From Streptomyces sparsogenes (GTDB taxonomy: Bacteria > Actinomycetota > Actinomycetes > Streptomycetales > Streptomycetaceae), in the NCBI RefSeq assembly GCF_001704635.1, contig NZ_MAXF01000061.1:1-64000 (forward strand): 64,000 bases of DNA. The letters are read 5' to 3'. The number at the start of each line of letters is the position of its first letter. Position 1 is the stretch's first letter. Below the pieces are notes generated by a model that was not told where the DNA came from, did no database searches, and saw nothing but the letters and a program-made list of their open reading frames with translations. Made by a program: the position numbers and the translations under genes. Below, one piece after another: positions 1 to 64,000 of this stretch.

Positions 1-183
1 TCTTCGCTCCTGGTCTCCTACCGCTATCTGCCGATGAAGATGGCCACCCACCCGTGGCTGTTCGGACCGCTGCTCCTCCTGGCGATGGCCTCGGTCATCC
101 ACGTCTACATGCGCACCACCAGGCTGTGGGAGCCGAAGGCGGCGCCGGCGCCACGGCCCGAACCGCAACCCGAGCTGGTGTGA
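1..183 (+). CDS. C-terminal end of an unidentified membrane protein (partial)
   Basis: The reading frame enters from outside the window and ends with TGA at 181-183, giving 60 residues. A hydrophobic stretch (LFGPLLLLAMASVIHVYM) looks like a final membrane helix. It is followed by a basic junction and a short Pro/Glu/Ala-rich tail, presumably cytoplasmic. Nothing in this fragment identifies the family. The upstream part would be needed for an assignment. Confidence 0.6.
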   Translation, partial: SSLLVSYRYLPMKMATHPWLFGPLLLLAMASVIHVYMRTTRLWEPKAAPAPRPEPQPELV

Positions 184-223
184 ATCAGGCGGCGCCACCC
201 GCGCCGCTCTGCTGACGGCTAAG

Positions 224-243
224 ACCGGCCTGGCCGGGCCGGT
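224..243 (+). terminator. Hairpin after the partial membrane protein gene
   Basis: Arms ACCGGCC and GGCCGGT surround a 6-nt loop, 40 nt after the stop codon of the first gene. There is no T-run, as is usual for Streptomyces terminators. It could equally be a structure in the following gene's promoter region. Confidence 0.4.
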
Positions 244-265
244 GTGATCACTACAGTCCCGTCTC

Positions 266-997
266 ATGACGACGACGACCGTCACCACACGCACGGTGGA
301 ATACCCGGCCGACGGCCTGACGATGATCGGGCACCTCGCGCTCCCCGCCGGTACCGACCGCCGGCCCGCGGTCCTGCTCGGGCCAGAGGGCATGGGGCTC
401 AGCGGCGTCGAGCGCCGCCGGGCCGATGCTCTCGCCGAGCTGGGATACGTAGCGCTGGCCTTCGACCTGCACGGCGGGCGCTATGTGGGCGACCCCGAGG
501 AGATGCTGGCCCGTTGCATGCCGCTGCTCGCCGACCCCGACCGGATGCGGGGCATCGGCCACGCGGCACTCGATGTGCTGCGCGCCGAACCGCGGACCGA
601 CCCCGACCGGATCGCCGCCATCGGCTACGGCACCGGGGGAGCGATCGCGCTGGAACTCGGGCGCGACGGGGTCGACCTGCGGGCGATCGGCACGGTCAAC
701 GCGCTGACCACGGGCCGACCGGGCGAGGCCGAGCGCATTCGCTGCCCGGTGTGGGCCGGGGTCGGCTCGGAGGACCCGATCATGCCGCCCGCGCAACGGG
801 ACGCCTTCACCGCCGAGATGCAGGCCGCGGGCGTCGACTGGCGCCTCGTGGTCTACGGCGGGGCCCTGCACGCCTTCCACCACCCGACGGTCGACCACCC
901 CACGGTCCCCGGCGTCGGCCACCACCCGCTCCACGCGCAGCGGGCCTGGCGCGACATCGTCGGCCTGCTCGCCGAGTGCCTGCCCGTGACGGAGTGA
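266..997 (+). CDS. Dienelactone hydrolase family protein lacking the usual nucleophile
   Basis: This 243-residue protein has an alpha/beta-hydrolase fold of the dienelactone hydrolase (DLH) type and is probably cytosolic. The acid and base of the catalytic triad are recognisable as Asp169 (GSEDPIMPP) and His201 (LHAFHHP). The nucleophile elbow, normally GxCxGG in DLH, reads GYGTGG at 120-125, so Gly122 sits where Cys or Ser is expected. The protein may therefore be a pseudo-hydrolase, or it may use another residue. There is no good ribosome binding site. A TACAGT -10-like hexamer ends 8 nt before the ATG, so a leaderless transcript is possible. It ends 53 nt from the end of the convergent dnaB gene. 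The family is fairly secure; the substrate is unknown. Confidence 0.8.
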   Translation: MTTTTVTTRTVEYPADGLTMIGHLALPAGTDRRPAVLLGPEGMGLSGVERRRADALAELGYVALAFDLHGGRYVGDPEEMLARCMPLLADPDRMRGIGHAALDVLRAEPRTDPDRIAAIGYGTGGAIALELGRDGVDLRAIGTVNALTTGRPGEAERIRCPVWAGVGSEDPIMPPAQRDAFTAEMQAAGVDWRLVVYGGALHAFHHPTVDHPTVPGVGHHPLHAQRAWRDIVGLLAECLPVTE

Positions 998-1050
998 CGG
1001 AGGGACGGAGGGAGAAGGACCCGGAGACTGAGCACCCGCCGGGGGCGTGA

Positions 1051-2535
1051 TCAGGTCTGGGCCATGTCCACGAAGCGCGAGTAGTGCCCCTGGAAGGCGA
1101 CCGTGATCGTGGCCGTCGGACCGTTACGGTGCTTGGCCACGATCAGGTCGGCCTCGCCCGCGCGCGGCGACTCTTTCTCGTACGCGTCCTCCCGGTGCAG
1201 CAGGATGACCATGTCGGCGTCCTGCTCGATGGAACCACTCTCACGCAGGTCGGAGACCATGGGCTTCTTGTCCGTGCGCTGCTCGGGACCACGGTTGAGC
1301 TGCGAGAGCGCGATGACCGGGAGCTCCAGCTCCTTGGCCAGCAGCTTGAGGTTTCGCGACATGTCCGAGACCTCCTGCTGACGGCTCTCGGGGCGCCGGG
1401 CGCCGCCGGACTGCATCAGCTGCAGATAGTCGATGACCACCAGCCGCAGATCGTTGCGCTGCTTGAGGCGGCGGCACTTGGCGCGGATCTCCATCATCGA
1501 CAGGTTCGGGGAGTCGTCGATGTAGAGGGGGGCGGCGGAGACATCGGGCATCCGGCGGGCCAGCCGCGTCCAGTCCTCGTCCGTCATGCTCCCGGACCGC
1601 ATGTGGTGCAGCGCCACCCGGGCCTCGGCGGACAGCAGTCGCATGGCGATCTCGTTGCGTCCCATCTCGAGCGAGAAGATGACGCTGGGCAGGTTGTTCT
1701 TGATCGAGCAGGCCCGCGCGAAGTCCAGGGCGAGGGTGGACTTGCCCATCGCGGGGCGGGCGGCGATGACGATCATCTGGCCGGGGTGCAGCCCGTTGGT
1801 CAGGGCGTCCAGGTCGGTGAAGCCGGTGGGCACGCCGGACATCTGGCCGCTGCGCGAGCCGATGGCCTCGATCTCGTCGAGCGCGCCCTCCATGATGTCG
1901 CCGAGCGGCAGATAGTCCTCGCTGGTGCGCTGCTCGGTGACGGCGTAGATCTCCGCCTGGGCGTTGTTGACGATCTCATCCACATCGCCGTCGGCCGCGT
2001 ATCCCATCTGGGTGATGCGGGTGCCGGCCTCGACCAGGCGGCGCAGCACCGCGCGCTCATGGACGATCTCGGCGTAGTACTCGGCGTTGGCGGCGGTGGG
2101 GACCGACTGGACGAGGGTGTGGAGATACGAGGCGCCGCCGACGCGGGCGATCTCCCCGCGCTTGGTGAGCTCGGCGGCGACGGTGATCGGATCGGCCGGC
2201 TCCCCCTTGGCGTACAGGTCGAGGATGGCCTGGTAGACCGTCTCATGGGCGGGTCGGTAGAAGTCGTTGCCCTTGAGGACCTCGACGACGTCGGCGATGG
2301 CGTCCTTGGACAGCAGCATGCCGCCCAGCACCGACTGCTCGGCATCCAGGTCCTGGGGCGGCACCCGCTCGAAGCCCGCTCCGCCGGTCTCCTCCCAGGC
2401 CCCCGACTCACGCCCGCGCTCATGCTGCTCGTCGCGGCCGCGTCCGCCTTCGCCGCGGCGGAACCGGGGGGAGGGGAACCGGTCGACCGGGCCGGAGTCC
2501 GCCCAGGGGTCGTCCATGGGCTCGGGCATGCTCAC
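1051..2535 (-). CDS. dnaB: Replicative DNA helicase DnaB
   Basis: This is the hexameric 5'-3' helicase that unwinds the fork and contacts DnaG primase. The N-terminal DnaB domain begins after a roughly 45-residue Streptomyces-type acidic/basic leader. The RecA-like motor follows, with Walker A ARPAMGKST near residue 260 and the Walker-B-type DYLQLM further on. I chose the GTG at 2535 (VSMPEPMDD...) because a strong GGAGG lies 7 nt upstream; an in-frame ATG two codons later is the alternative. The frame remains open upstream, but that stretch is not protein-like. The predicted protein is 494 residues with no intein interrupting the Walker A region, unlike some mycobacterial DnaB proteins. It is transcribed towards the DLH-like gene. 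Its upstream region contains several DnaA-box-like sites. Confidence 0.95.
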   Translation of the reverse strand: MSMPEPMDDPWADSGPVDRFPSPRFRRGEGGRGRDEQHERGRESGAWEETGGAGFERVPPQDLDAEQSVLGGMLLSKDAIADVVEVLKGNDFYRPAHETVYQAILDLYAKGEPADPITVAAELTKRGEIARVGGASYLHTLVQSVPTAANAEYYAEIVHERAVLRRLVEAGTRITQMGYAADGDVDEIVNNAQAEIYAVTEQRTSEDYLPLGDIMEGALDEIEAIGSRSGQMSGVPTGFTDLDALTNGLHPGQMIVIAARPAMGKSTLALDFARACSIKNNLPSVIFSLEMGRNEIAMRLLSAEARVALHHMRSGSMTDEDWTRLARRMPDVSAAPLYIDDSPNLSMMEIRAKCRRLKQRNDLRLVVIDYLQLMQSGGARRPESRQQEVSDMSRNLKLLAKELELPVIALSQLNRGPEQRTDKKPMVSDLRESGSIEQDADMVILLHREDAYEKESPRAGEADLIVAKHRNGPTATITVAFQGHYSRFVDMAQT

Positions 2536-2717
2536 CCCGCCACCTCCTCCCGTCCGCGGTGCGGACCTCGCCGCGCGTCTCTTTCTTACGCCACGGCTAT
2601 GACAAACAGGGCGCCCGACTTCCGGTTCCGACGCGGCGGATTCGAGGGGAATCGAGGCCGGAACGGGCGGCGGGCGCCGGACCACGGTAGGCCCGTCTCC
2701 CCCCTCAGCCAACTTGG

Positions 2718-2806
2718 TTATCCACAGGGCTTGTGGATGATGGAGGCCAACCTGTGGAGAAGTCCCGCGATCCTGTGCACGGGGCGGGGGACAGTGCTGT
2801 GGACAA
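2718..2806. promoter_or_regulatory. Cluster of DnaA-box-like sites upstream of dnaB
   Basis: Four 9-mers occur within 89 bp. They are TTATCCACA (2718-2726, perfect), TCATCCACA on the minus strand (2732-2740), TTCTCCACA on the minus strand (2753-2761) and TTGTCCACA on the minus strand (2798-2806, perfect Streptomyces consensus). The first two form an inverted pair 5 bp apart. The cluster lies in the dnaB upstream region, so DnaA could regulate dnaB, or the cluster could titrate DnaA. The role is inferred. Confidence 0.6.
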
Positions 2807-2957
2807 ACACACAATCACCCCAGCCTTATGCCCCTGACCTGCGGCTTCTTCATCCAGGGGCTGTGCAGGAGAAAAACTTCGGCACCTGGATCAAGATCGC
2901 GACAAACGACGCAGAGGAGAGCGTCCCGTACCATCACATGTAAGGGATGCAAGCCAG

Positions 2958-2987
2958 TTGTGTCTCTTACCTGTGGAAGATTAGATT
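2958..2987 (+). promoter_or_regulatory. Vegetative promoter, probably giving a leaderless MATE mRNA
   Basis: The -35 TTGTGT (2958-2963) and -10 TAGATT (2982-2987) are separated by 18 bp. The expected start point, about 7 nt after the -10, coincides with the ATG at 2994. No Shine-Dalgarno sequence precedes this ATG, which fits a leaderless transcript. Confidence 0.6.
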
Positions 2988-2993
2988 GCCCCC

Positions 2994-4334
2994 ATGACTC
3001 TGGCCCCCGCGACCGAGCGGAACACCGCCCGGCGACACGATCGCGAGATCGTCGCGCTCGCCCTCCCCGCCTTCGGCGCACTGGTGGCGGAACCCCTCTT
3101 CGTCATGGCCGACAGCGCCGTCGTCGGCCATCTCGGCACCCCTCAGCTCGCCGGGCTCGGCGTCGCCGCCGCACTGCTCACCACCGCCGTCAACATCTTC
3201 GTCTTCCTCGCCTACGCCACCACGGCCGCCGTGGCCCGCCGGGTCGGCGCGGGCGACCTGGCCGGGGCGCTCCGCCAGGGGCTGGACGGCATCTGGCTCG
3301 CCCTCCTCCTCGGCGGCGCCGTCATCGCCGTCACCCTGCCCGCCGCCCCCGGGCTCATCGACCTCTTCGGCGCCTCGGACACCGCGGCCCCGCACGCCGT
3401 CACATATCTGCGCATCAGTTCGCTCGGCATCCCCGCGATGCTCATCGTGCTCGCCGCCACCGGCGTACTCCGCGGCCTCCAGGACACCCGGACCCCGCTG
3501 TACGTCGCCATCGGCGGCTTCGCCGCCAACGCCGCGCTGAACGCGGCCCTGGTCTACGGCGCCGGACTCGGCATCGCGGGCTCCGCCTGGGGCACGGTCA
3601 TCGCCCAGTGCGCCATGGCCGCGGTCTATCTCACCGTCGTCGTACGAGGCGCCAGACGCCACGGCGCCACGCTGCGCCCCGACCCGGCCGGGATCCGGGC
3701 CTGCGCCCACGCCGGGGTGCCGCTGCTGGTCCGCACGCTGGCCCTGCGCACCGTCATGGTGATCGCGACCGCGGTGGCGGCCCGCCTCGGCGACGACGAG
3801 ATCGCCGGCCACCAGATCGTTCTGTCCCTGTGGAACCTGCTGGCCTTCGCCCTGGACGCGATCGCCATCGCGGGCCAGGCGATCATCGGGAGATATCTGG
3901 GCGCGGGCGACGCCGAGGGGGCCCGCGCCGCCTGTCGCCGCATGGTCCAGTGGGGCATCGCCTCCGGGGTGGTGCTCGGCCTGCTGGTCGTCGCGGCCCG
4001 TCCGCTGTTCATCCCTCTGTTCACCTCGGACGCGGCGGTACGGGACACCCTGCTGCCCGCCCTGCTGGTGACGGCCGCCATCCAGCCGGTGGCCGGTGTC
4101 GTCTTCGTCCTGGACGGGGTGCTGATGGGCGCGGGCGACGGCGGCTATCTGGCCTGGGCGATGATCGTCACGCTCGCGGTCTTCGCCCCGGTCGCGATGC
4201 TGGTCCCCTCGCTCGGCGGCGGGCTGACGACCCTGTGGTGGACCATGGCGCTGATGATGACGGTCCGGCTGGCCACCCTGTGGCTGCGCGCCCGCTCGGG
4301 CCGCTGGCTCGTCACCGGCGCGGTGCGCGCCTGA
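2994..4334 (+). CDS. MATE family efflux transporter (DinF-like)
   Basis: This 446-residue integral membrane protein has about twelve hydrophobic segments arranged as two homologous halves. The N-terminal signature (ALPAFGALVAEPLFVMADSA) is typical of the DinF/NorM-type multidrug and toxin extrusion family, which exports cationic drugs or metabolites using Na+ or H+ gradients. The start codon has no ribosome binding site, but a promoter is positioned so that transcription would begin at or next to the ATG. The gene is monocistronic and ends at a strong bidirectional terminator shared with rplI. The substrate cannot be predicted. Confidence 0.88.
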   Translation: MTLAPATERNTARRHDREIVALALPAFGALVAEPLFVMADSAVVGHLGTPQLAGLGVAAALLTTAVNIFVFLAYATTAAVARRVGAGDLAGALRQGLDGIWLALLLGGAVIAVTLPAAPGLIDLFGASDTAAPHAVTYLRISSLGIPAMLIVLAATGVLRGLQDTRTPLYVAIGGFAANAALNAALVYGAGLGIAGSAWGTVIAQCAMAAVYLTVVVRGARRHGATLRPDPAGIRACAHAGVPLLVRTLALRTVMVIATAVAARLGDDEIAGHQIVLSLWNLLAFALDAIAIAGQAIIGRYLGAGDAEGARAACRRMVQWGIASGVVLGLLVVAARPLFIPLFTSDAAVRDTLLPALLVTAAIQPVAGVVFVLDGVLMGAGDGGYLAWAMIVTLAVFAPVAMLVPSLGGGLTTLWWTMALMMTVRLATLWLRARSGRWLVTGAVRA

Positions 4335-4347
4335 CCCCCGAACACAC

Positions 4348-4385
4348 CTGAGGGCCGCGACCCCGGCGTGGGTCGCGGCCCTCAG
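4348..4385. terminator. Bidirectional terminator between the MATE gene and rplI
   Basis: This is a perfect 16-bp inverted repeat (4348-4363 with 4370-4385) around a 6-nt loop, placed between two convergent genes. It can serve both strands. Confidence 0.85.
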
Positions 4386-4430
4386 TCATGTCGTGCAGGT
4401 CGTGCCGACGTGTCGTGCCGAAGGCAGCGA

Positions 4431-4877
4431 TCAGGCGGCGATGACCTCGACGCCCACCTTGGCGGCAACCTCGGCGTGCAGACGCACCGACACCTGGTGC
4501 GCGCCCAGGGTCTTGATCGGGGCGGCCACCTCGATGCGGCGCTTGTCCACCTCCGGGCCACCCGCGTCCTTGATCGCCGAGGCGATGTCGGCCGGGGTGA
4601 CGGAGCCGAACAGACGGCCGGCGTCGCCGGCGCGGGTCTTCAGCCGCACCTTGACGCCCTCGAGCTGCGCCTTGACCTCGTTGGCCTGCTCGATCGTGGC
4701 GATCTCGCGGATGCGACGACCGCGGCGGATCTGCTCGACGTCCTTCTCGCCGCCCTTGGTCCAGCGGATCGCCAGACCACGCGGAACCAGGTAGTTACGG
4801 GCGTAACCGTCCTTGACGTCCACGACGTCACCGGCGGTGCCGAGGCCGGAGACCTCGTGGGTGAGGATGATCTTCAT
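4431..4877 (-). CDS. rplI: 50S ribosomal protein L9
   Basis: This 148-residue protein has the N-terminal L9 signature ([19 protein letters not shown] followed by [13 protein letters not shown]) that binds 23S rRNA domain V. A long connecting helix and a C-terminal globular domain follow. It is the last gene of the rpsF-ssb-rpsR-rplI operon, 18 nt after rpsR. An AAGGG-type ribosome binding site precedes the ATG. Length and order are those expected for Streptomyces. Confidence 0.97.
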
Positions 4878-4895
4878 GAATCGGTCACCCTTCCC

Positions 4896-5132
4896 TTATC
4901 GCGCGGTGGAGGTGTAGGGCAGCAGCGCCATCTCACGGCTGTTCTTCACGGCCGTGGCGACGTCACGCTGGTGCTGGGTGCAGTTGCCGGTGACCCGGCG
5001 GGCACGGATCTTGCCGCGGTCGGAAATGAACTTCCGCAGCAGGTTCGTGTCCTTGTAGTCGACGTAGGAGATCTTCTCCTTACAGAACACGCAAACCTTC
5101 TTCTTAGGCTTGCGAGCAGGCGGCTTCGCCAT
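4896..5132 (-). CDS. rpsR: 30S ribosomal protein S18 (cysteine-containing form)
   Basis: This 78-residue basic protein binds S6 on the platform of the small subunit. It keeps a CVFC pair near the N-terminus and a downstream Cys and His in GNCTQHQ, which resembles the zinc-binding C+ paralogue. Actinomycetes commonly also carry a zinc-free S18 elsewhere, made under Zur control. GGAGAG lies about 6 nt before the ATG. The gene lies between ssb and rplI in the usual operon. Zinc binding is inferred from the residues only. Confidence 0.95.
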
Positions 5133-5190
5133 TGTCTCTCTCCAGTGTGATCAAGAAGTTTGTGCTGGTCGCCCTGACCAGACCGGGCGC

Positions 5191-5206
5191 TGTTTCACGT
5201 GAAACA
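5191..5206. promoter_or_regulatory. parS centromere site (rpsR-ssb spacer)
   Basis: TGTTTCACGTGAAACA is a perfect 16-bp palindrome containing the 14-bp Streptomyces parS consensus bound by ParB. It lies in the only sizeable gap inside the ribosomal/ssb operon, so ParB loading here sits inside a highly transcribed unit. Confidence 0.95.
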
Positions 5207-5216
5207 GCGCATCCGG

Positions 5217-5792
5217 CTAGAAGGGCGGCTCGTCCGAGTAGCCGCCGGAGTTGCCGGAGCCGCCGCCCCAGCCACCGCCGCCGCCCTGACCGCCGGCCGG
5301 GGCGCTGCTCGCCCACGGGTCGTCGGCCGGAGCGCCGCCCTGCTGGCCGCCGCCGGGGCCGCCGCCCCAGCCGCCGCCACCCTGACCGCCGCCCTGGCCA
5401 CCGCCGTATCCGCCCTGGCCGCCGCGGCCGGCGGTCTTGGTGACCTTCGCCGTGGCGTTGCGCAGGCTGGCACCGACCTCGTCGACGTCCAGCTCATAGA
5501 CCGTGCGCTTGACCCCCTCGCGGTCCTCGTAGGACCGCTGCTTCAGCCGGCCCTGCACGATGACGCGCATGCCGCGCTGGAGCGACTCGGCGACGTTCTC
5601 CGCGGCCTGCCGCCACACCGAGCACGTGAGGAAGAGGCTCTCGCCGTCCTTCCACTCGTTGGTCTGCCGGTCGAAGGTACGGGGAGTGGACGCGACACGG
5701 AACTTCGCGACCGCCGCACCGGACGGGGTGAAGCGCAGCTCGGGGTCGTCGACGAGATTGCCGACGACCGTGATGACGGTCTCGCCTGCCAT
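5217..5792 (-). CDS. ssb: Single-stranded DNA-binding protein SsbA
   Basis: This 191-residue protein has an N-terminal OB fold (about residues 1-110, beginning [19 protein letters not shown]) that forms the ssDNA-binding tetramer. A long Gly/Gln/Trp-rich disordered linker follows. The acidic C-terminal tip ends DEPPF and recruits replication and repair partners. This is the essential SsbA form located between rpsF and rpsR. The 84-bp spacer to rpsR holds a parS site. Confidence 0.97.
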
Positions 5793-5874
5793 TGGGGGAA
5801 CCTCTCGGCGGGTACTGCTGGGCTGCTTGCTACTCGTTGCGATTCGGCCCGATGACCGCTGAGCGCTTACGCGG

Positions 5875-6165
5875 TCAGTGGGTCTCGGGACGGAGGACCT
5901 TGGTCCGGAGGACCGACTCGTTCAGGTTCAGCTGGCGGTCGAGCTCCTTGACGACCGCGGGCTCGGCCTGCAGGTCGATGACCGAGTAGATGCCCTCGGG
6001 CTTCTTCTTGATCTCGTACGAGAGACGACGACGGCCCCAGGTGTCGACCTTCTCCACCTTGCCGTTGCCCTCGCGGACGACGGAAAGGAAGTTCTCGATC
6101 AGCGGGGAGACAGCGCGCTCCTCGAGATCGGGGTCGAGGATGACCATCACCTCGTAGTGACGCAT
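5875..6165 (-). CDS. rpsF: 30S ribosomal protein S6
   Basis: This 96-residue protein starts [17 protein letters not shown] and partners S18 in the 30S platform. I chose the ATG at 6165 because a near-perfect AAGGAGG lies about 10 nt upstream. The frame is open for 31 further codons, but they have no ribosome binding site and cross the promoter region. It is the first gene of the rpsF-ssb-rpsR-rplI operon, 82 bp before ssb. Confidence 0.96.
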
Positions 6166-6270
6166 GTGGAACCCACCTCCTTTGGACTCAGCGGCCACGG
6201 TCGATCCGTGGCAGGAGGGTCGTGATGCGTACCGCACCGGTGTCTGAGCAGACACCACTGCGGACGGTAC

Positions 6271-6300
6271 ACACTACCCGCCGACTGCCGCCGGGTTGAA
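6271..6300 (-). promoter_or_regulatory. Candidate promoter of the rpsF operon
   Basis: Read on the minus strand, TTCAAC (6300-6295) and TAGTGT (6276-6271) are separated by 18 bp, about 105 nt upstream of rpsF. The match to a vegetative promoter is moderate. Confidence 0.45.
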
Positions 6301-6324
6301 ATCCGGGCGTCTCTCGCCGCAATC

Positions 6325-6364
6325 TGTACACATCGGGTGTGAGCGGCGTTACAGTTTCGCCGCT
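6325..6364 (+). promoter_or_regulatory. Candidate promoter with inverted repeat for the small membrane protein gene
   Basis: TGTACA (6325-6330) and TACAGT (6350-6355) are separated by 19 bp. The -10 lies in the 9-nt centre of an inverted repeat (AGCGGCG at 6342-6348 and CGCCGCT at 6358-6364), so a repressor or an early hairpin is possible. Confidence 0.4.
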
Positions 6365-6395
6365 TTGCCATATGTGCTCTCCCCGGAGGTACCCC

Positions 6396-6713
6396 ATGGC
6401 ACAGGCAGCACGACCGCACCGCGGCCTCCTCTCCTTCCTCGACACCGACGGCAAGGCGCATCCCGTCGAGAACCGCTTCGCCGCGGCGACCCTGCTGATC
6501 GGCGTCATCGCCTTCATCACCGCCCATTTCCCCGGCCTGCACCTGGTCAGCTCGTGGACGGGCCTGGTGGGCATCGTCACCGGCCTGTGGGGACAGCTGA
6601 TCTCCGCGACCACCGGTGAGCGCTTCCTGCTGATCATCGGGCTCGGCGCGGCCGGCGTCGGCTTCTATCTCGGCATGGCGCACGGCGGCCTGTTCGGCGG
6701 CGTCCTGGGCTGA
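6396..6713 (+). CDS. Small conserved membrane protein, function unknown
   Basis: This 105-residue protein has a short hydrophilic N-terminus followed by two or three hydrophobic segments (RFAAATLLIGVIAFITAHF; a Gly/Val-rich middle; FLLIIGLGAAGVGFYLGMA). I chose the ATG at 6396 because GGAGGT lies 5 nt upstream; upstream in-frame starts lack a ribosome binding site. It is divergent from the rpsF operon and 117 bp before the FemX-like gene. I do not recognise a functional family. Its position suggests a conserved Streptomyces core gene. Confidence 0.75.
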   Translation: MAQAARPHRGLLSFLDTDGKAHPVENRFAAATLLIGVIAFITAHFPGLHLVSSWTGLVGIVTGLWGQLISATTGERFLLIIGLGAAGVGFYLGMAHGGLFGGVLG

Positions 6714-6830
6714 ACTCCGGCCCGGCCCATTGCCCCCGGGCCCAAACGGGGCATGTCCTTGGCGCAGTAGGCTTCGGCGCGAGAGCCGGAGCCCCGACCA
6801 TGGGGACAAACCTGCCGAGGAGCGCCCCGC

Positions 6831-7949
6831 ATGAGCCTGACCCTGAGGACGATCAGCCGAGAGCAGCATCTGGCGTACATCCAGAGCCTGCCCGCGGCCA
6901 GCCACATGCAGGTCCCGGCATGGGCGGACGTCAAGAAGGAGTGGCGCTCGGAGAGCCTCGGCTGGTTCGACGCGACCGGCCAGCTGGTCGGCGTGGGCCT
7001 CGTCCTCTACCGGCAGCTCCCCAAGATCAAGCGCTATCTCGCGTACCTCCCCGAGGGCCCGGTCATCAACTGGTACTCGCCCCACCTCGAGGACTGGCTG
7101 CGCCCGATGCTCGCGCACCTCAAGCAGCAGGGCGCCTTCTCCGTGAAGATGGGCCCGCCGGTCATCATCCGCCGCTGGGACGCCGCCGCGATCAAGGCCG
7201 GCATCCAGAACCCGGATGTGAAGCGGCTGCGCGACATCGAGGCGACCTTCATCGAGCCACGCGCCTTCGAGGTCGCCGACCGGCTGCGCCGCATGGGCTG
7301 GCAGCAGGGCGAGGACGGCGGGGCCGGCTTCGGCGACGTCCAGCCGCGGTACGTCTTCCAGGTGCCCCTGGAGAACCGCTCGCTGGAGGACGTCCACAAG
7401 GGCTTCAACCAGCTGTGGCGGCGCAACATCAAGAAGGCCGAGAAGGCCGGCGTCGAGGTCGTCCAGGGCCAGTACGAGCACCTGGCCGAGTGGCAGCGGC
7501 TGTACGAGATCACCGCGGAGCGCGACCACTTCCGGCCCCGCCCGCTCAGCTACTTCCAGCGGATGTGGCAGGCCCTCAACACCGAGGACCCCAACCGGAT
7601 GCGGCTGTACTTCGCCATCCACGAGGGCGAGGCCGTCGCCGCCGCCACCATGCTGATCGTCGGCGGCCACGTCTGGTACTCCTACGGCGCCTCCGCCAAC
7701 CACAAGCGCGAGGTCAGGCCCTCGAACGCGATGCAGTGGCGGATGCTGCGCGACGCCTACGCGCTCGGCGCGACCGTCTACGACCTGCGGGGCATCAGCG
7801 ACTCGCTGGACGAGAACGACCACCTCTTCGGCCTCATCCAGTTCAAGGTGGGCACCGGCGGCCAGGCCGCCGAATACCTCGGCGAGTGGGACTTCCCCCT
7901 CAACAAGCTGCTGCACAAGGCGCTGGACATCTACATGTCCCGCCGCTGA
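6831..7949 (+). CDS. femX: FemX-type peptidoglycan bridge formation enzyme (FemAB/GNAT fold)
   Basis: This 372-residue protein of the FemABX aminoacyltransferase family uses two GNAT-like subdomains to transfer an amino acid from aminoacyl-tRNA to the stem peptide of lipid II. In Streptomyces, whose interpeptide bridge is a single glycine on LL-diaminopimelate, the substrate is expected to be Gly-tRNA. Typical FemX features are the early MQVPAWADVKKEW, the LWRRNIKKAEKAG helix and the late YDLRGISDSLDENDHLFGLIQFKVGTGG. GAGGAG precedes the ATG by about 10 nt. It is followed 81 bp later by an alanine-racemase-like gene with its own promoter. Glycine specificity is inferred from the genus. Confidence 0.87.
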   Translation: MSLTLRTISREQHLAYIQSLPAASHMQVPAWADVKKEWRSESLGWFDATGQLVGVGLVLYRQLPKIKRYLAYLPEGPVINWYSPHLEDWLRPMLAHLKQQGAFSVKMGPPVIIRRWDAAAIKAGIQNPDVKRLRDIEATFIEPRAFEVADRLRRMGWQQGEDGGAGFGDVQPRYVFQVPLENRSLEDVHKGFNQLWRRNIKKAEKAGVEVVQGQYEHLAEWQRLYEITAERDHFRPRPLSYFQRMWQALNTEDPNRMRLYFAIHEGEAVAAATMLIVGGHVWYSYGASANHKREVRPSNAMQWRMLRDAYALGATVYDLRGISDSLDENDHLFGLIQFKVGTGGQAAEYLGEWDFPLNKLLHKALDIYMSRR

Positions 7950-7962
7950 CTTCCCCGAATTC

Positions 7963-7990
7963 TTGACTCTCCACCTACGCTGCATACCTT
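7963..7990 (+). promoter_or_regulatory. Promoter of the alanine-racemase-like gene
   Basis: TTGACT (7963-7968) and TACCTT (7985-7990) are separated by 16 bp. The expected start leaves a leader of about 34 nt before the ATG at 8031. Confidence 0.5.
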
Positions 7991-8030
7991 CAATACACCG
8001 CGGCAACGAGAAAGGTTCCGGGACCGGCCA

Positions 8031-9062
8031 ATGGCGCTCACCCTCTATGTCGACACCGCGCGCTGGCGGGCACACCAGCAGTTGGTGATTCAGCAGTTCC
8101 CCGGCATAGTCCCGGTCTGCAAGGGCAACGGCTACGGCTTCGGCCACGAGCGGCTGGCCGAGGAGGCCGCCCGCATCGGAGCCGACATCCTGGCGGTGGG
8201 GACCACCTACGAGGCCGCCCGGATGAAGGACTTCTTCAGCGGTGACCTGCTGGTGCTCACCCCCTTCCGCCGGGGCGAGGAACCCGTGCCGCTGCCGGAC
8301 CGGGTGATCCGCTCGGTGTCGTCGGTCGACGGTGTGTACGGCCTGGTGAACGCGCGCGTGGTCATCGAGGTCATGAGCAGCATGAAGCGCCACGGCGTCG
8401 CCGAGGAGGACCTCCCCAAGCTGCACGCCGCGATAGAGAACGTCCGGCTGGAGGGCTTCGCCATCCACCTCCCCCTGGACCGCACCGACGGGCTGGACGC
8501 GGTCGAGGAGGTCATCGCCTGGATGGACCGGCTGCGCGCCGCCCGGCTGCCGCTGCACACGATGTTCGTCAGCCACCTCAAGTCCGAGGAGCTGGCCCGC
8601 CTGCAGCAGCAGTTCCCGCAGACCCGGTTCCGCGCGCGCATCGGCACCCGGCTGTGGCTGGGGGACCACGACGCGACCCAGTACCGGGGCTCGGTGCTCG
8701 ATGTCACCCGGGTCGCCAAGGGCGACCGCTTCGGCTACCGCCAGCAGAAGGCCGCCTCCGACGGCCATCTGGTGGTCGTGGCCGGCGGCACCTCCCACGG
8801 CGTCGGCCTGGAGGCCCCCAAGGCCCTGCACGGTGTGATGCCGCGCGCCAAGGGCGTCGCCCGCGCCGGGCTCGCGACCGTCAACCGCAACCTGTCGCCG
8901 TTCGTCTGGGCGGGCAAGCAGCGCTGGTTCGCCGAGCCGCCGCACATGCAGGTGTCCATCCTGTTCGTGCCGGGCGACGTCGCGCCCCCGCAGGTGGGCG
9001 ACGAGCTGGTGGCCCATCTGCGGCACACCACGACGCAGTTCGACCGGCTGGTCGACCGCTGA
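8031..9062 (+). CDS. Alanine racemase N-domain (fold type III PLP) protein
   Basis: This 343-residue protein resembles alanine racemase over its barrel domain. VCKGNGYGFGHE carries Lys31 at the position that forms the Schiff base with pyridoxal phosphate. A GDRFGYRQQKA stretch corresponds to the start of the racemase C-terminal domain. That domain is atypical, and I do not see the usual second catalytic Tyr motif, so amino-acid racemase activity is uncertain. It follows the FemX-like gene and ends at a strong terminator. Context suggests a role in making or modifying amino acids for peptidoglycan; that is inference. The ribosome binding site is weak. Confidence 0.75.
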   Translation: MALTLYVDTARWRAHQQLVIQQFPGIVPVCKGNGYGFGHERLAEEAARIGADILAVGTTYEAARMKDFFSGDLLVLTPFRRGEEPVPLPDRVIRSVSSVDGVYGLVNARVVIEVMSSMKRHGVAEEDLPKLHAAIENVRLEGFAIHLPLDRTDGLDAVEEVIAWMDRLRAARLPLHTMFVSHLKSEELARLQQQFPQTRFRARIGTRLWLGDHDATQYRGSVLDVTRVAKGDRFGYRQQKAASDGHLVVVAGGTSHGVGLEAPKALHGVMPRAKGVARAGLATVNRNLSPFVWAGKQRWFAEPPHMQVSILFVPGDVAPPQVGDELVAHLRHTTTQFDRLVDR

Positions 9063-9076
9063 GTCACCGGGCCGGA

Positions 9077-9129
9077 AAGGGCCCGAGGCCGCGACCTTCC
9101 GGATCCGGTGGTCGCGGCCTCGGGCCCTT
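9077..9129. terminator. Strong bidirectional terminator
   Basis: This is a perfect 20-bp inverted repeat (9077-9096 with 9110-9129) with a 13-nt loop, between the convergent racemase-like gene and the GT87-like gene. Confidence 0.85.
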
Positions 9130-9155
9130 CGCCGTTATCGGGCGCCGGCGGAAGC

Positions 9156-10643
9156 TCACTCGGGTCTGACGCCCCACTCCACCCGCGCCGTCCCTTCGTA
9201 CGCCGCCGCGCGCCGCGCCTCGCCCAGGACGAACGCGTCGGGGGCCCGGTCCAGCACGCCGCCCGACGGGTCGTCCGAGCCGTCCCGGCGCACCACGTCC
9301 CGCTCGGGCATCAGCACGTCCCGCAGGACCAGCGCGCACAGGTACAGCGTCCCCAGCACATGGACGATCACCGCCAGCTGGTACCCCTCCGGCGGCAGCC
9401 CGCGGTGCTTGTCACCGCTGCCCGTGTACGCGAGATACATCCAGATGCCGAGGAAATACATCACCTCGCACGCCTGCCACACCAGGAAGTCGCGCCACCG
9501 CGGCCGGGCCAGGGCCGCCAGCGGGATCAACCACAGCACGTACTGCGGCGAGTACACCTTGTTGGTGACCACGAAGGCGGCGACGAGCAGGAAGGCGATC
9601 TGCGCCAGGCGGGGGCGCCGCGGCGCGCACAGGACGAGCGCGGCGATGCCGGCGCAGGCCAGCAGCATCAGCAGCGTGGCGTACGTGTTGACGTTGTCGA
9701 GGGGGTCGCCGCTGCGCTGGGAGACCACCAGCCACAGGGAGCCGAAGTCGACGGGCCGGTCCCTGCTGAAGGTGTAGAAGGCGAGCCAGCCCTCGCGGAG
9801 GTGGAGACCCCCGCGGCTGCTGATCATGACCGGCACGTTCACCACCAGCCAGGCCGCCAGCGCCCCGCCCAGCGCCGTCCCGAAGGCGCGCAGCCGGCCG
9901 GCCCGCAGACACAGCACCAGCAGCGCGCCGAGCAGCAGCACCGGATAGAACTTCGCTGCCGTCGCGAGACCCAGCAGGACCCCGGCCGCCAGCGGGCGGC
10001 TGCGCGACCACATCAGTATCCCGGCGGACGTGAGCGCGACCGCGAAGAGATCCCAGTTCACGGTCGCGGTCAGGGCCAGGGCGGGGGCGAGGGCGACGAG
10101 CAGGGCGTCCCAGGGGCGGCGGCGGTGCGTACGCGAGACACAGACGGCGATGACGACGGCGCAGACCATCAGCATGCCCGCGTTGACCATCCAGTAGATC
10201 TGCTCCTGGTGCTGGACCGACCCGCTGTGCGGGGTGAGCCGGGAGGCGACCTCCATGAACAGACCGGTGAGGACCGGATACTCCAGGTAGTCCATTCCGT
10301 CCGCGGCGCCCGGTATGCGGTGGAAGTACGGAACGACGTTCTCCGCGAATCCGCGGCCCGCGTACAGGTGCGGGATGTCCGAGTAGCAGGCGTGGGTGTA
10401 CTGGGCGGTGGCGCCGTAGAACCAGCCGCCGTTGTAGCAGGGCACCTTCTGCACCATGCCCAGCGCGAACATCCCGATGACGACGAGCGCGATGATCCGC
10501 ACCGGTGTCCACCAGCTCGTCCCGAGCAGCGCACGGCGCCCGGCGGGCCCGCCGATCAGCTCGCTGCCGGCCGCGGCCACCGCGTCCTCGGCGGTCGGCC
10601 GTACGGGCTCGGCCTCTCGGTTGCTGCGTCGCACGCTCGTCAT
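9156..10643 (-). CDS. Polytopic membrane protein, GT87/DUF2029-like (probable polyprenol-dependent glycosyltransferase)
   Basis: This 495-residue protein has ten or more predicted membrane helices. A large extracytoplasmic loop follows the first helix (MDYLEYPVLTGLFMEVASRL), and an acidic pair lies in NWDLFAVAL. Its overall architecture resembles GT-C mannosyltransferases of the GT87/DUF2029 group. The same membrane family lies beside the bifunctional PBP ponA1 in mycobacteria (Rv0051), so linkage to the PBP gene is conserved. I chose the ATG at 10643; the ribosome binding site is weak, and the upstream extension is low-complexity. The substrate is unknown. A terminator separates it from the upstream PBP gene. 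Confidence 0.7.
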   Translation of the reverse strand: MTSVRRSNREAEPVRPTAEDAVAAAGSELIGGPAGRRALLGTSWWTPVRIIALVVIGMFALGMVQKVPCYNGGWFYGATAQYTHACYSDIPHLYAGRGFAENVVPYFHRIPGAADGMDYLEYPVLTGLFMEVASRLTPHSGSVQHQEQIYWMVNAGMLMVCAVVIAVCVSRTHRRRPWDALLVALAPALALTATVNWDLFAVALTSAGILMWSRSRPLAAGVLLGLATAAKFYPVLLLGALLVLCLRAGRLRAFGTALGGALAAWLVVNVPVMISSRGGLHLREGWLAFYTFSRDRPVDFGSLWLVVSQRSGDPLDNVNTYATLLMLLACAGIAALVLCAPRRPRLAQIAFLLVAAFVVTNKVYSPQYVLWLIPLAALARPRWRDFLVWQACEVMYFLGIWMYLAYTGSGDKHRGLPPEGYQLAVIVHVLGTLYLCALVLRDVLMPERDVVRRDGSDDPSGGVLDRAPDAFVLGEARRAAAYEGTARVEWGVRPE

Positions 10644-10775
10644 GGCCCCATCCTGCCGTACGAGCGGGGCAGGGGCCGTGAGGCCCGCCCCAGGGCCCCG
10701 GACGGCCGTCGGAGGGGCTGGGAGGCCCATGAGGCGGGAAAGGCGCCGTGCGGGGCCCACAAGCACCGAGAACGG

Positions 10776-10818
10776 CGGCGGCCGCGCCGGAGCGGGTGAC
10801 GCTCCGGCGCGGCCGCCG
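10776..10818 (-). terminator. Terminator of the PBP gene
   Basis: This is a perfect 19-bp GC-rich inverted repeat (10776-10794 with 10800-10818) around a GGTGA loop, 45 nt beyond the PBP stop codon. Confidence 0.85.
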
Positions 10819-10863
10819 TGAGGGGGAGGGCGGGGCGCTCGCCGACGGGCTCCGCAGCCCGGG

Positions 10864-13569
10864 CTAGCCGTTGCCCCCGAACCAGCCGCCGCCGTCGGCC
10901 GGCTGCTCCGTGGTCGGCGTACTGGTGCCGCCGCCTGGGCCGCCTCCCCCGTTGCCGTTGCCTCCTCCGTTGCCGTTGCCCCCGCCGTCGTTACCGCCGT
11001 TGCCCCCGCCGTTGTCGTTGCAGTTGATGTCCAGCGGGTCGCAGGTGTCCGTCGAGGACGGGGTGGTGGACGGGGTCTCCGAGGTCGGCGTCTCGGAAGG
11101 CGACTCCGAGGTCGGCGTCTCGGTAGGCGTCTTCGAGGGCGGCGTGGAAGGCGGCTGGGTGGTCGGGCTCGCGCCGTCCCCGAAGATCTCCTTGCCGATG
11201 GGGCCGGGCTTCGGGAAGTCCTTGACCTCCTTGTCCTTCATCGCCGCGCGCATGTAGTCGGCCCAGATCTCGGCCGGGAACGAGGCTCCGTGGATCGACG
11301 CGTTCGGTCGACCGGTGCCGACGCCGCGCATGGAGAGGAACTCCTGCTTCTTGGCCTTGTCGTCGACCCGCCACATGCCGATCGCCGTGGACAGCTGCGG
11401 GGTGTAGCCGGAGAACCAGGCCGACTTGTTCTCATCGGTGGTACCGGTCTTGCCCGCGGCGGGACGGCCGATCTGCGCCGAGGTTCCGGTGCCGTGCTCC
11501 ACCACGTTCTTCAGGACGTCGGTGACGTTGTCCGCCACGGCCGCGTCGAACGCCTGCCTGAGCTTGGCGTCGTGCTTGTGGTCGTATTTGGTCTCGCCCT
11601 TCCGCTCCACCGTCTCGACCGAGTAGGGGTCGGCCTGCTTGCCGCTGGCCGCGAAGGTCGCGTAAGCCCCGGCGAGCCGGATGGCACTGGGCGCGGAGGT
11701 GCCCAGAGAGAACGTCGGGGTGATGGATGCCATCTGGTCCTTGCTGAGGCCCGCGTCGATCGCCGCCTGCTGCACCTTTTCCAAGCCGACGTCCATGCCG
11801 AGTTGGATGTACGGGGTGTTCACCGAGAACTGCATCGCGGTACGGAGGGTGATCTTGCCCCGGTTCTCGTCACCGTCGTTCCGCTGGTGCCATTCCTTGC
11901 CGTCCTTGTCGTGCCAGACGGCCCCCTTGTAGTCCCGCAGCGTCAGTTTGTTGTCGCCGTTGTAGACGCTCTTGGGGGAGACGCGGGTGCGCATCGAGGC
12001 GGGCTGGTCGGGGGGACCGGTCTTGTCGAGGACACCGTCCCTCATGGCGGCGGCCAGCACGAAGGGCTTGAAGGTCGAGCCCACCTGGACACCGGTGTAG
12101 TCGGCGTTGTTCCGGTAGTGCTCCAGGGCGTTCTTACCGCCGTAGATGGCGACGATCTTGCCCGTCCTGGGTTCCACCGAGGCGCCGCCGAACTGCACGT
12201 ACTTGTCATACTTAGGCCGCAGTTTCGGGTTGATGTTCTCCTTGCTCACCTTCTTGACGGCCGCCTCGAGCTGGTTCATCTTCTCCCGGTCGAAGGTGGT
12301 CCGGATCTGGTAGCCACCCCTGTCCAGCATCGCCTTGGTGATGTTGGTGTGCGCGATGATGTAGTTGTCGGCGAGATCGGTGAGGTAGCCGATCTGACCT
12401 TCCTTGTTCGTCGCGATCTTCGGCTCCCGGGGCGCCGGGAAGCCCTTGTCGATCTGCTGCTGGCTCTTGGCCTTGGACATCCTCCCCACCTCGGCCTCAC
12501 GCTTGAGGATCCACGCCCAGCGCAGCTTCGCCCGCTTGGTGTTCGCCGTCCTGCTGGCGGCGGCACCGTAGCCCCCTGCCGGGTCGTAGAGGTTGGGGCC
12601 GTTGAGGGTCGCGGCGAGGAAGGCGCTCTGGCTCGCGTCCAGGTCCTTGCAGTCCTTGTCGTAGTACGCGCGGGCCGCCGCCTGACAGCCGTAGGCGCCA
12701 CGCCCGTAGTACGCGGTGTTCAGATAGCCGGCGAGGATCTCGCCCTTGCTCTTGGTCGCGCCGACCTTTATGGAGATGAACAACTCCTTGACCTTGCGCG
12801 TGACCGTCTGCGACTGGTCGAGGTAGGTGTTCTTCACGAACTGCTGGGTGATGGTGGAACCGCTCTGCGTCGCCCCGCCCTTGGCCATGTTCACGACGGC
12901 GCGTGCGATACCCATCGGGTCGACGCCCGGGTCGTCGTAGAAGCTGGCGTTCTCCGCGGAGATCACCGCGTTCTGCATTTCCTTGGGGATCTCGCTCAGC
13001 GGCACGATCTGGCGGTTGTATTCACCCTTGCCGGAGACCACCATCTGCTTGCCGTCGGCCCAGTAGTAGACGTTCTTCTCGACCTGGGAGGCGGCCTGCG
13101 CGGTGGGCACCTCCACCAGCCACAGCCCGATGCCCACGGCGCCGACGAGCATCGCGAAGAAGAAGAGGAAGGTCCCGGTCACCAGCTTCCAGGACGGGAC
13201 CCAACGCCGGAAGCCGGCCTTGCCGGCGCGCGGGTAGTCGATGAAGCGCTTCTTTTTGGGTCGGCCGTCACCGCCCCCGCCACGCCCCCGGCCACCGCCG
13301 GCGGCACGCCGACCGCCGCCGTGGCCCCCGCGGCCCGCGCCCCCGGCGTCGGGATCGGCGCCTCGTCGGCGACTGCCGCCGCGCTGTGCGGCGCGCCGGG
13401 CTTCGGCCCGGCCGCCGTAGGGACGCTCCTCCCCGTGCGGGGCGGATTCCGACCCGGTGGTGCTTCGCGGCTGGGCCGCGCGGCGTCCTGAAGACTGCTG
13501 CGCGGCGCGCCGGGCCGCTGCTCGTCCGCCGCCCTGTGACTGTGGCGGCTTGCGACGGTGCTCGCTCAT
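10864..13569 (-). CDS. ponA: Bifunctional class A penicillin-binding protein
   Basis: This 901-residue protein polymerises lipid II and cross-links peptidoglycan. It has a basic cytoplasmic N-terminus of about 125 residues and one membrane anchor (about 125-150). A GT51 domain follows, with the catalytic-Glu motif ISAENASFYDDPGVD near 208 and GGSTITQQF-like GSTITQQFVKN. The transpeptidase domain has STFK (Ser near 500), SVN (QFSVNTPY) and KTGT (AGKTGTTDE). The C-terminal tail is unusual and low-complexity: Thr/Pro/Ser repeats, then a Gly/Asn-rich end. I chose the ATG at 13569 because GAGGAG lies 11 nt upstream. Divergent padR and ino1 next to it reproduce the mycobacterial ino1-padR-ponA1 neighbourhood. 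Confidence 0.93.
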   Translation of the reverse strand: MSEHRRKPPQSQGGGRAAARRAAQQSSGRRAAQPRSTTGSESAPHGEERPYGGRAEARRAAQRGGSRRRGADPDAGGAGRGGHGGGRRAAGGGRGRGGGGDGRPKKKRFIDYPRAGKAGFRRWVPSWKLVTGTFLFFFAMLVGAVGIGLWLVEVPTAQAASQVEKNVYYWADGKQMVVSGKGEYNRQIVPLSEIPKEMQNAVISAENASFYDDPGVDPMGIARAVVNMAKGGATQSGSTITQQFVKNTYLDQSQTVTRKVKELFISIKVGATKSKGEILAGYLNTAYYGRGAYGCQAAARAYYDKDCKDLDASQSAFLAATLNGPNLYDPAGGYGAAASRTANTKRAKLRWAWILKREAEVGRMSKAKSQQQIDKGFPAPREPKIATNKEGQIGYLTDLADNYIIAHTNITKAMLDRGGYQIRTTFDREKMNQLEAAVKKVSKENINPKLRPKYDKYVQFGGASVEPRTGKIVAIYGGKNALEHYRNNADYTGVQVGSTFKPFVLAAAMRDGVLDKTGPPDQPASMRTRVSPKSVYNGDNKLTLRDYKGAVWHDKDGKEWHQRNDGDENRGKITLRTAMQFSVNTPYIQLGMDVGLEKVQQAAIDAGLSKDQMASITPTFSLGTSAPSAIRLAGAYATFAASGKQADPYSVETVERKGETKYDHKHDAKLRQAFDAAVADNVTDVLKNVVEHGTGTSAQIGRPAAGKTGTTDENKSAWFSGYTPQLSTAIGMWRVDDKAKKQEFLSMRGVGTGRPNASIHGASFPAEIWADYMRAAMKDKEVKDFPKPGPIGKEIFGDGASPTTQPPSTPPSKTPTETPTSESPSETPTSETPSTTPSSTDTCDPLDINCNDNGGGNGGNDGGGNGNGGGNGNGGGGPGGGTSTPTTEQPADGGGWFGGNG

Positions 13570-13833
13570 GGAACGACTACTCCTCGGGCAGGCGCTATCG
13601 CCTGAAAGCGGCAGGTGGCTTTCGGTCCCCCCGATGTGCGCGCGGGCCGCTGGTGGGTACCGGGCGCACTGCATCCAGGACGAGGACGCCTGACGGCCTC
13701 GCTTGGTTCCCAGTGCTGTGCATGGCGAACAGAGTACGCACGGTCAAAACCCGCCCAGTCATGATCTTCACTCCATAACAGTCAGTTCGCGTCCCGCGAA
13801 TTGATGATGTGACGCCGTTCACCATGGCCCCCC

Positions 13834-13862
13834 TTGTCCCATCAGGATCACGGTTCTATCGT
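13834..13862 (+). promoter_or_regulatory. padR promoter
   Basis: TTGTCC (13834-13839) and TATCGT (13857-13862) have an ideal 17-bp spacer. The start point is predicted near 13868-13870, inside the adjacent palindrome. Confidence 0.6.
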
Positions 13863-13865
13863 CTG

Positions 13866-13886
13866 GATGTATCGAGCCGATACATC
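13866..13886. promoter_or_regulatory. Palindromic operator, probable PadR autoregulatory site
   Basis: GATGTATCG, a 3-nt centre and CGATACATC form a perfect 9-bp inverted repeat with the ATGT...ACAT ends typical of PadR operators. It overlaps the predicted transcription start of padR, a classic repression position. Binding by the adjacent PadR is inferred. Confidence 0.65.
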
Positions 13887-13925
13887 AGCTCGGCATAAGG
13901 ACCCAGGAGACAGGGGAGGCGGCGT

Positions 13926-14654
13926 ATGGGAAGACGCTCGGGCATCCTTGAGTTCGCCGTCCTGGGCCTGCTCCGCGAGTCCCCGATGCACGGCTATGAG
14001 CTGCGGAAACGCCTCAACACCTCGCTAGGGGTGTTCCGTGCGTTCAGCTACGGCAGCCTCTACCCCTGCCTCAAGACGCTGGTCGCCAACGGCTGGCTGA
14101 TCGAGGAACCCGGCAGCGCCCCCGAGGAAGCTCTCGCGGCGACGCTCGCCGGCCGCCGGGCGAAGATCGTCTACAGATTGACGGCGGAAGGGAAGGAGCG
14201 CTTCGAGGAGTTGCTCGCCCACACCGGCCCGGACGCGTGGGAGGACGAGCACTTCGGCGTGCGCTTCGCCTTCTTCGGGCAGACGTCGCGGGATGTGCGG
14301 ATGCGGGTGCTGGAGGGGCGTCGCAGCCGCCTCGAGGAGCGCCTGGAGAAGATGCGCGCTTCTCTCGCCCGCACCCGTGAGCGGCTCGACGACTACACCC
14401 TCGAGCTGCAGCGGCACGGCATGGAGTCGGTGGAACGTGAAGTCCGCTGGCTCAACGAGCTGATTGAGAGCGAGCGGGCCGGGCGCGACCAGCGCGGCGG
14501 CCCCGCGGACCAGGATCGGCCGCAGGAGCAGGAGCAGGGCCGGTCCCCCGAGCGGGACCAGTCCCCACCGCAGGACCAGTCAGGAGATACGGACGGCCTG
14601 CCCCGGCACCGGGGTGGTTCCCGGCCGGATCCGTCCGATGACACCGCCAAGTGA
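13926..14654 (+). CDS. PadR family transcriptional regulator
   Basis: This 242-residue protein has an N-terminal winged helix (about residues 5-85: [24 protein letters not shown] is the PadR hallmark). A long alpha-helical dimerisation region follows (about 110-180: [19 protein letters not shown]). The last 60 residues are a disordered Gln/Asp/Arg-rich tail. GGGGAGG lies 6 nt before the ATG. A perfect palindrome at its promoter suggests autorepression. It precedes ino1 by 49 nt on the same strand, so the two may be cotranscribed. The ino1-padR-PBP arrangement also occurs in mycobacteria. The effector is unknown. Confidence 0.92.
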
Positions 14655-14703
14655 AGCCCCGCACCCGCAGGGCTTCGTCGAGTACACACAGGGAGCAACC
14701 GGA

Positions 14704-15786
14704 ATGGGTTCGGTTCGCGTAGCCATCGTCGGCGTGGGCAACTGCGCCGCCTCGCTGGTGCAGGGCGTCGAGTACTACAAGGACGCCGACCCCGGCACCC
14801 GCGTGCCGGGTCTGATGCACGTGCAGTTCGGCGACTACCACGTGCGGGACGTGGAGTTCGTGGCCGCGTTCGACGTGGACGCCAAGAAGGTCGGCCTCGA
14901 CCTCGCCGACGCGATCGGCGCCAGCGAGAACAACACCATCAAGATCTGCGACGTGCCCTCGACCGGCGTCACGGTCCAGCGCGGCCACACCCTCGACGGC
15001 CTGGGCAAGTACTACCGCCAGACGATCGACGAGTCCGAGGAGACCCCGGTCGACGTCGTCCAGGTCCTCAAGGACAAGCAGGTCGACGTCCTGGTCTGCT
15101 ACCTCCCCGTGGGTTCCGAGGACGCCGCCAAGTTCTACGCCCAGTGCGCCATCGACGCCAAGGTCGCCTTCGTCAACGCGCTCCCGGTCTTCATCGCCGG
15201 CACCAAGGAGTGGGCGGACAAGTTCACCGAGGCCGGGGTGCCGATCGTCGGTGACGACATCAAGTCGCAGGTCGGTGCCACGATCACGCACCGCGTGCTG
15301 ACGAAGCTGTTCGAGGACCGCGGTGTGGTCCTGGACCGCACCATGCAGCTGAACGTCGGCGGCAACATGGACTTCAAGAACATGCTCGAGCGTGAGCGCC
15401 TGGAGTCCAAGAAGATCTCCAAGACCCAGGCCGTCACCTCCCAGATCACCGACCGTGAGCTGGGCGAGGACAACGTCCACATCGGCCCGTCGGACTTCGT
15501 GGCCTGGCTGGACGACCGCAAGTGGGCCTACGTCCGGCTGGAGGGCCGCGCGTTCGGTGACGTCCCGCTGAACCTGGAGTACAAGCTCGAGGTGTGGGAC
15601 TCCCCGAACTCGGCGGGCGTCATCATCGACGCGCTGCGCGCCGCGAAGATCGCCAAGGACCGCGGCATCGGCGGCCCGATCCTCTCCGCCTCCTCGTACT
15701 TCATGAAGTCGCCGCCGGTCCAGTACTTCGACGACGAGGCGCGGGTGAACGTGGAGAAGTTCATCCGGGGTGAAGTCGAGCGCTAG
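14704..15786 (+). CDS. ino1: Myo-inositol-1-phosphate synthase
   Basis: This 360-residue enzyme converts glucose 6-phosphate to 1L-myo-inositol 1-phosphate using NAD+. It feeds phosphatidylinositol and mycothiol synthesis, both actinobacterial hallmarks. The N-terminal Rossmann motif is [29 protein letters not shown] and [12 protein letters not shown] are the family-specific active-site motifs. Length agrees with actinobacterial enzymes, which are shorter than eukaryotic ones. An AGGGAG ribosome binding site precedes the ATG. The stop codon lies in the first unit of a degenerate tandem repeat. It is probably in one transcript with padR. Confidence 0.96.
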
Positions 15787-15865
15787 CGAGACACAGCGCT
15801 GCGCGCTAGCGAGACACAACGCTTAGCGAGACACAACGCTGCGCGCTAGCTGGACACGGCGCTAC
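15780..15865. repeat. Four degenerate tandem repeats after ino1
   Basis: Four units of about 20-23 bp based on GCTAGCGAGACACAACGCT run from the ino1 stop codon into the 3' region. The first unit contains the TAG stop. The fourth is the most diverged (CTAGCTGGACACGGCGCT). No function is evident. The unit could have grown by slippage. Confidence 0.75.
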
Positions 15866-15892
15866 GCCGGGCGCCGCAGAGCACGGCTTGAT

Positions 15893-15928
15893 CACGGGCC
15901 TCCGGGGTAATCCCCCTGGAGGCCCGTG
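15893..15928 (+). terminator. Terminator of ino1
   Basis: Arms CACGGGCCTCC (15893-15903) and GGAGGCCCGTG (15918-15928) are extended inside by a GGGG/CCCC pairing. It lies upstream of the MFS gene and contributes the GGAGG that could serve as that gene's ribosome binding site. Confidence 0.7.
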
Positions 15929-15948
15929 TCGTGTGTGAGGCTGACGCC

Positions 15949-17280
15949 ATGCCCGTTGTGCGTGATCTGCGCGTACTGCTCCAGCTGCGCGACTTCCGCC
16001 GCCTCCTGGCCGTTCGCCTGCTGTCCCAGTCGGCCGACGGCGTCTACCAGGTCGCGCTGGCCGCCCATGTGGTCTTCTCCCCGGAGAAGGAGACCTCGGC
16101 CGCAGCGATCGCCTCCGCCATGGCGGTCCTGCTGCTCCCCTACTCCCTGCTGGGCCCCTTCGCCGGGGTCCTGCTCGACCGGTGGCGCCGCCGCCAGGTC
16201 CTGCTCCACGGCAACGCCCTGCGCTGCGGACTGGCGGCGGGAACCGCGGTTCTGATCCTCGCGCAAGTTCCCGACTGGATCTTCTATGTCTCCGCCCTGT
16301 CGGTGACGGGCGTCAACCGCTTCGTCCTGGCCGGCCTCTCCGCCTCGCTGCCGCGGGTGGTCGACACCCAGGAGCGCTTGGTCATGGCCAACTCCCTGTC
16401 CCCGACGGCGGGAACGCTCGCGGCCACCGTCGGCGGCGCCCTGGCCCTCGTCCTGCGCATCGCGGTCCCGGACGGCTCCTCGTCCGACGCCGTCGTGGTC
16501 CTGACGGGTTCGGCGCTCTATCTCGGCGCCGCGACCGCGGCGCTGAGGATGCCACCCGGACTGCTGGGGCCCGAGCCCTCGGCGCTCCAACCCCACCTTC
16601 GCGCGGCCGTGTTGAGCACCGTGCGCGGCCTGACCGCGGGGCTGCGTCATCTGTGGGAGCGCCGGGCTCCCACGGTGGCTCTCGCGGCTATGACATCGAT
16701 GCGCTTCTGCTACGGCGCGCTGACGGTGATGGTGTTGATGCTCTGCCGGTATGCGTGGGCCCGAACCGAGTCGGAGGGTCTGGCGCTCCTCGGACTCGCC
16801 GTGGCCGTCTCGGGCGCGGGCTTCTTCGCGGCGGCGGTGGTCACCCCGGGGGCGGTGGCCCGGCTGAGCCCCGCAACCCACCCGGACGGCCGGCTCCGCT
16901 GGATCGTGGTGTGTACGGCGGCCGCGACCGTGCTGGTGCCGGGGCTGGGGCTGTTCTTCGAGCCCGCTCCGATGCTCGCCGCCGCCTTCGTTCTCGGCCT
17001 CGTCACCCAGGGCGCCAAGATCGCCACCGACACCGTGGTGCAGTCCTCGATCGCCGATGACTTCCGCGGCCGGATCTTCTCCCTGTACGACGTGCTCTTC
17101 AACGTGGCCTTCGTAGCGGGAGCCGCGGTCGCGGCACTGGCCCTGCCCCCCGATGGCCGCTCGGCCGTCCTGGTGATCCTGGTGGCCGCGCTCTACGCGG
17201 CGACCGCCGTCGTCGTCTTGTTTCACGTGAAACATGGTCCGCGCGAGACCGCTCGGTCCGATGTTTCACGTGAAACCTGA
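15949..17280 (+). CDS. MFS transporter
   Basis: This 443-residue permease has about twelve membrane helices and belongs to the major facilitator superfamily, drug/siderophore-exporter-like group (RLLSQSADGVYQVALAAHVVF; LLDRWRRRQVLLHGN is the loop 2-3 motif). I chose the ATG at 15949; a GTG at 15931 with a better-spaced GGAGG is an alternative that adds six residues. The C-terminal tail is odd. Its codons FHVKH and VSRET are exactly the translations of two parS palindromes (17220-17233 and 17263-17276), the second running to the stop codon. The tail is therefore constrained by the DNA site, not by protein function. The substrate is unknown. Confidence 0.85.
   Translation: MPVVRDLRVLLQLRDFRRLLAVRLLSQSADGVYQVALAAHVVFSPEKETSAAAIASAMAVLLLPYSLLGPFAGVLLDRWRRRQVLLHGNALRCGLAAGTAVLILAQVPDWIFYVSALSVTGVNRFVLAGLSASLPRVVDTQERLVMANSLSPTAGTLAATVGGALALVLRIAVPDGSSSDAVVVLTGSALYLGAATAALRMPPGLLGPEPSALQPHLRAAVLSTVRGLTAGLRHLWERRAPTVALAAMTSMRFCYGALTVMVLMLCRYAWARTESEGLALLGLAVAVSGAGFFAAAVVTPGAVARLSPATHPDGRLRWIVVCTAAATVLVPGLGLFFEPAPMLAAAFVLGLVTQGAKIATDTVVQSSIADDFRGRIFSLYDVLFNVAFVAGAAVAALALPPDGRSAVLVILVAALYAATAVVVLFHVKHGPRETARSDVSRET
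17220..17233. promoter_or_regulatory. parS site inside the MFS gene
   Basis: GTTTCACGTGAAAC is a perfect ParB-binding palindrome read in frame as part of FHVKH near the permease C-terminus. Confidence 0.95.
17263..17276. promoter_or_regulatory. parS site at the end of the MFS gene
   Basis: This is the second perfect GTTTCACGTGAAAC, 43 bp from the previous one. It encodes VSRET immediately before the TGA stop. Confidence 0.95.
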
Positions 17281-17284
17281 GACG

Positions 17285-18775
17285 TCAGTCCTGAGGCTGC
17301 GCCGCCCACCACTCATGGAGGGCCGCGACGGCGGCCTCCCGCTCCATGGGGCCGTGCTCGAGCCGCAGTTCCAGGAGGTGCTTGTACGCCTTGCCGACCT
17401 TCGGGCCCGGCCCGATCCCGAGAATCTTCATGATCTCGTTGCCGTCCAGGTCCGGCCGGATCGCGTCCAGCTCCTCCTGCTCCTGCAGCCGGGCGATGCG
17501 CTCCTCCAGCCCGTCGTACGCACGCGACAGAGCGCCGGCCTTCTTCTTGTTCCGCGTGGTGCAGTCCGAGCGGGTCAGCTTGTGCAGCCGCTCCAGCAGC
17601 GGGCCCGCATCCCGTACGTAGCGCCGCACCGCCGAGTCCGTCCACTCGCCGGTGCCGTAGCCGTGGAAGCGCAGATGCAGCTCGACCAGGCGCGAGACGT
17701 CCTTGACCAGTTCATTGGAGTACTTGAGCTTGGTCATCCGCGACTTGGTCAGCTTGGCGCCCACCACCTCATGGTGGTGGAAGGAGACCCGACCGTCCTT
17801 CTCGAACCGGCGCGTCTTGGGCTTCCCGATGTCATGCAGCAGCGCCGCCAGCCGCAGCACCAGGTCGGGTCCGTCCTGTTCCAGGGCGATGGCCTGCTCC
17901 AGCACGGTCAGAGTGTGCTCGTACACATCCTTGTGCCGGTGGTGCTCATCACGCTCCAGGCGCAGCGCCGGAAGCTCCGGCAGAACATGCTCGGCGAGGC
18001 CGGTGTCGACGAGGAGCCGGAGCCCCTTCACGGGGCGGGCGCCCAGGATGAGCTTGTTGAGCTCGTCCCGTACCCGCTCGGCCGAGACGATCTCGATCCG
18101 GCCCGCCATCGCCTTCATCGCGGCGATCACGTCGGGCGCCACATCGAAGTCGAGCTGGGCCGCGAAGCGCGCGGCGCGCATCATCCGCAGCGGATCGTCG
18201 GAGAAGGAGTCCTCAGGGGTGCCGGGAGTGCGCAGCACTCGGGCGGCGAGGTCCTCGAGGCCGTGGTGCGGATCGATGAATTCCTTGCGCGGCAGCGCGA
18301 CGGCCATGGCGTTGACGGTGAAGTCCCGACGGACCAGGTCCTCGTCGATGGAGTCGCCGTAGGAGACCTCGGGCTTCCGTGACGTACGGTCGTACGCCTC
18401 CGACCGATAAGTCGTGATTTCGATCTGGAAGCTCTGACTCGCCCCATCTCCGATCCGGCCCTCCTTGCGGCAGCCGACCGTGCCGAAGGCGATGCCGACC
18501 TCCCAGACCGCGTCGGCCCAGGGTCGGACGATCTTGAGCACATCGTCCGGCCGCGCGTCCGTGGTGAAGTCCAGATCGTTACCGAGACGGCCCAGCAGCG
18601 CGTCCCGTACCGATCCGCCGACCAGGGCAAGGCCGAACCCGGCCGCTTCGAAGCGGCGGGCGAGATCGTCGGCTACGGGAGACACCCGCAGAAGCTCGCC
18701 CACGGCGCGGCGCTGCACCTGGCTGAGCTCGTTGGTCGACTGCGGGTGGTGGCTGTCATTGTTGGCGTTCGGCAC
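17285..18775 (-). CDS. cca: CCA tRNA nucleotidyltransferase
   Basis: This 496-residue enzyme adds or repairs the 3' CCA of tRNAs. Both tRNA genes in this window lack an encoded CCA, so the activity is needed. The class II nucleotidyltransferase core has LVGGSVRDALLG and the metal-binding NDLDFTTDARPDD. The arginine-rich nucleotide-recognition region includes EDLVRRDFTVNAMA. An HD phosphohydrolase domain follows (LLHDIGKPKTRR, then HHHE). I chose the GTG at 18775 (VPNANNDSHH); the frame is open further but there is no better ribosome binding site. It ends 4 nt from the MFS gene, convergent, and is divergent from the DUF6049 gene, as in mycobacterial pcnA/Rv3909. Confidence 0.92.
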   Translation of the reverse strand: MPNANNDSHHPQSTNELSQVQRRAVGELLRVSPVADDLARRFEAAGFGLALVGGSVRDALLGRLGNDLDFTTDARPDDVLKIVRPWADAVWEVGIAFGTVGCRKEGRIGDGASQSFQIEITTYRSEAYDRTSRKPEVSYGDSIDEDLVRRDFTVNAMAVALPRKEFIDPHHGLEDLAARVLRTPGTPEDSFSDDPLRMMRAARFAAQLDFDVAPDVIAAMKAMAGRIEIVSAERVRDELNKLILGARPVKGLRLLVDTGLAEHVLPELPALRLERDEHHRHKDVYEHTLTVLEQAIALEQDGPDLVLRLAALLHDIGKPKTRRFEKDGRVSFHHHEVVGAKLTKSRMTKLKYSNELVKDVSRLVELHLRFHGYGTGEWTDSAVRRYVRDAGPLLERLHKLTRSDCTTRNKKKAGALSRAYDGLEERIARLQEQEELDAIRPDLDGNEIMKILGIGPGPKVGKAYKHLLELRLEHGPMEREAAVAALHEWWAAQPQD

Positions 18776-18955
18776 AACAGAACAGGGTACGTGTCCGCCC
18801 GCCCCGGGGCCTCCTCCGCGATCCGACGCATCGAACCGGTGACGATCTTGTGGAGCCCTCCACAGCACTTCGTCACAGCGGGCATCGTTACCATTTCGTG
18901 GACGCATTCAGCGGTGACCACTGACGACCACTGACGACGAGGGACGGGCGAGCGC

Positions 18956-21319
18956 GTGGCCGAGCCGGCAGAGCTCAAGGGGACAACTTCCGCTCGCGCC
19001 CGTCGCTGGCTGCGGCGCACCGCGGCACTGCTGACCGCGGCGCCCCTCCTCGCGGGCGTCCTGCAGATCCCGGCGGCTCCCGGCGCCCATGCTCAGCCCG
19101 CCCCCACGCAGGCCAAGGCGAGCGGCTCGCGCACCGTCGACGTCTCCGTCGATTCGCTCACGCCCACCACCCCCTCGAAGGACGACACACTCACCGTCCG
19201 GGGCACGGTCACCAACCGCGGCGACTCGACGATCAACACCTCCTACGTGGGGCTCCGGGTCGGCCAGTCGATGAACGGCCGCAACGACATCGACACGGTC
19301 GCCAAACGGACGGGCTACTCGCCCACCCTCGACGGCACCGAGGTCGCCGAGAAGTACGAGCAGAAGATCGGCAAGCTGCCCGTCGGCATCAGCCGTGACT
19401 TCACCCTCTCCATACCGGTGAAGGAGCTGCACCTCGGCGCGAACGGCGTGTACCAGATCGGCGTCTCACTCACCGGACAGACCAAGAGCCGTCCCTGGCC
19501 GCAGGTCATGGGCATCCAGCGGACCTTCCTCCCCTGGCAGCAGACCGCCGCCCCCAAGAAGAGCAAGCTCACCTATCTGTGGCCGCTCATCTCCACCACC
19601 CACCTCACCGCCCGGACCGGTGCCGATGAGCAGCAGACGCCGATCTTCCAGAACGACGATCTCGCGGCGGAGCTCGCCCCGGGCGGGCGGCTGCAGCAGC
19701 TGGTGGCCCTGGGCAAGAACCTGCCCGTCACCTGGGTGATCGACCCCGACCTGCTCGCCACCGTCGAGGCGATGACCAAGCGGTACGAGGTCCAGGGCCA
19801 GACGGACGAGGACACGACGGAGGGCCGGGGCCAGGCCGTGGCCATGCAGTGGCTCAACGACCTGGAGCAGGCCGTCCAGGGACACCAGGTGGTGGCCCTG
19901 CCCTTCGCCGACCCCGACCTCGCCTCGCTCGCACACCGCGGCAAGAACGTCACGGGCGCCCTCAGCCACCTCCAGAGCGCCACGGCGCTGGCCTCCACGA
20001 CCGTGGACACCATCCTCCATGTGAAGCCGCGCACGGACTTCGCCTGGCCGGTGAACGGCGCCATCGACTCCTCGATCGTGGACGTCGCCACCTCCGCCGG
20101 CGCACACAACATCATCGCCCGCAGCGACAGCCTCCGCGAGACCGGCGACCTGCAGTACACCCCCACCGCCGCCCGTCAGATCGGCGGGGGCAACACGGCG
20201 GTGGTCGCGGACGCGCGGCTGTCCACCGCCTTCACGGGCGACATGACGAGGGCGGAGAACGCCACCCTCGCCATCCAGAGGTTCCTCGCCCAGAGCCAGA
20301 TGCTGACCCTCCAGGCGCCGGACAAGCAGCGCAGCGTCGTCGTGGCCCCGCAGCGGATGCCCACCGCCACCCAGGCGCAGGCCATGGCGGCGGCCCTGGG
20401 CGCCCTGTCGGGCCGCTGGACGCAGCCGGCCAGCCTGGGGGAGGCCGCCAAGGCCCAGCCCGACCCGCGCGCCACCCAGCGGGTGCCGGGAGCCCGCTCG
20501 TACCCGGCCGCGCTGCGTCGCCAGGAGCTGCCGACCGACGGATTCCGCAAGATCCAGCAGACCCAGTCCACCCTCGACAAGTTCGAGGTGATCCTCACCG
20601 CCAAGGGACGCGTGGTCACCCCGTTCGGCACCGCGATCATGCGGGAGATGTCCACCTCGTGGCGCACCGACCCGCGCGGCTCGGCCGGCTTCCGTGACTC
20701 CGTCCAGGCGTACCTCCAGGGGCTCACCGAGAAGGTGCGACTCGTCAAGAAGACGGACGTGACCCTGTCCGGGCGCAGCGCCACGATCCCCGTGACCGTG
20801 CAGAACAACCTTCTGCAACCCGTCGAGTTGCGGCTGGTCCTCCGGTCCCAGCAGGGCAACCGTCTGGCGGTCAGCGACCCCCAGGTGGTCACGGTCCAGG
20901 GCGGGCACACCCAGTCGGTGAAGTTCGGCACCACGGCCAACGCCAACGGACGCGCCTGGGTGACCGCCCAGCTGTACACCGTGGACGACCAGGCCTACGG
21001 CCCCGAGATGTCCTTCAAGGTGAATGTCACCGAAATCACGTCCACGGTCATCCTGGTGATCGCGGGCGGGGTGCTGCTGCTCGTTCTCGCCGGGATCCGG
21101 ATCTACCTCCAGCGCAAGCGGTCCGCCGCCAGGAGTGGTGAAGACGGCGCGGGGAACAGCGAGAAGCAGGACGAAGAGGCGGCCGAGGGCGAGCACGCCG
21201 AGCCCGACGAGGGCGAGCGTGCGCGCGCCCTGGTGCCCGGGCAGCCGAGTGACCCGGCACCGGACACCGGATCGCAAAGCGCTGACCCATCCGGCTCGGG
21301 TGAGAAAGTGGAGCGTTGA
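18956..21319 (+). CDS. DUF6049 secreted, membrane-anchored protein
   Basis: This 787-residue protein starts at GTG with GAGGGA upstream. It has a basic N-terminus, a signal peptide (about 20-47, ending GAHA), a large extracytoplasmic region, a C-terminal membrane helix (about 695-720: STVILVIAGGVLLLVLAGI) and an acidic cytoplasmic tail. The first 150 extracytoplasmic residues look like an immunoglobulin-type domain, and another beta domain precedes the anchor. It corresponds by position and architecture to mycobacterial Rv3909, which lies between pcnA and mviN. The function is unknown, but linkage to MurJ suggests a cell-wall role. Confidence 0.85.
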   Translation: MAEPAELKGTTSARARRWLRRTAALLTAAPLLAGVLQIPAAPGAHAQPAPTQAKASGSRTVDVSVDSLTPTTPSKDDTLTVRGTVTNRGDSTINTSYVGLRVGQSMNGRNDIDTVAKRTGYSPTLDGTEVAEKYEQKIGKLPVGISRDFTLSIPVKELHLGANGVYQIGVSLTGQTKSRPWPQVMGIQRTFLPWQQTAAPKKSKLTYLWPLISTTHLTARTGADEQQTPIFQNDDLAAELAPGGRLQQLVALGKNLPVTWVIDPDLLATVEAMTKRYEVQGQTDEDTTEGRGQAVAMQWLNDLEQAVQGHQVVALPFADPDLASLAHRGKNVTGALSHLQSATALASTTVDTILHVKPRTDFAWPVNGAIDSSIVDVATSAGAHNIIARSDSLRETGDLQYTPTAARQIGGGNTAVVADARLSTAFTGDMTRAENATLAIQRFLAQSQMLTLQAPDKQRSVVVAPQRMPTATQAQAMAAALGALSGRWTQPASLGEAAKAQPDPRATQRVPGARSYPAALRRQELPTDGFRKIQQTQSTLDKFEVILTAKGRVVTPFGTAIMREMSTSWRTDPRGSAGFRDSVQAYLQGLTEKVRLVKKTDVTLSGRSATIPVTVQNNLLQPVELRLVLRSQQGNRLAVSDPQVVTVQGGHTQSVKFGTTANANGRAWVTAQLYTVDDQAYGPEMSFKVNVTEITSTVILVIAGGVLLLVLAGIRIYLQRKRSAARSGEDGAGNSEKQDEEAAEGEHAEPDEGERARALVPGQPSDPAPDTGSQSADPSGSGEKVER

Positions 21320-21367
21320 GCAATGGCGCGGCCGGCCGGCCGCAGCGGATGATGAGGTGGGGTAGCG

Positions 21368-23764
21368 ATGAACGCGCCGTATGACGGTGATCGCGGCCAT
21401 GGCGCGGGCAATGACCCCGCCGGCCGGGTACCGCCGCCGCAGAGCGGCCCGCACGCTCACCAGAACCCTTACGGACCAGAGCCGCACCAGCAGGATCCGT
21501 ATCTGGGCGACCCCCGCGACATCTCCTACAGCCGGCTCCCGCACGTGCAGGACCCCTATATGCAGGATCCGTACGTCACCGGCTCCTTCACGCCCTACCC
21601 CTACGCGACACAGGACTCATACCCTGCCCAGGGCTCGTACCCCACGCAGGACTCCTACGGACACGACCCGCTGACGGATCCCCTGTACGACCGGCACCGC
21701 CAGTACCCCGCGCCCCAGGCCGGCGGCTACGAGCAGCACTACCAGCAGCCGCCCGCCTCCCCGCAGGGACACGACCCGCGGCTGTGGTCCGCCGATCCCG
21801 CGGCGGCGCCGGAGCACCACCCCCACCAGCAGTACGGCGGCGACCCGGAGGCCACGCAGTATCTGGGCACCGGCCCGCAGGCCGGCTACGCCGCCGAGGA
21901 GCAGCAGCCGGACGCCTTCGCGCACCTCTTCCGCGACCAGCAGCCCTACGAGCCCCAGCGCCCCCAGCAGCCCTCATCCGGCTATCCGCCCGCCGCGCCC
22001 CCACAGGGGGCCGCGCCGTCCGCCGGCCCGGCCGGGCCCGTGCCTCCCCAGCCCGCCGCCCCCCTGGGGACGGCCGAGGCGGTGGCCGAGCCGGAGACGG
22101 ACGCGCCCGAGAAGAAGCGCTCAGGAGGCCGCGCGGGGAACCTGCTGAAGTCCAGCGCGGTGATGGCGGCCGGGACGCTGGTCTCCCGGCTCACCGGTTT
22201 CGTCCGCCAGATGGTGATCGTCGCCGCCATCGGCGCGGCCACCCTCGGCGACACCTACGCCGTCGCCTACCAGCTGCCCGCGATGATCTACTTCCTCACC
22301 GTGGGCGGCGGCCTCAACTCCGTCTTCGTCCCGCAGCTGGTGCGCTCCATGAAGGAGGACGAGGACGGCGGCGACGCCTACGCCAACCGGCTGCTCACGC
22401 TGGTGATGGTGGTCCTCGGGGCCCTCGTCGCGGTGTCCGTCTTCGCGGCGCCCACCCTGGTCCGCATGCTGTCGCCGTCGATCGCGGGCAACGCCTACTC
22501 CAACGAGGCCGCGGTCACCTTCGCCCGCTACTGCCTGCCCACCATCTTCTTCATGGGCATTCACGTCGTGGTCGGCCAGATCCTCAACGCCCGGGGCAGC
22601 TTCGGCGCCATGATGTGGACCCCGGTCCTCAACAACATCGTCGTCATCACCACCTTCGGCCTGTTCATCTGGGTCTTCGGCACCTCCAGCTCTTCCCATA
22701 TGGACGAAACCAGGATCACGCCGGAAGGGGTCCGGCTGCTCGGTGTCGGCACCCTTCTGGGCCTCACCGTCCAGGCGCTGGCGATGTTCCCCTACCTACG
22801 GGCGGCCGGCTTCCGCTTCCGGCCCCGCTTCGACTGGCGCGGCCACGGCCTCGGCAAAGCGGCCAAGCTCGCCAAGTGGACCTTCCTGTTCGTGCTCGCC
22901 AACCAGGCGGGCAACGTCGTGGTCACCCGGCTCGCCACCGCGGCGGGTGCCAAGGCCCAGGACGAAGGCTTCCCCGGCACGGGCCTCATCGGCTACCAGA
23001 GCGCCCAGCTCATCTGGGGCATGCCGCAGGCGATCATCACCGTCTCCGTCATGGCCGCCCTGCTGCCCCGGATCTCCCGCGCGGCCCACGACGGCGACAC
23101 CGGCGCGGTCCGCGACGACATCTCCCAGGGCCTGCGCACCTCCGCCGTCGCCATCGTCCCGCTCGCCCTCGGGTTCGTCGCGCTCGGCATCCCCATGTGC
23201 ACCCTGCTGTTCGGCTCCTCCGGCGCCGAACAGGCCCGGTCCATGGGCTACATCCTGATGGCGTTCGGCCTCGGACTCATCCCGTTCTCGGTGCAGTACG
23301 TCGTCCTGCGCGGCTTCTACGCCTACGAGGACACCCGCACCCCCTTCTACAACACGGTGATCGTCGCCGCCGTCAACGCCGCCGCCTCCGGGCTCTGCTA
23401 CCTGATCCTCCCCGCCCGCTGGGCCGTGGCCGGCATGGCGGCCTCCTACGGCCTGGCCTACGCCATCGGTGTGGGCGTGGCCTGGAAGCGCCTCCGCAAG
23501 CGACTGGGCGGCGATCTGGACGGACGGCACGTCGTGCGCACGTACACCCGTCTGGTGGGAGCCGGCATTCCCGCCGCCCTCGTCGGCGGAGGAGCCGGCT
23601 ACGCCATCACGGGGGCCCTCGGCTCGGGGATCACCGGCTCCGTAGCGGCTCTGGCGGGTGGCGGTCTCGTTCTTGTCGCGGTCTTCTACATTGCGGCGAA
23701 ACGGATGCGCGTTGAGGAGCTGACCGCCATGGTCGGTATGGTCCGCGGACGACTCGGTCGCTGA
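21368..23764 (+). CDS. murJ: Lipid II flippase MurJ (MviN)
   Basis: This 798-residue protein has about 14 membrane helices from residue 258 onward, of the MOP superfamily type. It starts KSSAVMAAGTLVSRLTGFVR and continues with GDTYAVAYQLPAMIYFLTVG. MurJ flips lipid II across the membrane for peptidoglycan synthesis. The first 255 residues are a Pro/Gln/Tyr/Asp-rich cytoplasmic extension with degenerate repeats (DPYMQDPYVTGSFTPYPY). Unlike mycobacterial MviN, there is no C-terminal pseudokinase. That module is the next gene. GAGGTGGGG precedes the ATG. It lies 48 bp after the DUF6049 gene and is probably cotranscribed. Confidence 0.93.
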   Translation: MNAPYDGDRGHGAGNDPAGRVPPPQSGPHAHQNPYGPEPHQQDPYLGDPRDISYSRLPHVQDPYMQDPYVTGSFTPYPYATQDSYPAQGSYPTQDSYGHDPLTDPLYDRHRQYPAPQAGGYEQHYQQPPASPQGHDPRLWSADPAAAPEHHPHQQYGGDPEATQYLGTGPQAGYAAEEQQPDAFAHLFRDQQPYEPQRPQQPSSGYPPAAPPQGAAPSAGPAGPVPPQPAAPLGTAEAVAEPETDAPEKKRSGGRAGNLLKSSAVMAAGTLVSRLTGFVRQMVIVAAIGAATLGDTYAVAYQLPAMIYFLTVGGGLNSVFVPQLVRSMKEDEDGGDAYANRLLTLVMVVLGALVAVSVFAAPTLVRMLSPSIAGNAYSNEAAVTFARYCLPTIFFMGIHVVVGQILNARGSFGAMMWTPVLNNIVVITTFGLFIWVFGTSSSSHMDETRITPEGVRLLGVGTLLGLTVQALAMFPYLRAAGFRFRPRFDWRGHGLGKAAKLAKWTFLFVLANQAGNVVVTRLATAAGAKAQDEGFPGTGLIGYQSAQLIWGMPQAIITVSVMAALLPRISRAAHDGDTGAVRDDISQGLRTSAVAIVPLALGFVALGIPMCTLLFGSSGAEQARSMGYILMAFGLGLIPFSVQYVVLRGFYAYEDTRTPFYNTVIVAAVNAAASGLCYLILPARWAVAGMAASYGLAYAIGVGVAWKRLRKRLGGDLDGRHVVRTYTRLVGAGIPAALVGGGAGYAITGALGSGITGSVAALAGGGLVLVAVFYIAAKRMRVEELTAMVGMVRGRLGR

Positions 23765-23874
23765 TCGCCCAGCACAACCTTCGTCTGCCACCGTGTGTCG
23801 TGCATAGCGGCGGACTGTGGGCACAATTGTCTTGGCTCGGAGTAGGCGCAACGGATGGGGAGGCAGGAACGACG

Positions 23875-25608
23875 GTGGCGGAACGGAGCACGGCTGCCGT
23901 CGACGTGGCCGACAACAGCGGGAATGAACCGCTGACCGCCGAGGCGGGCAAGGCCACGTCCGACGGGGTGGGAACCGAAACGAAAGCCGATACGGAAGCG
24001 AAGGCCGCGGGCACCGACATCAAGGGCGCCGCGGCCGACACAAGCGCCCCCGAGCTGCACAGCGGCCACAAGCTGGCCAGACGCTACCGCCTGGAGGAAT
24101 GCGTCACCCGTCTGGACGGATTCAGCAGTTGGCGTGCCGTGGACGAGAAACTCCGCCGAGCCGTCGGAGTCCACGTCCTGCCGGCCGACCATCCGCGGGC
24201 CCGCCCGGTACTGGCCGCCGCCCGTTCGGCGGCGCTGCTGGGCGACCCCCGATTCGTCCAAGTCCTCGACGCCGTCGAGGACAACGACCTCGTCTACGTG
24301 GTCCACGAGTGGCTTCCGGACGCCACCGAACTCACCGCCGTCCTCGCCTCCGGGCCGCTCGAGCCGCATGACGCCTACCAGCTCGTCAGCCAGGTGTCCC
24401 AGGCCATGGCCGCGGCCCACCGTGAGGGCCTGGCCCATCTGCGGCTCAACCCCGGCTCCGTCCTGCGCACCGAGACGGGCCAGTACCGCATCCGCGGGCT
24501 CGCCGTCATGGCCGCGCTGCGCGGCATCAGCTCCGACCACCCCCAGCGCACCGACACCGAAGCCATCGGCGCTCTGCTGTACGCGGCCCTGACCCAGCGC
24601 TGGCCGTACGAGACGGACGCCTACGGCCTGTCCGGGCTGCCCAAGGGCGTCGGCCTGATCGCGCCCGACCAGGTCCGCGCGGGGGTCCACCGCGGCCTGT
24701 CCGAGCTGGCGATGCGCGCGCTCGTCAACGACGGCGCCACCGCCTCCCGGCAGGACCAGCCCTGCACCACCCCCGAGGAGCTGGCCAAGGCCGTCGCCGC
24801 CATGCCGCGGATCCGCCCGCCGGAGCCCGCCTTCACGGCCCCCGAGGTCTTCCAGCGCACCACCTACACGCAGGGCGCCTACGGTCAGCCGCCCCACCGC
24901 GGCCGCCAGCCCCTCGCCCCCGGACCGGCCGCACCCGTGCCGCCGCCTCCGCTGCAGAGTCGCACGGGCAAGGCCCTCAAGTGGACCGTCTCCGCCCTGC
25001 TGATCGCGGCACTCGGCCTCGGCAGCTGGCAGCTCGCGGACACTCTGCTGAAGGAGGAGAAGAAGTCTCCGCCCAGCAGGTCCCAGCAGAAGGGGGACGA
25101 CGACAAGCCCACGAAGCCGGCCAGCAAGCCGATCACGATCGTCAACGCCCGGGAGTTCGCCCCCGACGGCAGCGCGCAGAAGCCCGGCCAGGTGAAACTC
25201 ACCTATGACGGAGACCCCTCGACGTCCTGGCGCACCAACAGCTTCATCGAGGGCCCGGCGTTCGCCCCCAGCGTCAAGAAGGGCGTCGGGATCATCTATG
25301 ACCTCGGCTCGAAGCAGACGCTGAGCGGTGCGTCCATCGGGCTGCACTACGGAGGCTCGTACACGGAGATCTCCCTGTACGCCACGGACTCACTGTCCCC
25401 GTACGTCTCGGCGTCCGACCCGGTCGCTTCCTTCGAGAAGCTCGGCTCGAAGAAGACCACGGGCAAGTCCGTCGATCTCACGGTCAAGAGCAAGGCCAAG
25501 ACCCGCTACGTCCTCGTCTGGCTCACCGCCCTTCCCTTCTCCCCTCCAGAGCCGAACTACGCCAACCACTACAAGCAAGCGATCACCAACGTGAAGTTCA
25601 CCGGCTGA
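23875..25608 (+). CDS. MurJ-associated membrane pseudokinase with extracytoplasmic discoidin-like domain
   Basis: This protein is about 577 residues from the GTG at 23875, chosen for the GGGGAGG upstream. A disordered N-terminus is followed by a Ser/Thr-kinase-like domain (about 60-300) whose catalytic motifs are degenerate. The HRD loop reads HLRLNPGSVL, the DFG region reads RGLAV, and the ATP-binding Lys is missing from AVGVHVL. It is therefore a pseudokinase. A membrane helix near 371 leads to an extracytoplasmic beta domain resembling F5/8-type carbohydrate-binding modules (DGDPSTSWRTNSF). In mycobacteria the equivalent domains are fused to MviN and bind an FHA protein when phosphorylated. 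That parallel is inference. Confidence 0.83.
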   Translation: MAERSTAAVDVADNSGNEPLTAEAGKATSDGVGTETKADTEAKAAGTDIKGAAADTSAPELHSGHKLARRYRLEECVTRLDGFSSWRAVDEKLRRAVGVHVLPADHPRARPVLAAARSAALLGDPRFVQVLDAVEDNDLVYVVHEWLPDATELTAVLASGPLEPHDAYQLVSQVSQAMAAAHREGLAHLRLNPGSVLRTETGQYRIRGLAVMAALRGISSDHPQRTDTEAIGALLYAALTQRWPYETDAYGLSGLPKGVGLIAPDQVRAGVHRGLSELAMRALVNDGATASRQDQPCTTPEELAKAVAAMPRIRPPEPAFTAPEVFQRTTYTQGAYGQPPHRGRQPLAPGPAAPVPPPPLQSRTGKALKWTVSALLIAALGLGSWQLADTLLKEEKKSPPSRSQQKGDDDKPTKPASKPITIVNAREFAPDGSAQKPGQVKLTYDGDPSTSWRTNSFIEGPAFAPSVKKGVGIIYDLGSKQTLSGASIGLHYGGSYTEISLYATDSLSPYVSASDPVASFEKLGSKKTTGKSVDLTVKSKAKTRYVLVWLTALPFSPPEPNYANHYKQAITNVKFTG

Positions 25609-25636
25609 GCCGGCCGGGTGGGGAGGGGGCTTCAGG

Positions 25637-26326
25637 GTGGATGACGCCAGGTGCGGCGGCATGAGCGACGGCGAGCTCCTCAAGCGCCATGTCGCCGGCG
25701 ACCCGGACGCCTTCGGTGAAATCGTGCGGCGCCACCGCGACCGGCTCTGGGCGGTGGCGCTCCGCACGCTCGGCGACCGCGAGGAAGCCGCCGACGCGGT
25801 CCAGGACGCGCTGGTGTCCGCCTACCGGGCCGCTCATACCTTCCGTGGCCAGTCGGCCGTCACGACCTGGCTCCACCGCATCACCGTGAACGCCTGCCTG
25901 GACCGGGCCCGCAAGGCCGCCTCCCGCCGCACCTCCCCCCTCGCGGAAACCGAGCGGCTCGAGCAGCTCCTGGAACCCCACGAGTCGGCCGCCGCACCGG
26001 CGGAGCGGGGAGATCTCCACCGCGAGCTGCTCAGTGCTCTTGCCACCCTGCCGCCCGAGCAGCGGGCAGCCCTCGTCCTCGTGGATATGCAGGGCTACCC
26101 GGTGGCCGAAGCCGCGAGAGTTCTGGACGTCCCCACCGGCACGGTCAAAAGCCGCTGCGCCCGGGGACGCGCACGCCTGGTGCCCCTGCTGTCACATCTC
26201 CGTCCGAACGGGAGGGGTAGCGACTCGCCGGACGGGGCAAGGAACCGGACGCAGAGGACTTCCGTCCCACCGGCGGCAGGACCGAACGACGCAGATGCCG
26301 TGAAGGGCGGAGGTGGCCGAGCGTGA
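25637..26326 (+). CDS. sigM: ECF RNA polymerase sigma factor (SigM-like)
   Basis: This 229-residue extracytoplasmic-function sigma factor has region 2 at about 18-85 (DAFGEIVRRHRDRLWAVALR, then WLHRITVNACLDRARK) and region 4 at about 135-185 (LPPEQRAALVLVDMQGYPV, then GTVKSRCARGRARL). It has a disordered tail of about 40 residues. The GTG start overlaps a GGAGG-rich region. Its stop overlaps the anti-sigma start by 4 nt (GTGA), so the two are translationally coupled. The position upstream of trxB-trxA matches Streptomyces sigM. The target promoters are not visible here. Confidence 0.88.
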   Translation: MDDARCGGMSDGELLKRHVAGDPDAFGEIVRRHRDRLWAVALRTLGDREEAADAVQDALVSAYRAAHTFRGQSAVTTWLHRITVNACLDRARKAASRRTSPLAETERLEQLLEPHESAAAPAERGDLHRELLSALATLPPEQRAALVLVDMQGYPVAEAARVLDVPTGTVKSRCARGRARLVPLLSHLRPNGRGSDSPDGARNRTQRTSVPPAAGPNDADAVKGGGGRA

Positions 26327-27354
26327 CATCGTCGACCGACACGGACGAGCACCCGGAGGTCACAGAGATCTCCGCGCTCACCGAGGGGTTGCTGCCCCCC
26401 GACCGCACCGCCCATGTCCGCGACCACCTCGCCGCGTGCGTCCTGTGTGCCGATGTGCGAGCCTCGCTGGATGAGATCCGGTCGCTGCTGGGGACCCTTC
26501 CCGGGCCGGTGCAGATGCCCGCGGATATCGCGGGGCGCATAGACGCGGCACTCGCCGCCGAAGCGCTCCTCGACGCGACCGCCCCGGACGACCGGGTCGA
26601 TGTTTCACGTGAAACTTCAGCCCTCGACGCAGAGCTCGAGGCACCGCCGAGCGTTTCACGTGAAACCTCGAAGTCCGCGCCCGTCCGGAAGCCGCTCGCT
26701 GAAGCAGAGCCGACCCCGGCCGGCACCGCGGAACGGCCGGCGGAGCGCCCGGCGGGACGCCCGCGCGCCGGCACCGGGCCAGGGCGCTGGAAGTCCCGGT
26801 CTGACGGCCGGCCCGACACCCGACCTGGCACCCGACCTGGCACCCGGCGCAATCAGCCCCGACGCTGGCCCAGGACCGTCCTGGGCGCCGCCTGCGCGGC
26901 TGCTGTGATCGGCCTCGGCTCCTTCCTCGTCCAGTCGGGCTCCACCACGCACGACAGCGCGGGCTCCGACACCCAGACCACAGGAAAGCAATCCACGTCC
27001 GACGCGGAAGCGCTCTCCGCGGCGACCCTCAAGGCCCGGGTGCACGCTCTCCTCGCCGACCAGAAGAGGACCACCTCCTCCAGCGATGTGAACTCACAGG
27101 ACACCCCGGACATGCCCCTGCGCGCCGAGGACCCCCTGGTGCCCTCCTGCGTCCAGGCGGGCACCGGCCGCTCGGATGTCCCTCTCGCCGCTCAGCAGGA
27201 CACCTACGCCGGCAAGGACGTCTATCTCGTGGTGCTGCCGCACCACGCCGACAGTGAGCTCGTCGACGCCTTCGTGATCGACTCGACGTGCGTCAAGCAC
27301 TCGCCGTCGACCGCCGGTGATCGCCTGGTCTCGCGCACCTACCCGCGGCACTGA
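26323..27354 (+). CDS. rsmA: Zinc-finger-type transmembrane anti-sigma factor carrying two parS sites
   Basis: This 343-residue protein has a ZAS-type motif, His35-x3-Cys39-x2-Cys42 (DHLAACVLC), in its cytoplasmic anti-sigma domain. A long disordered linker (about 85-180) precedes a membrane helix (about 186-205: [18 protein letters not shown]). An extracytoplasmic domain of about 135 residues ends the protein. The linker contains two VSRETS pentapeptide-type repeats that are simply the translation of two parS palindromes. It is translationally coupled to sigM through a GTGA overlap. The symbol follows Streptomyces usage for the SigM partner. Whether the cysteines bind zinc or an iron-sulfur cluster cannot be told from sequence. 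Confidence 0.82.
26602..26615. promoter_or_regulatory. parS site in the anti-sigma gene (1)
   Basis: This perfect GTTTCACGTGAAAC encodes VSRET in the disordered linker. Confidence 0.95.
26653..26666. promoter_or_regulatory. parS site in the anti-sigma gene (2)
   Basis: This perfect GTTTCACGTGAAAC lies 51 bp after the first and again encodes VSRET. Confidence 0.95.
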
Positions 27355-27406
27355 GGCGCGCGGGACTGAGGCACACGGCACACGGAGGGGTCGCCTGACG
27401 CCACCC

Positions 27407-27434
27407 GGGAATGCGGGCCCCGTAGGATCCGTTG
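27407..27434 (+). promoter_or_regulatory. SigR-type promoter of trxB-trxA
   Basis: GGGAAT (27407-27412) and GTTG (27431-27434) are separated by exactly 18 bp, matching the Streptomyces SigR consensus GGAAT-N18-GTT. Thioredoxin genes are classic targets of SigR, which responds to disulfide stress. Transcription should start near 27440, leaving an untranslated leader of about 90 nt. Confidence 0.85.
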
Positions 27435-27529
27435 GGTGGGGTGGCGGCGGTTTTCCGGGGAACTCCGGACGTCGCCGCTCTGAGTCAGCAGTCAGCAGTC
27501 GGCACTCGGCAGAGACAAGGAAGACATCC

Positions 27530-28486
27530 GTGAGCGACGTCCGCAACGTGATCATCATCGGTTCCGGGCCCGCGGGCTATACGGCCGCGCTCTACACCGC
27601 CCGGGCTTCCTTGAAGCCGCTGGTTTTCGAAGGCTCCGTGACCGCTGGTGGCGCCCTGATGAACACCACCGACGTGGAGAACTTCCCCGGCTTCCGCGAG
27701 GGGATCATGGGCCCCGACCTGATGGACAACATGCGGGCCCAGGCGGAGCGCTTCGGCGCCGAGCTGGTCCCGGACGACATCGTCTCGGTCGATCTCTCGG
27801 AGGACATCAAGACCGTCACCGACTCCTCCGGTACGGTCCACCGGGCCAAGACGGTCATCGTCACCACCGGCTCGCAGCACCGCAAGCTCGGCCTGCCGCA
27901 CGAGGACGAGCTCTCCGGCCGTGGCGTCTCCTGGTGTGCCACCTGCGACGGGTTCTTCTTCAAGGACCAGGACATCGCCGTCATCGGCGGCGGCGACACC
28001 GCCATGGAGGAAGCGACCTTCCTGTCCCGCTTCGCCAAGTCGGTCACCGTCGTCCACCGCCGTGACACCCTGCGGGCCAGCAAGGCGATGCAGGATCGCG
28101 CCTTCGCCGACCCCAAGATCTCGTTCATCTGGGACAGCGAGGTCACCGAGATCCACGGAGACAACAACAAGCTCTCCGGCCTGACCCTGCGGGACGTCAA
28201 GACCGGGGAGACCTCCCAGCTTCCGGTGACCGGTCTGTTCATCGCCATCGGCCACGACCCCCGCACCGAGCTCTTCAAGGGCCAGCTCGACCTGGACGAC
28301 GAGGGCTACCTGAAGGTCGCAGCGCCTTCGACCCGGACCAACCTGCCCGGTGTCTTCGCCGCGGGCGATGTCGTGGACCACACCTACCGCCAGGCGATCA
28401 CCGCGGCCGGCACGGGCTGCTCCGCCGCCCTGGACGCCGAGCGCTACCTCGCCGCTCTCGCCGACAGCGCCAACACCACCGCCTGA
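27530..28486 (+). CDS. trxB: Thioredoxin reductase
   Basis: This 318-residue flavoprotein transfers electrons from NADPH to thioredoxin. It has the FAD-binding [15 protein letters not shown], the redox-active CATC pair (near 135-139, [10 protein letters not shown]), the NADPH-binding [10 protein letters not shown] and the C-terminal FAD contact [17 protein letters not shown] chose the GTG at 27530 because AAGGAAG lies 6 nt upstream; the open frame further upstream crosses the promoter. trxA follows 41 bp later in the same operon. The SigR-type promoter predicts induction by thiol oxidation. Confidence 0.96.
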
Positions 28487-28527
28487 CCACGCCTTCCGCC
28501 CTGCAGCAACCGATAAAGGAGAGAACC

Positions 28528-28857
28528 ATGGCCGGTGCCACGGTGACCGTGACAGATGCCGACTTCGAGGAGAAGGTCCTCAAGAGCGACAAGCCGGTGC
28601 TCGTCGACTTCTGGGCCGCGTGGTGCGGTCCGTGCCGCCAGATCGCCCCGTCCCTGGAGGCGATCGCGGCCGAGCACGCCGACAAGATCATCATTGCGAA
28701 GCTCAACATCGATGAGAACCCGGCGACCGCCGCGAAGTACGGCGTGATGTCGATCCCGACGCTGAACGTCTACCAGGGCGGCGAGGTCGCCAAGACCATC
28801 GTCGGCGCCAAGCCGAAGGCAGCCATCGAGCGCGACCTGGCGGACTTCATCGGCTGA
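28528..28857 (+). CDS. trxA: Thioredoxin A
   Basis: This 109-residue protein is a thiol-disulfide reductant with active site Trp32-Cys33-Gly34-Pro35-Cys36 and the cis-proline motif MSIPTLNVYQGG. GGAGAG precedes the ATG. It is the second gene of the trxB-trxA operon and ends at a strong hairpin followed at once by a parS site. Confidence 0.97.
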   Translation: MAGATVTVTDADFEEKVLKSDKPVLVDFWAAWCGPCRQIAPSLEAIAAEHADKIIIAKLNIDENPATAAKYGVMSIPTLNVYQGGEVAKTIVGAKPKAAIERDLADFIG

Positions 28858-28879
28858 ACCGTCAGCCTTCGCTCCACCA

Positions 28880-28911
28880 CGAAGGGGCTGCCCGTTGGGG
28901 CAGCCCCTTCG
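28880..28911 (+). terminator. Terminator of trxB-trxA
   Basis: This is a perfect 14-bp inverted repeat (28880-28893 with 28898-28911) with a GTTG loop, 22 nt after the trxA stop. It lies between convergent genes. Confidence 0.88.
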
Positions 28912-28912
28912 C

Positions 28913-28926
28913 GTTTCACGTGAAAC
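28913..28926. promoter_or_regulatory. parS site between trxA and the GNAT gene
   Basis: This perfect GTTTCACGTGAAAC begins 2 nt after the trxA terminator and ends 15 nt before the GNAT gene's last codon. It is intergenic. Confidence 0.95.
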
Positions 28927-28940
28927 CTACGGCCGACGGC

Positions 28941-29558
28941 TCACAGCGGGCGAAGCGCGGGCTCCTTCTGCACCGCACCGAGCAGCCGGTCCAGAGCCAG
29001 CTCGACGTCCTCCTTCCAGGAGATCGTCGTCCTCAGCTCCAGCCTCAACCTCGGATACCGCGGGTGCGGCCGCACGGTCTTGAAGCCCACGGCAAGCAGA
29101 TGATCCGCGGGCAGCACACACGCCGGTTCCTTCCAGGTGGCGTCCCCGAAGGCCTCGATCGCCTTGAAGCCGCGCCGTATCAGATCCTTGGCCACCGTCT
29201 GCACCATCACCCGGCCGAGGCCCTGCCCCTGATACCCGGGCATCAGCCATGCGGTCATGAGCTGTACGGCGTCCGCCGCCACCGGACTCGTCGGAAAGGC
29301 CGTGGAGCGTGGCACATACGCCGGCGGAGCGTAGAGCACAAAGCCCACCGGCACATCGTCCACATAGACCACCCGGCCGCAGGAACCCCACTCCAGCAGA
29401 ACAGCCGAGATCCAGGCTTCCTTCTCCAGCTCCGGACGTCCGGCCCTTACCGCGGCCTCGCCGCTGACCGGGTCGAGCTCCCAGAAGACACAGGCGCGAC
29501 AGCGCTTGGGGATGTCCGGGAGGTTGTCCAGCGTGAGCGGTACGAGCCGACGCCCCAT
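28941..29558 (-). CDS. GNAT family N-acetyltransferase
   Basis: This 205-residue protein has a GNAT fold. The acetyl-CoA loop is YQGQGLGRVMVQTVAKDLIRR (Q/R-x-x-G-x-G type) in the middle. It begins with a Cys pair in CRACVFWELDP, a feature of a conserved actinobacterial subgroup next to parAB. The acceptor substrate is unknown. GAGGG lies about 9 nt before the ATG at 29558. It is convergent with trxA. Its 5' end overlaps a possible small membrane-protein ORF in another frame. Confidence 0.85.
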   Translation of the reverse strand: MGRRLVPLTLDNLPDIPKRCRACVFWELDPVSGEAAVRAGRPELEKEAWISAVLLEWGSCGRVVYVDDVPVGFVLYAPPAYVPRSTAFPTSPVAADAVQLMTAWLMPGYQGQGLGRVMVQTVAKDLIRRGFKAIEAFGDATWKEPACVLPADHLLAVGFKTVRPHPRYPRLRLELRTTISWKEDVELALDRLLGAVQKEPALRPL

Positions 29559-29704
29559 GAAGCCAGTCCCTCATTTCCGTCGCCGGCCGCGGTACGAGCG
29601 GCCGACAGCGCATTGCGCTCCCTGAGCAGACTGCCGACGAATCCGCCGACGGCCCCCAGTCCCAATCCCGTGGCCAGCAGCCCCGTGCGGCTCACCGTCC
29701 GCAT
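29447..29704 (-). CDS. Possible small membrane protein overlapping the GNAT gene
   Basis: This is an 85-residue frame with a well-placed GGAGG 8 nt before its ATG. It has one plausible membrane helix (TGLLATGLGLGAVGGFVGSLL) after a basic start. The last 112 nt overlap the GNAT gene in another frame and read as a Ser/Arg-rich tail, so only the N-terminal part looks protein-like. It could be a leader ORF coupled to the GNAT gene, or spurious. Confidence 0.4.
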   Translation of the reverse strand: MRTVSRTGLLATGLGLGAVGGFVGSLLRERNALSAARTAAGDGNEGLASWGVGSYRSRWTTSRTSPSAVAPVSSGSSTRSAARPR

Positions 29705-29801
29705 GGCCTTGCCCTCCACATGAAACGCCTCCACATGGATCCGCTCTACCTGATCGCATCGTATCCGTGCCGAGATTGCACCGATACCGACCTTGAGCAA
29801 A

Positions 29802-29846
29802 GAGCGGGTCGTGTTCCGACCACCACCGCCGGAATACGACCCGCTC
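29802..29846 (-). terminator. Terminator of parAB
   Basis: Arms 29802-29817 and 29831-29846 pair over 16 bp with one G-T pair and a 13-nt loop, 24 nt beyond the parB stop codon. Confidence 0.8.
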
Positions 29847-29870
29847 CGCCTCGTCCGTAAGTCCGGTGTC

Positions 29871-30998
29871 CTACTCTTCCTCGTCCGCCGCTTCAGAGAG
29901 CCGCTGCTCGAGAACCGGCCCCTCGCCCGGGGCGAGCGTGCCGAGGATGCGCTCAAGATCCTCTATCGAGGCGAACTCGACGACAATCTTCCCCTTCTTC
30001 TGACCGAGGTCCACCTTCACCCGGGTCTCGAAGCGGTCGGAGAGCCTGGAAGCGAGGTCCGTCAGCGCGGGGGAGATCTTGGTGCCCGCGCGCGGGCCCT
30101 TCGCCTTCGTCGCACCGCCCGCTCGCGAGCCCATCAGGGTCACGATCTCCTCGACCGACCGCACCGAGAGCCCCTCGGCGACGATCCGGTACGCCAGCCG
30201 ATCCTGCTCCTCGGGGTCGTCGACGCCGAGGAGCGCCCGGGCGTGGCCCGCGGAGAGCACCCCTGCCGCGACCCGCTTCTGCACCTTGGGGGACAGCTTC
30301 AGCAGCCGGAGCGTATTGGAGACCTGGGGACGCGAGCGCCCGATGCGGTCCGCCAGCTCGTCATGCGTGCACTCGAAGTCCTTGAGCAACTGGTCGTAGG
30401 CGGCCGCCTCTTCCAGGGGGTTGAGCTGTGCGCGATGCAGATTCTCCAGAAGCGCGTCCAGCAGGAGCTTCTCGTCCTCGGTCGCCCTGACGATCGCCGG
30501 AATCTTCTCCAGCCCCGCCTCCCGGCAAGCCCGCCAGCGCCGCTCACCCATGATGAGCTCGTAGCGCTCGGGAGCCAACTGCCGTACCACGATGGGCTGG
30601 AGGAGCCCCACCTCCTGGATCGAGGTGACCAGTTCGGCGAGAGCGTCCTCGTCGAACACCTCACGCGGCTGCCTCGGATTGGGCGTGATGGAGTCCAGCG
30701 GCAGCTCGGCGAAGTGGGCTCCGGCCACCGCATCGAGGACGGGCGGAAGCACCTCCTCCTGCTGCTGCGGAGCAGCCTCGTTCTCCTGAGGGAGGCCATG
30801 AGGGGGCAGCGCAGCGACCTTGGCCGCCGCCACACCGCGCTCCGGCGTCAGCGCCGGGATCGCCGATGGTGAGGTGGAGACTCCCGTCGCCGTGACCGTT
30901 CCCGCCGCCGGAGCGGGCCCGGAGCCATCCGTCCCCTTCGGCGGGGGAGGGATCAGGGCGCCGAGCCCACGGCCCAGCCCTCTGCGTCGCTCACTCAC
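29871..30998 (-). CDS. parB: Chromosome partitioning protein ParB
   Basis: This 375-residue CTP-dependent clamp loads at parS. The N-terminus is the typical [14 protein letters not shown], which contacts ParA. A Pro/Ala linker follows, then the ParB/Srx CTPase domain ([14 protein letters not shown], then [13 protein letters not shown]). The HTH domain ([19 protein letters not shown]) reads parS, and a C-terminal dimerisation region ends the protein. The GTG start overlaps the parA stop by 4 nt (GTGA). Eight perfect parS copies lie within this window, all between 5 and 33 kb. Confidence 0.97.
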
Positions 30999-32080
30999 TG
31001 AATCCCCTCCTGCATGCTGTGCTGGTCGTGCTGGCTGATCTCTGGGATAGTGTGGGCCCGCTGGGCGTCATAGTGCACACTGACCCCCCTGAGCGCGATC
31101 TCCCGGGCCGCTTCCAGATAGGACAGCGCTCCGCTGGACCCCGGGTCATAGGTGAGGACCGTCTGCCCATAGCTGGGGGCCTCGGAGATACGCACCGATC
31201 TCGGGATGCTGGTCCTCAGCACCTCATGGCCGAAGTGGCTGCGTACCTCATCGGCGACCTGCGAGGCCAGCCGGGTCCTGCCGTCGTACATCGTGAGCAG
31301 GATCGTCGAGACATGAAGCTTGGGATTGAGATGGCCCCGCACCAGGTCGACGTTGCGCAGCAGCTGCCCCAGGCCCTCCAGGGCGTAGTACTCACACTGG
31401 ATCGGGATCAGCACCTCGGCGCCGGCGACGAGCGCGTTGACCGTCAGGAGGCCGAGCGACGGAGGGCAGTCGATGAGGATGTAGTCCAGGGGCTGCTCAT
31501 AGGCCTGAATGGCCCGATCCAGCCGGCTCTCCCGGGCCACCAGCGAGACCAGCTCGATCTCCGCGCCCGCCAGATCGATCGTGGCCGGAGCACAGAACAG
31601 CCCCTCCACATCGGGAACGGGCTGCACGACATCCGACAGCGGCTTGCTGTCCACCAGGACGTCATAGATCGACGGGACCTCGGAGTGATGATCGATTCCC
31701 AGCGCCGTCGAGGCATTGCCCTGCGGGTCGAGGTCGATGACCAGCACCCGAGCCCCATGGAGGGCGAGAGAAGCGGCCAGATTGACGGTGGTGGTGGTCT
31801 TGCCCACCCCGCCCTTCTGGTTGGCGACCACGATCACCCGGGTCTGCTCCGGCCTGGGAAGTCCCTCGCCCGCGCGACCAAGGGCTTGGACCGCCAGTTC
31901 AGCGGCACGGCCAATGGGGGTGTCGTCCATCGGGGGCGGCGTTTCACGTGAAACATCCTCCCCCGCCGATTCAGTACGGGGGCCGGGGACCGGGTCGGTC
32001 ATCGGCCCCGCGATGTTGGCGTCGGACCGCAAGGATTCACTCTCCTCGACATCAGGCTCGCGATGAGGAGAGCCTGCCAT
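30995..32080 (-). CDS. parA: Chromosome partitioning ATPase ParA
   Basis: This 361-residue Walker-type ATPase segregates ParB-parS complexes and aids sporulation septation in Streptomyces. The deviant Walker A is [12 protein letters not shown], preceded by VIVVANQ. Switch motifs are [11 protein letters not shown] and [10 protein letters not shown]. The start is uncertain. I chose the ATG at 32080 ([10 protein letters not shown]), which resembles Streptomyces ParA N-termini. A frame extending to 32224 begins with the translation of a parS site, and an internal ATG 25 codons later is another option. No candidate start has a strong ribosome binding site. A parS palindrome inside the gene encodes VSRET near residue 46. 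Confidence 0.94.
31941..31954. promoter_or_regulatory. parS site inside parA
   Basis: This perfect GTTTCACGTGAAAC encodes VSRET (minus strand) in the variable N-terminal part of ParA, before the ATPase core. Confidence 0.95.
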
Positions 32081-32354
32081 GCTTTGGGGGTTGTGAACCA
32101 GCGAGGCCCGTTCTCCTGTGGATGAATCCACGTCCCGTCGAGGCCGGCGGTCGCGCGGCGATGCGGCCGCACGCCCACGACTGATGATTCCATGCAGCAA
32201 GGAGCGACGTTTCACGTGAAACACGATGCACGGACAGCATCGCCGATTCGCCGCGACACTCCGGTATGCGTAGTTTAGGCAGCTTGTATGGAGCAGCCGA
32301 GCCCGTCCTCCGGAGCAACGCGACGGGGCCTACCGCCCTCGCCGCGAGATCCAC
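32081..32354. other. parA upstream region
   Basis: This 274-bp region between rsmG and parA contains a parS site (32209-32222). On the minus strand it has a possible -10 TAAACT (32277-32272) with no good -35. The parA frame stays open to 32224 but lacks a start context there. Confidence 0.5.
32209..32222. promoter_or_regulatory. parS site upstream of parA
   Basis: This perfect GTTTCACGTGAAAC lies about 130 bp upstream of the chosen parA start, placed where bound ParB could affect parAB transcription. Confidence 0.95.
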
Positions 32355-33068
32355 TCAGCGGCGGCGGCGAGGCCCCTTCCGGGCCGCCTTGGCCCGCTTG
32401 GCCGCGAAGCGCACCCCACCAGGGCTCTCCCCGACCTCGACCCGCACCACCGTGGAGAGCGGATCCACGATCCCCTCCCCGACATGGAGCACCGACGTCC
32501 CGACGACCCCGAGCTTGCTCAGCGCGGCACGGGCGTGCTTCAGCTCCTCCTCCGCCGTGTCGCCCTTGAGGAGCAGCATCTCCCCGTACGGGCGCAGCAG
32601 CGGGACGCCCCAGCCGGCCAGGCGGTCCAGCGGGGCCACGGCGCGCGCGGTCACCACATGCATCGGCGGCAGCTTCCCCAGGACCTCCTCGGCCCGGCCC
32701 CGCACCACCGTCACATGCTCCAGCCCCAGCAGCTCGACCACTTCCTGGAGGAAGTTCGTACGGCGCAGCAGCGGCTCCAGCAGCGTGATCCGCAAATCCG
32801 GGCGGGTCAGGGCCAGCGGGATGCCGGGGAGCCCGGCGCCCGAGCCCACATCGCACACCGTGACCCCCTCGGGCACCACCTCGGAGAGCACCGCGCAGTT
32901 CAGCAGGTGGCGCTCCCACAGCCGCGGCACCTCCCGCGGCCCGATCAGACCGCGGGTCACCCCGATGTCGGCGAGCAGTTCGGCGTAGCGGACGGCCTCC
33001 AAGAAGCGCTCGCCGAATACCTCCCGCGCCTCCTCGGGGGCCGGGGGGAGCTCCGCTGCTTCCGTCAC
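32355..33068 (-). CDS. rsmG: 16S rRNA (guanine-N7)-methyltransferase RsmG (GidB)
   Basis: This 237-residue SAM-dependent methyltransferase modifies G527 (E. coli numbering) in the 530 loop of 16S rRNA. Loss of it gives low-level streptomycin resistance and altered antibiotic production in Streptomyces. The SAM-binding motif is VCDVGSGAGLPGIPLAL, and TARAVAPLDRLAGW is a family signature. The tail is very basic (RFAAKRAKAARKG). It lies between jag and parA in the standard order. Confidence 0.95.
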   Translation of the reverse strand: MTEAAELPPAPEEAREVFGERFLEAVRYAELLADIGVTRGLIGPREVPRLWERHLLNCAVLSEVVPEGVTVCDVGSGAGLPGIPLALTRPDLRITLLEPLLRRTNFLQEVVELLGLEHVTVVRGRAEEVLGKLPPMHVVTARAVAPLDRLAGWGVPLLRPYGEMLLLKGDTAEEELKHARAALSKLGVVGTSVLHVGEGIVDPLSTVVRVEVGESPGGVRFAAKRAKAARKGPRRRR

Positions 33069-33104
33069 GGGGACCGTCCTTCCATACCGAACACTGTGGT
33101 GAAC

Positions 33105-33140
33105 GCTGATGCGAGGCTGACCGCTGATGCAAGGCTGACA
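33105..33140. repeat. Two tandem 18-bp repeats upstream of rsmG
   Basis: GCTGATGCGAGGCTGACC is followed directly by a copy with two substitutions. It is short and has no evident function. Confidence 0.6.
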
Positions 33141-33145
33141 AGATT

Positions 33146-33173
33146 CGGCCCCGCCTGCGAGCAGACGGGGCCG
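33146..33173 (-). terminator. Hairpin between jag and rsmG
   Basis: A 13-bp stem with one mismatch (CGGCCCCG...CGGGGCCG ends) lies 25 nt after the jag stop codon. It probably attenuates or ends the rpmH-jag transcript. Confidence 0.65.
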
Positions 33174-33197
33174 TGTGGTTCATGAGGGGGGACCGGT

Positions 33198-33707
33198 TCA
33201 GACCGGAAGCACGACGACCCGGCGCTGGGGCTCCTCGCCCTCCGACTCGCTGCGCAGTCCGGCGGCCGCCACCGCGTCGTGCACGACCTTCCGCTCGAAC
33301 GGCGTCATCGCCTTCAGCTTCACCGGCTGACCGGTGCCCTTGGCCTCCTCGGCGGCCTTGGTGCCCAGCTCCGTGAGCTCGGCGCGCTTACGGGCCCGGT
33401 AGCCGGCGATGTCGAGCATCAGCCGACTGCGGTCACCGGTCTCGCGGTGCACCGCGAGCCGGGTCAGCTCCTGGATAGCCTCCAGCACCTCGCCGTCCCG
33501 GCCCACCAGCTTCTGCAGGTCGCGGCTGGTCGAATCGCTGATGATCGACACCGCGGCGCGGTCGGCCTCGACGTCCATGTCGATGTCGCCGTCGAGGTCC
33601 GCGATGTCCAGCAGCCCCTCGAGGTAGTCGGCCGCGATCTCCCCTTCCTGCTCGAGGCGGGTCAGGGTGTCGACACCCTCGGCAGCCGGGGTGGTGCCTT
33701 CCGTCAC
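33198..33707 (-). CDS. jag: RNA-binding protein KhpB/Jag
   Basis: This 169-residue protein has an acidic N-terminal part and a KH domain with the GRDGE loop (KLVGRDGEVLEAIQELTRLA). A C-terminal R3H domain follows (MTPFERKVVHDAVAAAGLRSES). It lacks the separate Jag-N domain found in Firmicutes. It is thought to act with KhpA on RNAs linked to cell-wall growth. The GTG start has AAGGAG 7 nt upstream. It is cotranscribed with yidC. Confidence 0.93.
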   Translation of the reverse strand: MTEGTTPAAEGVDTLTRLEQEGEIAADYLEGLLDIADLDGDIDMDVEADRAAVSIISDSTSRDLQKLVGRDGEVLEAIQELTRLAVHRETGDRSRLMLDIAGYRARKRAELTELGTKAAEEAKGTGQPVKLKAMTPFERKVVHDAVAAAGLRSESEGEEPQRRVVVLPV

Positions 33708-33721
33708 GGATGGACTCCTTC

Positions 33722-34876
33722 TTACTTCTTGGACGGGTGCTTGGGGCGCTGCTGGCCCTTGCGCTGCCCGGACTTGGCGGTGCGGGAGGAGCCGGAAGCC
33801 GAGCCGCCGGCCGGCTTACCGCCCTGCGCCCCCTTCTTCTGCGGCCCGGACTTCTCCAGTCCGGTCCCCTCCGAGTCGGACTTCTCCAGCGAGGGCTTGG
33901 CGGCCGCCTGCTGGGACTGCGCCGTGGCCCTGGCGTGGCCCGAGGCGCCCGACTGGCGCTGCGACTTGCTCTGCCGCTTGGGCTGCTGCCGGTTCGCGCG
34001 AGCCGCCTCGGCCACCTTCTTGGCCTCGACCTCGGCCGGCTCCTCCTTGATCTTCCCCTTCTCCCGCAGCCGCTCCTGGCGGGCCTTGTAGGCGAGGCTG
34101 CCGGGGGTGGGGTTGCGGCGGATGACGTACATCTGCTGACCCATGGTCCACACGTTGGTGGTCAGCCAGTAGACGAGGACACCGACGGGGAAGTTGATGC
34201 CGAAGACGGCGAACATCACCGGGAAGACGTACATCAGCATCTTCTGCTGCTGCATGAACGGCGTCTTCACCGACAGGTCGACGTTCTTGGTCATCAGCTG
34301 GCGCTGGGTGAAGAACTGCGACGCCGACATCAGGACGATCATGATGACCGTCACGACCCGCACATCCGTCAGCGAAGCGCCGAGGGACTCGACCTTCGAG
34401 GCGGACGACATGAACTTCACGGACAGCGGAGCGCCGAAGATGTGCGCCTGGCGGGCGCTGTCCAGCAGCGCCTGGTCAATGAAGCCGACGGTGCGGTTGT
34501 TCGCGATGTGGTTCAGGACCTGGTACAGCGAGATGAAGAACGGTGACTGGGCCAGGATCGGGAGACAGCTCGAGAGCGGGTTGGTGCCCGTCTCCTTGTA
34601 GAGCTTCATCATCTCTTCGGACTGGCGCTGCCGGTCGTTCTTGTAGCGCTCCTGGATCGCCTTCATCTTCGGCTGGAGCGCCTGCATGTTCCGCGTCGCC
34701 TTGATCTGCTTCACGAAGAGCGGGATCAGGCAGATACGGATCAGTACCACCAGCGAAACGATGGACAGACCCCACGCCCAGCCACTGTTCTTGTCGAAGA
34801 CGAGACTGTAGAACGCGTGGAACTGGACGATGATCCAGGAAACTACGTAATAAAGAGGACCGAGGATCGTGTCCAC
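33722..34876 (-). CDS. yidC: Membrane protein insertase YidC
   Basis: This 384-residue YidC/Oxa1 insertase integrates membrane proteins alone or with SecYEG. About five membrane helices are present, starting [19 protein letters not shown]. The conserved cytoplasmic hairpin includes [20 protein letters not shown]. The C-terminal third is a long basic, Gln/Ser/Lys-rich tail that probably binds ribosomes. It has a GTG start 3 nt after the yidD stop. It belongs to the rpmH-rnpA-yidD-yidC-jag cluster. Confidence 0.96.
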
Positions 34877-34879
34877 GAA

Positions 34880-35197
34880 TCAGGCTCCTTGGGCGTTGGG
34901 CTGGGTCTCGGGCTGTGCGGCGGGCTCCCCGGCGGGGTGCCCACCGAGGCGGTTGCGCAGCCGCTGGTGCCAGACCGGACGCTTCCGGGGAGGCACGTGG
35001 TCGACGCCACCGAGCGACCACGGGTTGCAGCGCAGGATCCGCCACGCCGTCAGCGCCGTTCCTTTCACCGCGCCGTGCCTGTCAATGGCCGTATAGCCGT
35101 AGTGCGAGCACGACGGGTAGTACTTGCAGACCGGTCCCAGCATCGGGCTGATGGTCCACTGGTACAGCTTGATCAACCACAGCAGCGGGTACTTCAT
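34880..35197 (-). CDS. yidD: Membrane protein insertion efficiency factor YidD
   Basis: This 105-residue protein has the typical [20 protein letters not shown] and [14 protein letters not shown] motifs. It is peripheral to the inner face of the membrane. The last 30 residues are a Pro/Gln-rich tail. Its ATG overlaps the rnpA stop by 4 nt, and yidC starts 3 nt after its end. Confidence 0.95.
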
Positions 35198-35577
35198 CGC
35201 GGCACCCCTCCCAGTAGCCGCCGCACTGCGGTGTCGAGGTCGCGGGCCAGCTGGTCGTGACCCGCCTCGCCCGCACCGGGCAGCGCCCGTACGACCACAA
35301 GGCTACCTGCGGGAAAAAGATCGAGACGATCGCGCATGAGATGGCGCAGTCTCCGCTTCACCAGGTTGCGTACGACGGCACCGCCGACCGCCTTGCTCAC
35401 GACGAAACCCGCACGCGCCGGGGGAGCACTCTCCCCAGGTGCGTGCGGGTCCGTTTCACCGCTGACAAGACCGCTGCGATAGTGCACGACGAGAAGTGGG
35501 CGTCCGGCCCTGCGCCCTCGGCGTACCGCGGCTGCAAAGTCCTCGCGCCGCCTCAGCCGATTTTCGGTAGGCAGCAC
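35194..35577 (-). CDS. rnpA: Ribonuclease P protein component
   Basis: This 127-residue basic protein helps RNase P RNA process the 5' ends of tRNA precursors. It begins [19 protein letters not shown] and contains the conserved RNR helix ([15 protein letters not shown]). The GTG start lies 24 nt after rpmH. It overlaps yidD by 4 nt. Confidence 0.96.
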
Positions 35578-35601
35578 GTCATGGACCTTGGGTCAGGCTG
35601 C

Positions 35602-35739
35602 TCAGGCCGACAGACGGGCGCGACCCTTGCTACGGCGGGACGCGAGAATCGCGCGGCCGGCGCGGGTGCGCATACGCAGCCGGAAGCCGTGGGTCTTCGC
35701 GCGGCGGCGGTTGTTCGGCTGGAAGGTGCGCTTGCTCAC
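35602..35739 (-). CDS. rpmH: 50S ribosomal protein L34
   Basis: This 45-residue protein was translated directly from the minus strand: it starts [18 protein letters not shown] after the GTG and ends GRARLSA. That is the complete, typical Streptomyces L34. TGGAG precedes the GTG. It is the first gene of the cluster running leftwards from the dnaA promoter region. Confidence 0.97.
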
Positions 35740-35916
35740 TCGGGGGCTCCAGAAATGAATCGTGTGGTGGCGGGACATCGCCTGGCTGTCACCGTGCGCC
35801 CACGAGTAGCTCGCAATACGCCCGAGTGCACCGCTTCACGATCGCCGGACCCCGGGGTCCGCGACCCTTGCCCATCGGAGGCAGGCGGCAGCAGCCATCG
35901 ACAACTCGACCTGGTT

Positions 35917-35946
35917 ACGGTACGCGCGATTACGCCATCCGGTCAA
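35917..35946 (-). promoter_or_regulatory. rpmH promoter
   Basis: On the minus strand TTGACC (35946-35941) and TACCGT (35922-35917) have an 18-bp spacer. The leader would be about 170 nt. Confidence 0.7.
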
Positions 35947-36046
35947 ACCGGCAGGGCCCTGTGGAGCGGCCGGGCCGCCCTCCCGGCGGACGCGCACCCG
36001 CGCGGCCGGGGGCAGGGGGAACACACGGCGACATCGCATGGCACAT

Positions 36047-36067
36047 TTGTACACACCCTGTGGACAA
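36047..36067. promoter_or_regulatory. Head-to-head DnaA boxes in the dnaA promoter
   Basis: TTGTACACA (36047-36055) and TTGTCCACA on the opposite strand (36059-36067, perfect) are 3 bp apart. Paired, closely spaced DnaA boxes in this place are known in Streptomyces to mediate dnaA autorepression. Confidence 0.85.
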
Positions 36068-36071
36068 CGAC

Positions 36072-36101
36072 TTGAACCGCGTACCTCGGCCTGACTACCG
36101 T
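36072..36101 (+). promoter_or_regulatory. dnaA promoter
   Basis: TTGAAC (36072-36077) and TACCGT (36096-36101) have an 18-bp spacer, directly downstream of the DnaA-box pair. The predicted leader is about 87 nt. Confidence 0.75.
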
Positions 36102-36194
36102 GGCTGAGCTCCGATTCCTTCCCGCCCGTCCCGAGAACCGCGCATTCGTGGACCTGTCGGCGTCCCCCACCCAGCGAGTGAGAGAGCGTGCCCT

Positions 36195-38066
36195 GTGGCT
36201 GACGTACCCGCCGATCTTGCCGCAGTGTGGCCACGCGTGCTCGAGCGGCTGCTAGGAGAGGGCGCGGGCCAGGGCGGACAAGGCGTCGAGGCCAAGGACG
36301 AGCACTGGATCAAGCGGTGCCAGCCGCTCGCTCTCGTCGCCGACACCGCGCTGCTGGCCGTGCCCAACGAATTCGCCAAGGGCGTGCTGGAGGGCAGGCT
36401 GGCCCCCATCGTCAGCGAGACGCTCAGCCGCGAGTGCGGCCGCCCGATCCGGATCGCGATCACCGTCGACGACTCCGCCGCCGAGCCCGTGGTCCCCCAG
36501 CAGCCCCAGCGCGAGACCTACGAAAGCCGCGAGACCTACGAGAACCGCGACGCCTACGACGGTTACGACGGCCGGGACGGTTACGACGGCCGGGACGGCT
36601 ACGACAAGCGGGAGGGCTACGACGGCCGGGACGGCTACGGCCGCCCGGCGGGCGACGACCTGCCGACGGCCCGCCCCGCCTACCCCGGCTATGAGCAGCA
36701 CCGGCCCGAGCCCGGCGCCTGGCCCCGGCCGCGTGACGACTACGGCTGGCAGCAGCCCCGGCTCGGCGGCTTCCCCGAAGCGGACCCGTACGCCTCACAG
36801 CGTCCCCAGCCCGGCTATGACCAGCAGCTCTACGACCACCAGCCGCACTCCGACTACCGGGGGCCGGGCGCGGAGCGGCCCGGACACGACCGGTCGCCCT
36901 ACGAGCAGCCGCGCCGGGAACTCCCCGACCCGCTCGAGCGCTCCCGCGGCGGCCCGCCGGTGCTGCCCTCGCAGACCGGCGCCCCCGGCCCGCTCGCGGC
37001 GCAGCCCGCGCCCGCGCCCGGCCCCGGCGAGCCGACCGCGCGCCTGAACCCGAAGTACCTCTTCGACACCTTCGTCATCGGCGCGTCCAACCGCTTCGCG
37101 CACGCCGCGGCGGTCGCGGTCGCCGAGGCGCCGGCCAAGGCCTACAACCCCTTGTTCATCTACGGGGAGTCCGGGCTCGGCAAGACCCACCTGCTGCACG
37201 CGATCGGGCACTACGCCCGCAGCCTCTACCCGGGGACGCGGGTGCGCTATGTGAGCTCCGAGGAGTTCACCAACGAGTTCATCAACTCCATCCGCGACGG
37301 CAAGGCGGACGCGTTCCGCAAGCGCTACCGCGACATGGACATCCTCCTCGTCGACGACATCCAGTTCCTCGCGAGCAAGGAGTCGACGCAGGAGGAGTTC
37401 TTCCACACCTTCAATACGCTGCACAACGCCAACAAGCAGATCGTGCTGTCCTCCGACCGGCCGCCCAAGCAGCTGGTCACCCTGGAGGACCGGCTCCGCA
37501 ACCGCTTCGAGTGGGGTCTGATCACCGATGTGCAGCCGCCGGAGCTGGAGACGCGCATCGCGATCCTGCGCAAGAAGGCGGTCCAGGAGCAGCTGAACGC
37601 GCCCCCCGAGGTGCTGGAGTTCATCGCCTCCCGCATCTCGCGCAACATCCGCGAGCTCGAGGGGGCGCTGATCCGGGTCACGGCCTTCGCCAGCCTCAAC
37701 CGGCAGCCGGTGGACCTCGGCCTCACCGAGATCGTGCTGAAGGACCTGATTCCCGGCGGCGAGGACGCGGCCCCGGAGATCACCGCCACCGCGATCATGG
37801 CCGCGACCGCCGACTACTTCGGGCACACGGTCGACGACCTGTGCGGGGCCTCACGCAGCCGGGTGCTGGTCACCGCGCGGCAGATCGCGATGTACCTGTG
37901 CCGAGAGCTGACCGATCTTTCCCTGCCGAAGATCGGGGCGCAGTTCGGCGGGCGGGACCATACGACCGTCATGCACGCCGACCGCAAGATCCGGGCGCTG
38001 ATGGCCGAGCGGCGTTCCATCTACAACCAGGTGACCGAGCTGACGAACCGCATCAAGAACGGCTGA
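36195..38066 (+). CDS. dnaA: Chromosomal replication initiator protein DnaA
   Basis: This 623-residue protein opens oriC and loads the helicase. Domain I (about 1-85) has [10 protein letters not shown] and the [15 protein letters not shown] region. Domain II (about 90-280) is very long and acidic/Gly/Tyr/Pro-rich, as in Streptomyces, and has DGRDGY hexapeptide repeats from residue 122. Domain III is the AAA+ motor, with Walker A GESGLGKT at 324-331 and Walker [11 protein letters not shown]. Domain IV ends with the DnaA-box-binding HTH ([19 protein letters not shown]). The GTG at 36195 has only a weak ribosome binding site, but the N-terminus [12 protein letters not shown] fits the genus. Confidence 0.98.
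36558..36642 (+). repeat. In-frame hexapeptide repeats in DnaA domain II
   Basis: About five 18-bp units encode DGRDGY or variants (one is DKREGY). They lie in the flexible linker and probably vary in number between strains. Confidence 0.8.
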
Positions 38067-38105
38067 CGCGGCGGACGGCGCGGCGCATGCGCCGCGATTC
38101 CACCC

Positions 38106-38140
38106 AGGGCGCTCCGGGAGAACGACTCCCGAGGCGCCCT
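38106..38140 (+). terminator. Hairpin after dnaA
   Basis: Fifteen-nt arms (38106-38120 with 38126-38140) pair apart from a 2-nt internal mismatch, with an AACGA loop, 40 nt after the dnaA stop. Confidence 0.65.
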
Positions 38141-38289
38141 TCGCCGTTTCCGGCCCCCGCTCGGGAGCGCTCCGGCCCCGCTACAGGGCGCCTCGGGGCG
38201 CCCCGGGCGAGCCACCACCGCGCTTCGCCGCCGCCCCGGCGCCGGCGGCCCCGCTCCGGCCTGTTCGAATTCATGGCCGCGGAGCCCGA

Positions 38290-38852
38290 TTCTCCACAGA
38301 TCCTGGGCCGATCCCCCGTCCACACCCTGGGGACACCCAGGTTGTCCCGACTGTGTCCACAGGCAGGCTCGCCGGAGCGGCATCCGGGGAGGTCAGCGGG
38401 GTGTGGAATTGTGACAATCGACAGTCCACAGACTGTGGACGACGGCGATACCCACAGAGCGGGCTCCGCGTTGTCCACCGCCCGCCCACAGCCGAGGGCC
38501 CGTAACCCACAGCTTCTCCACACCCTCATCCACTGTTCGGCAAGGAAACGGGCCCGGTCACCGGGACGAGTGAAAGGCATCACACCAACGAGCCGGGTTG
38601 GGCTGTGGGGAAGGTGGGTAAAACTGGGGACGCAGCTGGGGAGAACCGGGCCGCGCCTGTGCATCGGGTGTGCAGAACTCGGCGCCGTCCACAGAGACCC
38701 CCGGTTGTCCACCGGCGTCGCCCACAGGGCCGGTGGATAAAAAATCGCTGCTGACCTGCGAAAAGTCAGTTGTCCACGGTTTCCACAGGGCCTACTACTA
38801 CGACCACTGAGAGATAGCGGGAAACTCGCTTCGAAGTGGGGCCTGTGCACAA
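38290..38852. other. oriC: Origin of chromosomal replication (oriC)
   Basis: The dnaA-dnaN spacer (38067-38999) holds about twenty DnaA-box-like 9-mers on both strands. The best are TTGTCCACC (38471, 38705), TTGTCCACG (38770), TTCTCCACA (38290, 38514), TCGTCCACA on the minus strand (38434-38442), TTATCCACC on the minus strand (38732-38740) and TTGTGCACA on the minus strand (38844-38852). None is the perfect TTGTCCACA, so the origin relies on many weaker sites. The least GC-rich patch (GGATAAAAAATC, 38734-38745) lies between box groups and is a candidate for initial unwinding. No gene lies in the spacer. The dnaN ribosome binding site is at its right end. Confidence 0.95.
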
Positions 38853-38999
38853 CCGGGCTCCGAGCCGCCCGACGCCCCGGGCGCCGATTTGACCCCGAGC
38901 CGCACCGAGTGTCGGTGGCGTGCGTCAGACTGGTCTCCGGCGATTGCGCCGACGACGAAGGCCAGCAGGGCGAGCCAGCAACAGCAGGAGGCGGTTCCG

Positions 39000-40130
39000 G
39001 TGAAGATCCGGGTGGAGCGCGATGTACTCGCGGAGGCAGTGGCCTGGGCGGCCCGCAGCCTTCCGGCCCGTCCGCCGGTGCCCGTCCTCGCGGGGCTGCT
39101 GCTGAAGGCGGAGGACAGTGCCCTGAGCCTCTCCGGCTTCGACTACGAGGTCTCGGCCCGGGTGTCGGTGGAAGCGGATGTGGAGGAGGGCGGCACGGTC
39201 CTGGTCTCCGGCCGTCTGCTCGCCGACATCTGCCGCGCCCTCCCCAACCGCCCTGTGGAGATCTCCAGCGACGGCGTGCGCGTGACCGTGGTCTGCGGAT
39301 CCTCGCGATTCACACTCCACACGCTCCCTGTGGAGGAGTACCCCGCCCTGCCCCAGATGCCGACGGCGACCGGCACGGTCCCCGGCGATGTCTTCGCCGC
39401 CGCCGCGGCCCAGGTGGCCATCGCGGCCGGCCGGGACGACACCCTGCCGGTGCTCACCGGTGTGCGGATCGAGATCGAGGGCGACACCGTCACCCTGGCC
39501 TCCACCGACCGTTACCGCTTCGCGGTCCGCGAGTTCCTGTGGAAGCCCGAGACGCCCGACGTCTCCGCCGTCGCGCTGGTACCCGCCAAGACGCTTCTGG
39601 ACACCGCCAAGTCCCTGACCAGCGGTGACACCGTGGCCCTGGCGCTGTCCGGCTCGGGTGCCGGTGAGGGCCTGATCGGCTTCGAGGGCGCCGGGCGCCG
39701 CACCACGACCCGGCTGCTCGAGGGCGACCTCCCCAAGTACCGCACGCTCTTCCCGACCGAGTTCAACTCCGTCGCGGTGATCGAGACGGCTCCGTTCGTG
39801 GAGGCCGTCAAGCGCGTCGCGCTGGTCGCCGAGCGAAACACCCCGGTCCGGCTCACCTTCGAGCAGGGTGTGCTGATCCTGGAGGCCGGGTCCAGCGACG
39901 ACGCACAGGCTGTGGAGCGCGTCGACGCCCAGCTCGACGGCGACGACATCTCGATCGCCTTCAACCCGACCTTCCTGCTGGACGGGCTGAGCGCGATCGA
40001 CTCCCCGGTCGCCCAGCTGTCGTTCACCACCTCGACCAAGCCCGCTCTGCTGGGCGGGAAGCCTGCCGTGGACGCCGAGGCGGACGAGTCCTACAAGTAC
40101 CTGATCATGCCGGTGCGTCTCAGCGGATGA
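39000..40130 (+). CDS. dnaN: DNA polymerase III beta sliding clamp
   Basis: This 376-residue protein forms a dimeric ring that tethers the polymerase to DNA. It has three repeated clamp domains. It starts MKIRVERDVLAEAVAWAARSLP and ends YKYLIMPVRLSG, whose last residues line the partner-binding cleft. I chose the GTG at 39000 because AGGAGG lies 8 nt upstream; the open frame upstream is origin sequence. It is the first gene after oriC. Confidence 0.97.
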   Translation: MKIRVERDVLAEAVAWAARSLPARPPVPVLAGLLLKAEDSALSLSGFDYEVSARVSVEADVEEGGTVLVSGRLLADICRALPNRPVEISSDGVRVTVVCGSSRFTLHTLPVEEYPALPQMPTATGTVPGDVFAAAAAQVAIAAGRDDTLPVLTGVRIEIEGDTVTLASTDRYRFAVREFLWKPETPDVSAVALVPAKTLLDTAKSLTSGDTVALALSGSGAGEGLIGFEGAGRRTTTRLLEGDLPKYRTLFPTEFNSVAVIETAPFVEAVKRVALVAERNTPVRLTFEQGVLILEAGSSDDAQAVERVDAQLDGDDISIAFNPTFLLDGLSAIDSPVAQLSFTTSTKPALLGGKPAVDAEADESYKYLIMPVRLSG

Positions 40131-40220
40131 GCGGGTGTGGCCCACAGCTGAGCGGTAACCCGTGGGCGTAGGCTCGGACTCAGGTGCGAAACGCAATGAC
40201 TACGGCATAAAGGATCACTG

Positions 40221-41099
40221 ATGGAGCTCGGTCTCGTCGGTCTCGGCAAGATGGGCGGCAATATGCGCGAGCGCATCCGCCGCGCAGGTCACACCGTCAT
40301 CGGATACGACCGCAACCCGGACCTCGCCGACGTCCACAGCCTCGGCGACCTTGTGGACAAGCTCAAGGGACCGCGCGTGGTGTGGGTCATGGTCCCGGCG
40401 GGGGTCGCGACCCAGACCACCATCGACGAGCTGGCCGAGCTGCTGTCGCCCGGCGACATCGTGGTCGACGGCGGCAACTCCCGCTGGACCGACGACGAGA
40501 AGCACGCCGAGCAGCTCAACGCCAAGGGCATCGGCTTTGTCGACTGCGGCGTCTCCGGCGGCGTCTGGGGCCTGGAGAACGGCTACGCGCTGATGTACGG
40601 CGGCGCCGCCGAGCATGTGGCCAGGGTCCAGCCGATCTTCGACGCGCTCAAGCCCGAGGGCGAGTTCGGCTCCGTCCACGCCGGGAAGGTGGGCGCCGGC
40701 CACTTCGCGAAGATGGTCCACAACGGCATCGAGTACGCGATGATGCAGGCCTACGCCGAGGGCTGGGAGCTGCTGGAGGCCGTGGACTCGGTGGAGAACG
40801 TGCGCGAGGTCTTCCGCTCCTGGCGGGAGGGCACGGTCATCCGCTCCTGGCTGCTGGACCTGGCGGTGGGCGCCCTGGACGACGACGAGCACCTGGAGAA
40901 GCTGCGCGGCTACGCGGAGGACTCCGGCGAGGGCCGCTGGACCGTGGAGGCCGCGATCGACAAGGCCGTGCCGCTGCCCGCCATCACCGCCTCGCTCTTC
41001 GCCCGCTTCGCGTCCCGCCAGGACGACTCCCCGCAGATGAAGATGATCGCCGCGCTGCGCAACCAGTTCGGCGGCCACGCGGTCGAGAACAAGAAGTAA
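40221..41099 (+). CDS. gnd: 6-phosphogluconate dehydrogenase (decarboxylating), short form
   Basis: This 292-residue NAD(P)-dependent enzyme makes ribulose 5-phosphate in the pentose phosphate pathway. It has an N-terminal Rossmann motif ([16 protein letters not shown]), the substrate-binding [19 protein letters not shown] and the catalytic Lys region [18 protein letters not shown]. It is the short GndA/YqeC-like form rather than the roughly 470-residue type. AAAGGA precedes the ATG. Its position between dnaN and recF is conserved in Streptomyces. A perfect TTGTCCACA (minus strand, 40352-40360) lies within it. Confidence 0.94.
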
Positions 41100-41143
41100 C
41101 CAGCTCCCGCGAGGGAGCCGCCGGGGGAGGTCGGCGCGCCACC

Positions 41144-42373
41144 ATGCATGTCACGCATCTGTCGCTCGCCGACTTCCGCTCGTACGCCCGGGCGGAGGTC
41201 GCCCTCGGCCCGGGCGTCACGGCGTTCGTGGGCCCCAACGGCCAGGGGAAGACCAACCTCGTCGAGGCCATCGGCTATGTGGCCACGCTCGGCAGTCACC
41301 GTGTCTCCTCCGACGCCCCGCTGGTGCGGATGGGCGCGGACCGGGCGATCGTGCGGGCCGCCATCGCCGAGGGCGACCGGCAGCAGCTGGTCGAGCTCGA
41401 GCTGAACCCCGGCAAGGCCAACCGGGCCAGAATCAACAGGTCCTCTCAGGTCAGGCCGCGTGATGTGCTGGGCATCCTGCGCACGGTGCTGTTCGCGCCC
41501 GAGGACCTGGCCCTGGTCAAGGGGGATCCGGGCGAGCGCCGCCGGTTCCTGGACGAGCTGATCACCGCCCGCTCACCGCGGATGGCCGGGGTCCGCTCCG
41601 ACTACGAGCGGGTGCTCAAGCAGCGCAACACCCTGCTCAAGACCGCCGCGATGGCGCGGCGCCACGGCGGCGGCCGCGGCTCCGGCGGCGAGGCGGCGCT
41701 GTCCACCCTCGACGTATGGGACCAGCACCTGGCGCGGGCCGGTGCCGAGTTGCTCGCCCAGCGCCTCGATCTGATCTCCGCCCTGCAGCCGCTGACCGAC
41801 AAGGCGTACGAGCAACTGGCGCCCGGCGGTGGGCCGGTGGGATTCGACTACCGCAGCTCCGTCGGCGAGGGCCTGGCGGCCGCGGGCACCCGGGAGGAGC
41901 TGTACGAGCAGCTCTCGGCCGCGCTCGCCGCCGCCCGCAGACAGGAGATCGAGCGCGGGGTCACCCTGGTCGGCCCGCACCGCGACGACCTGGTGCTCCG
42001 GCTCGGGCAGCTTCCGGCGAAGGGGTACGCGAGCCATGGCGAGTCCTGGTCGTACGCGCTGGCCCTGCGCCTGGCCTCGTACGACCTGCTGCGCGCCGAC
42101 GTCGCGTGGGGCACCGGCAGCCCGTCGGCCGGGACAGCCGAGGCCGGCGCCGCTGGGGCCGGTGGGCAGGGCGGGGGCCGAAGGGCGGGTGAGCCGGTGC
42201 TGGTGCTCGACGATGTCTTCGCGGAGCTCGACGAGCGGCGCCGGGAGCGGCTGGCCGAGCTGGTCGCGCCTGGGGAGCAGGTGCTGGTGACGGCGGCCGT
42301 GGAGGACGACGTACCCGGGGTGCTGGCGGGCGCTCGCTACGCGGTGTCCCACGGGGAGGTGCGGCCCCTGTGA
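41144..42373 (+). CDS. recF: DNA replication and repair protein RecF
   Basis: This 409-residue SMC-like ATPase helps load RecA at gaps. It has Walker [10 protein letters not shown], the signature region [20 protein letters not shown], and Walker [19 protein letters not shown] Gly/Ala/Thr-rich insertion of about 25 residues lies between the signature and Walker B, and another Gly/Arg-rich insertion lies after [18 protein letters not shown] lies 12 nt before the ATG. Its stop overlaps the next gene by 4 nt (GTGA). Confidence 0.95.
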
Positions 42374-42912
42374 CCGAGCAGCCCGCACGGCCCGCCCGGC
42401 CGACCACCCCCGCGGAGCCCTCGGGGGTCGATCTGGCGCGCGTGGCGCTGCGCGCCGCCAAGGAACAGGCGCGCGCCCGGGGCGCGGCGGCGCAGCAGAA
42501 GAAGCAGGCGCGTCGAGGGGGCTTGCGCTCCGGAGCGCGCGCCGATGGACGCGATCCGCTTCCGCTCGGTGCCGCGATCAGCCGGCTGATCACCGAGCGG
42601 GGCTGGGAGACCCCGGCCGCCGTCGGCGGGGTCATGGGCCGCTGGCCGCAGATGGTGGGGCCGGAGGTGGCGCAGCACTGCGAGCCGCAGCGGTACGACG
42701 AGGACGCGCGGGTGCTGACGGTGCGGTGCGACTCGACGGCGTGGGCGACCCAGCTGAGGCTGCTGGCCCCGCAGCTGGTGGCCCGGCTCAACGCGGACCT
42801 GGGCCAGGGCACGGTCAAGCTGATCAAGGTGCTGGGCCCGGGCGGCCCGGCCCGCCGCTACGGTCCGCTGCGCGCCCCCGGCAGCAGGGGCCCGGGGGAC
42901 ACCTACGGCTGA
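42370..42912 (+). CDS. DUF721 (DciA-like) protein
   Basis: This 180-residue protein has a basic, Ala-rich N-terminus and a C-terminal DUF721 domain ([18 protein letters not shown], then [19 protein letters not shown]). DUF721 proteins related to DciA are proposed or shown to act as loaders of DnaB in bacteria without DnaC. The location between recF and gyrB near oriC fits that role. It is translationally coupled to recF. The DciA role in this organism is inferred. Confidence 0.88.
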
Positions 42913-45299
<2,387 letters not shown>

Positions 45300-45341
45300 G
45301 TCGGCCGAGCAGCCGCAGACGACAGAAGGACTTGACCAGCA

Positions 45342-47951
<2,610 letters not shown>

Positions 47952-47954
47952 GTC

Positions 47955-48686
47955 GTGAGTGGAGCCACGGGTGCCGCGGCGGGCGGCGGCGGAGCAGGTG
48001 CCGGCAAGCGGCCGGTGCCGGGAACCGCGTCCGCCGGGAGCGGATCATCCGCTTCGGGAGGCGCCCGTGACTCCGCCGCCGACTCCCATGGGGGAACCGT
48101 GACGGACATCAGGCAGCCGCAGCCGCCCTACGAGGGCTACACCGGGAGTCCGCTGCCCGGTGAGCGGCCGTCCCAGCAGCAGCCCGCGCAGCCGTACCAC
48201 CCGCCGCAGGCCTATGCGCCGCCGAGCGGCGGCGGGGCCGCGCGGGGCGCCTCCGGGCAGAAGCAGACGGCGGCGCGCCGCCCGCGCCCGGAGGCGGGCG
48301 CCCGCTCGGCTCCGCGCACCCGCAAGGCGCGGCTGCGGGTCTCCCGGGTGGACCCGTGGTCGGTGATGAAGGTCAGCTTCCTGCTCGCGATCGCGCTCGG
48401 CATCTGCACCGTGGTCGCCGCGGCGGTGCTGTGGATGGTCATGGACGGGATGGGCGTCTTCAGCGCCGTGGGCGGCACGATCAGCGAGGCCACGGAGTCG
48501 AAGAAGGGCAGCGGCTTCGATCTGGAGTCGTTCCTGTCGCTGCCGCGGGTGCTGGTCTTCACCGGGGTCATCGCCGCGATCAACGTGGTGCTGGCGACGG
48601 CCCTGGCCACCCTGGGGGCCTTCATCTACAACCTGTCGGCGGGCTTCGTCGGCGGTGTGGAGGTCACGCTCGCCGAGGACGAGTAG
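47955..48686 (+). CDS. DUF3566 membrane protein
   Basis: This 243-residue protein has a disordered Gly/Ala/Pro/Gln-rich N-terminal half. A DUF3566 domain follows (RVSRVDPWSVMKVSFLLAIALGICTVVAAAVLW) with two membrane helices around an extracytoplasmic loop. The family sits directly downstream of gyrA in most actinobacteria, including mycobacterial Rv0007. Function is unknown; a link to cell division or envelope is suggested only by context. I chose the GTG at 47955, whose GAGGAG lies in the gyrA end. A GTG at 48099 is an alternative start. Confidence 0.87.
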   Translation: MSGATGAAAGGGGAGAGKRPVPGTASAGSGSSASGGARDSAADSHGGTVTDIRQPQPPYEGYTGSPLPGERPSQQQPAQPYHPPQAYAPPSGGGAARGASGQKQTAARRPRPEAGARSAPRTRKARLRVSRVDPWSVMKVSFLLAIALGICTVVAAAVLWMVMDGMGVFSAVGGTISEATESKKGSGFDLESFLSLPRVLVFTGVIAAINVVLATALATLGAFIYNLSAGFVGGVEVTLAEDE

Positions 48687-48705
48687 CGGCCGTCCGTTAC
48701 CGATT

Positions 48706-48734
48706 TTGGGACAGGGCTGGTCGTGCGCTAATCT
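48706..48734 (+). promoter_or_regulatory. tRNA-Ile promoter
   Basis: TTGGGA (48706-48711) and TAATCT (48729-48734) have a 17-bp spacer. Transcription would begin a few nt before the tRNA. Confidence 0.7.
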
Positions 48735-48747
48735 TTCGGTGCAGCGC

Positions 48748-48821
48748 GGGGCTATAGCTCAGACGGTTAGAGCGCTTCCCTGATAAGGAAGAGGCCACAG
48801 GTTCAAGTCCTGTTAGCCCCA
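48748..48821 (+). tRNA. tRNA-Ile (GAT)
   Basis: This is a 74-nt cloverleaf. The acceptor arm GGGGCTA pairs with TAGCCCC. The D arm contains AGCTCAGACGGTTAGAGC, the anticodon loop is CTGATAA (anticodon GAT) and the T arm contains GGTTCAAGTCC. CCA is not encoded. It lies in the position after gyrA where actinobacteria often carry tRNA-Ile and tRNA-Ala. Confidence 0.97.
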
Positions 48822-48829
48822 CCGGCGCG

Positions 48830-48868
48830 ATCGGCCCGGACGGAGATCACCTCTCCCTCCGGGCCGAT
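48830..48868 (+). terminator. Terminator of tRNA-Ile
   Basis: Arms ATCGGCCCGGA (48830-48840) and TCCGGGCCGAT (48858-48868) form a perfect 11-bp outer stem. It begins 8 nt after the tRNA. Confidence 0.75.
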
Positions 48869-49020
48869 TCCGTCCGCGCCGATTCCGTAAATGCGCCCGG
48901 TCAGTTGGGACCGGCCGTCGTTCGGCCCATGCCGGGCATAGGTCACCGATCGGTATCGGCCGGTGTGTATCATCGGGCGCCAGAGGTCCCCTACGTCAAG
49001 GAAAGAGACGAGGTAGCGCG

Positions 49021-49155
49021 GTGAAGAAGCTTCTCCTGGTCGCACTGGCCGCCATCGGCGGGCTCCTCGTGTACCGCCAGATCCAGGCGGATCGCGCCGA
49101 GCAGGATCTGTGGACGGAGGCGACCGACTCCGTGCCCGCAGGTTCGGGTGTGTGA
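49021..49155 (+). CDS. DLW-39 family micro-protein
   Basis: This 44-residue protein (GTG start) has a hydrophobic N-terminal segment (KKLLLVALAAIGGLLVYRQI) followed by an acidic stretch containing the family's DLW (QDLWTEATDSV). GAGG lies 8 nt upstream. The family is conserved in actinobacteria near the gyrA-tRNA region. It is probably a membrane-anchored micro-protein. Its function is unknown. A strong terminator follows. Confidence 0.88.
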   Translation: MKKLLLVALAAIGGLLVYRQIQADRAEQDLWTEATDSVPAGSGV

Positions 49156-49170
49156 GACCAACAGCTCCGT

Positions 49171-49206
49171 ACAGGGCCCCGATCGCTGGAGCGGTCGGGG
49201 CCCTGT
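49171..49206 (+). terminator. Terminator after the DLW-39 gene
   Basis: ACAGGGCCCCGATCGC and its complement (one G-T pair) form a stem of about 16 bp ending at 49206, beginning 16 nt after the stop codon. Confidence 0.85.
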
Positions 49207-49335
49207 CGGCTTTACTGGCGGCCGTCGCGGGAAACGCGGCGACCGCCGGCCGTTTTATTCACTCTTGCGAATGAAAAGCTTGCATAAGCAAAGTTGAACG
49301 GGCCGTACGGCCGGTACGACGAGGAGTGACCCGCG

Positions 49336-50727
49336 ATGAACGACCGCAGCACGGTCAGGACCGGCCTCGCCGCGGTGGCGGCGCTGTGCGCGGTGGCCAC
49401 GGCGCCGTGGCCGGCCGGTCAGGCCTGGGCCGCGCCCGTGGACGGGGCCGCCGGGGCCCGGCCGTATCGGGCCCAGGGGACCTCAATCGAGGGCACGAGC
49501 GACGCTCAGGGAGCCCCGCCGCTGAAGCCGGGGTTCGGCTACGTCGACAGCATCGCGGCGGGCCAGAAGCGGCACTACGAGGTCCGGCTGGACGCCACCT
49601 CCTCGGCGTACGTCTCGGCCGTCGCGGCACCCCGGCCGGGGGCGGGCGTCGCCTCGTACCGCGACGGCCTCAAGGTGACGCTGGAGAGCCCCGACGGCGC
49701 CACCTGCGGCAGCTCCGACCGGAAGATCGAGGCGAGCGGCGTGGCCTACCCGCTCGCCGACTACGCCGCACGCCTGGCCGAACCGGGCTCGGTGGCCTCC
49801 TGCCGCAAGGCGGGCCGGTACGTCGTCACGGTGGAGCGCGGGACCGGCTCCCAGGACCCCGGCCGCTGGCCGCTGGAACTCCGGCTGATGGTGGAGCCGC
49901 CGGTGAAGGGCGGCGACAGGGGCCAGGCGCCGGAGGGGAGTTGGCGCACGCCCGCGCCCGAACCGCCCGAGGGCCAGGCGCGGTGGCGGCAGGGCGGCAC
50001 GGGATTCAACGACGCCCGCCCCCTGTCCACAGGGGTGTGGGCGGATCAGATAAAGCCGGGAGAGACCCACTTCTACCGGGTGCCGGTCGACTGGGGACAG
50101 CGGCTGAACGCCATTGCCGAACTCCCCGCCTCGAAGACCGGAGAGGGGGCCGGGGTGAACGACGCCCTCGGGATGCGGGCGTTCAACCCGGCGCGCGGCC
50201 TGACCAAAAAGACCTCCTTCGCCGCCTACGACGGCCGGAAGGCCCGGGCCGAACTGGACACCGCCCCCGTGGCGTACGGCAACCGCACCGCGCGGGCCGA
50301 GTACTCGGTGCGCACCATGAGCTTCTCGGGCTGGTACTACCTCGCGGTCACGGTGAACCCGGAGGTCACACGGTTCTTCAAGGGCGCGGTGCCGCTCACC
50401 CTGCGGGTGCGGGTCTCGGGCGACCCGGCGGCCGGGCCCACGTACGACGGGGACGCGGTCCGGGCGGGCTTCGGCCTGACGGCCGCCGACAAGCGGGAGG
50501 CCGCCCGGGCGCCGGCCACCGGGGACGACGCCATGGCGGTGCCCGCCGGCAGGAGTGAGGACCGGCTGCGGCTGGTGGCCTACGCCAGCTACGCGGCCGG
50601 CGCGCTGCTGCTGATCGGGCTCGGGGGGTGGACGCTGGTGGCCCGGCGCCGCGCCCCGGTGGCCGCGGCAGGGACCCCCGGCCCGGGCAGGCACCGGCGG
50701 CCGGGCCCGCCGCCGCCCGCCCGGTAG
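49336..50727 (+). CDS. Secreted, membrane-anchored protein of unknown function
   Basis: This 463-residue protein has a signal peptide (about 1-32, ending GQAWA) and an extracytoplasmic region. That region contains two similar beta-rich parts, each with an acidic/aromatic PG-type start (GFGYVDSIAAGQKRHYEV and DQIKPGETHFYRVPVDWG). A C-terminal membrane helix (SYAAGALLLIGLGGWTLV) and a basic Pro-rich cytoplasmic tail follow. The repeated parts suggest two copies of a sandwich domain. I do not recognise a family with assigned function. GAGGAG lies 9 nt before the ATG. Confidence 0.8.
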   Translation: MNDRSTVRTGLAAVAALCAVATAPWPAGQAWAAPVDGAAGARPYRAQGTSIEGTSDAQGAPPLKPGFGYVDSIAAGQKRHYEVRLDATSSAYVSAVAAPRPGAGVASYRDGLKVTLESPDGATCGSSDRKIEASGVAYPLADYAARLAEPGSVASCRKAGRYVVTVERGTGSQDPGRWPLELRLMVEPPVKGGDRGQAPEGSWRTPAPEPPEGQARWRQGGTGFNDARPLSTGVWADQIKPGETHFYRVPVDWGQRLNAIAELPASKTGEGAGVNDALGMRAFNPARGLTKKTSFAAYDGRKARAELDTAPVAYGNRTARAEYSVRTMSFSGWYYLAVTVNPEVTRFFKGAVPLTLRVRVSGDPAAGPTYDGDAVRAGFGLTAADKREAARAPATGDDAMAVPAGRSEDRLRLVAYASYAAGALLLIGLGGWTLVARRRAPVAAAGTPGPGRHRRPGPPPPAR

Positions 50728-50869
50728 CCCGGCCCCCGTAGCGCGGCGCGGCCGCCGCCCGGTGGCCCGGCGGGGGCCGGTCGGTCAGCTTCTCGCCCGG
50801 CTGCAGGGCGAACCGGTCGGCTGCGCCCGCCTGAAGCTGCCGCCCCGGGGTGCCCGCCTGGTCGGCCCC

Positions 50870-50910
50870 GCTCGGCCGGCCCGGTAGCTCGCCTGCTCGG
50901 CCGGCCCGGT
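50870..50910. repeat. Direct repeat of GCTCGGCCGGCCCGGT
   Basis: Two identical 16-bp copies lie at 50870-50885 and 50895-50910, between the convergent secreted-protein and kinase genes. The rest of the 186-bp gap is low-complexity GC-rich sequence. Confidence 0.7.
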
Positions 50911-50913
50911 CGG

Positions 50914-52722
50914 TCAGCCGGCGGCCAGCAGCGCCCAGGTGCCCACCGCGAAGCAGACGGCGGCGGCGATGAGGATCGCGATCGCCGCCTTCCGGGACGG
51001 GCCGGGACGCCGCTCGGGCCCGGCGAGTGGAACCTGCGGCTGGGGAGCGGTGTATGGACGAGTAGGAGGGTATTCGGGCCGGACCGCCGGAGCGGGAGCC
51101 GTGGCGGGAGTGGGGGTGGGCGTATGCGTATGCGTATGCGAGGGCTGGGGTCCTGGCCGGCGCGGATCGAGCGGGGTCTGCGGCGGCTGTGCGGGCGGTA
51201 CGGGGCTCGGGGGCGGTGGGGGCTGCGCGGGCCCGGGGCGAGGGGTCTGCGGCTGCGGGACCCCGGAGTACGGGGTGTGTGGGGTGAGCGGGGCGTACGG
51301 GGCCTGGGGCTGCCCCGCCGGGTGCTGGGCCGCCGAGTGCTGGGCCGCCGGGTGCTGTCCGGTCGTGTGCTGGCCGGTGTGCGGCTGCGCGGCGGGCGGG
51401 GGTGGGGTGTGTGGTGGTGGGGTGTGCGGCGGTGGGGTCGGTGGCGGTGGGGTCGGTGGCTGCGGCGGGATCCCGGTGTGCGGCGTCTGGGGCTGGGGCG
51501 GGGGCAGTTGGAAGCTGCCGGTGTCCGACATCGACGGCTGCGACGGCTGCGACGGGTGCGACGGCTGCGACGGCTGCGACTGCGAGGACTGTGGCTGCCC
51601 GGGCTGTGGCTGCGACGGCTGCGATACGGACGGTTGTGGTTCGGACGGCCCTGGCGTCATCGGCGTCTGGGGAAACGGGGGTGGGGGCGTGGCGGCGCCG
51701 TGCCGGCGGTTCGCGCCCCCGCCGGTGTCCCCGCCCGTGCTCCCGCCCTCGTCAGCGCTCGTGACGGCGCCCGTGCCCGTGCCCGTGCCCGCGACCATGC
51801 CCGCCGCGACCGTGCCCGTGTCCGGGTCGGCCTGTCGGGCCGTCCGGAGGGGCCCCTCGGGGCCGAAACCCTCGGGGAGCGGCCCGAGATGGTCGAAGAC
51901 CTCGATGACCTCGTCGTCGATGCCGGGCTCGGGCAGCAGCTCCGCGGCCGCGAGAAGCGCCTTGCGCGCCCCCGTGGCCGAGCGGAACCGGTCCTCGGGA
52001 TCGGGCTGCAGCAGATTCGCTATCACCTGCCACAGCGGCTCAGGCACCCCTTCCGGCGCGTGCGGCACGCCCTGCTCGAAGAGCTTGACCAAGGCGTCCG
52101 CGTCCGGCTTGTGGCCGCTGAGCAGATACAGCGCCACCAGCCCGACCGCGAAGAGGTCCGCGGGGAAGTCCGGCTCCTCGCCCATCATCTGCTCGGGCGC
52201 GAAGTAACCGGGCGTCCCCATCACGAAGTTGGCCTCGGTGAGCCGGGGCTCCCCCTTGGTCAGCGCGATACCGAAATCTCCCAGCCGCACATGCGGCCGG
52301 CCGGTCCCGGTGGCCTCCAGCAGGATGTTCGCGGGCTTGATGTCGCGGTGCACCACGTTTTCCGCGTGCACCGCCGCCAGGCCGGAGAGCAACTGGTCCA
52401 GCAGCGTGCACACATAGCGCGGCGGCAGCGGACCGTAGTCGCCGATGAGGTGGGCCAGCGAGCCGCCGCCCACCAGGTCCATGGTGAACAGGACCTTGTC
52501 GTCGTCCGCGGCCCAGCTCGCCGGTGCCAGCACATAGGGGTGGTCGATGCGCAGCGCCTGCTCCCGCACGAAGCGCAGCAAGGTGTGCGCGTCGCGCTGC
52601 TGGAGCACCTTCGCCGCGACGTACCGGCGGCGCCGGTGGTCCCAGACGCGCCATACGGCGCCCACGCCGCCGCGTCCGATCGGGTCGACCAGCTCGTACC
52701 GGCCCGCGAAGATCTCACCCAT
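50914..52722 (-). CDS. Ser/Thr protein kinase with C-terminal membrane anchor
   Basis: This 602-residue protein has an intact kinase domain (about 1-270). The glycine loop is IGRGGVGAVW, the ATP-binding Lys is in YVAAKVLQ, the catalytic loop is VVHRDIKPANILL, the Mg-binding loop is LGDFGIAL, and GTPGYFAPEQ precedes the APE helix. About 230 residues of Pro/Gln/Ser/His/Thr-rich low-complexity linker follow. A final membrane helix (KAAIAILIAAAVCFAVGTWALL) leaves almost no external sensor, unlike PASTA kinases. It lies immediately downstream of a conserved HTH gene on the same strand (48-bp gap). Substrates are unknown. Confidence 0.9.
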   Translation of the reverse strand: MGEIFAGRYELVDPIGRGGVGAVWRVWDHRRRRYVAAKVLQQRDAHTLLRFVREQALRIDHPYVLAPASWAADDDKVLFTMDLVGGGSLAHLIGDYGPLPPRYVCTLLDQLLSGLAAVHAENVVHRDIKPANILLEATGTGRPHVRLGDFGIALTKGEPRLTEANFVMGTPGYFAPEQMMGEEPDFPADLFAVGLVALYLLSGHKPDADALVKLFEQGVPHAPEGVPEPLWQVIANLLQPDPEDRFRSATGARKALLAAAELLPEPGIDDEVIEVFDHLGPLPEGFGPEGPLRTARQADPDTGTVAAGMVAGTGTGTGAVTSADEGGSTGGDTGGGANRRHGAATPPPPFPQTPMTPGPSEPQPSVSQPSQPQPGQPQSSQSQPSQPSHPSQPSQPSMSDTGSFQLPPPQPQTPHTGIPPQPPTPPPPTPPPHTPPPHTPPPPAAQPHTGQHTTGQHPAAQHSAAQHPAGQPQAPYAPLTPHTPYSGVPQPQTPRPGPAQPPPPPSPVPPAQPPQTPLDPRRPGPQPSHTHTHTPTPTPATAPAPAVRPEYPPTRPYTAPQPQVPLAGPERRPGPSRKAAIAILIAAAVCFAVGTWALLAAG

Positions 52723-52770
52723 CGCGCGGCCCCCGCCCCCTCATCGGCTCGTCAGCAGTCCTTCGGCCCG

Positions 52771-53316
52771 TCAGCTCTGGTGCGCCTCGTAGTGGGCGAC
52801 CGCCTCGGCGGTCCGCCCGGCGCCGTACACCCGGAGGAACTCCGCCAGCTCCGGGTGGGTGGGGGCGAGGGTGTCGGCGGCGTCGATGATGTCGCCGGCG
52901 GCGGAGACCGAGCGCAGCAGCGACTGGATCTCGCGGACCACGCGCCGCACGGTCGGGGCGCCGGTGCTGGCGGTGGTCTGGGTGGTGTTCAGCACGGAGC
53001 CCCCCGCGGACTTCTTGATCTCCTCCATGCGCTCGGCCGCCTCGGCGGCGCTGACCCGGCCGTCCGCCGCCTGGCTCGACAGCTCCTGCAGGGCCTGCAC
53101 CCGCTGGACGACGGCCGGGTTGCCGATCTTCGCGCGCTGGCCGCTCATCAGCTGCGAGAGCATCGGCGCGGACAGACCGAGGACGGCGGCGAGGCGGGCC
53201 TGGTTGAGGCCGAGGTCGTCGATGAGACGGCGGAAGAGCGCCCCCAGCGGTTCCCCGTACCAGCTGCGCTGCAGCTCCCGTGCGCGGGCGGTGGCATCCT
53301 GCTGTGCTGCGTCCAT
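52771..53316 (-). CDS. HTH DNA-binding protein paired with the kinase gene
   Basis: This 181-residue protein has an N-terminal XRE/Cro-like helix-turn-helix (about 30-65: LNQARLAAVLGLSAPMLSQL). A helical linker follows, with a C-terminal domain ending in a short TPR-like helix pair. GGGGAGAG lies upstream of the ATG. A 14-bp perfect palindrome, TTCGCTGCAGCGAA (53333-53346), lies 16 nt upstream and may be its operator. It is divergent from tRNA-Ala. The kinase downstream could phosphorylate it, but that is inference. Confidence 0.82.
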   Translation of the reverse strand: MDAAQQDATARARELQRSWYGEPLGALFRRLIDDLGLNQARLAAVLGLSAPMLSQLMSGQRAKIGNPAVVQRVQALQELSSQAADGRVSAAEAAERMEEIKKSAGGSVLNTTQTTASTGAPTVRRVVREIQSLLRSVSAAGDIIDAADTLAPTHPELAEFLRVYGAGRTAEAVAHYEAHQS

Positions 53317-53332
53317 TCGCTCTCCCCTTCGC

Positions 53333-53346
53333 TTCGCTGCAGCGAA
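53333..53346. promoter_or_regulatory. Perfect palindrome upstream of the HTH gene
   Basis: TTCGCTGCAGCGAA lies between a TAGGAT -10-like hexamer (minus strand, 53365-53360) and the HTH gene's ribosome binding site. That is a plausible place for autoregulation. Confidence 0.5.
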
Positions 53347-53417
53347 TCTTGCGTGGCATCCTACGGAGGGCGGTACGCGCGAGCGATACCCGGTCGGGAA
53401 AGGCGGCCGCGAGCAGG

Positions 53418-53423
53418 TATCCT
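53418..53423 (+). promoter_or_regulatory. -10 element of tRNA-Ala
   Basis: TATCCT lies 10 nt before the tRNA 5' end. The -35 is poor. Confidence 0.45.
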
Positions 53424-53433
53424 GATCGGCGAC

Positions 53434-53506
53434 GGGGCCTTAGCTCAGTTGGTAGAGCGCCGTCTTTGCATGGCGGATGTCAGGAGTTCGACTCTCCTAG
53501 GCTCCA
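53434..53506 (+). tRNA. tRNA-Ala (TGC)
   Basis: This is a 73-nt cloverleaf. The acceptor GGGGCCT pairs with AGGCTCC (with a G-T pair). The D arm contains AGCTCAGTTGGTAGAGC, the anticodon loop is TTTGCAT (anticodon TGC) and the T arm contains GGAGTTCGACTCTCC. CCA is not encoded. Confidence 0.97.
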
Positions 53507-53513
53507 CTGTCGT

Positions 53514-53549
53514 CACCGGTCAGGACATCGGAAGGTGCCCTGGCCGGTG
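53514..53549 (+). terminator. Terminator of tRNA-Ala
   Basis: CACCGGTCAGG (53514-53524) pairs with CCTGGCCGGTG (53539-53549), with one G-T pair, and is followed by TTTTG. Confidence 0.75.
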
Positions 53550-53726
53550 TTTTGTGCTTGCCGCGGCGGAGCCGGCGCGGGGCATTGTCCTCCCGGGTGT
53601 TGCCCGATGTTGCCGCTCTCGCCCTTGTCCTGCGCAACACCCGGTCGATGCCCCACGCTGGGCTCAACTCGGGCAAACGGCCCGGGAATCGGGTGGTCGG
53701 CGCGGTCCGCCGCGCAGGGAGACAAG

Positions 53727-54872
53727 ATGCGTGAGCTGCGGCCATTGGGTGATGGTCTGAGCCAGGAATGCCGGGATTTCGCCTTGGCGCTGCGGGACCT
53801 GTTCAAGGGGCTCGATGTGTCGGTGCGCAGATACGCGGCGCGCAGGCATCGCGATCCGGGCACGTTCTCGCGCTATCTGAGCGGGACGCGCATCCCGCCG
53901 TGGGAATTCGTGCAGGACCTGTTCACCGATCTCGCCGAGCGGCGGGGCAGCGCGGCGACCCCGGCCGCGATCGAGCTGGTGCGGGAGCTGCACCGGGCGG
54001 CGGTGCACACGAGTGGGTCGCCCGGTCACGCCATGGAGATCCTCCAGCACCAGCTGGCGGACGCCGACCGGGAGGCCCGGGCGTCCAGCGTGAAGGAGGA
54101 CGCGCTCGGTGAGGCGCTGCTCGACCGGCAGCATCGCATCGCCGATCTCGAGGTTCGGCTGAGCCAGATGGAAGGCGCGTGGGTGACGGAGCGCACCCGG
54201 GCGGACGCGCTGGAGCTGGGCCTGCCCGATCACGCGGAGCTGGTCAAGGAGCGGGACATGCTCCGGCGTGAGGTGAAGCGCCTCACGGAGGAGCTGGAGG
54301 ATGTGCGGCTGCGCGGCATGCTGGCGGAGGACCGCTGCCAGATGCTGGAGCGGCAGCTGGCGATGGTGGAGTCCCAGCGCCCGGACACGGCTCGGGAGCC
54401 GGAGGAGGTGCCCGACGCACCCGTCGGGCCCGCGATGTCCAAGCCCTGCTCGGGGCCCCGTCCCAAGATCCTCGTGGTCGACGACCAGCCGAACAACCTG
54501 CTGGCCATGGAGGCCGTGCTGGCCACGCTGGACCAGGAGCTGGTGACCGCGTCCTCCGGGCAGGAGGCCCTCAAGGCGCTGCTCGACCACGACGACTTCG
54601 CGGTGATCCTGCTGGATGTGCAGATGCCGGAGATGGACGGCTACGAGACGGCGGCGCACATCCAGCGGCGGCCGCGCAACCGGGACATCCCGATCATCTT
54701 CCTGACCGCGATGGGCGCCGATCCCGAGCACTCCTCCCGGGGGTACGCGGCCGGTGCGGTGGACTACATCGCCAAGCCGTTCGACCCCTGGGCGCTGCGT
54801 GCCAAGGTCTCGGTGTTCACCGAGATCTTCCTGGAGAGGCGCCGGTACAGCGAGCGCGCCGCCGCCCACTGA
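53727..54872 (+). CDS. HTH / coiled-coil / response-regulator receiver protein
   Basis: This 381-residue protein has an unusual order. Residues 10-90 form an XRE-like helical domain (RYAARRHRDPGTFSRYLSG). Residues 115-220 form a coiled coil (REVKRLTEELEDVRLRGML). The C-terminal receiver domain (about 248-370) keeps all phosphorylation residues: the acidic pair in LVVDDQPNN, the acceptor Asp in VILLDVQMPEMDGYE, Thr in IIFLTAM and Lys in DYIAKPF. There is no output domain after the receiver and no adjacent histidine kinase, so the N-terminal domain is probably the output. AGGGAG lies 5 nt before the ATG. The protein is probably cytosolic. Confidence 0.85.
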   Translation: MRELRPLGDGLSQECRDFALALRDLFKGLDVSVRRYAARRHRDPGTFSRYLSGTRIPPWEFVQDLFTDLAERRGSAATPAAIELVRELHRAAVHTSGSPGHAMEILQHQLADADREARASSVKEDALGEALLDRQHRIADLEVRLSQMEGAWVTERTRADALELGLPDHAELVKERDMLRREVKRLTEELEDVRLRGMLAEDRCQMLERQLAMVESQRPDTAREPEEVPDAPVGPAMSKPCSGPRPKILVVDDQPNNLLAMEAVLATLDQELVTASSGQEALKALLDHDDFAVILLDVQMPEMDGYETAAHIQRRPRNRDIPIIFLTAMGADPEHSSRGYAAGAVDYIAKPFDPWALRAKVSVFTEIFLERRRYSERAAAH

Positions 54873-54969
54873 TCGGGCGGCGGCGGGCGGTGCGCGGCGA
54901 GGGCCGCTGCGAGGGCCGGGGCCGGGGCCAGGGTCGGGGCCCGGGTGCTCGGCTGCGACCCGGCCGGGC

Positions 54970-55665
54970 TCAGCGCTCCTTCTCGTCCGTCTGCTTGGCC
55001 TGCGCCTCCGGGTCCAGGGCGGACTGGTCGCTGCCGTCCACCGCGGTCAGCGGCTCGCGCTCGCTCACCTCGGTCGCCGCCGGGGGCTCGACCAGCCAGT
55101 CGGGGTTGGCCTGCTTGTCCCACCACTTCCACGCGGTGAAGACACCGGCGCCCACGATGCCGACGAAGGTGGCGCGCTTGGCGATGCGGCCGGTGCGCGT
55201 CCTGCGGCGGCGCCGCCTGGCGAGCTTGTTGATGTCCTCCGCGGTCACGTGCACGCGCAGGGCGGCGAGGGCCGCGGCGCTGCGGGTGACGGCCTCCTCG
55301 CGCACCGGCCCGGCGGCGGCCACCGCGTGCTCGATGCGCGGCGCGGTGTACCGGGCGGCCTGGCGGGCCGCCTTGCGGGTGCTGAGGGCGGCCCGGGTGG
55401 CGGCGGCGTCGACCCCTCGGGGCAGGGTGCGGCGGGCTTTGGTGAGCCGTGGCGCGATGTGCGCGTGGTATTGGCTGCCCGCGGTGTGGCAGGCCTGGTG
55501 TGCGGCGTGCGAAACCTTCGGCGCCAGCCGTACGCGGGCCGTGTGCGCGTAGCGCGCGGCGGCGTCCTTGGCCGTGCCGGCGTAAGGCGCCACCGCCTCC
55601 GCTGCGTGCAGGACGCTGCCCTTGGCGGTGCCGGTCGCGGCTCGCACGCTGTCCATGCGGGTCAC
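54970..55665 (-). CDS. DUF5324 family protein
   Basis: This 231-residue Ala/Arg-rich protein has an amphipathic helical body built of repeated AAxxAxxYA-like helices (AAEAVAPYAGTAKDAAARYA), a membrane segment near the C-terminus (RATFVGIVGAGVFTAWKWW) and an acidic tail. It resembles DUF5324 proteins of Streptomyces, which have no assigned function. I chose the GTG at 55665, with GGAGG upstream. It is convergent with the receiver-protein gene. Confidence 0.78.
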   Translation of the reverse strand: MTRMDSVRAATGTAKGSVLHAAEAVAPYAGTAKDAAARYAHTARVRLAPKVSHAAHQACHTAGSQYHAHIAPRLTKARRTLPRGVDAAATRAALSTRKAARQAARYTAPRIEHAVAAAGPVREEAVTRSAAALAALRVHVTAEDINKLARRRRRRTRTGRIAKRATFVGIVGAGVFTAWKWWDKQANPDWLVEPPAATEVSEREPLTAVDGSDQSALDPEAQAKQTDEKER

Positions 55666-55977
55666 GGGATCCTCCTCCTCGCTGGCGGTGCTACGGGTCC
55701 TGAGGGGTTGGGTCTGTCCTGAGGCTGTTCTGTAGGGTGTTCCGTCCTTAATATGCGCAGTTTCGTCTATCCATCTCATGGAAGTTCATACCTGTTTGTG
55801 AAGATCATGCCCGTTCGCAGGACACCGGGCACGCGCGGCCGGGCATCCGGGGCACATACGGGTTCCCGCACGCGGCGGCATGAATCGCGGTGCCGCGCAC
55901 GGCTTCGGCGGGTACGCGTCGTCAGGGCGTCCGTGCGAGGATCGGGGGACCGCACTGAGAACTATGGAAGGTAGATC

Positions 55978-56511
55978 GTGGCTGAGCAGCTCTACGCCAC
56001 CCTGAAGACGAACAACGGCGACATCGTGGTCCGGCTGCTGCCGAACCACGCGCCGAAGACGGTCAAGAACTTCGTGGAGCTCGCCGAGGGCACCCGCGAG
56101 TGGACCCACCCGGCGACCGGCAAGCGGGCCAAGGAGAAGCTGTACGACGGCACCGTCTTCCACCGCGTGATCAGCGGCTTCATGATCCAGGGCGGTGACC
56201 CGCTGGGGAACGGCACCGGTGGCCCGGGCTACGAGTTCGCCGACGAGTTCCACCCGGACCTGGCGTTCAACAAGCCGTACCTGCTGGCCATGGCCAACGC
56301 CGGCCCGGGCACCAACGGCTCGCAGTTCTTCATCACCGTCGCGCCGACCGCGTGGCTGACCGGCAAGCACACCATCTTCGGCGAGGTCGCCGACGAGGCC
56401 AGCAAGAAGGTCGTCGACGCGATCGCGGGCACGTCGACCAACCCGCGCACCGACCGCCCGCTCAACGACGTCGTCATCGAGTCGGTCGTCGTGGAGACCC
56501 GCGAGGGCTGA
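55978..56511 (+). CDS. ppiA: Peptidyl-prolyl cis-trans isomerase (cyclophilin A)
   Basis: This 177-residue protein is a complete cyclophilin fold. It catalyses proline isomerisation and has no signal peptide, so it is cytosolic. Active-site motifs are FHRVISGFMIQGGDP, with the catalytic Arg, and NGSQFFIT. A short insert after FVELAEGTREW is typical of the actinobacterial type. GGAAGG precedes the GTG. Conserved next to rhomboid and crgA. Confidence 0.96.
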   Translation: MAEQLYATLKTNNGDIVVRLLPNHAPKTVKNFVELAEGTREWTHPATGKRAKEKLYDGTVFHRVISGFMIQGGDPLGNGTGGPGYEFADEFHPDLAFNKPYLLAMANAGPGTNGSQFFITVAPTAWLTGKHTIFGEVADEASKKVVDAIAGTSTNPRTDRPLNDVVIESVVVETREG

Positions 56512-56611
56512 GCCCGTACGGGAACTCCGCGCCCCGCCTGTCCGTCTTGACGGCAGGCAGGCGGGCACGCGGAGCCCGGTGCGAGCATGGAGTGCAGGGC
56601 AAGGGGAGACG

Positions 56612-57499
56612 ATGGAGGACCAGGCGGTCTGCTGCTACCGGCACCCGCAGCGGGAGACCGGCATAAGCTGCGTCCGCTGCGAGCGGCCGATCTGCCCGGA
56701 GTGCATGATCAGCGCCTCGGTCGGTTTCCAGTGCCCTGAGTGCGTGCGCGGCGGCGCGCCCGGCCCTTCCGGCGGCCCCGCCCCGGCCGGGCACCCGGTG
56801 CGGTCGGCGCGGCCGCGCACGATAGCGGGCGGTGCGCTCACCGCCGATCCGCGGCTGGTCACCAAGATCCTCATCGGCGTCAACGTGGCCGTGTGGTTCG
56901 TGGCGCTCGCCCTGGGTGACCGGTTCGTCAACGCCCTCGATCTGGTGGGCCGGGCGTACGACCCGGGCACCACCAGCCTGGTGGGGGTCGCCGAGGGGCA
57001 GTGGTACCGGCTGCTCACCGCGGTCTTCCTGCACCAGCAGCCCATCCACATCGCGTTCAACATGCTGTCGCTGTGGTGGCTCGGCGGACCGCTGGAGGCG
57101 GCGCTCGGCCGGGCCCGCTATCTCACGCTGTATCTGCTGTCGGGGCTCGGCGGCAGCGCGCTGTCGTATCTGCTCGCCGCGCAGAACCAGCCCTCGCTGG
57201 GCGCCTCCGGGGCGATCTTCGGCCTGCTCGGCGCGACGGCGGTCCTGATGCGCCGCCTCAACTACGACATGCGGCCGGTCATCGCGCTGCTGGTGCTGAA
57301 TCTGCTCTTCACCTTCACCTGGGCCAATATCGCCTGGCAGGCCCATGTGGGCGGGCTGGTCGTCGGCACCGTGGTGGCGTACGGGATGGTCCACGCGCCG
57401 CGGGAGCGGCGCGCGCTGGTCCAGCAGGGCACCTGCGCGCTGGCGCTGCTGGTGATCGTCGCGCTGGTGTGGATGCGGACGGTGCAGCTCACCGGCTGA
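56612..57499 (+). CDS. Rhomboid family intramembrane serine protease
   Basis: This 295-residue protein has an N-terminal zinc-binding module with Cys/His pairs (CCYRHPQRE, CVRCERPICPEC, FQCPEC). Six membrane helices follow. The rhomboid active site is complete: GASGAIFG with the catalytic Ser, and the His in the last helices (AHVGGLVVG). HIAFNMLSLWWLGGPLE is the conserved HxxxN motif region. The start at 56612 has GGGGAG upstream. The substrate is unknown. It is followed by a DnaA-box-rich spacer, then crgA on the opposite strand. Confidence 0.92.
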   Translation: MEDQAVCCYRHPQRETGISCVRCERPICPECMISASVGFQCPECVRGGAPGPSGGPAPAGHPVRSARPRTIAGGALTADPRLVTKILIGVNVAVWFVALALGDRFVNALDLVGRAYDPGTTSLVGVAEGQWYRLLTAVFLHQQPIHIAFNMLSLWWLGGPLEAALGRARYLTLYLLSGLGGSALSYLLAAQNQPSLGASGAIFGLLGATAVLMRRLNYDMRPVIALLVLNLLFTFTWANIAWQAHVGGLVVGTVVAYGMVHAPRERRALVQQGTCALALLVIVALVWMRTVQLTG

Positions 57500-57539
57500 C
57501 CGTCGGCCGTGCCGTCCCGGTGGAATATCTACAGTGCAG

Positions 57540-57753
57540 TTGTCCACAGCGAGTGGCCGATCTTGTGCAAACTGTGGAGAACATCAGTGCGGCTCCGAGC
57601 TCATCCGCGTTCTCGCAGGCAGGAGCGGGTGTGAACGGTCGAACGGATGTGCTCGGCCGATCACACCGGCGTCAATGCGGCGGAAGTTATCCACAGATCT
57701 TCTGAGTTTTCCCCGGCTGTGGATAACTCTGTGGACGACCGGGGTGTGGACGA
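57540..57753. promoter_or_regulatory. DnaA-box cluster between rhomboid and crgA
   Basis: Six 9-mers occur in 214 bp. They are TTGTCCACA (57540-57548, perfect), TTCTCCACA (minus, 57573-57581), TTATCCACA (57687-57695, perfect), TTATCCACA (minus, 57718-57726, perfect) and TCGTCCACA (minus, 57730-57738 and 57745-57753). The third and fourth are in a 12-bp inverted repeat (AGTTATCCACAG). This cluster has more perfect boxes than oriC itself. Streptomyces is known to have high-affinity DnaA-box clusters outside oriC that titrate DnaA. Equivalence is probable but not proven here. Confidence 0.8.
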
Positions 57754-57781
57754 TCGGGCGGCGAAAGCCGGAGAGCCGATC

Positions 57782-58039
57782 CTACTTCCACTGAGTGGAG
57801 ACCACGAACCCGGCGGCGATGAAGCCGAAGCCGACCACGATGTTCCAGTTGCCCAGCGACTTGACCGGCATGTCGCCGGTGGTCACATAGAACATCACGA
57901 TCCAGGCGAGACCGATCAGGAACATGGCCAGCATCAACGGCGCCACCCACCCGCGGCCGCTGCTCAGGCTGATGTTGGCGGCCTGCTTCGCCGGCGGCGG
58001 CGTGAAGTCGTCCTTCTTGCGGATCCGTGACTTCGGCAC
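57782..58039 (-). CDS. crgA: Cell division protein CrgA
   Basis: This 85-residue protein has a basic N-terminus ([16 protein letters not shown]) and two membrane helices ([19 protein letters not shown] and [17 protein letters not shown]). CrgA coordinates sporulation septation and FtsZ-ring placement in Streptomyces and is a divisome member in mycobacteria. Its 3' end lies 29 bp from the DnaA-box cluster. It is divergent from the DUF881 gene. Confidence 0.96.
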
Positions 58040-58184
58040 GAGGAACTCTCCTGTCGATGCGCTGCGTGACCGCGCTGGATGGGTACGGACGGCGCCGGTC
58101 GGGACGGGGACGGGGGACCACGCCCTTCCCTCGGGGCGTCAGTTAGCGTAGTCCTTCCGCGGCGTCGTAAGGAGTAAGGGTACG

Positions 58185-58952
58185 TTGAGCAATTCCGCCG
58201 GCACCCCCGCCCCGGGCCCTCGACGCCCCTCCTTCCGCCCCGTCCGGCTGCTGACCGCCGGGGTCTTCGCGCTCGCCGGGCTGATCTTCTGGACCAGCTT
58301 CGACACCGCCCAGGGCACCAACATCCGCAGCGACGAATCGATGCTGCGGCTGTCCGACCTCATACAGGAGCGCAGCCGCAAGAACCGCGACCTCGACAAC
58401 AGCGCCGCCCAGCTGCGCTCGCGGGTCGACGCCCTCGCCCGCCGGGACAACGGCGCCACCGACGCCGAGCGCCGCGAGCTCGCGGCGCTGGAGCGGGCCG
58501 CGGGCACCGAGAAGCTCACGGGCACGGGGCTCACCGTCACCCTCACCGACGCCCCGCCGAACGCGACGGCGAAGATCCCCGACGTGCCCGACCCGCAGCC
58601 CAACGACCTCGTCATCCACCAGCAGGACCTCCAAGCCGTGGTGAACGCGCTGTGGCAGGGCGGCGCCCGGGGGATCAAGGTCATGGACCAGCGGCTGATC
58701 TCCACCAGCGCGGTGCGCTGCGTCGGCAACACCCTGATCCTCCAGGGCCAGGTCTACTCCCCGCCGTACACGATCACCGCCGTCGGCGACCGGGGAAAGC
58801 TGCGCGCCGCGCTGGCCGCGTCCCCCGCCATCGAGAACTACCGCAGCTACGTCGAGGCGTACGGGCTCGGCTGGAAAGTCGCCCAGCACGACAGCGTGAC
58901 TCTTCCCGGCTACTCCGGCACAGTGGACCTGCACTACGCCCAGCCCCGGTGA
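58185..58952 (+). CDS. DUF881 membrane protein
   Basis: This 255-residue protein has a short basic N-terminus, one membrane helix (VRLLTAGVFALAGLIFWTS), an extracytoplasmic coiled coil (RLSDLIQERSRKNRDLDNS) and a DUF881 domain (GTGLTVTLTDAP, then NALWQGGARGIKVMDQRL). The start is TTG with GGAG upstream. Linkage crgA-DUF881-pabA-pknB is the same as mycobacterial Rv0011c-Rv0014c. Function unknown; relation to cell division is inferred from linkage. Confidence 0.88.
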   Translation: MSNSAGTPAPGPRRPSFRPVRLLTAGVFALAGLIFWTSFDTAQGTNIRSDESMLRLSDLIQERSRKNRDLDNSAAQLRSRVDALARRDNGATDAERRELAALERAAGTEKLTGTGLTVTLTDAPPNATAKIPDVPDPQPNDLVIHQQDLQAVVNALWQGGARGIKVMDQRLISTSAVRCVGNTLILQGQVYSPPYTITAVGDRGKLRAALAASPAIENYRSYVEAYGLGWKVAQHDSVTLPGYSGTVDLHYAQPR

Positions 58953-59020
58953 GGCGGGCCCCCGGGAAGGGGGCCCCAGGAACGCGGTGAACGCGGTGAA
59001 GGCGGACAGGAGTGCGGCCG

Positions 59021-59704
59021 ATGAGGGTGCGACTGGTCGTCAGAACGCTCAGCGAGGTGTGCCTGACCGTCGGCACCCTGATCGTCCTCTTCGTCGTCTA
59101 TGTCCTGTACTGGACCGGAGTGCGCGCCGACCGCGCGATGGACGGGGAGATCGACCGGCTGCGGGACCGGTGGGCGACCGGGCCCGTCGCCGGGGCCGCG
59201 GCGCCGCGGCGGGAGGCCGAACCGGAGCCGTACCGGGACGGCGAGCCCTTCGCCCTCATGTACATCCCGCGCTTCGGCGCCGACTGGGTCAAGCCGGTCC
59301 TCCAGGGCACCGCGGCCGGCACCCTGAAGAAGGGCCTGGGCCACTATCCGAGCACCGCCCGCCCCGGCGCCCGGGGCAACTTCGCCGTCGCCGGGCACCG
59401 CCGCACCTACGGCGACCCCTTCAAGGACTTCCCCCGGCTGCGCCCCGGCGACGCCGTGGTGGTGACCGACGGCACCACCTGGTACACGTACCGCATCGAC
59501 AGGCCGCCCTACCGCACCCTGCCCACCGACGTCGGCGTCATCGACCCGGTGCCGCGCGCCTCCGGGTTCCGGGGACCGGGCCGCTATCTGACCCTCACGA
59601 CCTGTGAGCCGGAGTGGGGGCACAGCCACCGGCTGATCGCGTGGGCACACCTGGACGCCACCCGTCCGGTGACCGAGGGCAAGCCGGAAGCTTTGCCCGG
59701 CTGA
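59021..59704 (+). CDS. Class E sortase (first of three)
   Basis: This 227-residue protein has an N-terminal membrane anchor (CLTVGTLIVLFVVYVLYW) and a sortase beta barrel with catalytic His126 (VAGHRRT), Cys195 (LTLTTCEPEW) and a downstream Arg (GHSHRL). Class E sortases anchor LAXTG-type proteins to peptidoglycan in high-GC actinobacteria, for example chaplins. I chose the ATG at 59021 because AGGAG lies 8 nt upstream. It lies 68 nt after the DUF881 gene and shares its strand with two more sortase genes further on. Confidence 0.9.
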   Translation: MRVRLVVRTLSEVCLTVGTLIVLFVVYVLYWTGVRADRAMDGEIDRLRDRWATGPVAGAAAPRREAEPEPYRDGEPFALMYIPRFGADWVKPVLQGTAAGTLKKGLGHYPSTARPGARGNFAVAGHRRTYGDPFKDFPRLRPGDAVVVTDGTTWYTYRIDRPPYRTLPTDVGVIDPVPRASGFRGPGRYLTLTTCEPEWGHSHRLIAWAHLDATRPVTEGKPEALPG

Positions 59705-59784
59705 CCCACCCGGGCAGGTCCCGGCCCCTTACTCTGGTGCTGCAATCGACTTCTTCGTCGTAGTCCGTCGTGAGTAGGGATGGC

Positions 59785-59961
59785 ATGTACGGCTGGATCT
59801 GGCGGCATCTGCCGGGTAACGCATGGGTGCGGGCGCTGATTTCGCTCGTGCTGGTGCTGGCGATCGTCTTCGTGCTCTTCCAGTACGTCTTCCCGTGGGC
59901 GGAGCCGCTGCTGCCGTTCGGCGACGTGACGGTCGACGAGGGGATGGCGGGCCCCCGGTGA
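59785..59961 (+). CDS. 58-residue membrane micro-protein
   Basis: This small protein has a Trp-rich start (MYGWIWRHLPGNAWVRAL), one membrane helix (ISLVLVLAIVFVLFQYVF) and a short acidic external tail. AGGGA lies just upstream of the ATG. Its stop overlaps the amidotransferase start by 4 nt (GTGA), so translation is coupled. The size and coupling suggest a conserved gene. Function unknown. Confidence 0.8.
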   Translation: MYGWIWRHLPGNAWVRALISLVLVLAIVFVLFQYVFPWAEPLLPFGDVTVDEGMAGPR

Positions 59962-60608
59962 GCGCGCGCGTCCTGGTCGTCGACAACTACGACAGCTTCG
60001 TCTTCAACCTGGTCCAGTACCTCTACCAGCTCGGCGCCGAGTGCGAGGTGCTGCGCAACGACGAGGTGGCCCTCGGCCACGCCCAGGACGGCTTCGACGG
60101 CGTCCTGCTCTCCCCGGGCCCCGGCACCCCCGAAGAGGCCGGGGTCTGTGTCGACATGGTGCGGCACTGCGCGAGCACCGGTGTGCCCGTCTTCGGCGTC
60201 TGCCTGGGGATGCAGTCCATGGCCGTGGCGTACGGAGGGGTCGTCGGGCGCGCCCCCGAGCTGCTGCACGGCAAGACCTCGCTCGTCACGCACGAGGGCG
60301 CCGGGGTCTTCAAGGGCCTGCCGTCGCCCTTCACCGCCACCCGCTACCACTCGCTGGCCGTCGAACGGGAGACCGTCCCGGACGAGTTGGAGATCACGGC
60401 CTGGACGGACACGGGCATCGCGATGGGGCTGCGCCACCGCCGGCTGCCGGTCGAGGGCGTGCAGTTCCACCCCGAGTCGGTGCTCACCGAGTGGGGCCAC
60501 CGCATGCTCGCCAACTGGCTGGAGGAGTGCGGCGACGCGGGGGCGGTGGGGCGGTCGGCGGGCCTGGCCCCCGTGGTGGGGGCGGTCGGCGGCAAGGCCG
60601 GCGAGTGA
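59958..60608 (+). CDS. pabA: Aminodeoxychorismate/anthranilate synthase component II
   Basis: This 216-residue class I glutamine amidotransferase has nucleophile Cys82 (FGVCLGMQS), an oxyanion strand (LLSPGPGTPEEAG) and the His-Glu pair in VQFHPESVLTEWG. It releases ammonia from glutamine for 4-amino-4-deoxychorismate (folate) or anthranilate (tryptophan) synthesis. The partner subunit is not in the window. It begins with the GTGA overlap of the micro-protein gene and ends in another GTGA overlap with a sortase gene. That is an unusual coupling of folate/tryptophan and cell-surface genes. Confidence 0.9.
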   Translation: MSARVLVVDNYDSFVFNLVQYLYQLGAECEVLRNDEVALGHAQDGFDGVLLSPGPGTPEEAGVCVDMVRHCASTGVPVFGVCLGMQSMAVAYGGVVGRAPELLHGKTSLVTHEGAGVFKGLPSPFTATRYHSLAVERETVPDELEITAWTDTGIAMGLRHRRLPVEGVQFHPESVLTEWGHRMLANWLEECGDAGAVGRSAGLAPVVGAVGGKAGE

Positions 60609-62560
60609 CCGCACTGCGCCCCGAGCGCGAGGGCGCGGCCCCAGGCGCCCAGGAGCCCGACCCCTACGCGTCGTACGGGCCACGAGAGCCGCACGACGCT
60701 CAGGGGGAGACGGACGCGTTCGCGGCGGCCGTGGAGCGGCTGGACGACCCGCTGACCGATCCGCTGCCCAGGCCCGCGCCCGGGCTCACCCCGGGGATCG
60801 TGACCGGGCCCCCGGCGCGACCCGGCGCCGGGCCGACCACGGGGCCCATGACGGGGCCGATGACAGGGCCCACGCCAGGGCCTGCCCCAGGGACGATGCC
60901 CCGGCCCCTGAGCCGGCCCACGGCGGGTCCCGCGCCCAGGGCCGCGGGAAAGCCCGCCGCCGGGCCTGTGGCGGGACGGAGGGCGGCCTCCGGACGCGGG
61001 GCCGCCTCGGCCTCCGAGCGGCCCTCTGACGGCCCCTCCCGGGCCCGCCACCGCCGACCCCCCGCGCCACCCGCCGTGCCCGCGGACCCGGACGCGACGG
61101 CGGTCCTGCCGCCGGTGTCCGCCGGGCCCGCCGATCCGGAGGCGACGGCCGTCCTGCCGCCGGTGCCCGCCGGGCCCGCGGACCCGGACGCGACGGCGGT
61201 CCTGCCGCCGGTGTCCGCCGGGCCCGCCGATCCGGAGGCGACGGCCGTCCTGCCGCCGGTGCCCGCCGGGCCCGCGGACCCGGACGCGACGGCGGTCCTG
61301 CCGCCGGTGTCCGCCGGGCCCGCCGATCCGGAGGCGACGGCCGTCCTGCCGCCGGTGCCCGCGGCCGGAGGCCCGGCGGCGGGGGCTCCGGCGGGGCCTA
61401 TGGCTGGGCCCGTGCCTGGGGCCGGGCCGGCCGGCGGCCGGCGGGCGGCGAGGGACGACGAGACCGTGGCGCTGCGGGCGGTCCGGGCCGAGCCGGTCCC
61501 CCGGCCCGCTCCCGCCGCCCCGGCGGGCGACGACAGCACGGTGCTGCTCCGCAAGGTCGTGGCGGACCCCGCCGGGACGCGGGCCGGTACGGGCCGCATC
61601 GCTACGGACGGCATCGGTACGGACCGGAGAAGGCCGGCCGGGAGCGGCCCGGGCGGGGGCGGGGCGGGCGGCGCGGCCGACCCGCAGGGGCCGCCGACGG
61701 GGGGCCGGGCCGCCCGCAGACGCGCCGCGCAGGCGGCGGCCAGACGCGGCGGCAGACGGGCCGCCCGCGGCGGGGCGGACGGCGGTGCGGAAGACGCCAC
61801 CGCGGCCGGGAGCGGAGCGCGGACGGCCACGGCCGCGCCCCGCACCCGTATGGAGGCCAAGCGCGCCGCCCGGGCGCGCAAGGACAGCCCGGCCGTGATC
61901 GTGAGCCGCGTCGTCGGCGAGCTGTTCATCACCGTCGGCGTGCTGATGCTGCTCTTCGTGACCTACCAGCTGTGGTGGACGAACATCCGGGCCCATCAGC
62001 AGGCGAACGGCGCCGCCAACAGCCTCCAGAAGAAGTGGGACCGGGACGGCGGGAAGCGCGATCCGGGCACCTTCTCGCCCGGCGAGGGGTTCGCGATCCT
62101 GTACATCCCCAAGCTGGACGTCAAGGCCCCGATCGCCGAGGGGATCAGCAAGCAGGACGTCCTCGACCACGGCATGGTCGGCCACTATGGCAAGGGCAAG
62201 CTGAAGACCGCCATGCCCTGGGACAAGAAGGGCAACTTCGCGCTGGCCGGGCACCGGAACACCCATGGTGAGCCGTTCCGGTACATCAATCACCTCAAGC
62301 CCGGCGACAAGATCGTCGTGGAGACGCAGAACGCGTTCTTCACGTACGAGATGACCAGCATCCTGCCGCAGACCTCGCCCTCGAACACCGGCGTGATCGG
62401 CCCGGTGCCGCCCGGCTCCGGCTTCACGAAGCCGGGCCGCTACATCACCCTGACGACCTGCACCCCCGAGTTCACCAGCAAGTACCGCATGATCGTCTGG
62501 GGGAAGATGGTCGACGAGCGTCCGCGGAACGAGGGCAAGCCGGACGCGTTGGTCCAGTGA
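60605..62560 (+). CDS. srtE1: Class E sortase with very long repeat-containing N-terminus
   Basis: This 651-residue protein has about 430 cytoplasmic residues rich in Pro/Ala/Gly/Arg, including six 16-residue repeats (PADPDATAVLPPVSAG or close variants, about residues 160-255). A membrane helix (about 437-459) and a class E sortase domain with His550 (LAGHRNTHGEPF), Cys619 (LTTCTPEF) and Arg (TSKYRM) follow. Streptomyces SrtE1 and SrtE2 lie between pabA and pknB, which supports the name. Most known relatives have a much shorter N-terminus. The GTG start overlaps the pabA stop (GTGA). Confidence 0.86.
   Translation: MTALRPEREGAAPGAQEPDPYASYGPREPHDAQGETDAFAAAVERLDDPLTDPLPRPAPGLTPGIVTGPPARPGAGPTTGPMTGPMTGPTPGPAPGTMPRPLSRPTAGPAPRAAGKPAAGPVAGRRAASGRGAASASERPSDGPSRARHRRPPAPPAVPADPDATAVLPPVSAGPADPEATAVLPPVPAGPADPDATAVLPPVSAGPADPEATAVLPPVPAGPADPDATAVLPPVSAGPADPEATAVLPPVPAAGGPAAGAPAGPMAGPVPGAGPAGGRRAARDDETVALRAVRAEPVPRPAPAAPAGDDSTVLLRKVVADPAGTRAGTGRIATDGIGTDRRRPAGSGPGGGGAGGAADPQGPPTGGRAARRRAAQAAARRGGRRAARGGADGGAEDATAAGSGARTATAAPRTRMEAKRAARARKDSPAVIVSRVVGELFITVGVLMLLFVTYQLWWTNIRAHQQANGAANSLQKKWDRDGGKRDPGTFSPGEGFAILYIPKLDVKAPIAEGISKQDVLDHGMVGHYGKGKLKTAMPWDKKGNFALAGHRNTHGEPFRYINHLKPGDKIVVETQNAFFTYEMTSILPQTSPSNTGVIGPVPPGSGFTKPGRYITLTTCTPEFTSKYRMIVWGKMVDERPRNEGKPDALVQ
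61082..61369 (+). repeat. Six in-frame 48-bp tandem repeats (96-bp higher-order unit)
   Basis: Two alternating 48-bp versions encode PADPDATAVLPPVSAG and PADPEATAVLPPVPAG, repeated three times with a period of exactly 96 bp and almost no divergence. This indicates recent expansion by slippage or unequal exchange. Confidence 0.95.
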
Positions 62561-62627
62561 GCGAGCACGGCCGGGAAGACCGGGCAGACGGAACGACCGG
62601 GAAGACCGGGAAAAGAGGGACGACGCG

Positions 62628-63368
62628 GTGGCACGGACCGACCAAGACGAGCGGCGGGGCGAGCTGCCCGACGCGGCCTCGGGGCGGCGCCGCCCCCGCC
62701 GGGGGCGGATAGCAGCCGCCGTCGGCATCCTGGGCGAGCTGTTGATCACCGCGGGCGTGATCATGGCCCTCTTCGTCGTCTACTCGCTGTGGTGGACGAA
62801 CGTGCTGGCCGATCGCGAGGCCAAGAAGCAGGGCGACCGGGTGCGCAGGCAGTGGGCGCAGCAGGAGGGGCCCGGCCGGCTCGACACCAAGGACGGCATC
62901 GGCTTCCTGCACGTGCCGGCGATGGACAACGGCGAGGTGCTGGTGAAGAAGGGCACCTCGACGGCGACGCTCAACGACGGCGTCGCGGGCTACTACACCA
63001 AGCCGGTGAAGTCGGCGATGCCGTGGGACAAGAAGGGCAACGTCACGCTGGCGGCGCACCGGGACGGGCACGGCGCCAAGTTCCACAACATCGACAAGCT
63101 GGGCAAGGGCGACGCGATCGTCTTCGAGACCCGGGACACCTGGTACGTCTACAAGGTCTTCGCGGAGCTGCCCGAGACCTCGAAGTACAACGTGGGGGTG
63201 CTCAGCCCGGTCCCGAAGGGGTCGGGGAAGAAGAAGGCGGGCCGCTACATCACGCTCTCGACGTGCACTCCGGTCTACACCTCGCTCCACCGCTACATCG
63301 TGTGGGGCGAGCTGGTGCGTACGGAGAAGGTCGACGCGGACCGCACCCCGCCCAAGGAGCTGCGCTAA
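62628..63368 (+). CDS. srtE2: Class E sortase (third)
   Basis: This 246-residue protein has a basic start, a membrane anchor (LGELLITAGVIMALFVVYSLW) and a sortase barrel with His144 (LAAHRDGHG), Cys213 (LSTCTPVY) and Arg (TSLHRYI). Its catalytic surroundings differ slightly from the first two (AAH for AGH). The GTG at 62628 has GAGGG upstream. It is the last gene before a strong terminator and the convergent kinase gene. Confidence 0.88.
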   Translation: MARTDQDERRGELPDAASGRRRPRRGRIAAAVGILGELLITAGVIMALFVVYSLWWTNVLADREAKKQGDRVRRQWAQQEGPGRLDTKDGIGFLHVPAMDNGEVLVKKGTSTATLNDGVAGYYTKPVKSAMPWDKKGNVTLAAHRDGHGAKFHNIDKLGKGDAIVFETRDTWYVYKVFAELPETSKYNVGVLSPVPKGSGKKKAGRYITLSTCTPVYTSLHRYIVWGELVRTEKVDADRTPPKELR

Positions 63369-63398
63369 CAGCCCGGCTCTGACAGCTCCGGACACGGG

Positions 63399-63436
63399 GA
63401 AGCCCCGGCCGCCCGATTCCCGGGCGCCGGGGCTTC
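63399..63436. terminator. Terminator between srtE2 and the PknB-like gene
   Basis: GAAGCCCCGG...CCGGGGCTTC forms an outer 10-bp stem extended by a CGCCCG/CGGGCG stem with one bulged C. It serves two convergent genes. Confidence 0.8.
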
Positions 63437-63496
63437 TCGCTGTTCGCGGTGCGGTGTTTGCGGCGCGGCGCGCGCCTTGAGCGCGGCGCGCGCGCC

Positions 63497-64000
63497 TTAC
63501 GTGGCGGGTCCGCCGGAGGGACCGCCGAACGGGATGCCGCCGCCCCCGTCGCCGCCGCCGTCGCCACCGCCGCCGTTGTTGCCATGGCCGCTGTCGAAGG
63601 TGGTCAGGTTGACGGCCTGGCCCTTGGCCACCTGGCTGCCCTCCTGCGGGTCGACGAACAGCACGGTGGAGTTCTCGTCCTGGGAGCCGGTGATGGCGCC
63701 GACGGTGAGGCCGGCTGCCTCGATGGCCTTCCTGGCGTCCTTGAGCTTCTTGCCGCGCAGCTGGGGCACCGCGACGTTCTCCTGCTGGGCGGGGGCCTTG
63801 GCGACGGTCAGGGTGACGGTCGAGCCGGGCAGGACCTGCTCGTTGCCCTTGGGGGTCTGGTCGATGACGGTGCCCGCCTCGACGTCGGCGTTCTCCACCT
63901 CCGTGCTCTGCACCTTCAGGCCCTTGGCCTCCAGTGCGGCCGTGGCGTCCGCGAGCTTCTGGGTGGTGACGTCCGGAACGGTGACCTTGGACTGCGCCTG
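63497..64000 (-). CDS. pknB: PASTA-domain C-terminus of a PknB-like Ser/Thr kinase (partial)
   Basis: The 167 C-terminal residues continue beyond the window edge. Two complete PASTA-type repeats are visible (VPDVTTQKLADATAALEAKG and VPQLRGKKLKDARKAIEAAG), each ending in the TVxVAKG-like strand. A Gly-rich tail follows (GGGGDGGGDGGGG). External PASTA domains bind muropeptides or lipid II and regulate the kinase. The position beside pabA and sortase genes is that of Streptomyces and mycobacterial pknB. The kinase domain itself is outside the window. Confidence 0.88.
   Translation of the reverse strand, partial: QAQSKVTVPDVTTQKLADATAALEAKGLKVQSTEVENADVEAGTVIDQTPKGNEQVLPGSTVTLTVAKAPAQQENVAVPQLRGKKLKDARKAIEAAGLTVGAITGSQDENSTVLFVDPQEGSQVAKGQAVNLTTFDSGHGNNGGGGDGGGDGGGGIPFGGPSGGPAT

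What the first reader, a model, noticed from the sequence alone, without database searches (positions are those of the whole stretch)
57540..57753. Dense DnaA-box cluster 19 kb from oriC between rhomboid and crgA
Three perfect boxes (TTGTCCACA or TTATCCACA) and three one-mismatch boxes lie within 214 bp, while oriC itself has none that is a perfect TTGTCCACA. Such a site could titrate DnaA or couple initiation to septation, since crgA is the neighbour. Clusters of this kind outside oriC are known in Streptomyces; the position next to crgA suggests a replication-septation link.
Basis: partly seen in the sequence, partly recalled or inferred. Interest (0 to 1): 0.7.

Follow-up and report, generated by a model that had tools for sequence, protein, structure and literature searches.

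The report
Conserved DnaA control site beside crgA
A short stretch of DNA beside the cell-division gene crgA carries docking sites for the replication starter DnaA in an arrangement kept from Streptomyces to distant actinobacteria, which suggests an old, little-noticed control site for chromosome copying.

Summary
Window 57540-57753 holds three perfect and three one-mismatch DnaA boxes between the convergent 3' ends of rhomboid and crgA. All 80 named loci fetched with CrgA carry the same element: facing pair A><B, then box C. So do 193 of 295 genus genomes by strict pattern, and 71 of 72 loci read from pattern-negative genomes keep A><B. Outside the order, 112 of 124 crgA loci (37 families) have a box within 150 bp 3' of crgA; background windows 2.7%. 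The recurrent core is a tandem pair 12-13 bp apart plus a facing box 10-11 bp on (87 of 124 at <=2 mismatches per box; shuffles 0). A second palindrome, GAATYACACSSGTGTRATTC, lies beside the boxes and recurs upstream of whiB; its binder is unknown. The published mycobacterial DnaA site Rv0010c-Rv0011c (PMC7738170) lies at the same place, 3' of crgA. Best reading: a class-wide extra-oriC DnaA control element, DARS-like in box order but not in spacing. DnaA binding in Streptomyces and the direction of the effect are untested. Promoter control of crgA is unlikely here.

The parts
57500..57781 (.). Spacer between the convergent 3' ends of rhomboid and crgA; carries the whole element
   Evidence: ORFs; same spacer in 80 of 80 named loci
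57540..57548 (+). Perfect DnaA box TTGTCCACA (box C)
   Evidence: C lost in a 16-locus short-spacer group
57563..57571 (+). Weak box TTGTGCAAA (2 mismatches) in a conserved GATCTTGTGCA block near C
   Evidence: read; block conserved in the alignment
57573..57581 (-). One-mismatch box TTCTCCACA
57658..57677 (.). Palindrome-like motif (core TCACACCGGCGTCA at 57661-57674), Streptomyces counterpart of the class palindrome
   Evidence: 2 mismatches to the class core; 0-2 mismatches to TTGACGCCGGTGTGAC in 67 of 81 elements, 11 bp from B in 72 of 81
57687..57695 (+). Perfect box TTATCCACA (box B)
   Evidence: B-C start distance 147 bp
57718..57726 (-). Perfect box TTATCCACA (box A), facing B at 31 bp start to start
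57730..57738 (-). One-mismatch box TCGTCCACA, tandem with A at 12 bp
57745..57753 (-). One-mismatch box TCGTCCACA
56579..57499 (+). Rhomboid-like gene, ends towards the element
   Evidence: ORF; named from its sequence motifs, no family search was run
57782..58039 (-). crgA (85 aa), ends towards the element
   Evidence: ORF; homologues

Best explanation
The cluster is the Streptomyces form of a class-wide, origin-proximal DnaA control element anchored to the 3' end of crgA. Shown here from sequence: conserved boxes in fixed order and orientation, spacing that changes in steps of about one helical turn within Streptomyces, a second conserved palindrome beside the boxes, and a place 10-177 kb from dnaA. 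Inferred: DnaA assembles on the tandem boxes and the facing box as one structured complex; an unknown palindrome-binding protein modulates it; and because the site is copied soon after initiation it adjusts DnaA availability or nucleotide state in each cycle. Of the two directions I hold a DARS-like one (helping DnaA regain activity) somewhat likelier than a sink: the core has one box opposed to a tandem pair, as in DARS and unlike datA, and the published mycobacterial site mutants have longer cells, as do dnaA mutants there.
For: Conservation in the genus. Class: 112 of 124 loci with a box, 34 of 37 families, against 2.7% of background windows, 5.6% of dinucleotide shuffles and 9 of 124 crgA 5' flanks. 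Three-box core in 87 of 124 at <=2 mismatches per box, 33 at <=1, shuffles 0.00. Spacing groups. Palindrome in 76 of 124 at <=2 mismatches against 0.4% of background. Distance to dnaA. DnaA binding in vitro and in vivo at the corresponding mycobacterial place (PMC7738170; Rv0011c = crgA). DARS core order.
Against: No DnaA binding data for Streptomyces at this site were found. 12 of 124 class loci and families f5, f34, f39 show no box in 150 bp; f27 and f28 only 3 of 6 and 4 of 7; genus locus L197 has none. Box C is lost in a 16-locus group. The exact DARS spacing occurs in 0 of 124. The palindrome is absent in f19 and f20 (0 of 16) and its strict form in 16 of 16 genus genomes. The mycobacterial mutants had an unchanged initiation rate, and S. 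coelicolor clusters are cited as repressing initiation, which favours a sink. Relatedness was not corrected for in the spacing counts.
Confidence: 0.55

Rival explanations
1. A DnaA sink of the datA or DnaA-box-cluster kind: it binds DnaA, or promotes its inactivation, soon after initiation so that new origins do not refire.
For: Near the origin in 35 of 35 genomes, as datA is; perfect boxes while oriC has only one-mismatch boxes; a review cites S. coelicolor and B. subtilis clusters as repressing untimely initiation (PMC5742627, passage).
Against: Plain titration needs no fixed orientation, spacing or second motif. Essential datA boxes share one direction while the facing pair is the most constant part here. 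Loss of the mycobacterial site gave longer cells, not a sign of early initiation.
Confidence: 0.28
2. A transcription-control site: DnaA and the palindrome-binding protein regulate crgA or a neighbour.
For: DnaA is a transcription factor elsewhere; the same palindrome lies upstream of whiB; in mycobacteria the site lies 65 bp upstream of the Rv0010c start.
Against: In Streptomyces it is 3' of both genes and is inverted in two loci. No rhomboid match in the stretch read for 14 of 34 class loci, 12 of which have a box within 150 bp. Neither mycobacterial neighbour changed in dnaA mutants.
Confidence: 0.1
3. The inverted repeats are mainly bidirectional transcription terminators for the convergent genes.
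For: Convergent genes; A and B form an inverted repeat; 33 of 81 B-C stretches have a best stem score of 7 or more, against about 6% of mononucleotide shuffles.
Against: The stems lie at different places in different loci; no terminator-like match in the window stretch; outside Streptomyces the facing boxes often do not pair with each other yet stay near the DnaA consensus; same-strand tandem boxes are unexplained.
Confidence: 0.05

Closest known systems
DnaA interaction site Rv0010c-Rv0011c of mycobacteria (PMC7738170)
   Same: 3' of crgA (Rv0011c), near oriC, with two facing box-like sequences; bound by DnaA in vitro and, in M. smegmatis, in vivo.
   Different: The paper sees no obvious correspondence in other species. 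In Streptomyces the boxes are stronger, further apart, with box C added, and the downstream gene is a convergent rhomboid.
E. coli DARS1 and DARS2
   Same: Three-box core, one box opposed to a tandem pair; tandem distance 12 bp there, 12-13 bp here.
   Different: Facing distance 14 bp there, 10-11 bp in the class core and 29-66 bp in Streptomyces; exact DARS spacing in 0 of 124 loci.
E. coli datA and B. subtilis DnaA-box clusters
   Same: Intergenic box clusters outside oriC; datA is near oriC.
   Different: Essential datA boxes share one direction; here a facing pair is conserved.
S. coelicolor DnaA-box clusters H69, H24 and D78 (Smulczyk-Krawczyszyn 2006; recalled, paper not held)
   Same: Extra-oriC clusters near oriC in the same genus. 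H69 may be this very site, if crgA lies on cosmid H69 (recalled, not verified).
   Different: As far as I recall, that work covers one species and not class-wide conservation, the common core or the palindrome.

Membership tests
Class-wide crgA 3' DnaA element (with the mycobacterial Rv0010c-Rv0011c site) | DnaA boxes within 150 bp 3' of crgA | tested here: met
   Window; 112 of 124 class loci
Class-wide crgA 3' DnaA element (with the mycobacterial Rv0010c-Rv0011c site) | Facing box pair | tested here: met
   A><B in the window and 80 of 80 named loci
Class-wide crgA 3' DnaA element (with the mycobacterial Rv0010c-Rv0011c site) | Palindrome beside the boxes | tested here: met
   Window copy at 57661 with 2 mismatches to the core; 2 other such hits in the 64 kb, so alone it is modest evidence; conserved in the genus
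Class-wide crgA 3' DnaA element (with the mycobacterial Rv0010c-Rv0011c site) | Bound by DnaA | not testable with these tools
   Published for mycobacteria; none for Streptomyces found
DARS | Three-box core, one box opposed to two tandem boxes | tested here: met
   Class core in 87 of 124 at <=2 mismatches per box
DARS | Core spacing of DARS1 and DARS2 (14 and 12 bp start to start, my reading) | tested here: not met
   0 of 124
DARS | Promotes ADP release from DnaA | not testable with these tools
   Needs biochemistry
datA | Essential boxes all in one direction | tested here: not met
   Facing pair conserved
datA | IHF-type site between boxes | not tested
   No search for an IHF-type site was made
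S. coelicolor clusters H69/H24/D78 | Identity with cluster H69 | not testable with these tools
   Paper not held; cosmid assignment recalled only

The most novel reading that the evidence does not exclude
An ancient, class-wide DnaA-reactivating locus, functionally parallel to DARS but not shown to be related to it, has stayed fixed to crgA throughout Actinomycetes. Through a shared palindrome it is wired to the same unknown regulator as the septation gene whiB, so that replication initiation and septation answer to one factor.
Probability: 0.2. Interest if true: 0.9.

Novelty: new variant of a known kind. Interest (0 to 1): 0.7.

Why it matters
It would give the mycobacterial DnaA site, which is recurrently mutated in clinical strains and whose discoverers saw no counterpart elsewhere, an evolutionary family and a harmless model (Streptomyces). 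It would make testable how DnaA is controlled outside oriC in actinobacteria, and it points to an unidentified palindrome-binding factor shared by the crgA site and whiB.

Tried and rejected
Chance cluster: rejected. A single conserved hairpin between B and C: it seemed visible in the alignment, but the best stems lie at different places; 33 of 81 score 7 or more against about 6% of mononucleotide shuffles, so structure exists in part of the loci without one conserved stem. Promoter of crgA: no match. Binder of the palindrome: compared by eye with published motifs of BldD (TNAC N5 GTNA; ours has the same half-sites with N6), BldM (TCACcCgnncGgGTGA), BldO (TGxAATTxCA), MtrA (direct repeat) and WhiA (GACAC); none fits fully. 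Palindrome at the dnaB-upstream cluster: 0 of 29; one weak copy lies upstream of dnaB in genome G531, whose locus could not parse. A first script for the dnaB regions found its motif in only 9 of 31 sequences and was replaced.

Not examined: of the 102 pattern-negative genus genomes, 22 were not searched, 3 gave no crgA hit and 5 with a hit were not read; 72 were. The 80 named loci are the best-scoring of at least 541, so they lean to close relatives. In one search, 9 of the 44 genomes were left out because dnaA lies at one end of a contig and crgA near the other and I had no contig length. Class level: 190 of 197 genomes had crgA, 16 of them in the genus; of the other 174, I read 124. The listing was cut, so the other palindrome places are a sample. 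Two of 31 dnaB regions were not parsed.

Literature: in the searches I saw no paper that links this site with crgA across actinobacteria; the library lacks most subscription papers. Papers were seen as passages found by search, except PMC7738170 (abstract, section 9 whole, passages).

Full report
OBSERVATION. A both-strand scan for TTRTCCACA with up to one mismatch returns 33 matches in the 64-kb window against a shuffle mean of 7.2. ORFs place them between a rhomboid-like gene that ends at 57499 (+) and crgA, which reads leftwards and ends at 57782, so the spacer is 3' of both genes. The oriC stretch 38290-38844, between dnaA (36195-38066) and dnaN, holds only one-mismatch boxes. TTGTCCACA is listed as the high-affinity box of both S. 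coelicolor and M. tuberculosis (PMC4285127, table seen as a passage).

STREPTOMYCES FAMILY. A scan of named genomes with CrgA kept the best 80 of at least 541 loci. All 80 have at least three perfect boxes in the crgA-rhomboid spacer; elsewhere in these loci only one perfect box was found in all (L071). In all 80 and in the window the order is A facing B, then C pointing the same way as B; in L023 and L033 the whole element is turned round between the same two genes. The strict three-box pattern was found in 193 of 295 genomes of the genus, the reversed control pattern in none. Of the 102 pattern-negative genomes, 80 were searched for crgA, 77 had it, and 72 loci were read (from; counts): 71 have a perfect A facing a perfect B, and 51 also a perfect C. 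Of the 21 others, 16 form a short-spacer group without C that keeps A, B and the palindrome, two have C with a mismatch, two are variants, and one (L197) has no such boxes.

SPACING. Over 150 A-B pairs the start distances fall in groups 29-33, 42-47 and 52-57, with one at 66; over 134 B-C pairs 130 fall in 112-115, 135-137, 145-150, 155-161 and 169-170, with singles at 180, 191, 244 and 267 (first seen). The best single periods are 11.7 and 10.9 bp, a little above the helical repeat. Related genomes share these values, so the number of independent changes is smaller than the counts; I did not compute it.

BEYOND THE GENUS. Of 15 genomes of other genera of the order, 14 have boxes in the crgA 3' spacer; L224 has none. 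In 124 crgA loci of the class outside the order (37 families, 80 genera), 112 have at least one box (<=1 mismatch) in the first 150 bp after the crgA stop, 93 at least two, and 71 a perfect one. Other 150-bp windows of the same loci have one in 2.7% (n = 2,615), dinucleotide shuffles in 5.6%, and the crgA 5' flank in 9 of 124. By taxon: 34 of 37 families and 74 of 80 genera. In 14 of the 34 class loci first read, no rhomboid match was found in the stretch held, yet 12 of these 14 have a box within 150 bp, so the element follows crgA. Facing distances pile up at 10-11 bp and tandem distances at 12-13 bp. The three-box core (tandem 12-13, facing 10-11, either way round) is in 33 of 124 loci with <=1 mismatch per box and in 87 of 124 with <=2; mononucleotide shuffles gave 0.00. 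Families f5, f34 and f39 (4 loci) have no box; f27 and f28 have one in 3 of 6 and 4 of 7 loci.

A SECOND MOTIF. Beside the boxes lies a palindrome, GAATYACACSSGTGTRATTC. Scored as TYACACNNGTGTRA, 76 of 124 loci have it with <=2 mismatches against 0.4% of 2,570 background windows, and 97 with <=3 against 4.1%. In Streptomyces its counterpart is TTGACGCCGGTGTGAC, 11 bp after B in 72 of 81 elements and with 0-2 mismatches in 67 of 81; the window copy is at 57661, one of three hits with <=2 mismatches in the 64 kb. The 20-bp form with <=2 mismatches was found in 94 of 197 class genomes, one to four places each, and in none of the 16 genus genomes; the reversed control occurred in 1 of 197 (G504). 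Among 38 palindrome loci then checked for a WhiB cysteine motif, 25 (22 distinct places, six families) have a whiB orthologue whose motif starts 146-313 bp downstream; 13 do not. DnaA boxes are absent near most of the whiB copies. In a separate set of 24 genomes, 23 have a copy of the core with <=3 mismatches within 450 bp upstream of whiB and 8 with <=2; background windows give 7 of 60 and 0 of 60. In 9 of 10 genus genomes the whiB copy is TAATTTCACTCGTGTCGTTC or one base different, a degenerate form (3 mismatches in the core). At crgA the palindrome is absent in f19 and f20 (0 of 16). I could not name its binder.

POSITION. In the 35 genomes where the distance could be computed, crgA lies 10-177 kb from dnaA, median 31 kb.

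LINK TO A PUBLISHED SITE. PMC7738170 (abstract, section 9 whole, other passages) mapped DnaA of M. [quoted passage not shown] ChIP-seq in M. smegmatis found homologues of the same five. The Rv0010c-Rv0011c site contains a palindrome of two box-like sequences. The authors say it has no obvious correspondence in other species, that site mutants had longer cells, that initiation rate was unchanged, and that neither flanking gene changed expression in dnaA mutants. Rv0011c is crgA (table in PMC3989709, passage). The words crgA and Streptomyces were not found in that paper's text. The window carries likely counterparts of four of the five sites: oriC, a perfect box upstream of dnaA (36059), the dnaB-upstream cluster (2718-2806) and the crgA element. 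The dnaB-upstream boxes are conserved too: all 29 parsed regions (28 genomes and the window, of 31) have at least one and 27 at least two, against 9 of 116 and 0 of 116 background windows.

MECHANISM. Fixed order, facing pair, helical steps and a second motif argue for a structured nucleoprotein complex rather than loose boxes. E. coli DARS1 and DARS2 each show a + 14 - 12 - triple (the assignment to boxes I-III is mine), and PMC5742627 (passages) says box I is opposed to II and III with the same spacing in both, whereas essential datA boxes share one direction. The class core has the DARS order but a shorter facing gap, and the exact DARS spacing is in 0 of 124 loci, so it is not filed as a DARS. 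Longer cells on loss of the mycobacterial site resemble the dnaA mutants there and the raised cell mass of DARS mutants in slow growth (PMC4585315, passage), which favours a reactivating role. Against this, initiation rate was unchanged and the same review cites S. coelicolor clusters as repressing initiation. I therefore hold 'conserved DnaA control element' strongly and 'DARS-like direction' weakly.

VERDICT. Extra-oriC DnaA clusters are a known kind, and from recall S. coelicolor cluster H69 may be this site (paper not held). New here, as far as the searches show, are the class-wide anchoring to crgA, the common three-box core, the palindrome shared with whiB, and the placing of the mycobacterial site in this family.

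Noticed in passing
2718-2806: A second DnaA-box cluster (two perfect, two one-mismatch) upstream of dnaB (- strand), between dnaB and a MATE-type gene; boxes upstream of dnaB are conserved in 29 of 29 parsed regions and match the published mycobacterial Rv0057/dnaB site.
   Followed up: partly
36047-36067: A perfect and a one-mismatch box facing each other just upstream of dnaA (36195): likely the autoregulatory site.
   Followed up: no
40352-40360: A lone perfect TTGTCCACA (-) just 3' of dnaN.
   Followed up: no
L425 (own genome, G000:C208) and L416-L439: The palindrome or a degenerate copy lies upstream of whiB orthologues in 23 of 24 genomes at <=3 mismatches: a possible old regulatory site of whiB.
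   Followed up: partly
L331, L344, L354, L355, L401: Palindrome copies in five genomes share similar neighbouring reading frames that are neither crgA nor whiB; genes not identified.
   Followed up: no
L023, L033: The whole crgA 3' element is inverted between the same genes: a natural experiment showing that its orientation is not fixed.
   Followed up: no
L338, L339, L340: In three genomes of family f6 a palindrome copy without DnaA boxes lies near a yidC-like frame; in two of them (G616, G489) about 4 kb from dnaA.
   Followed up: no
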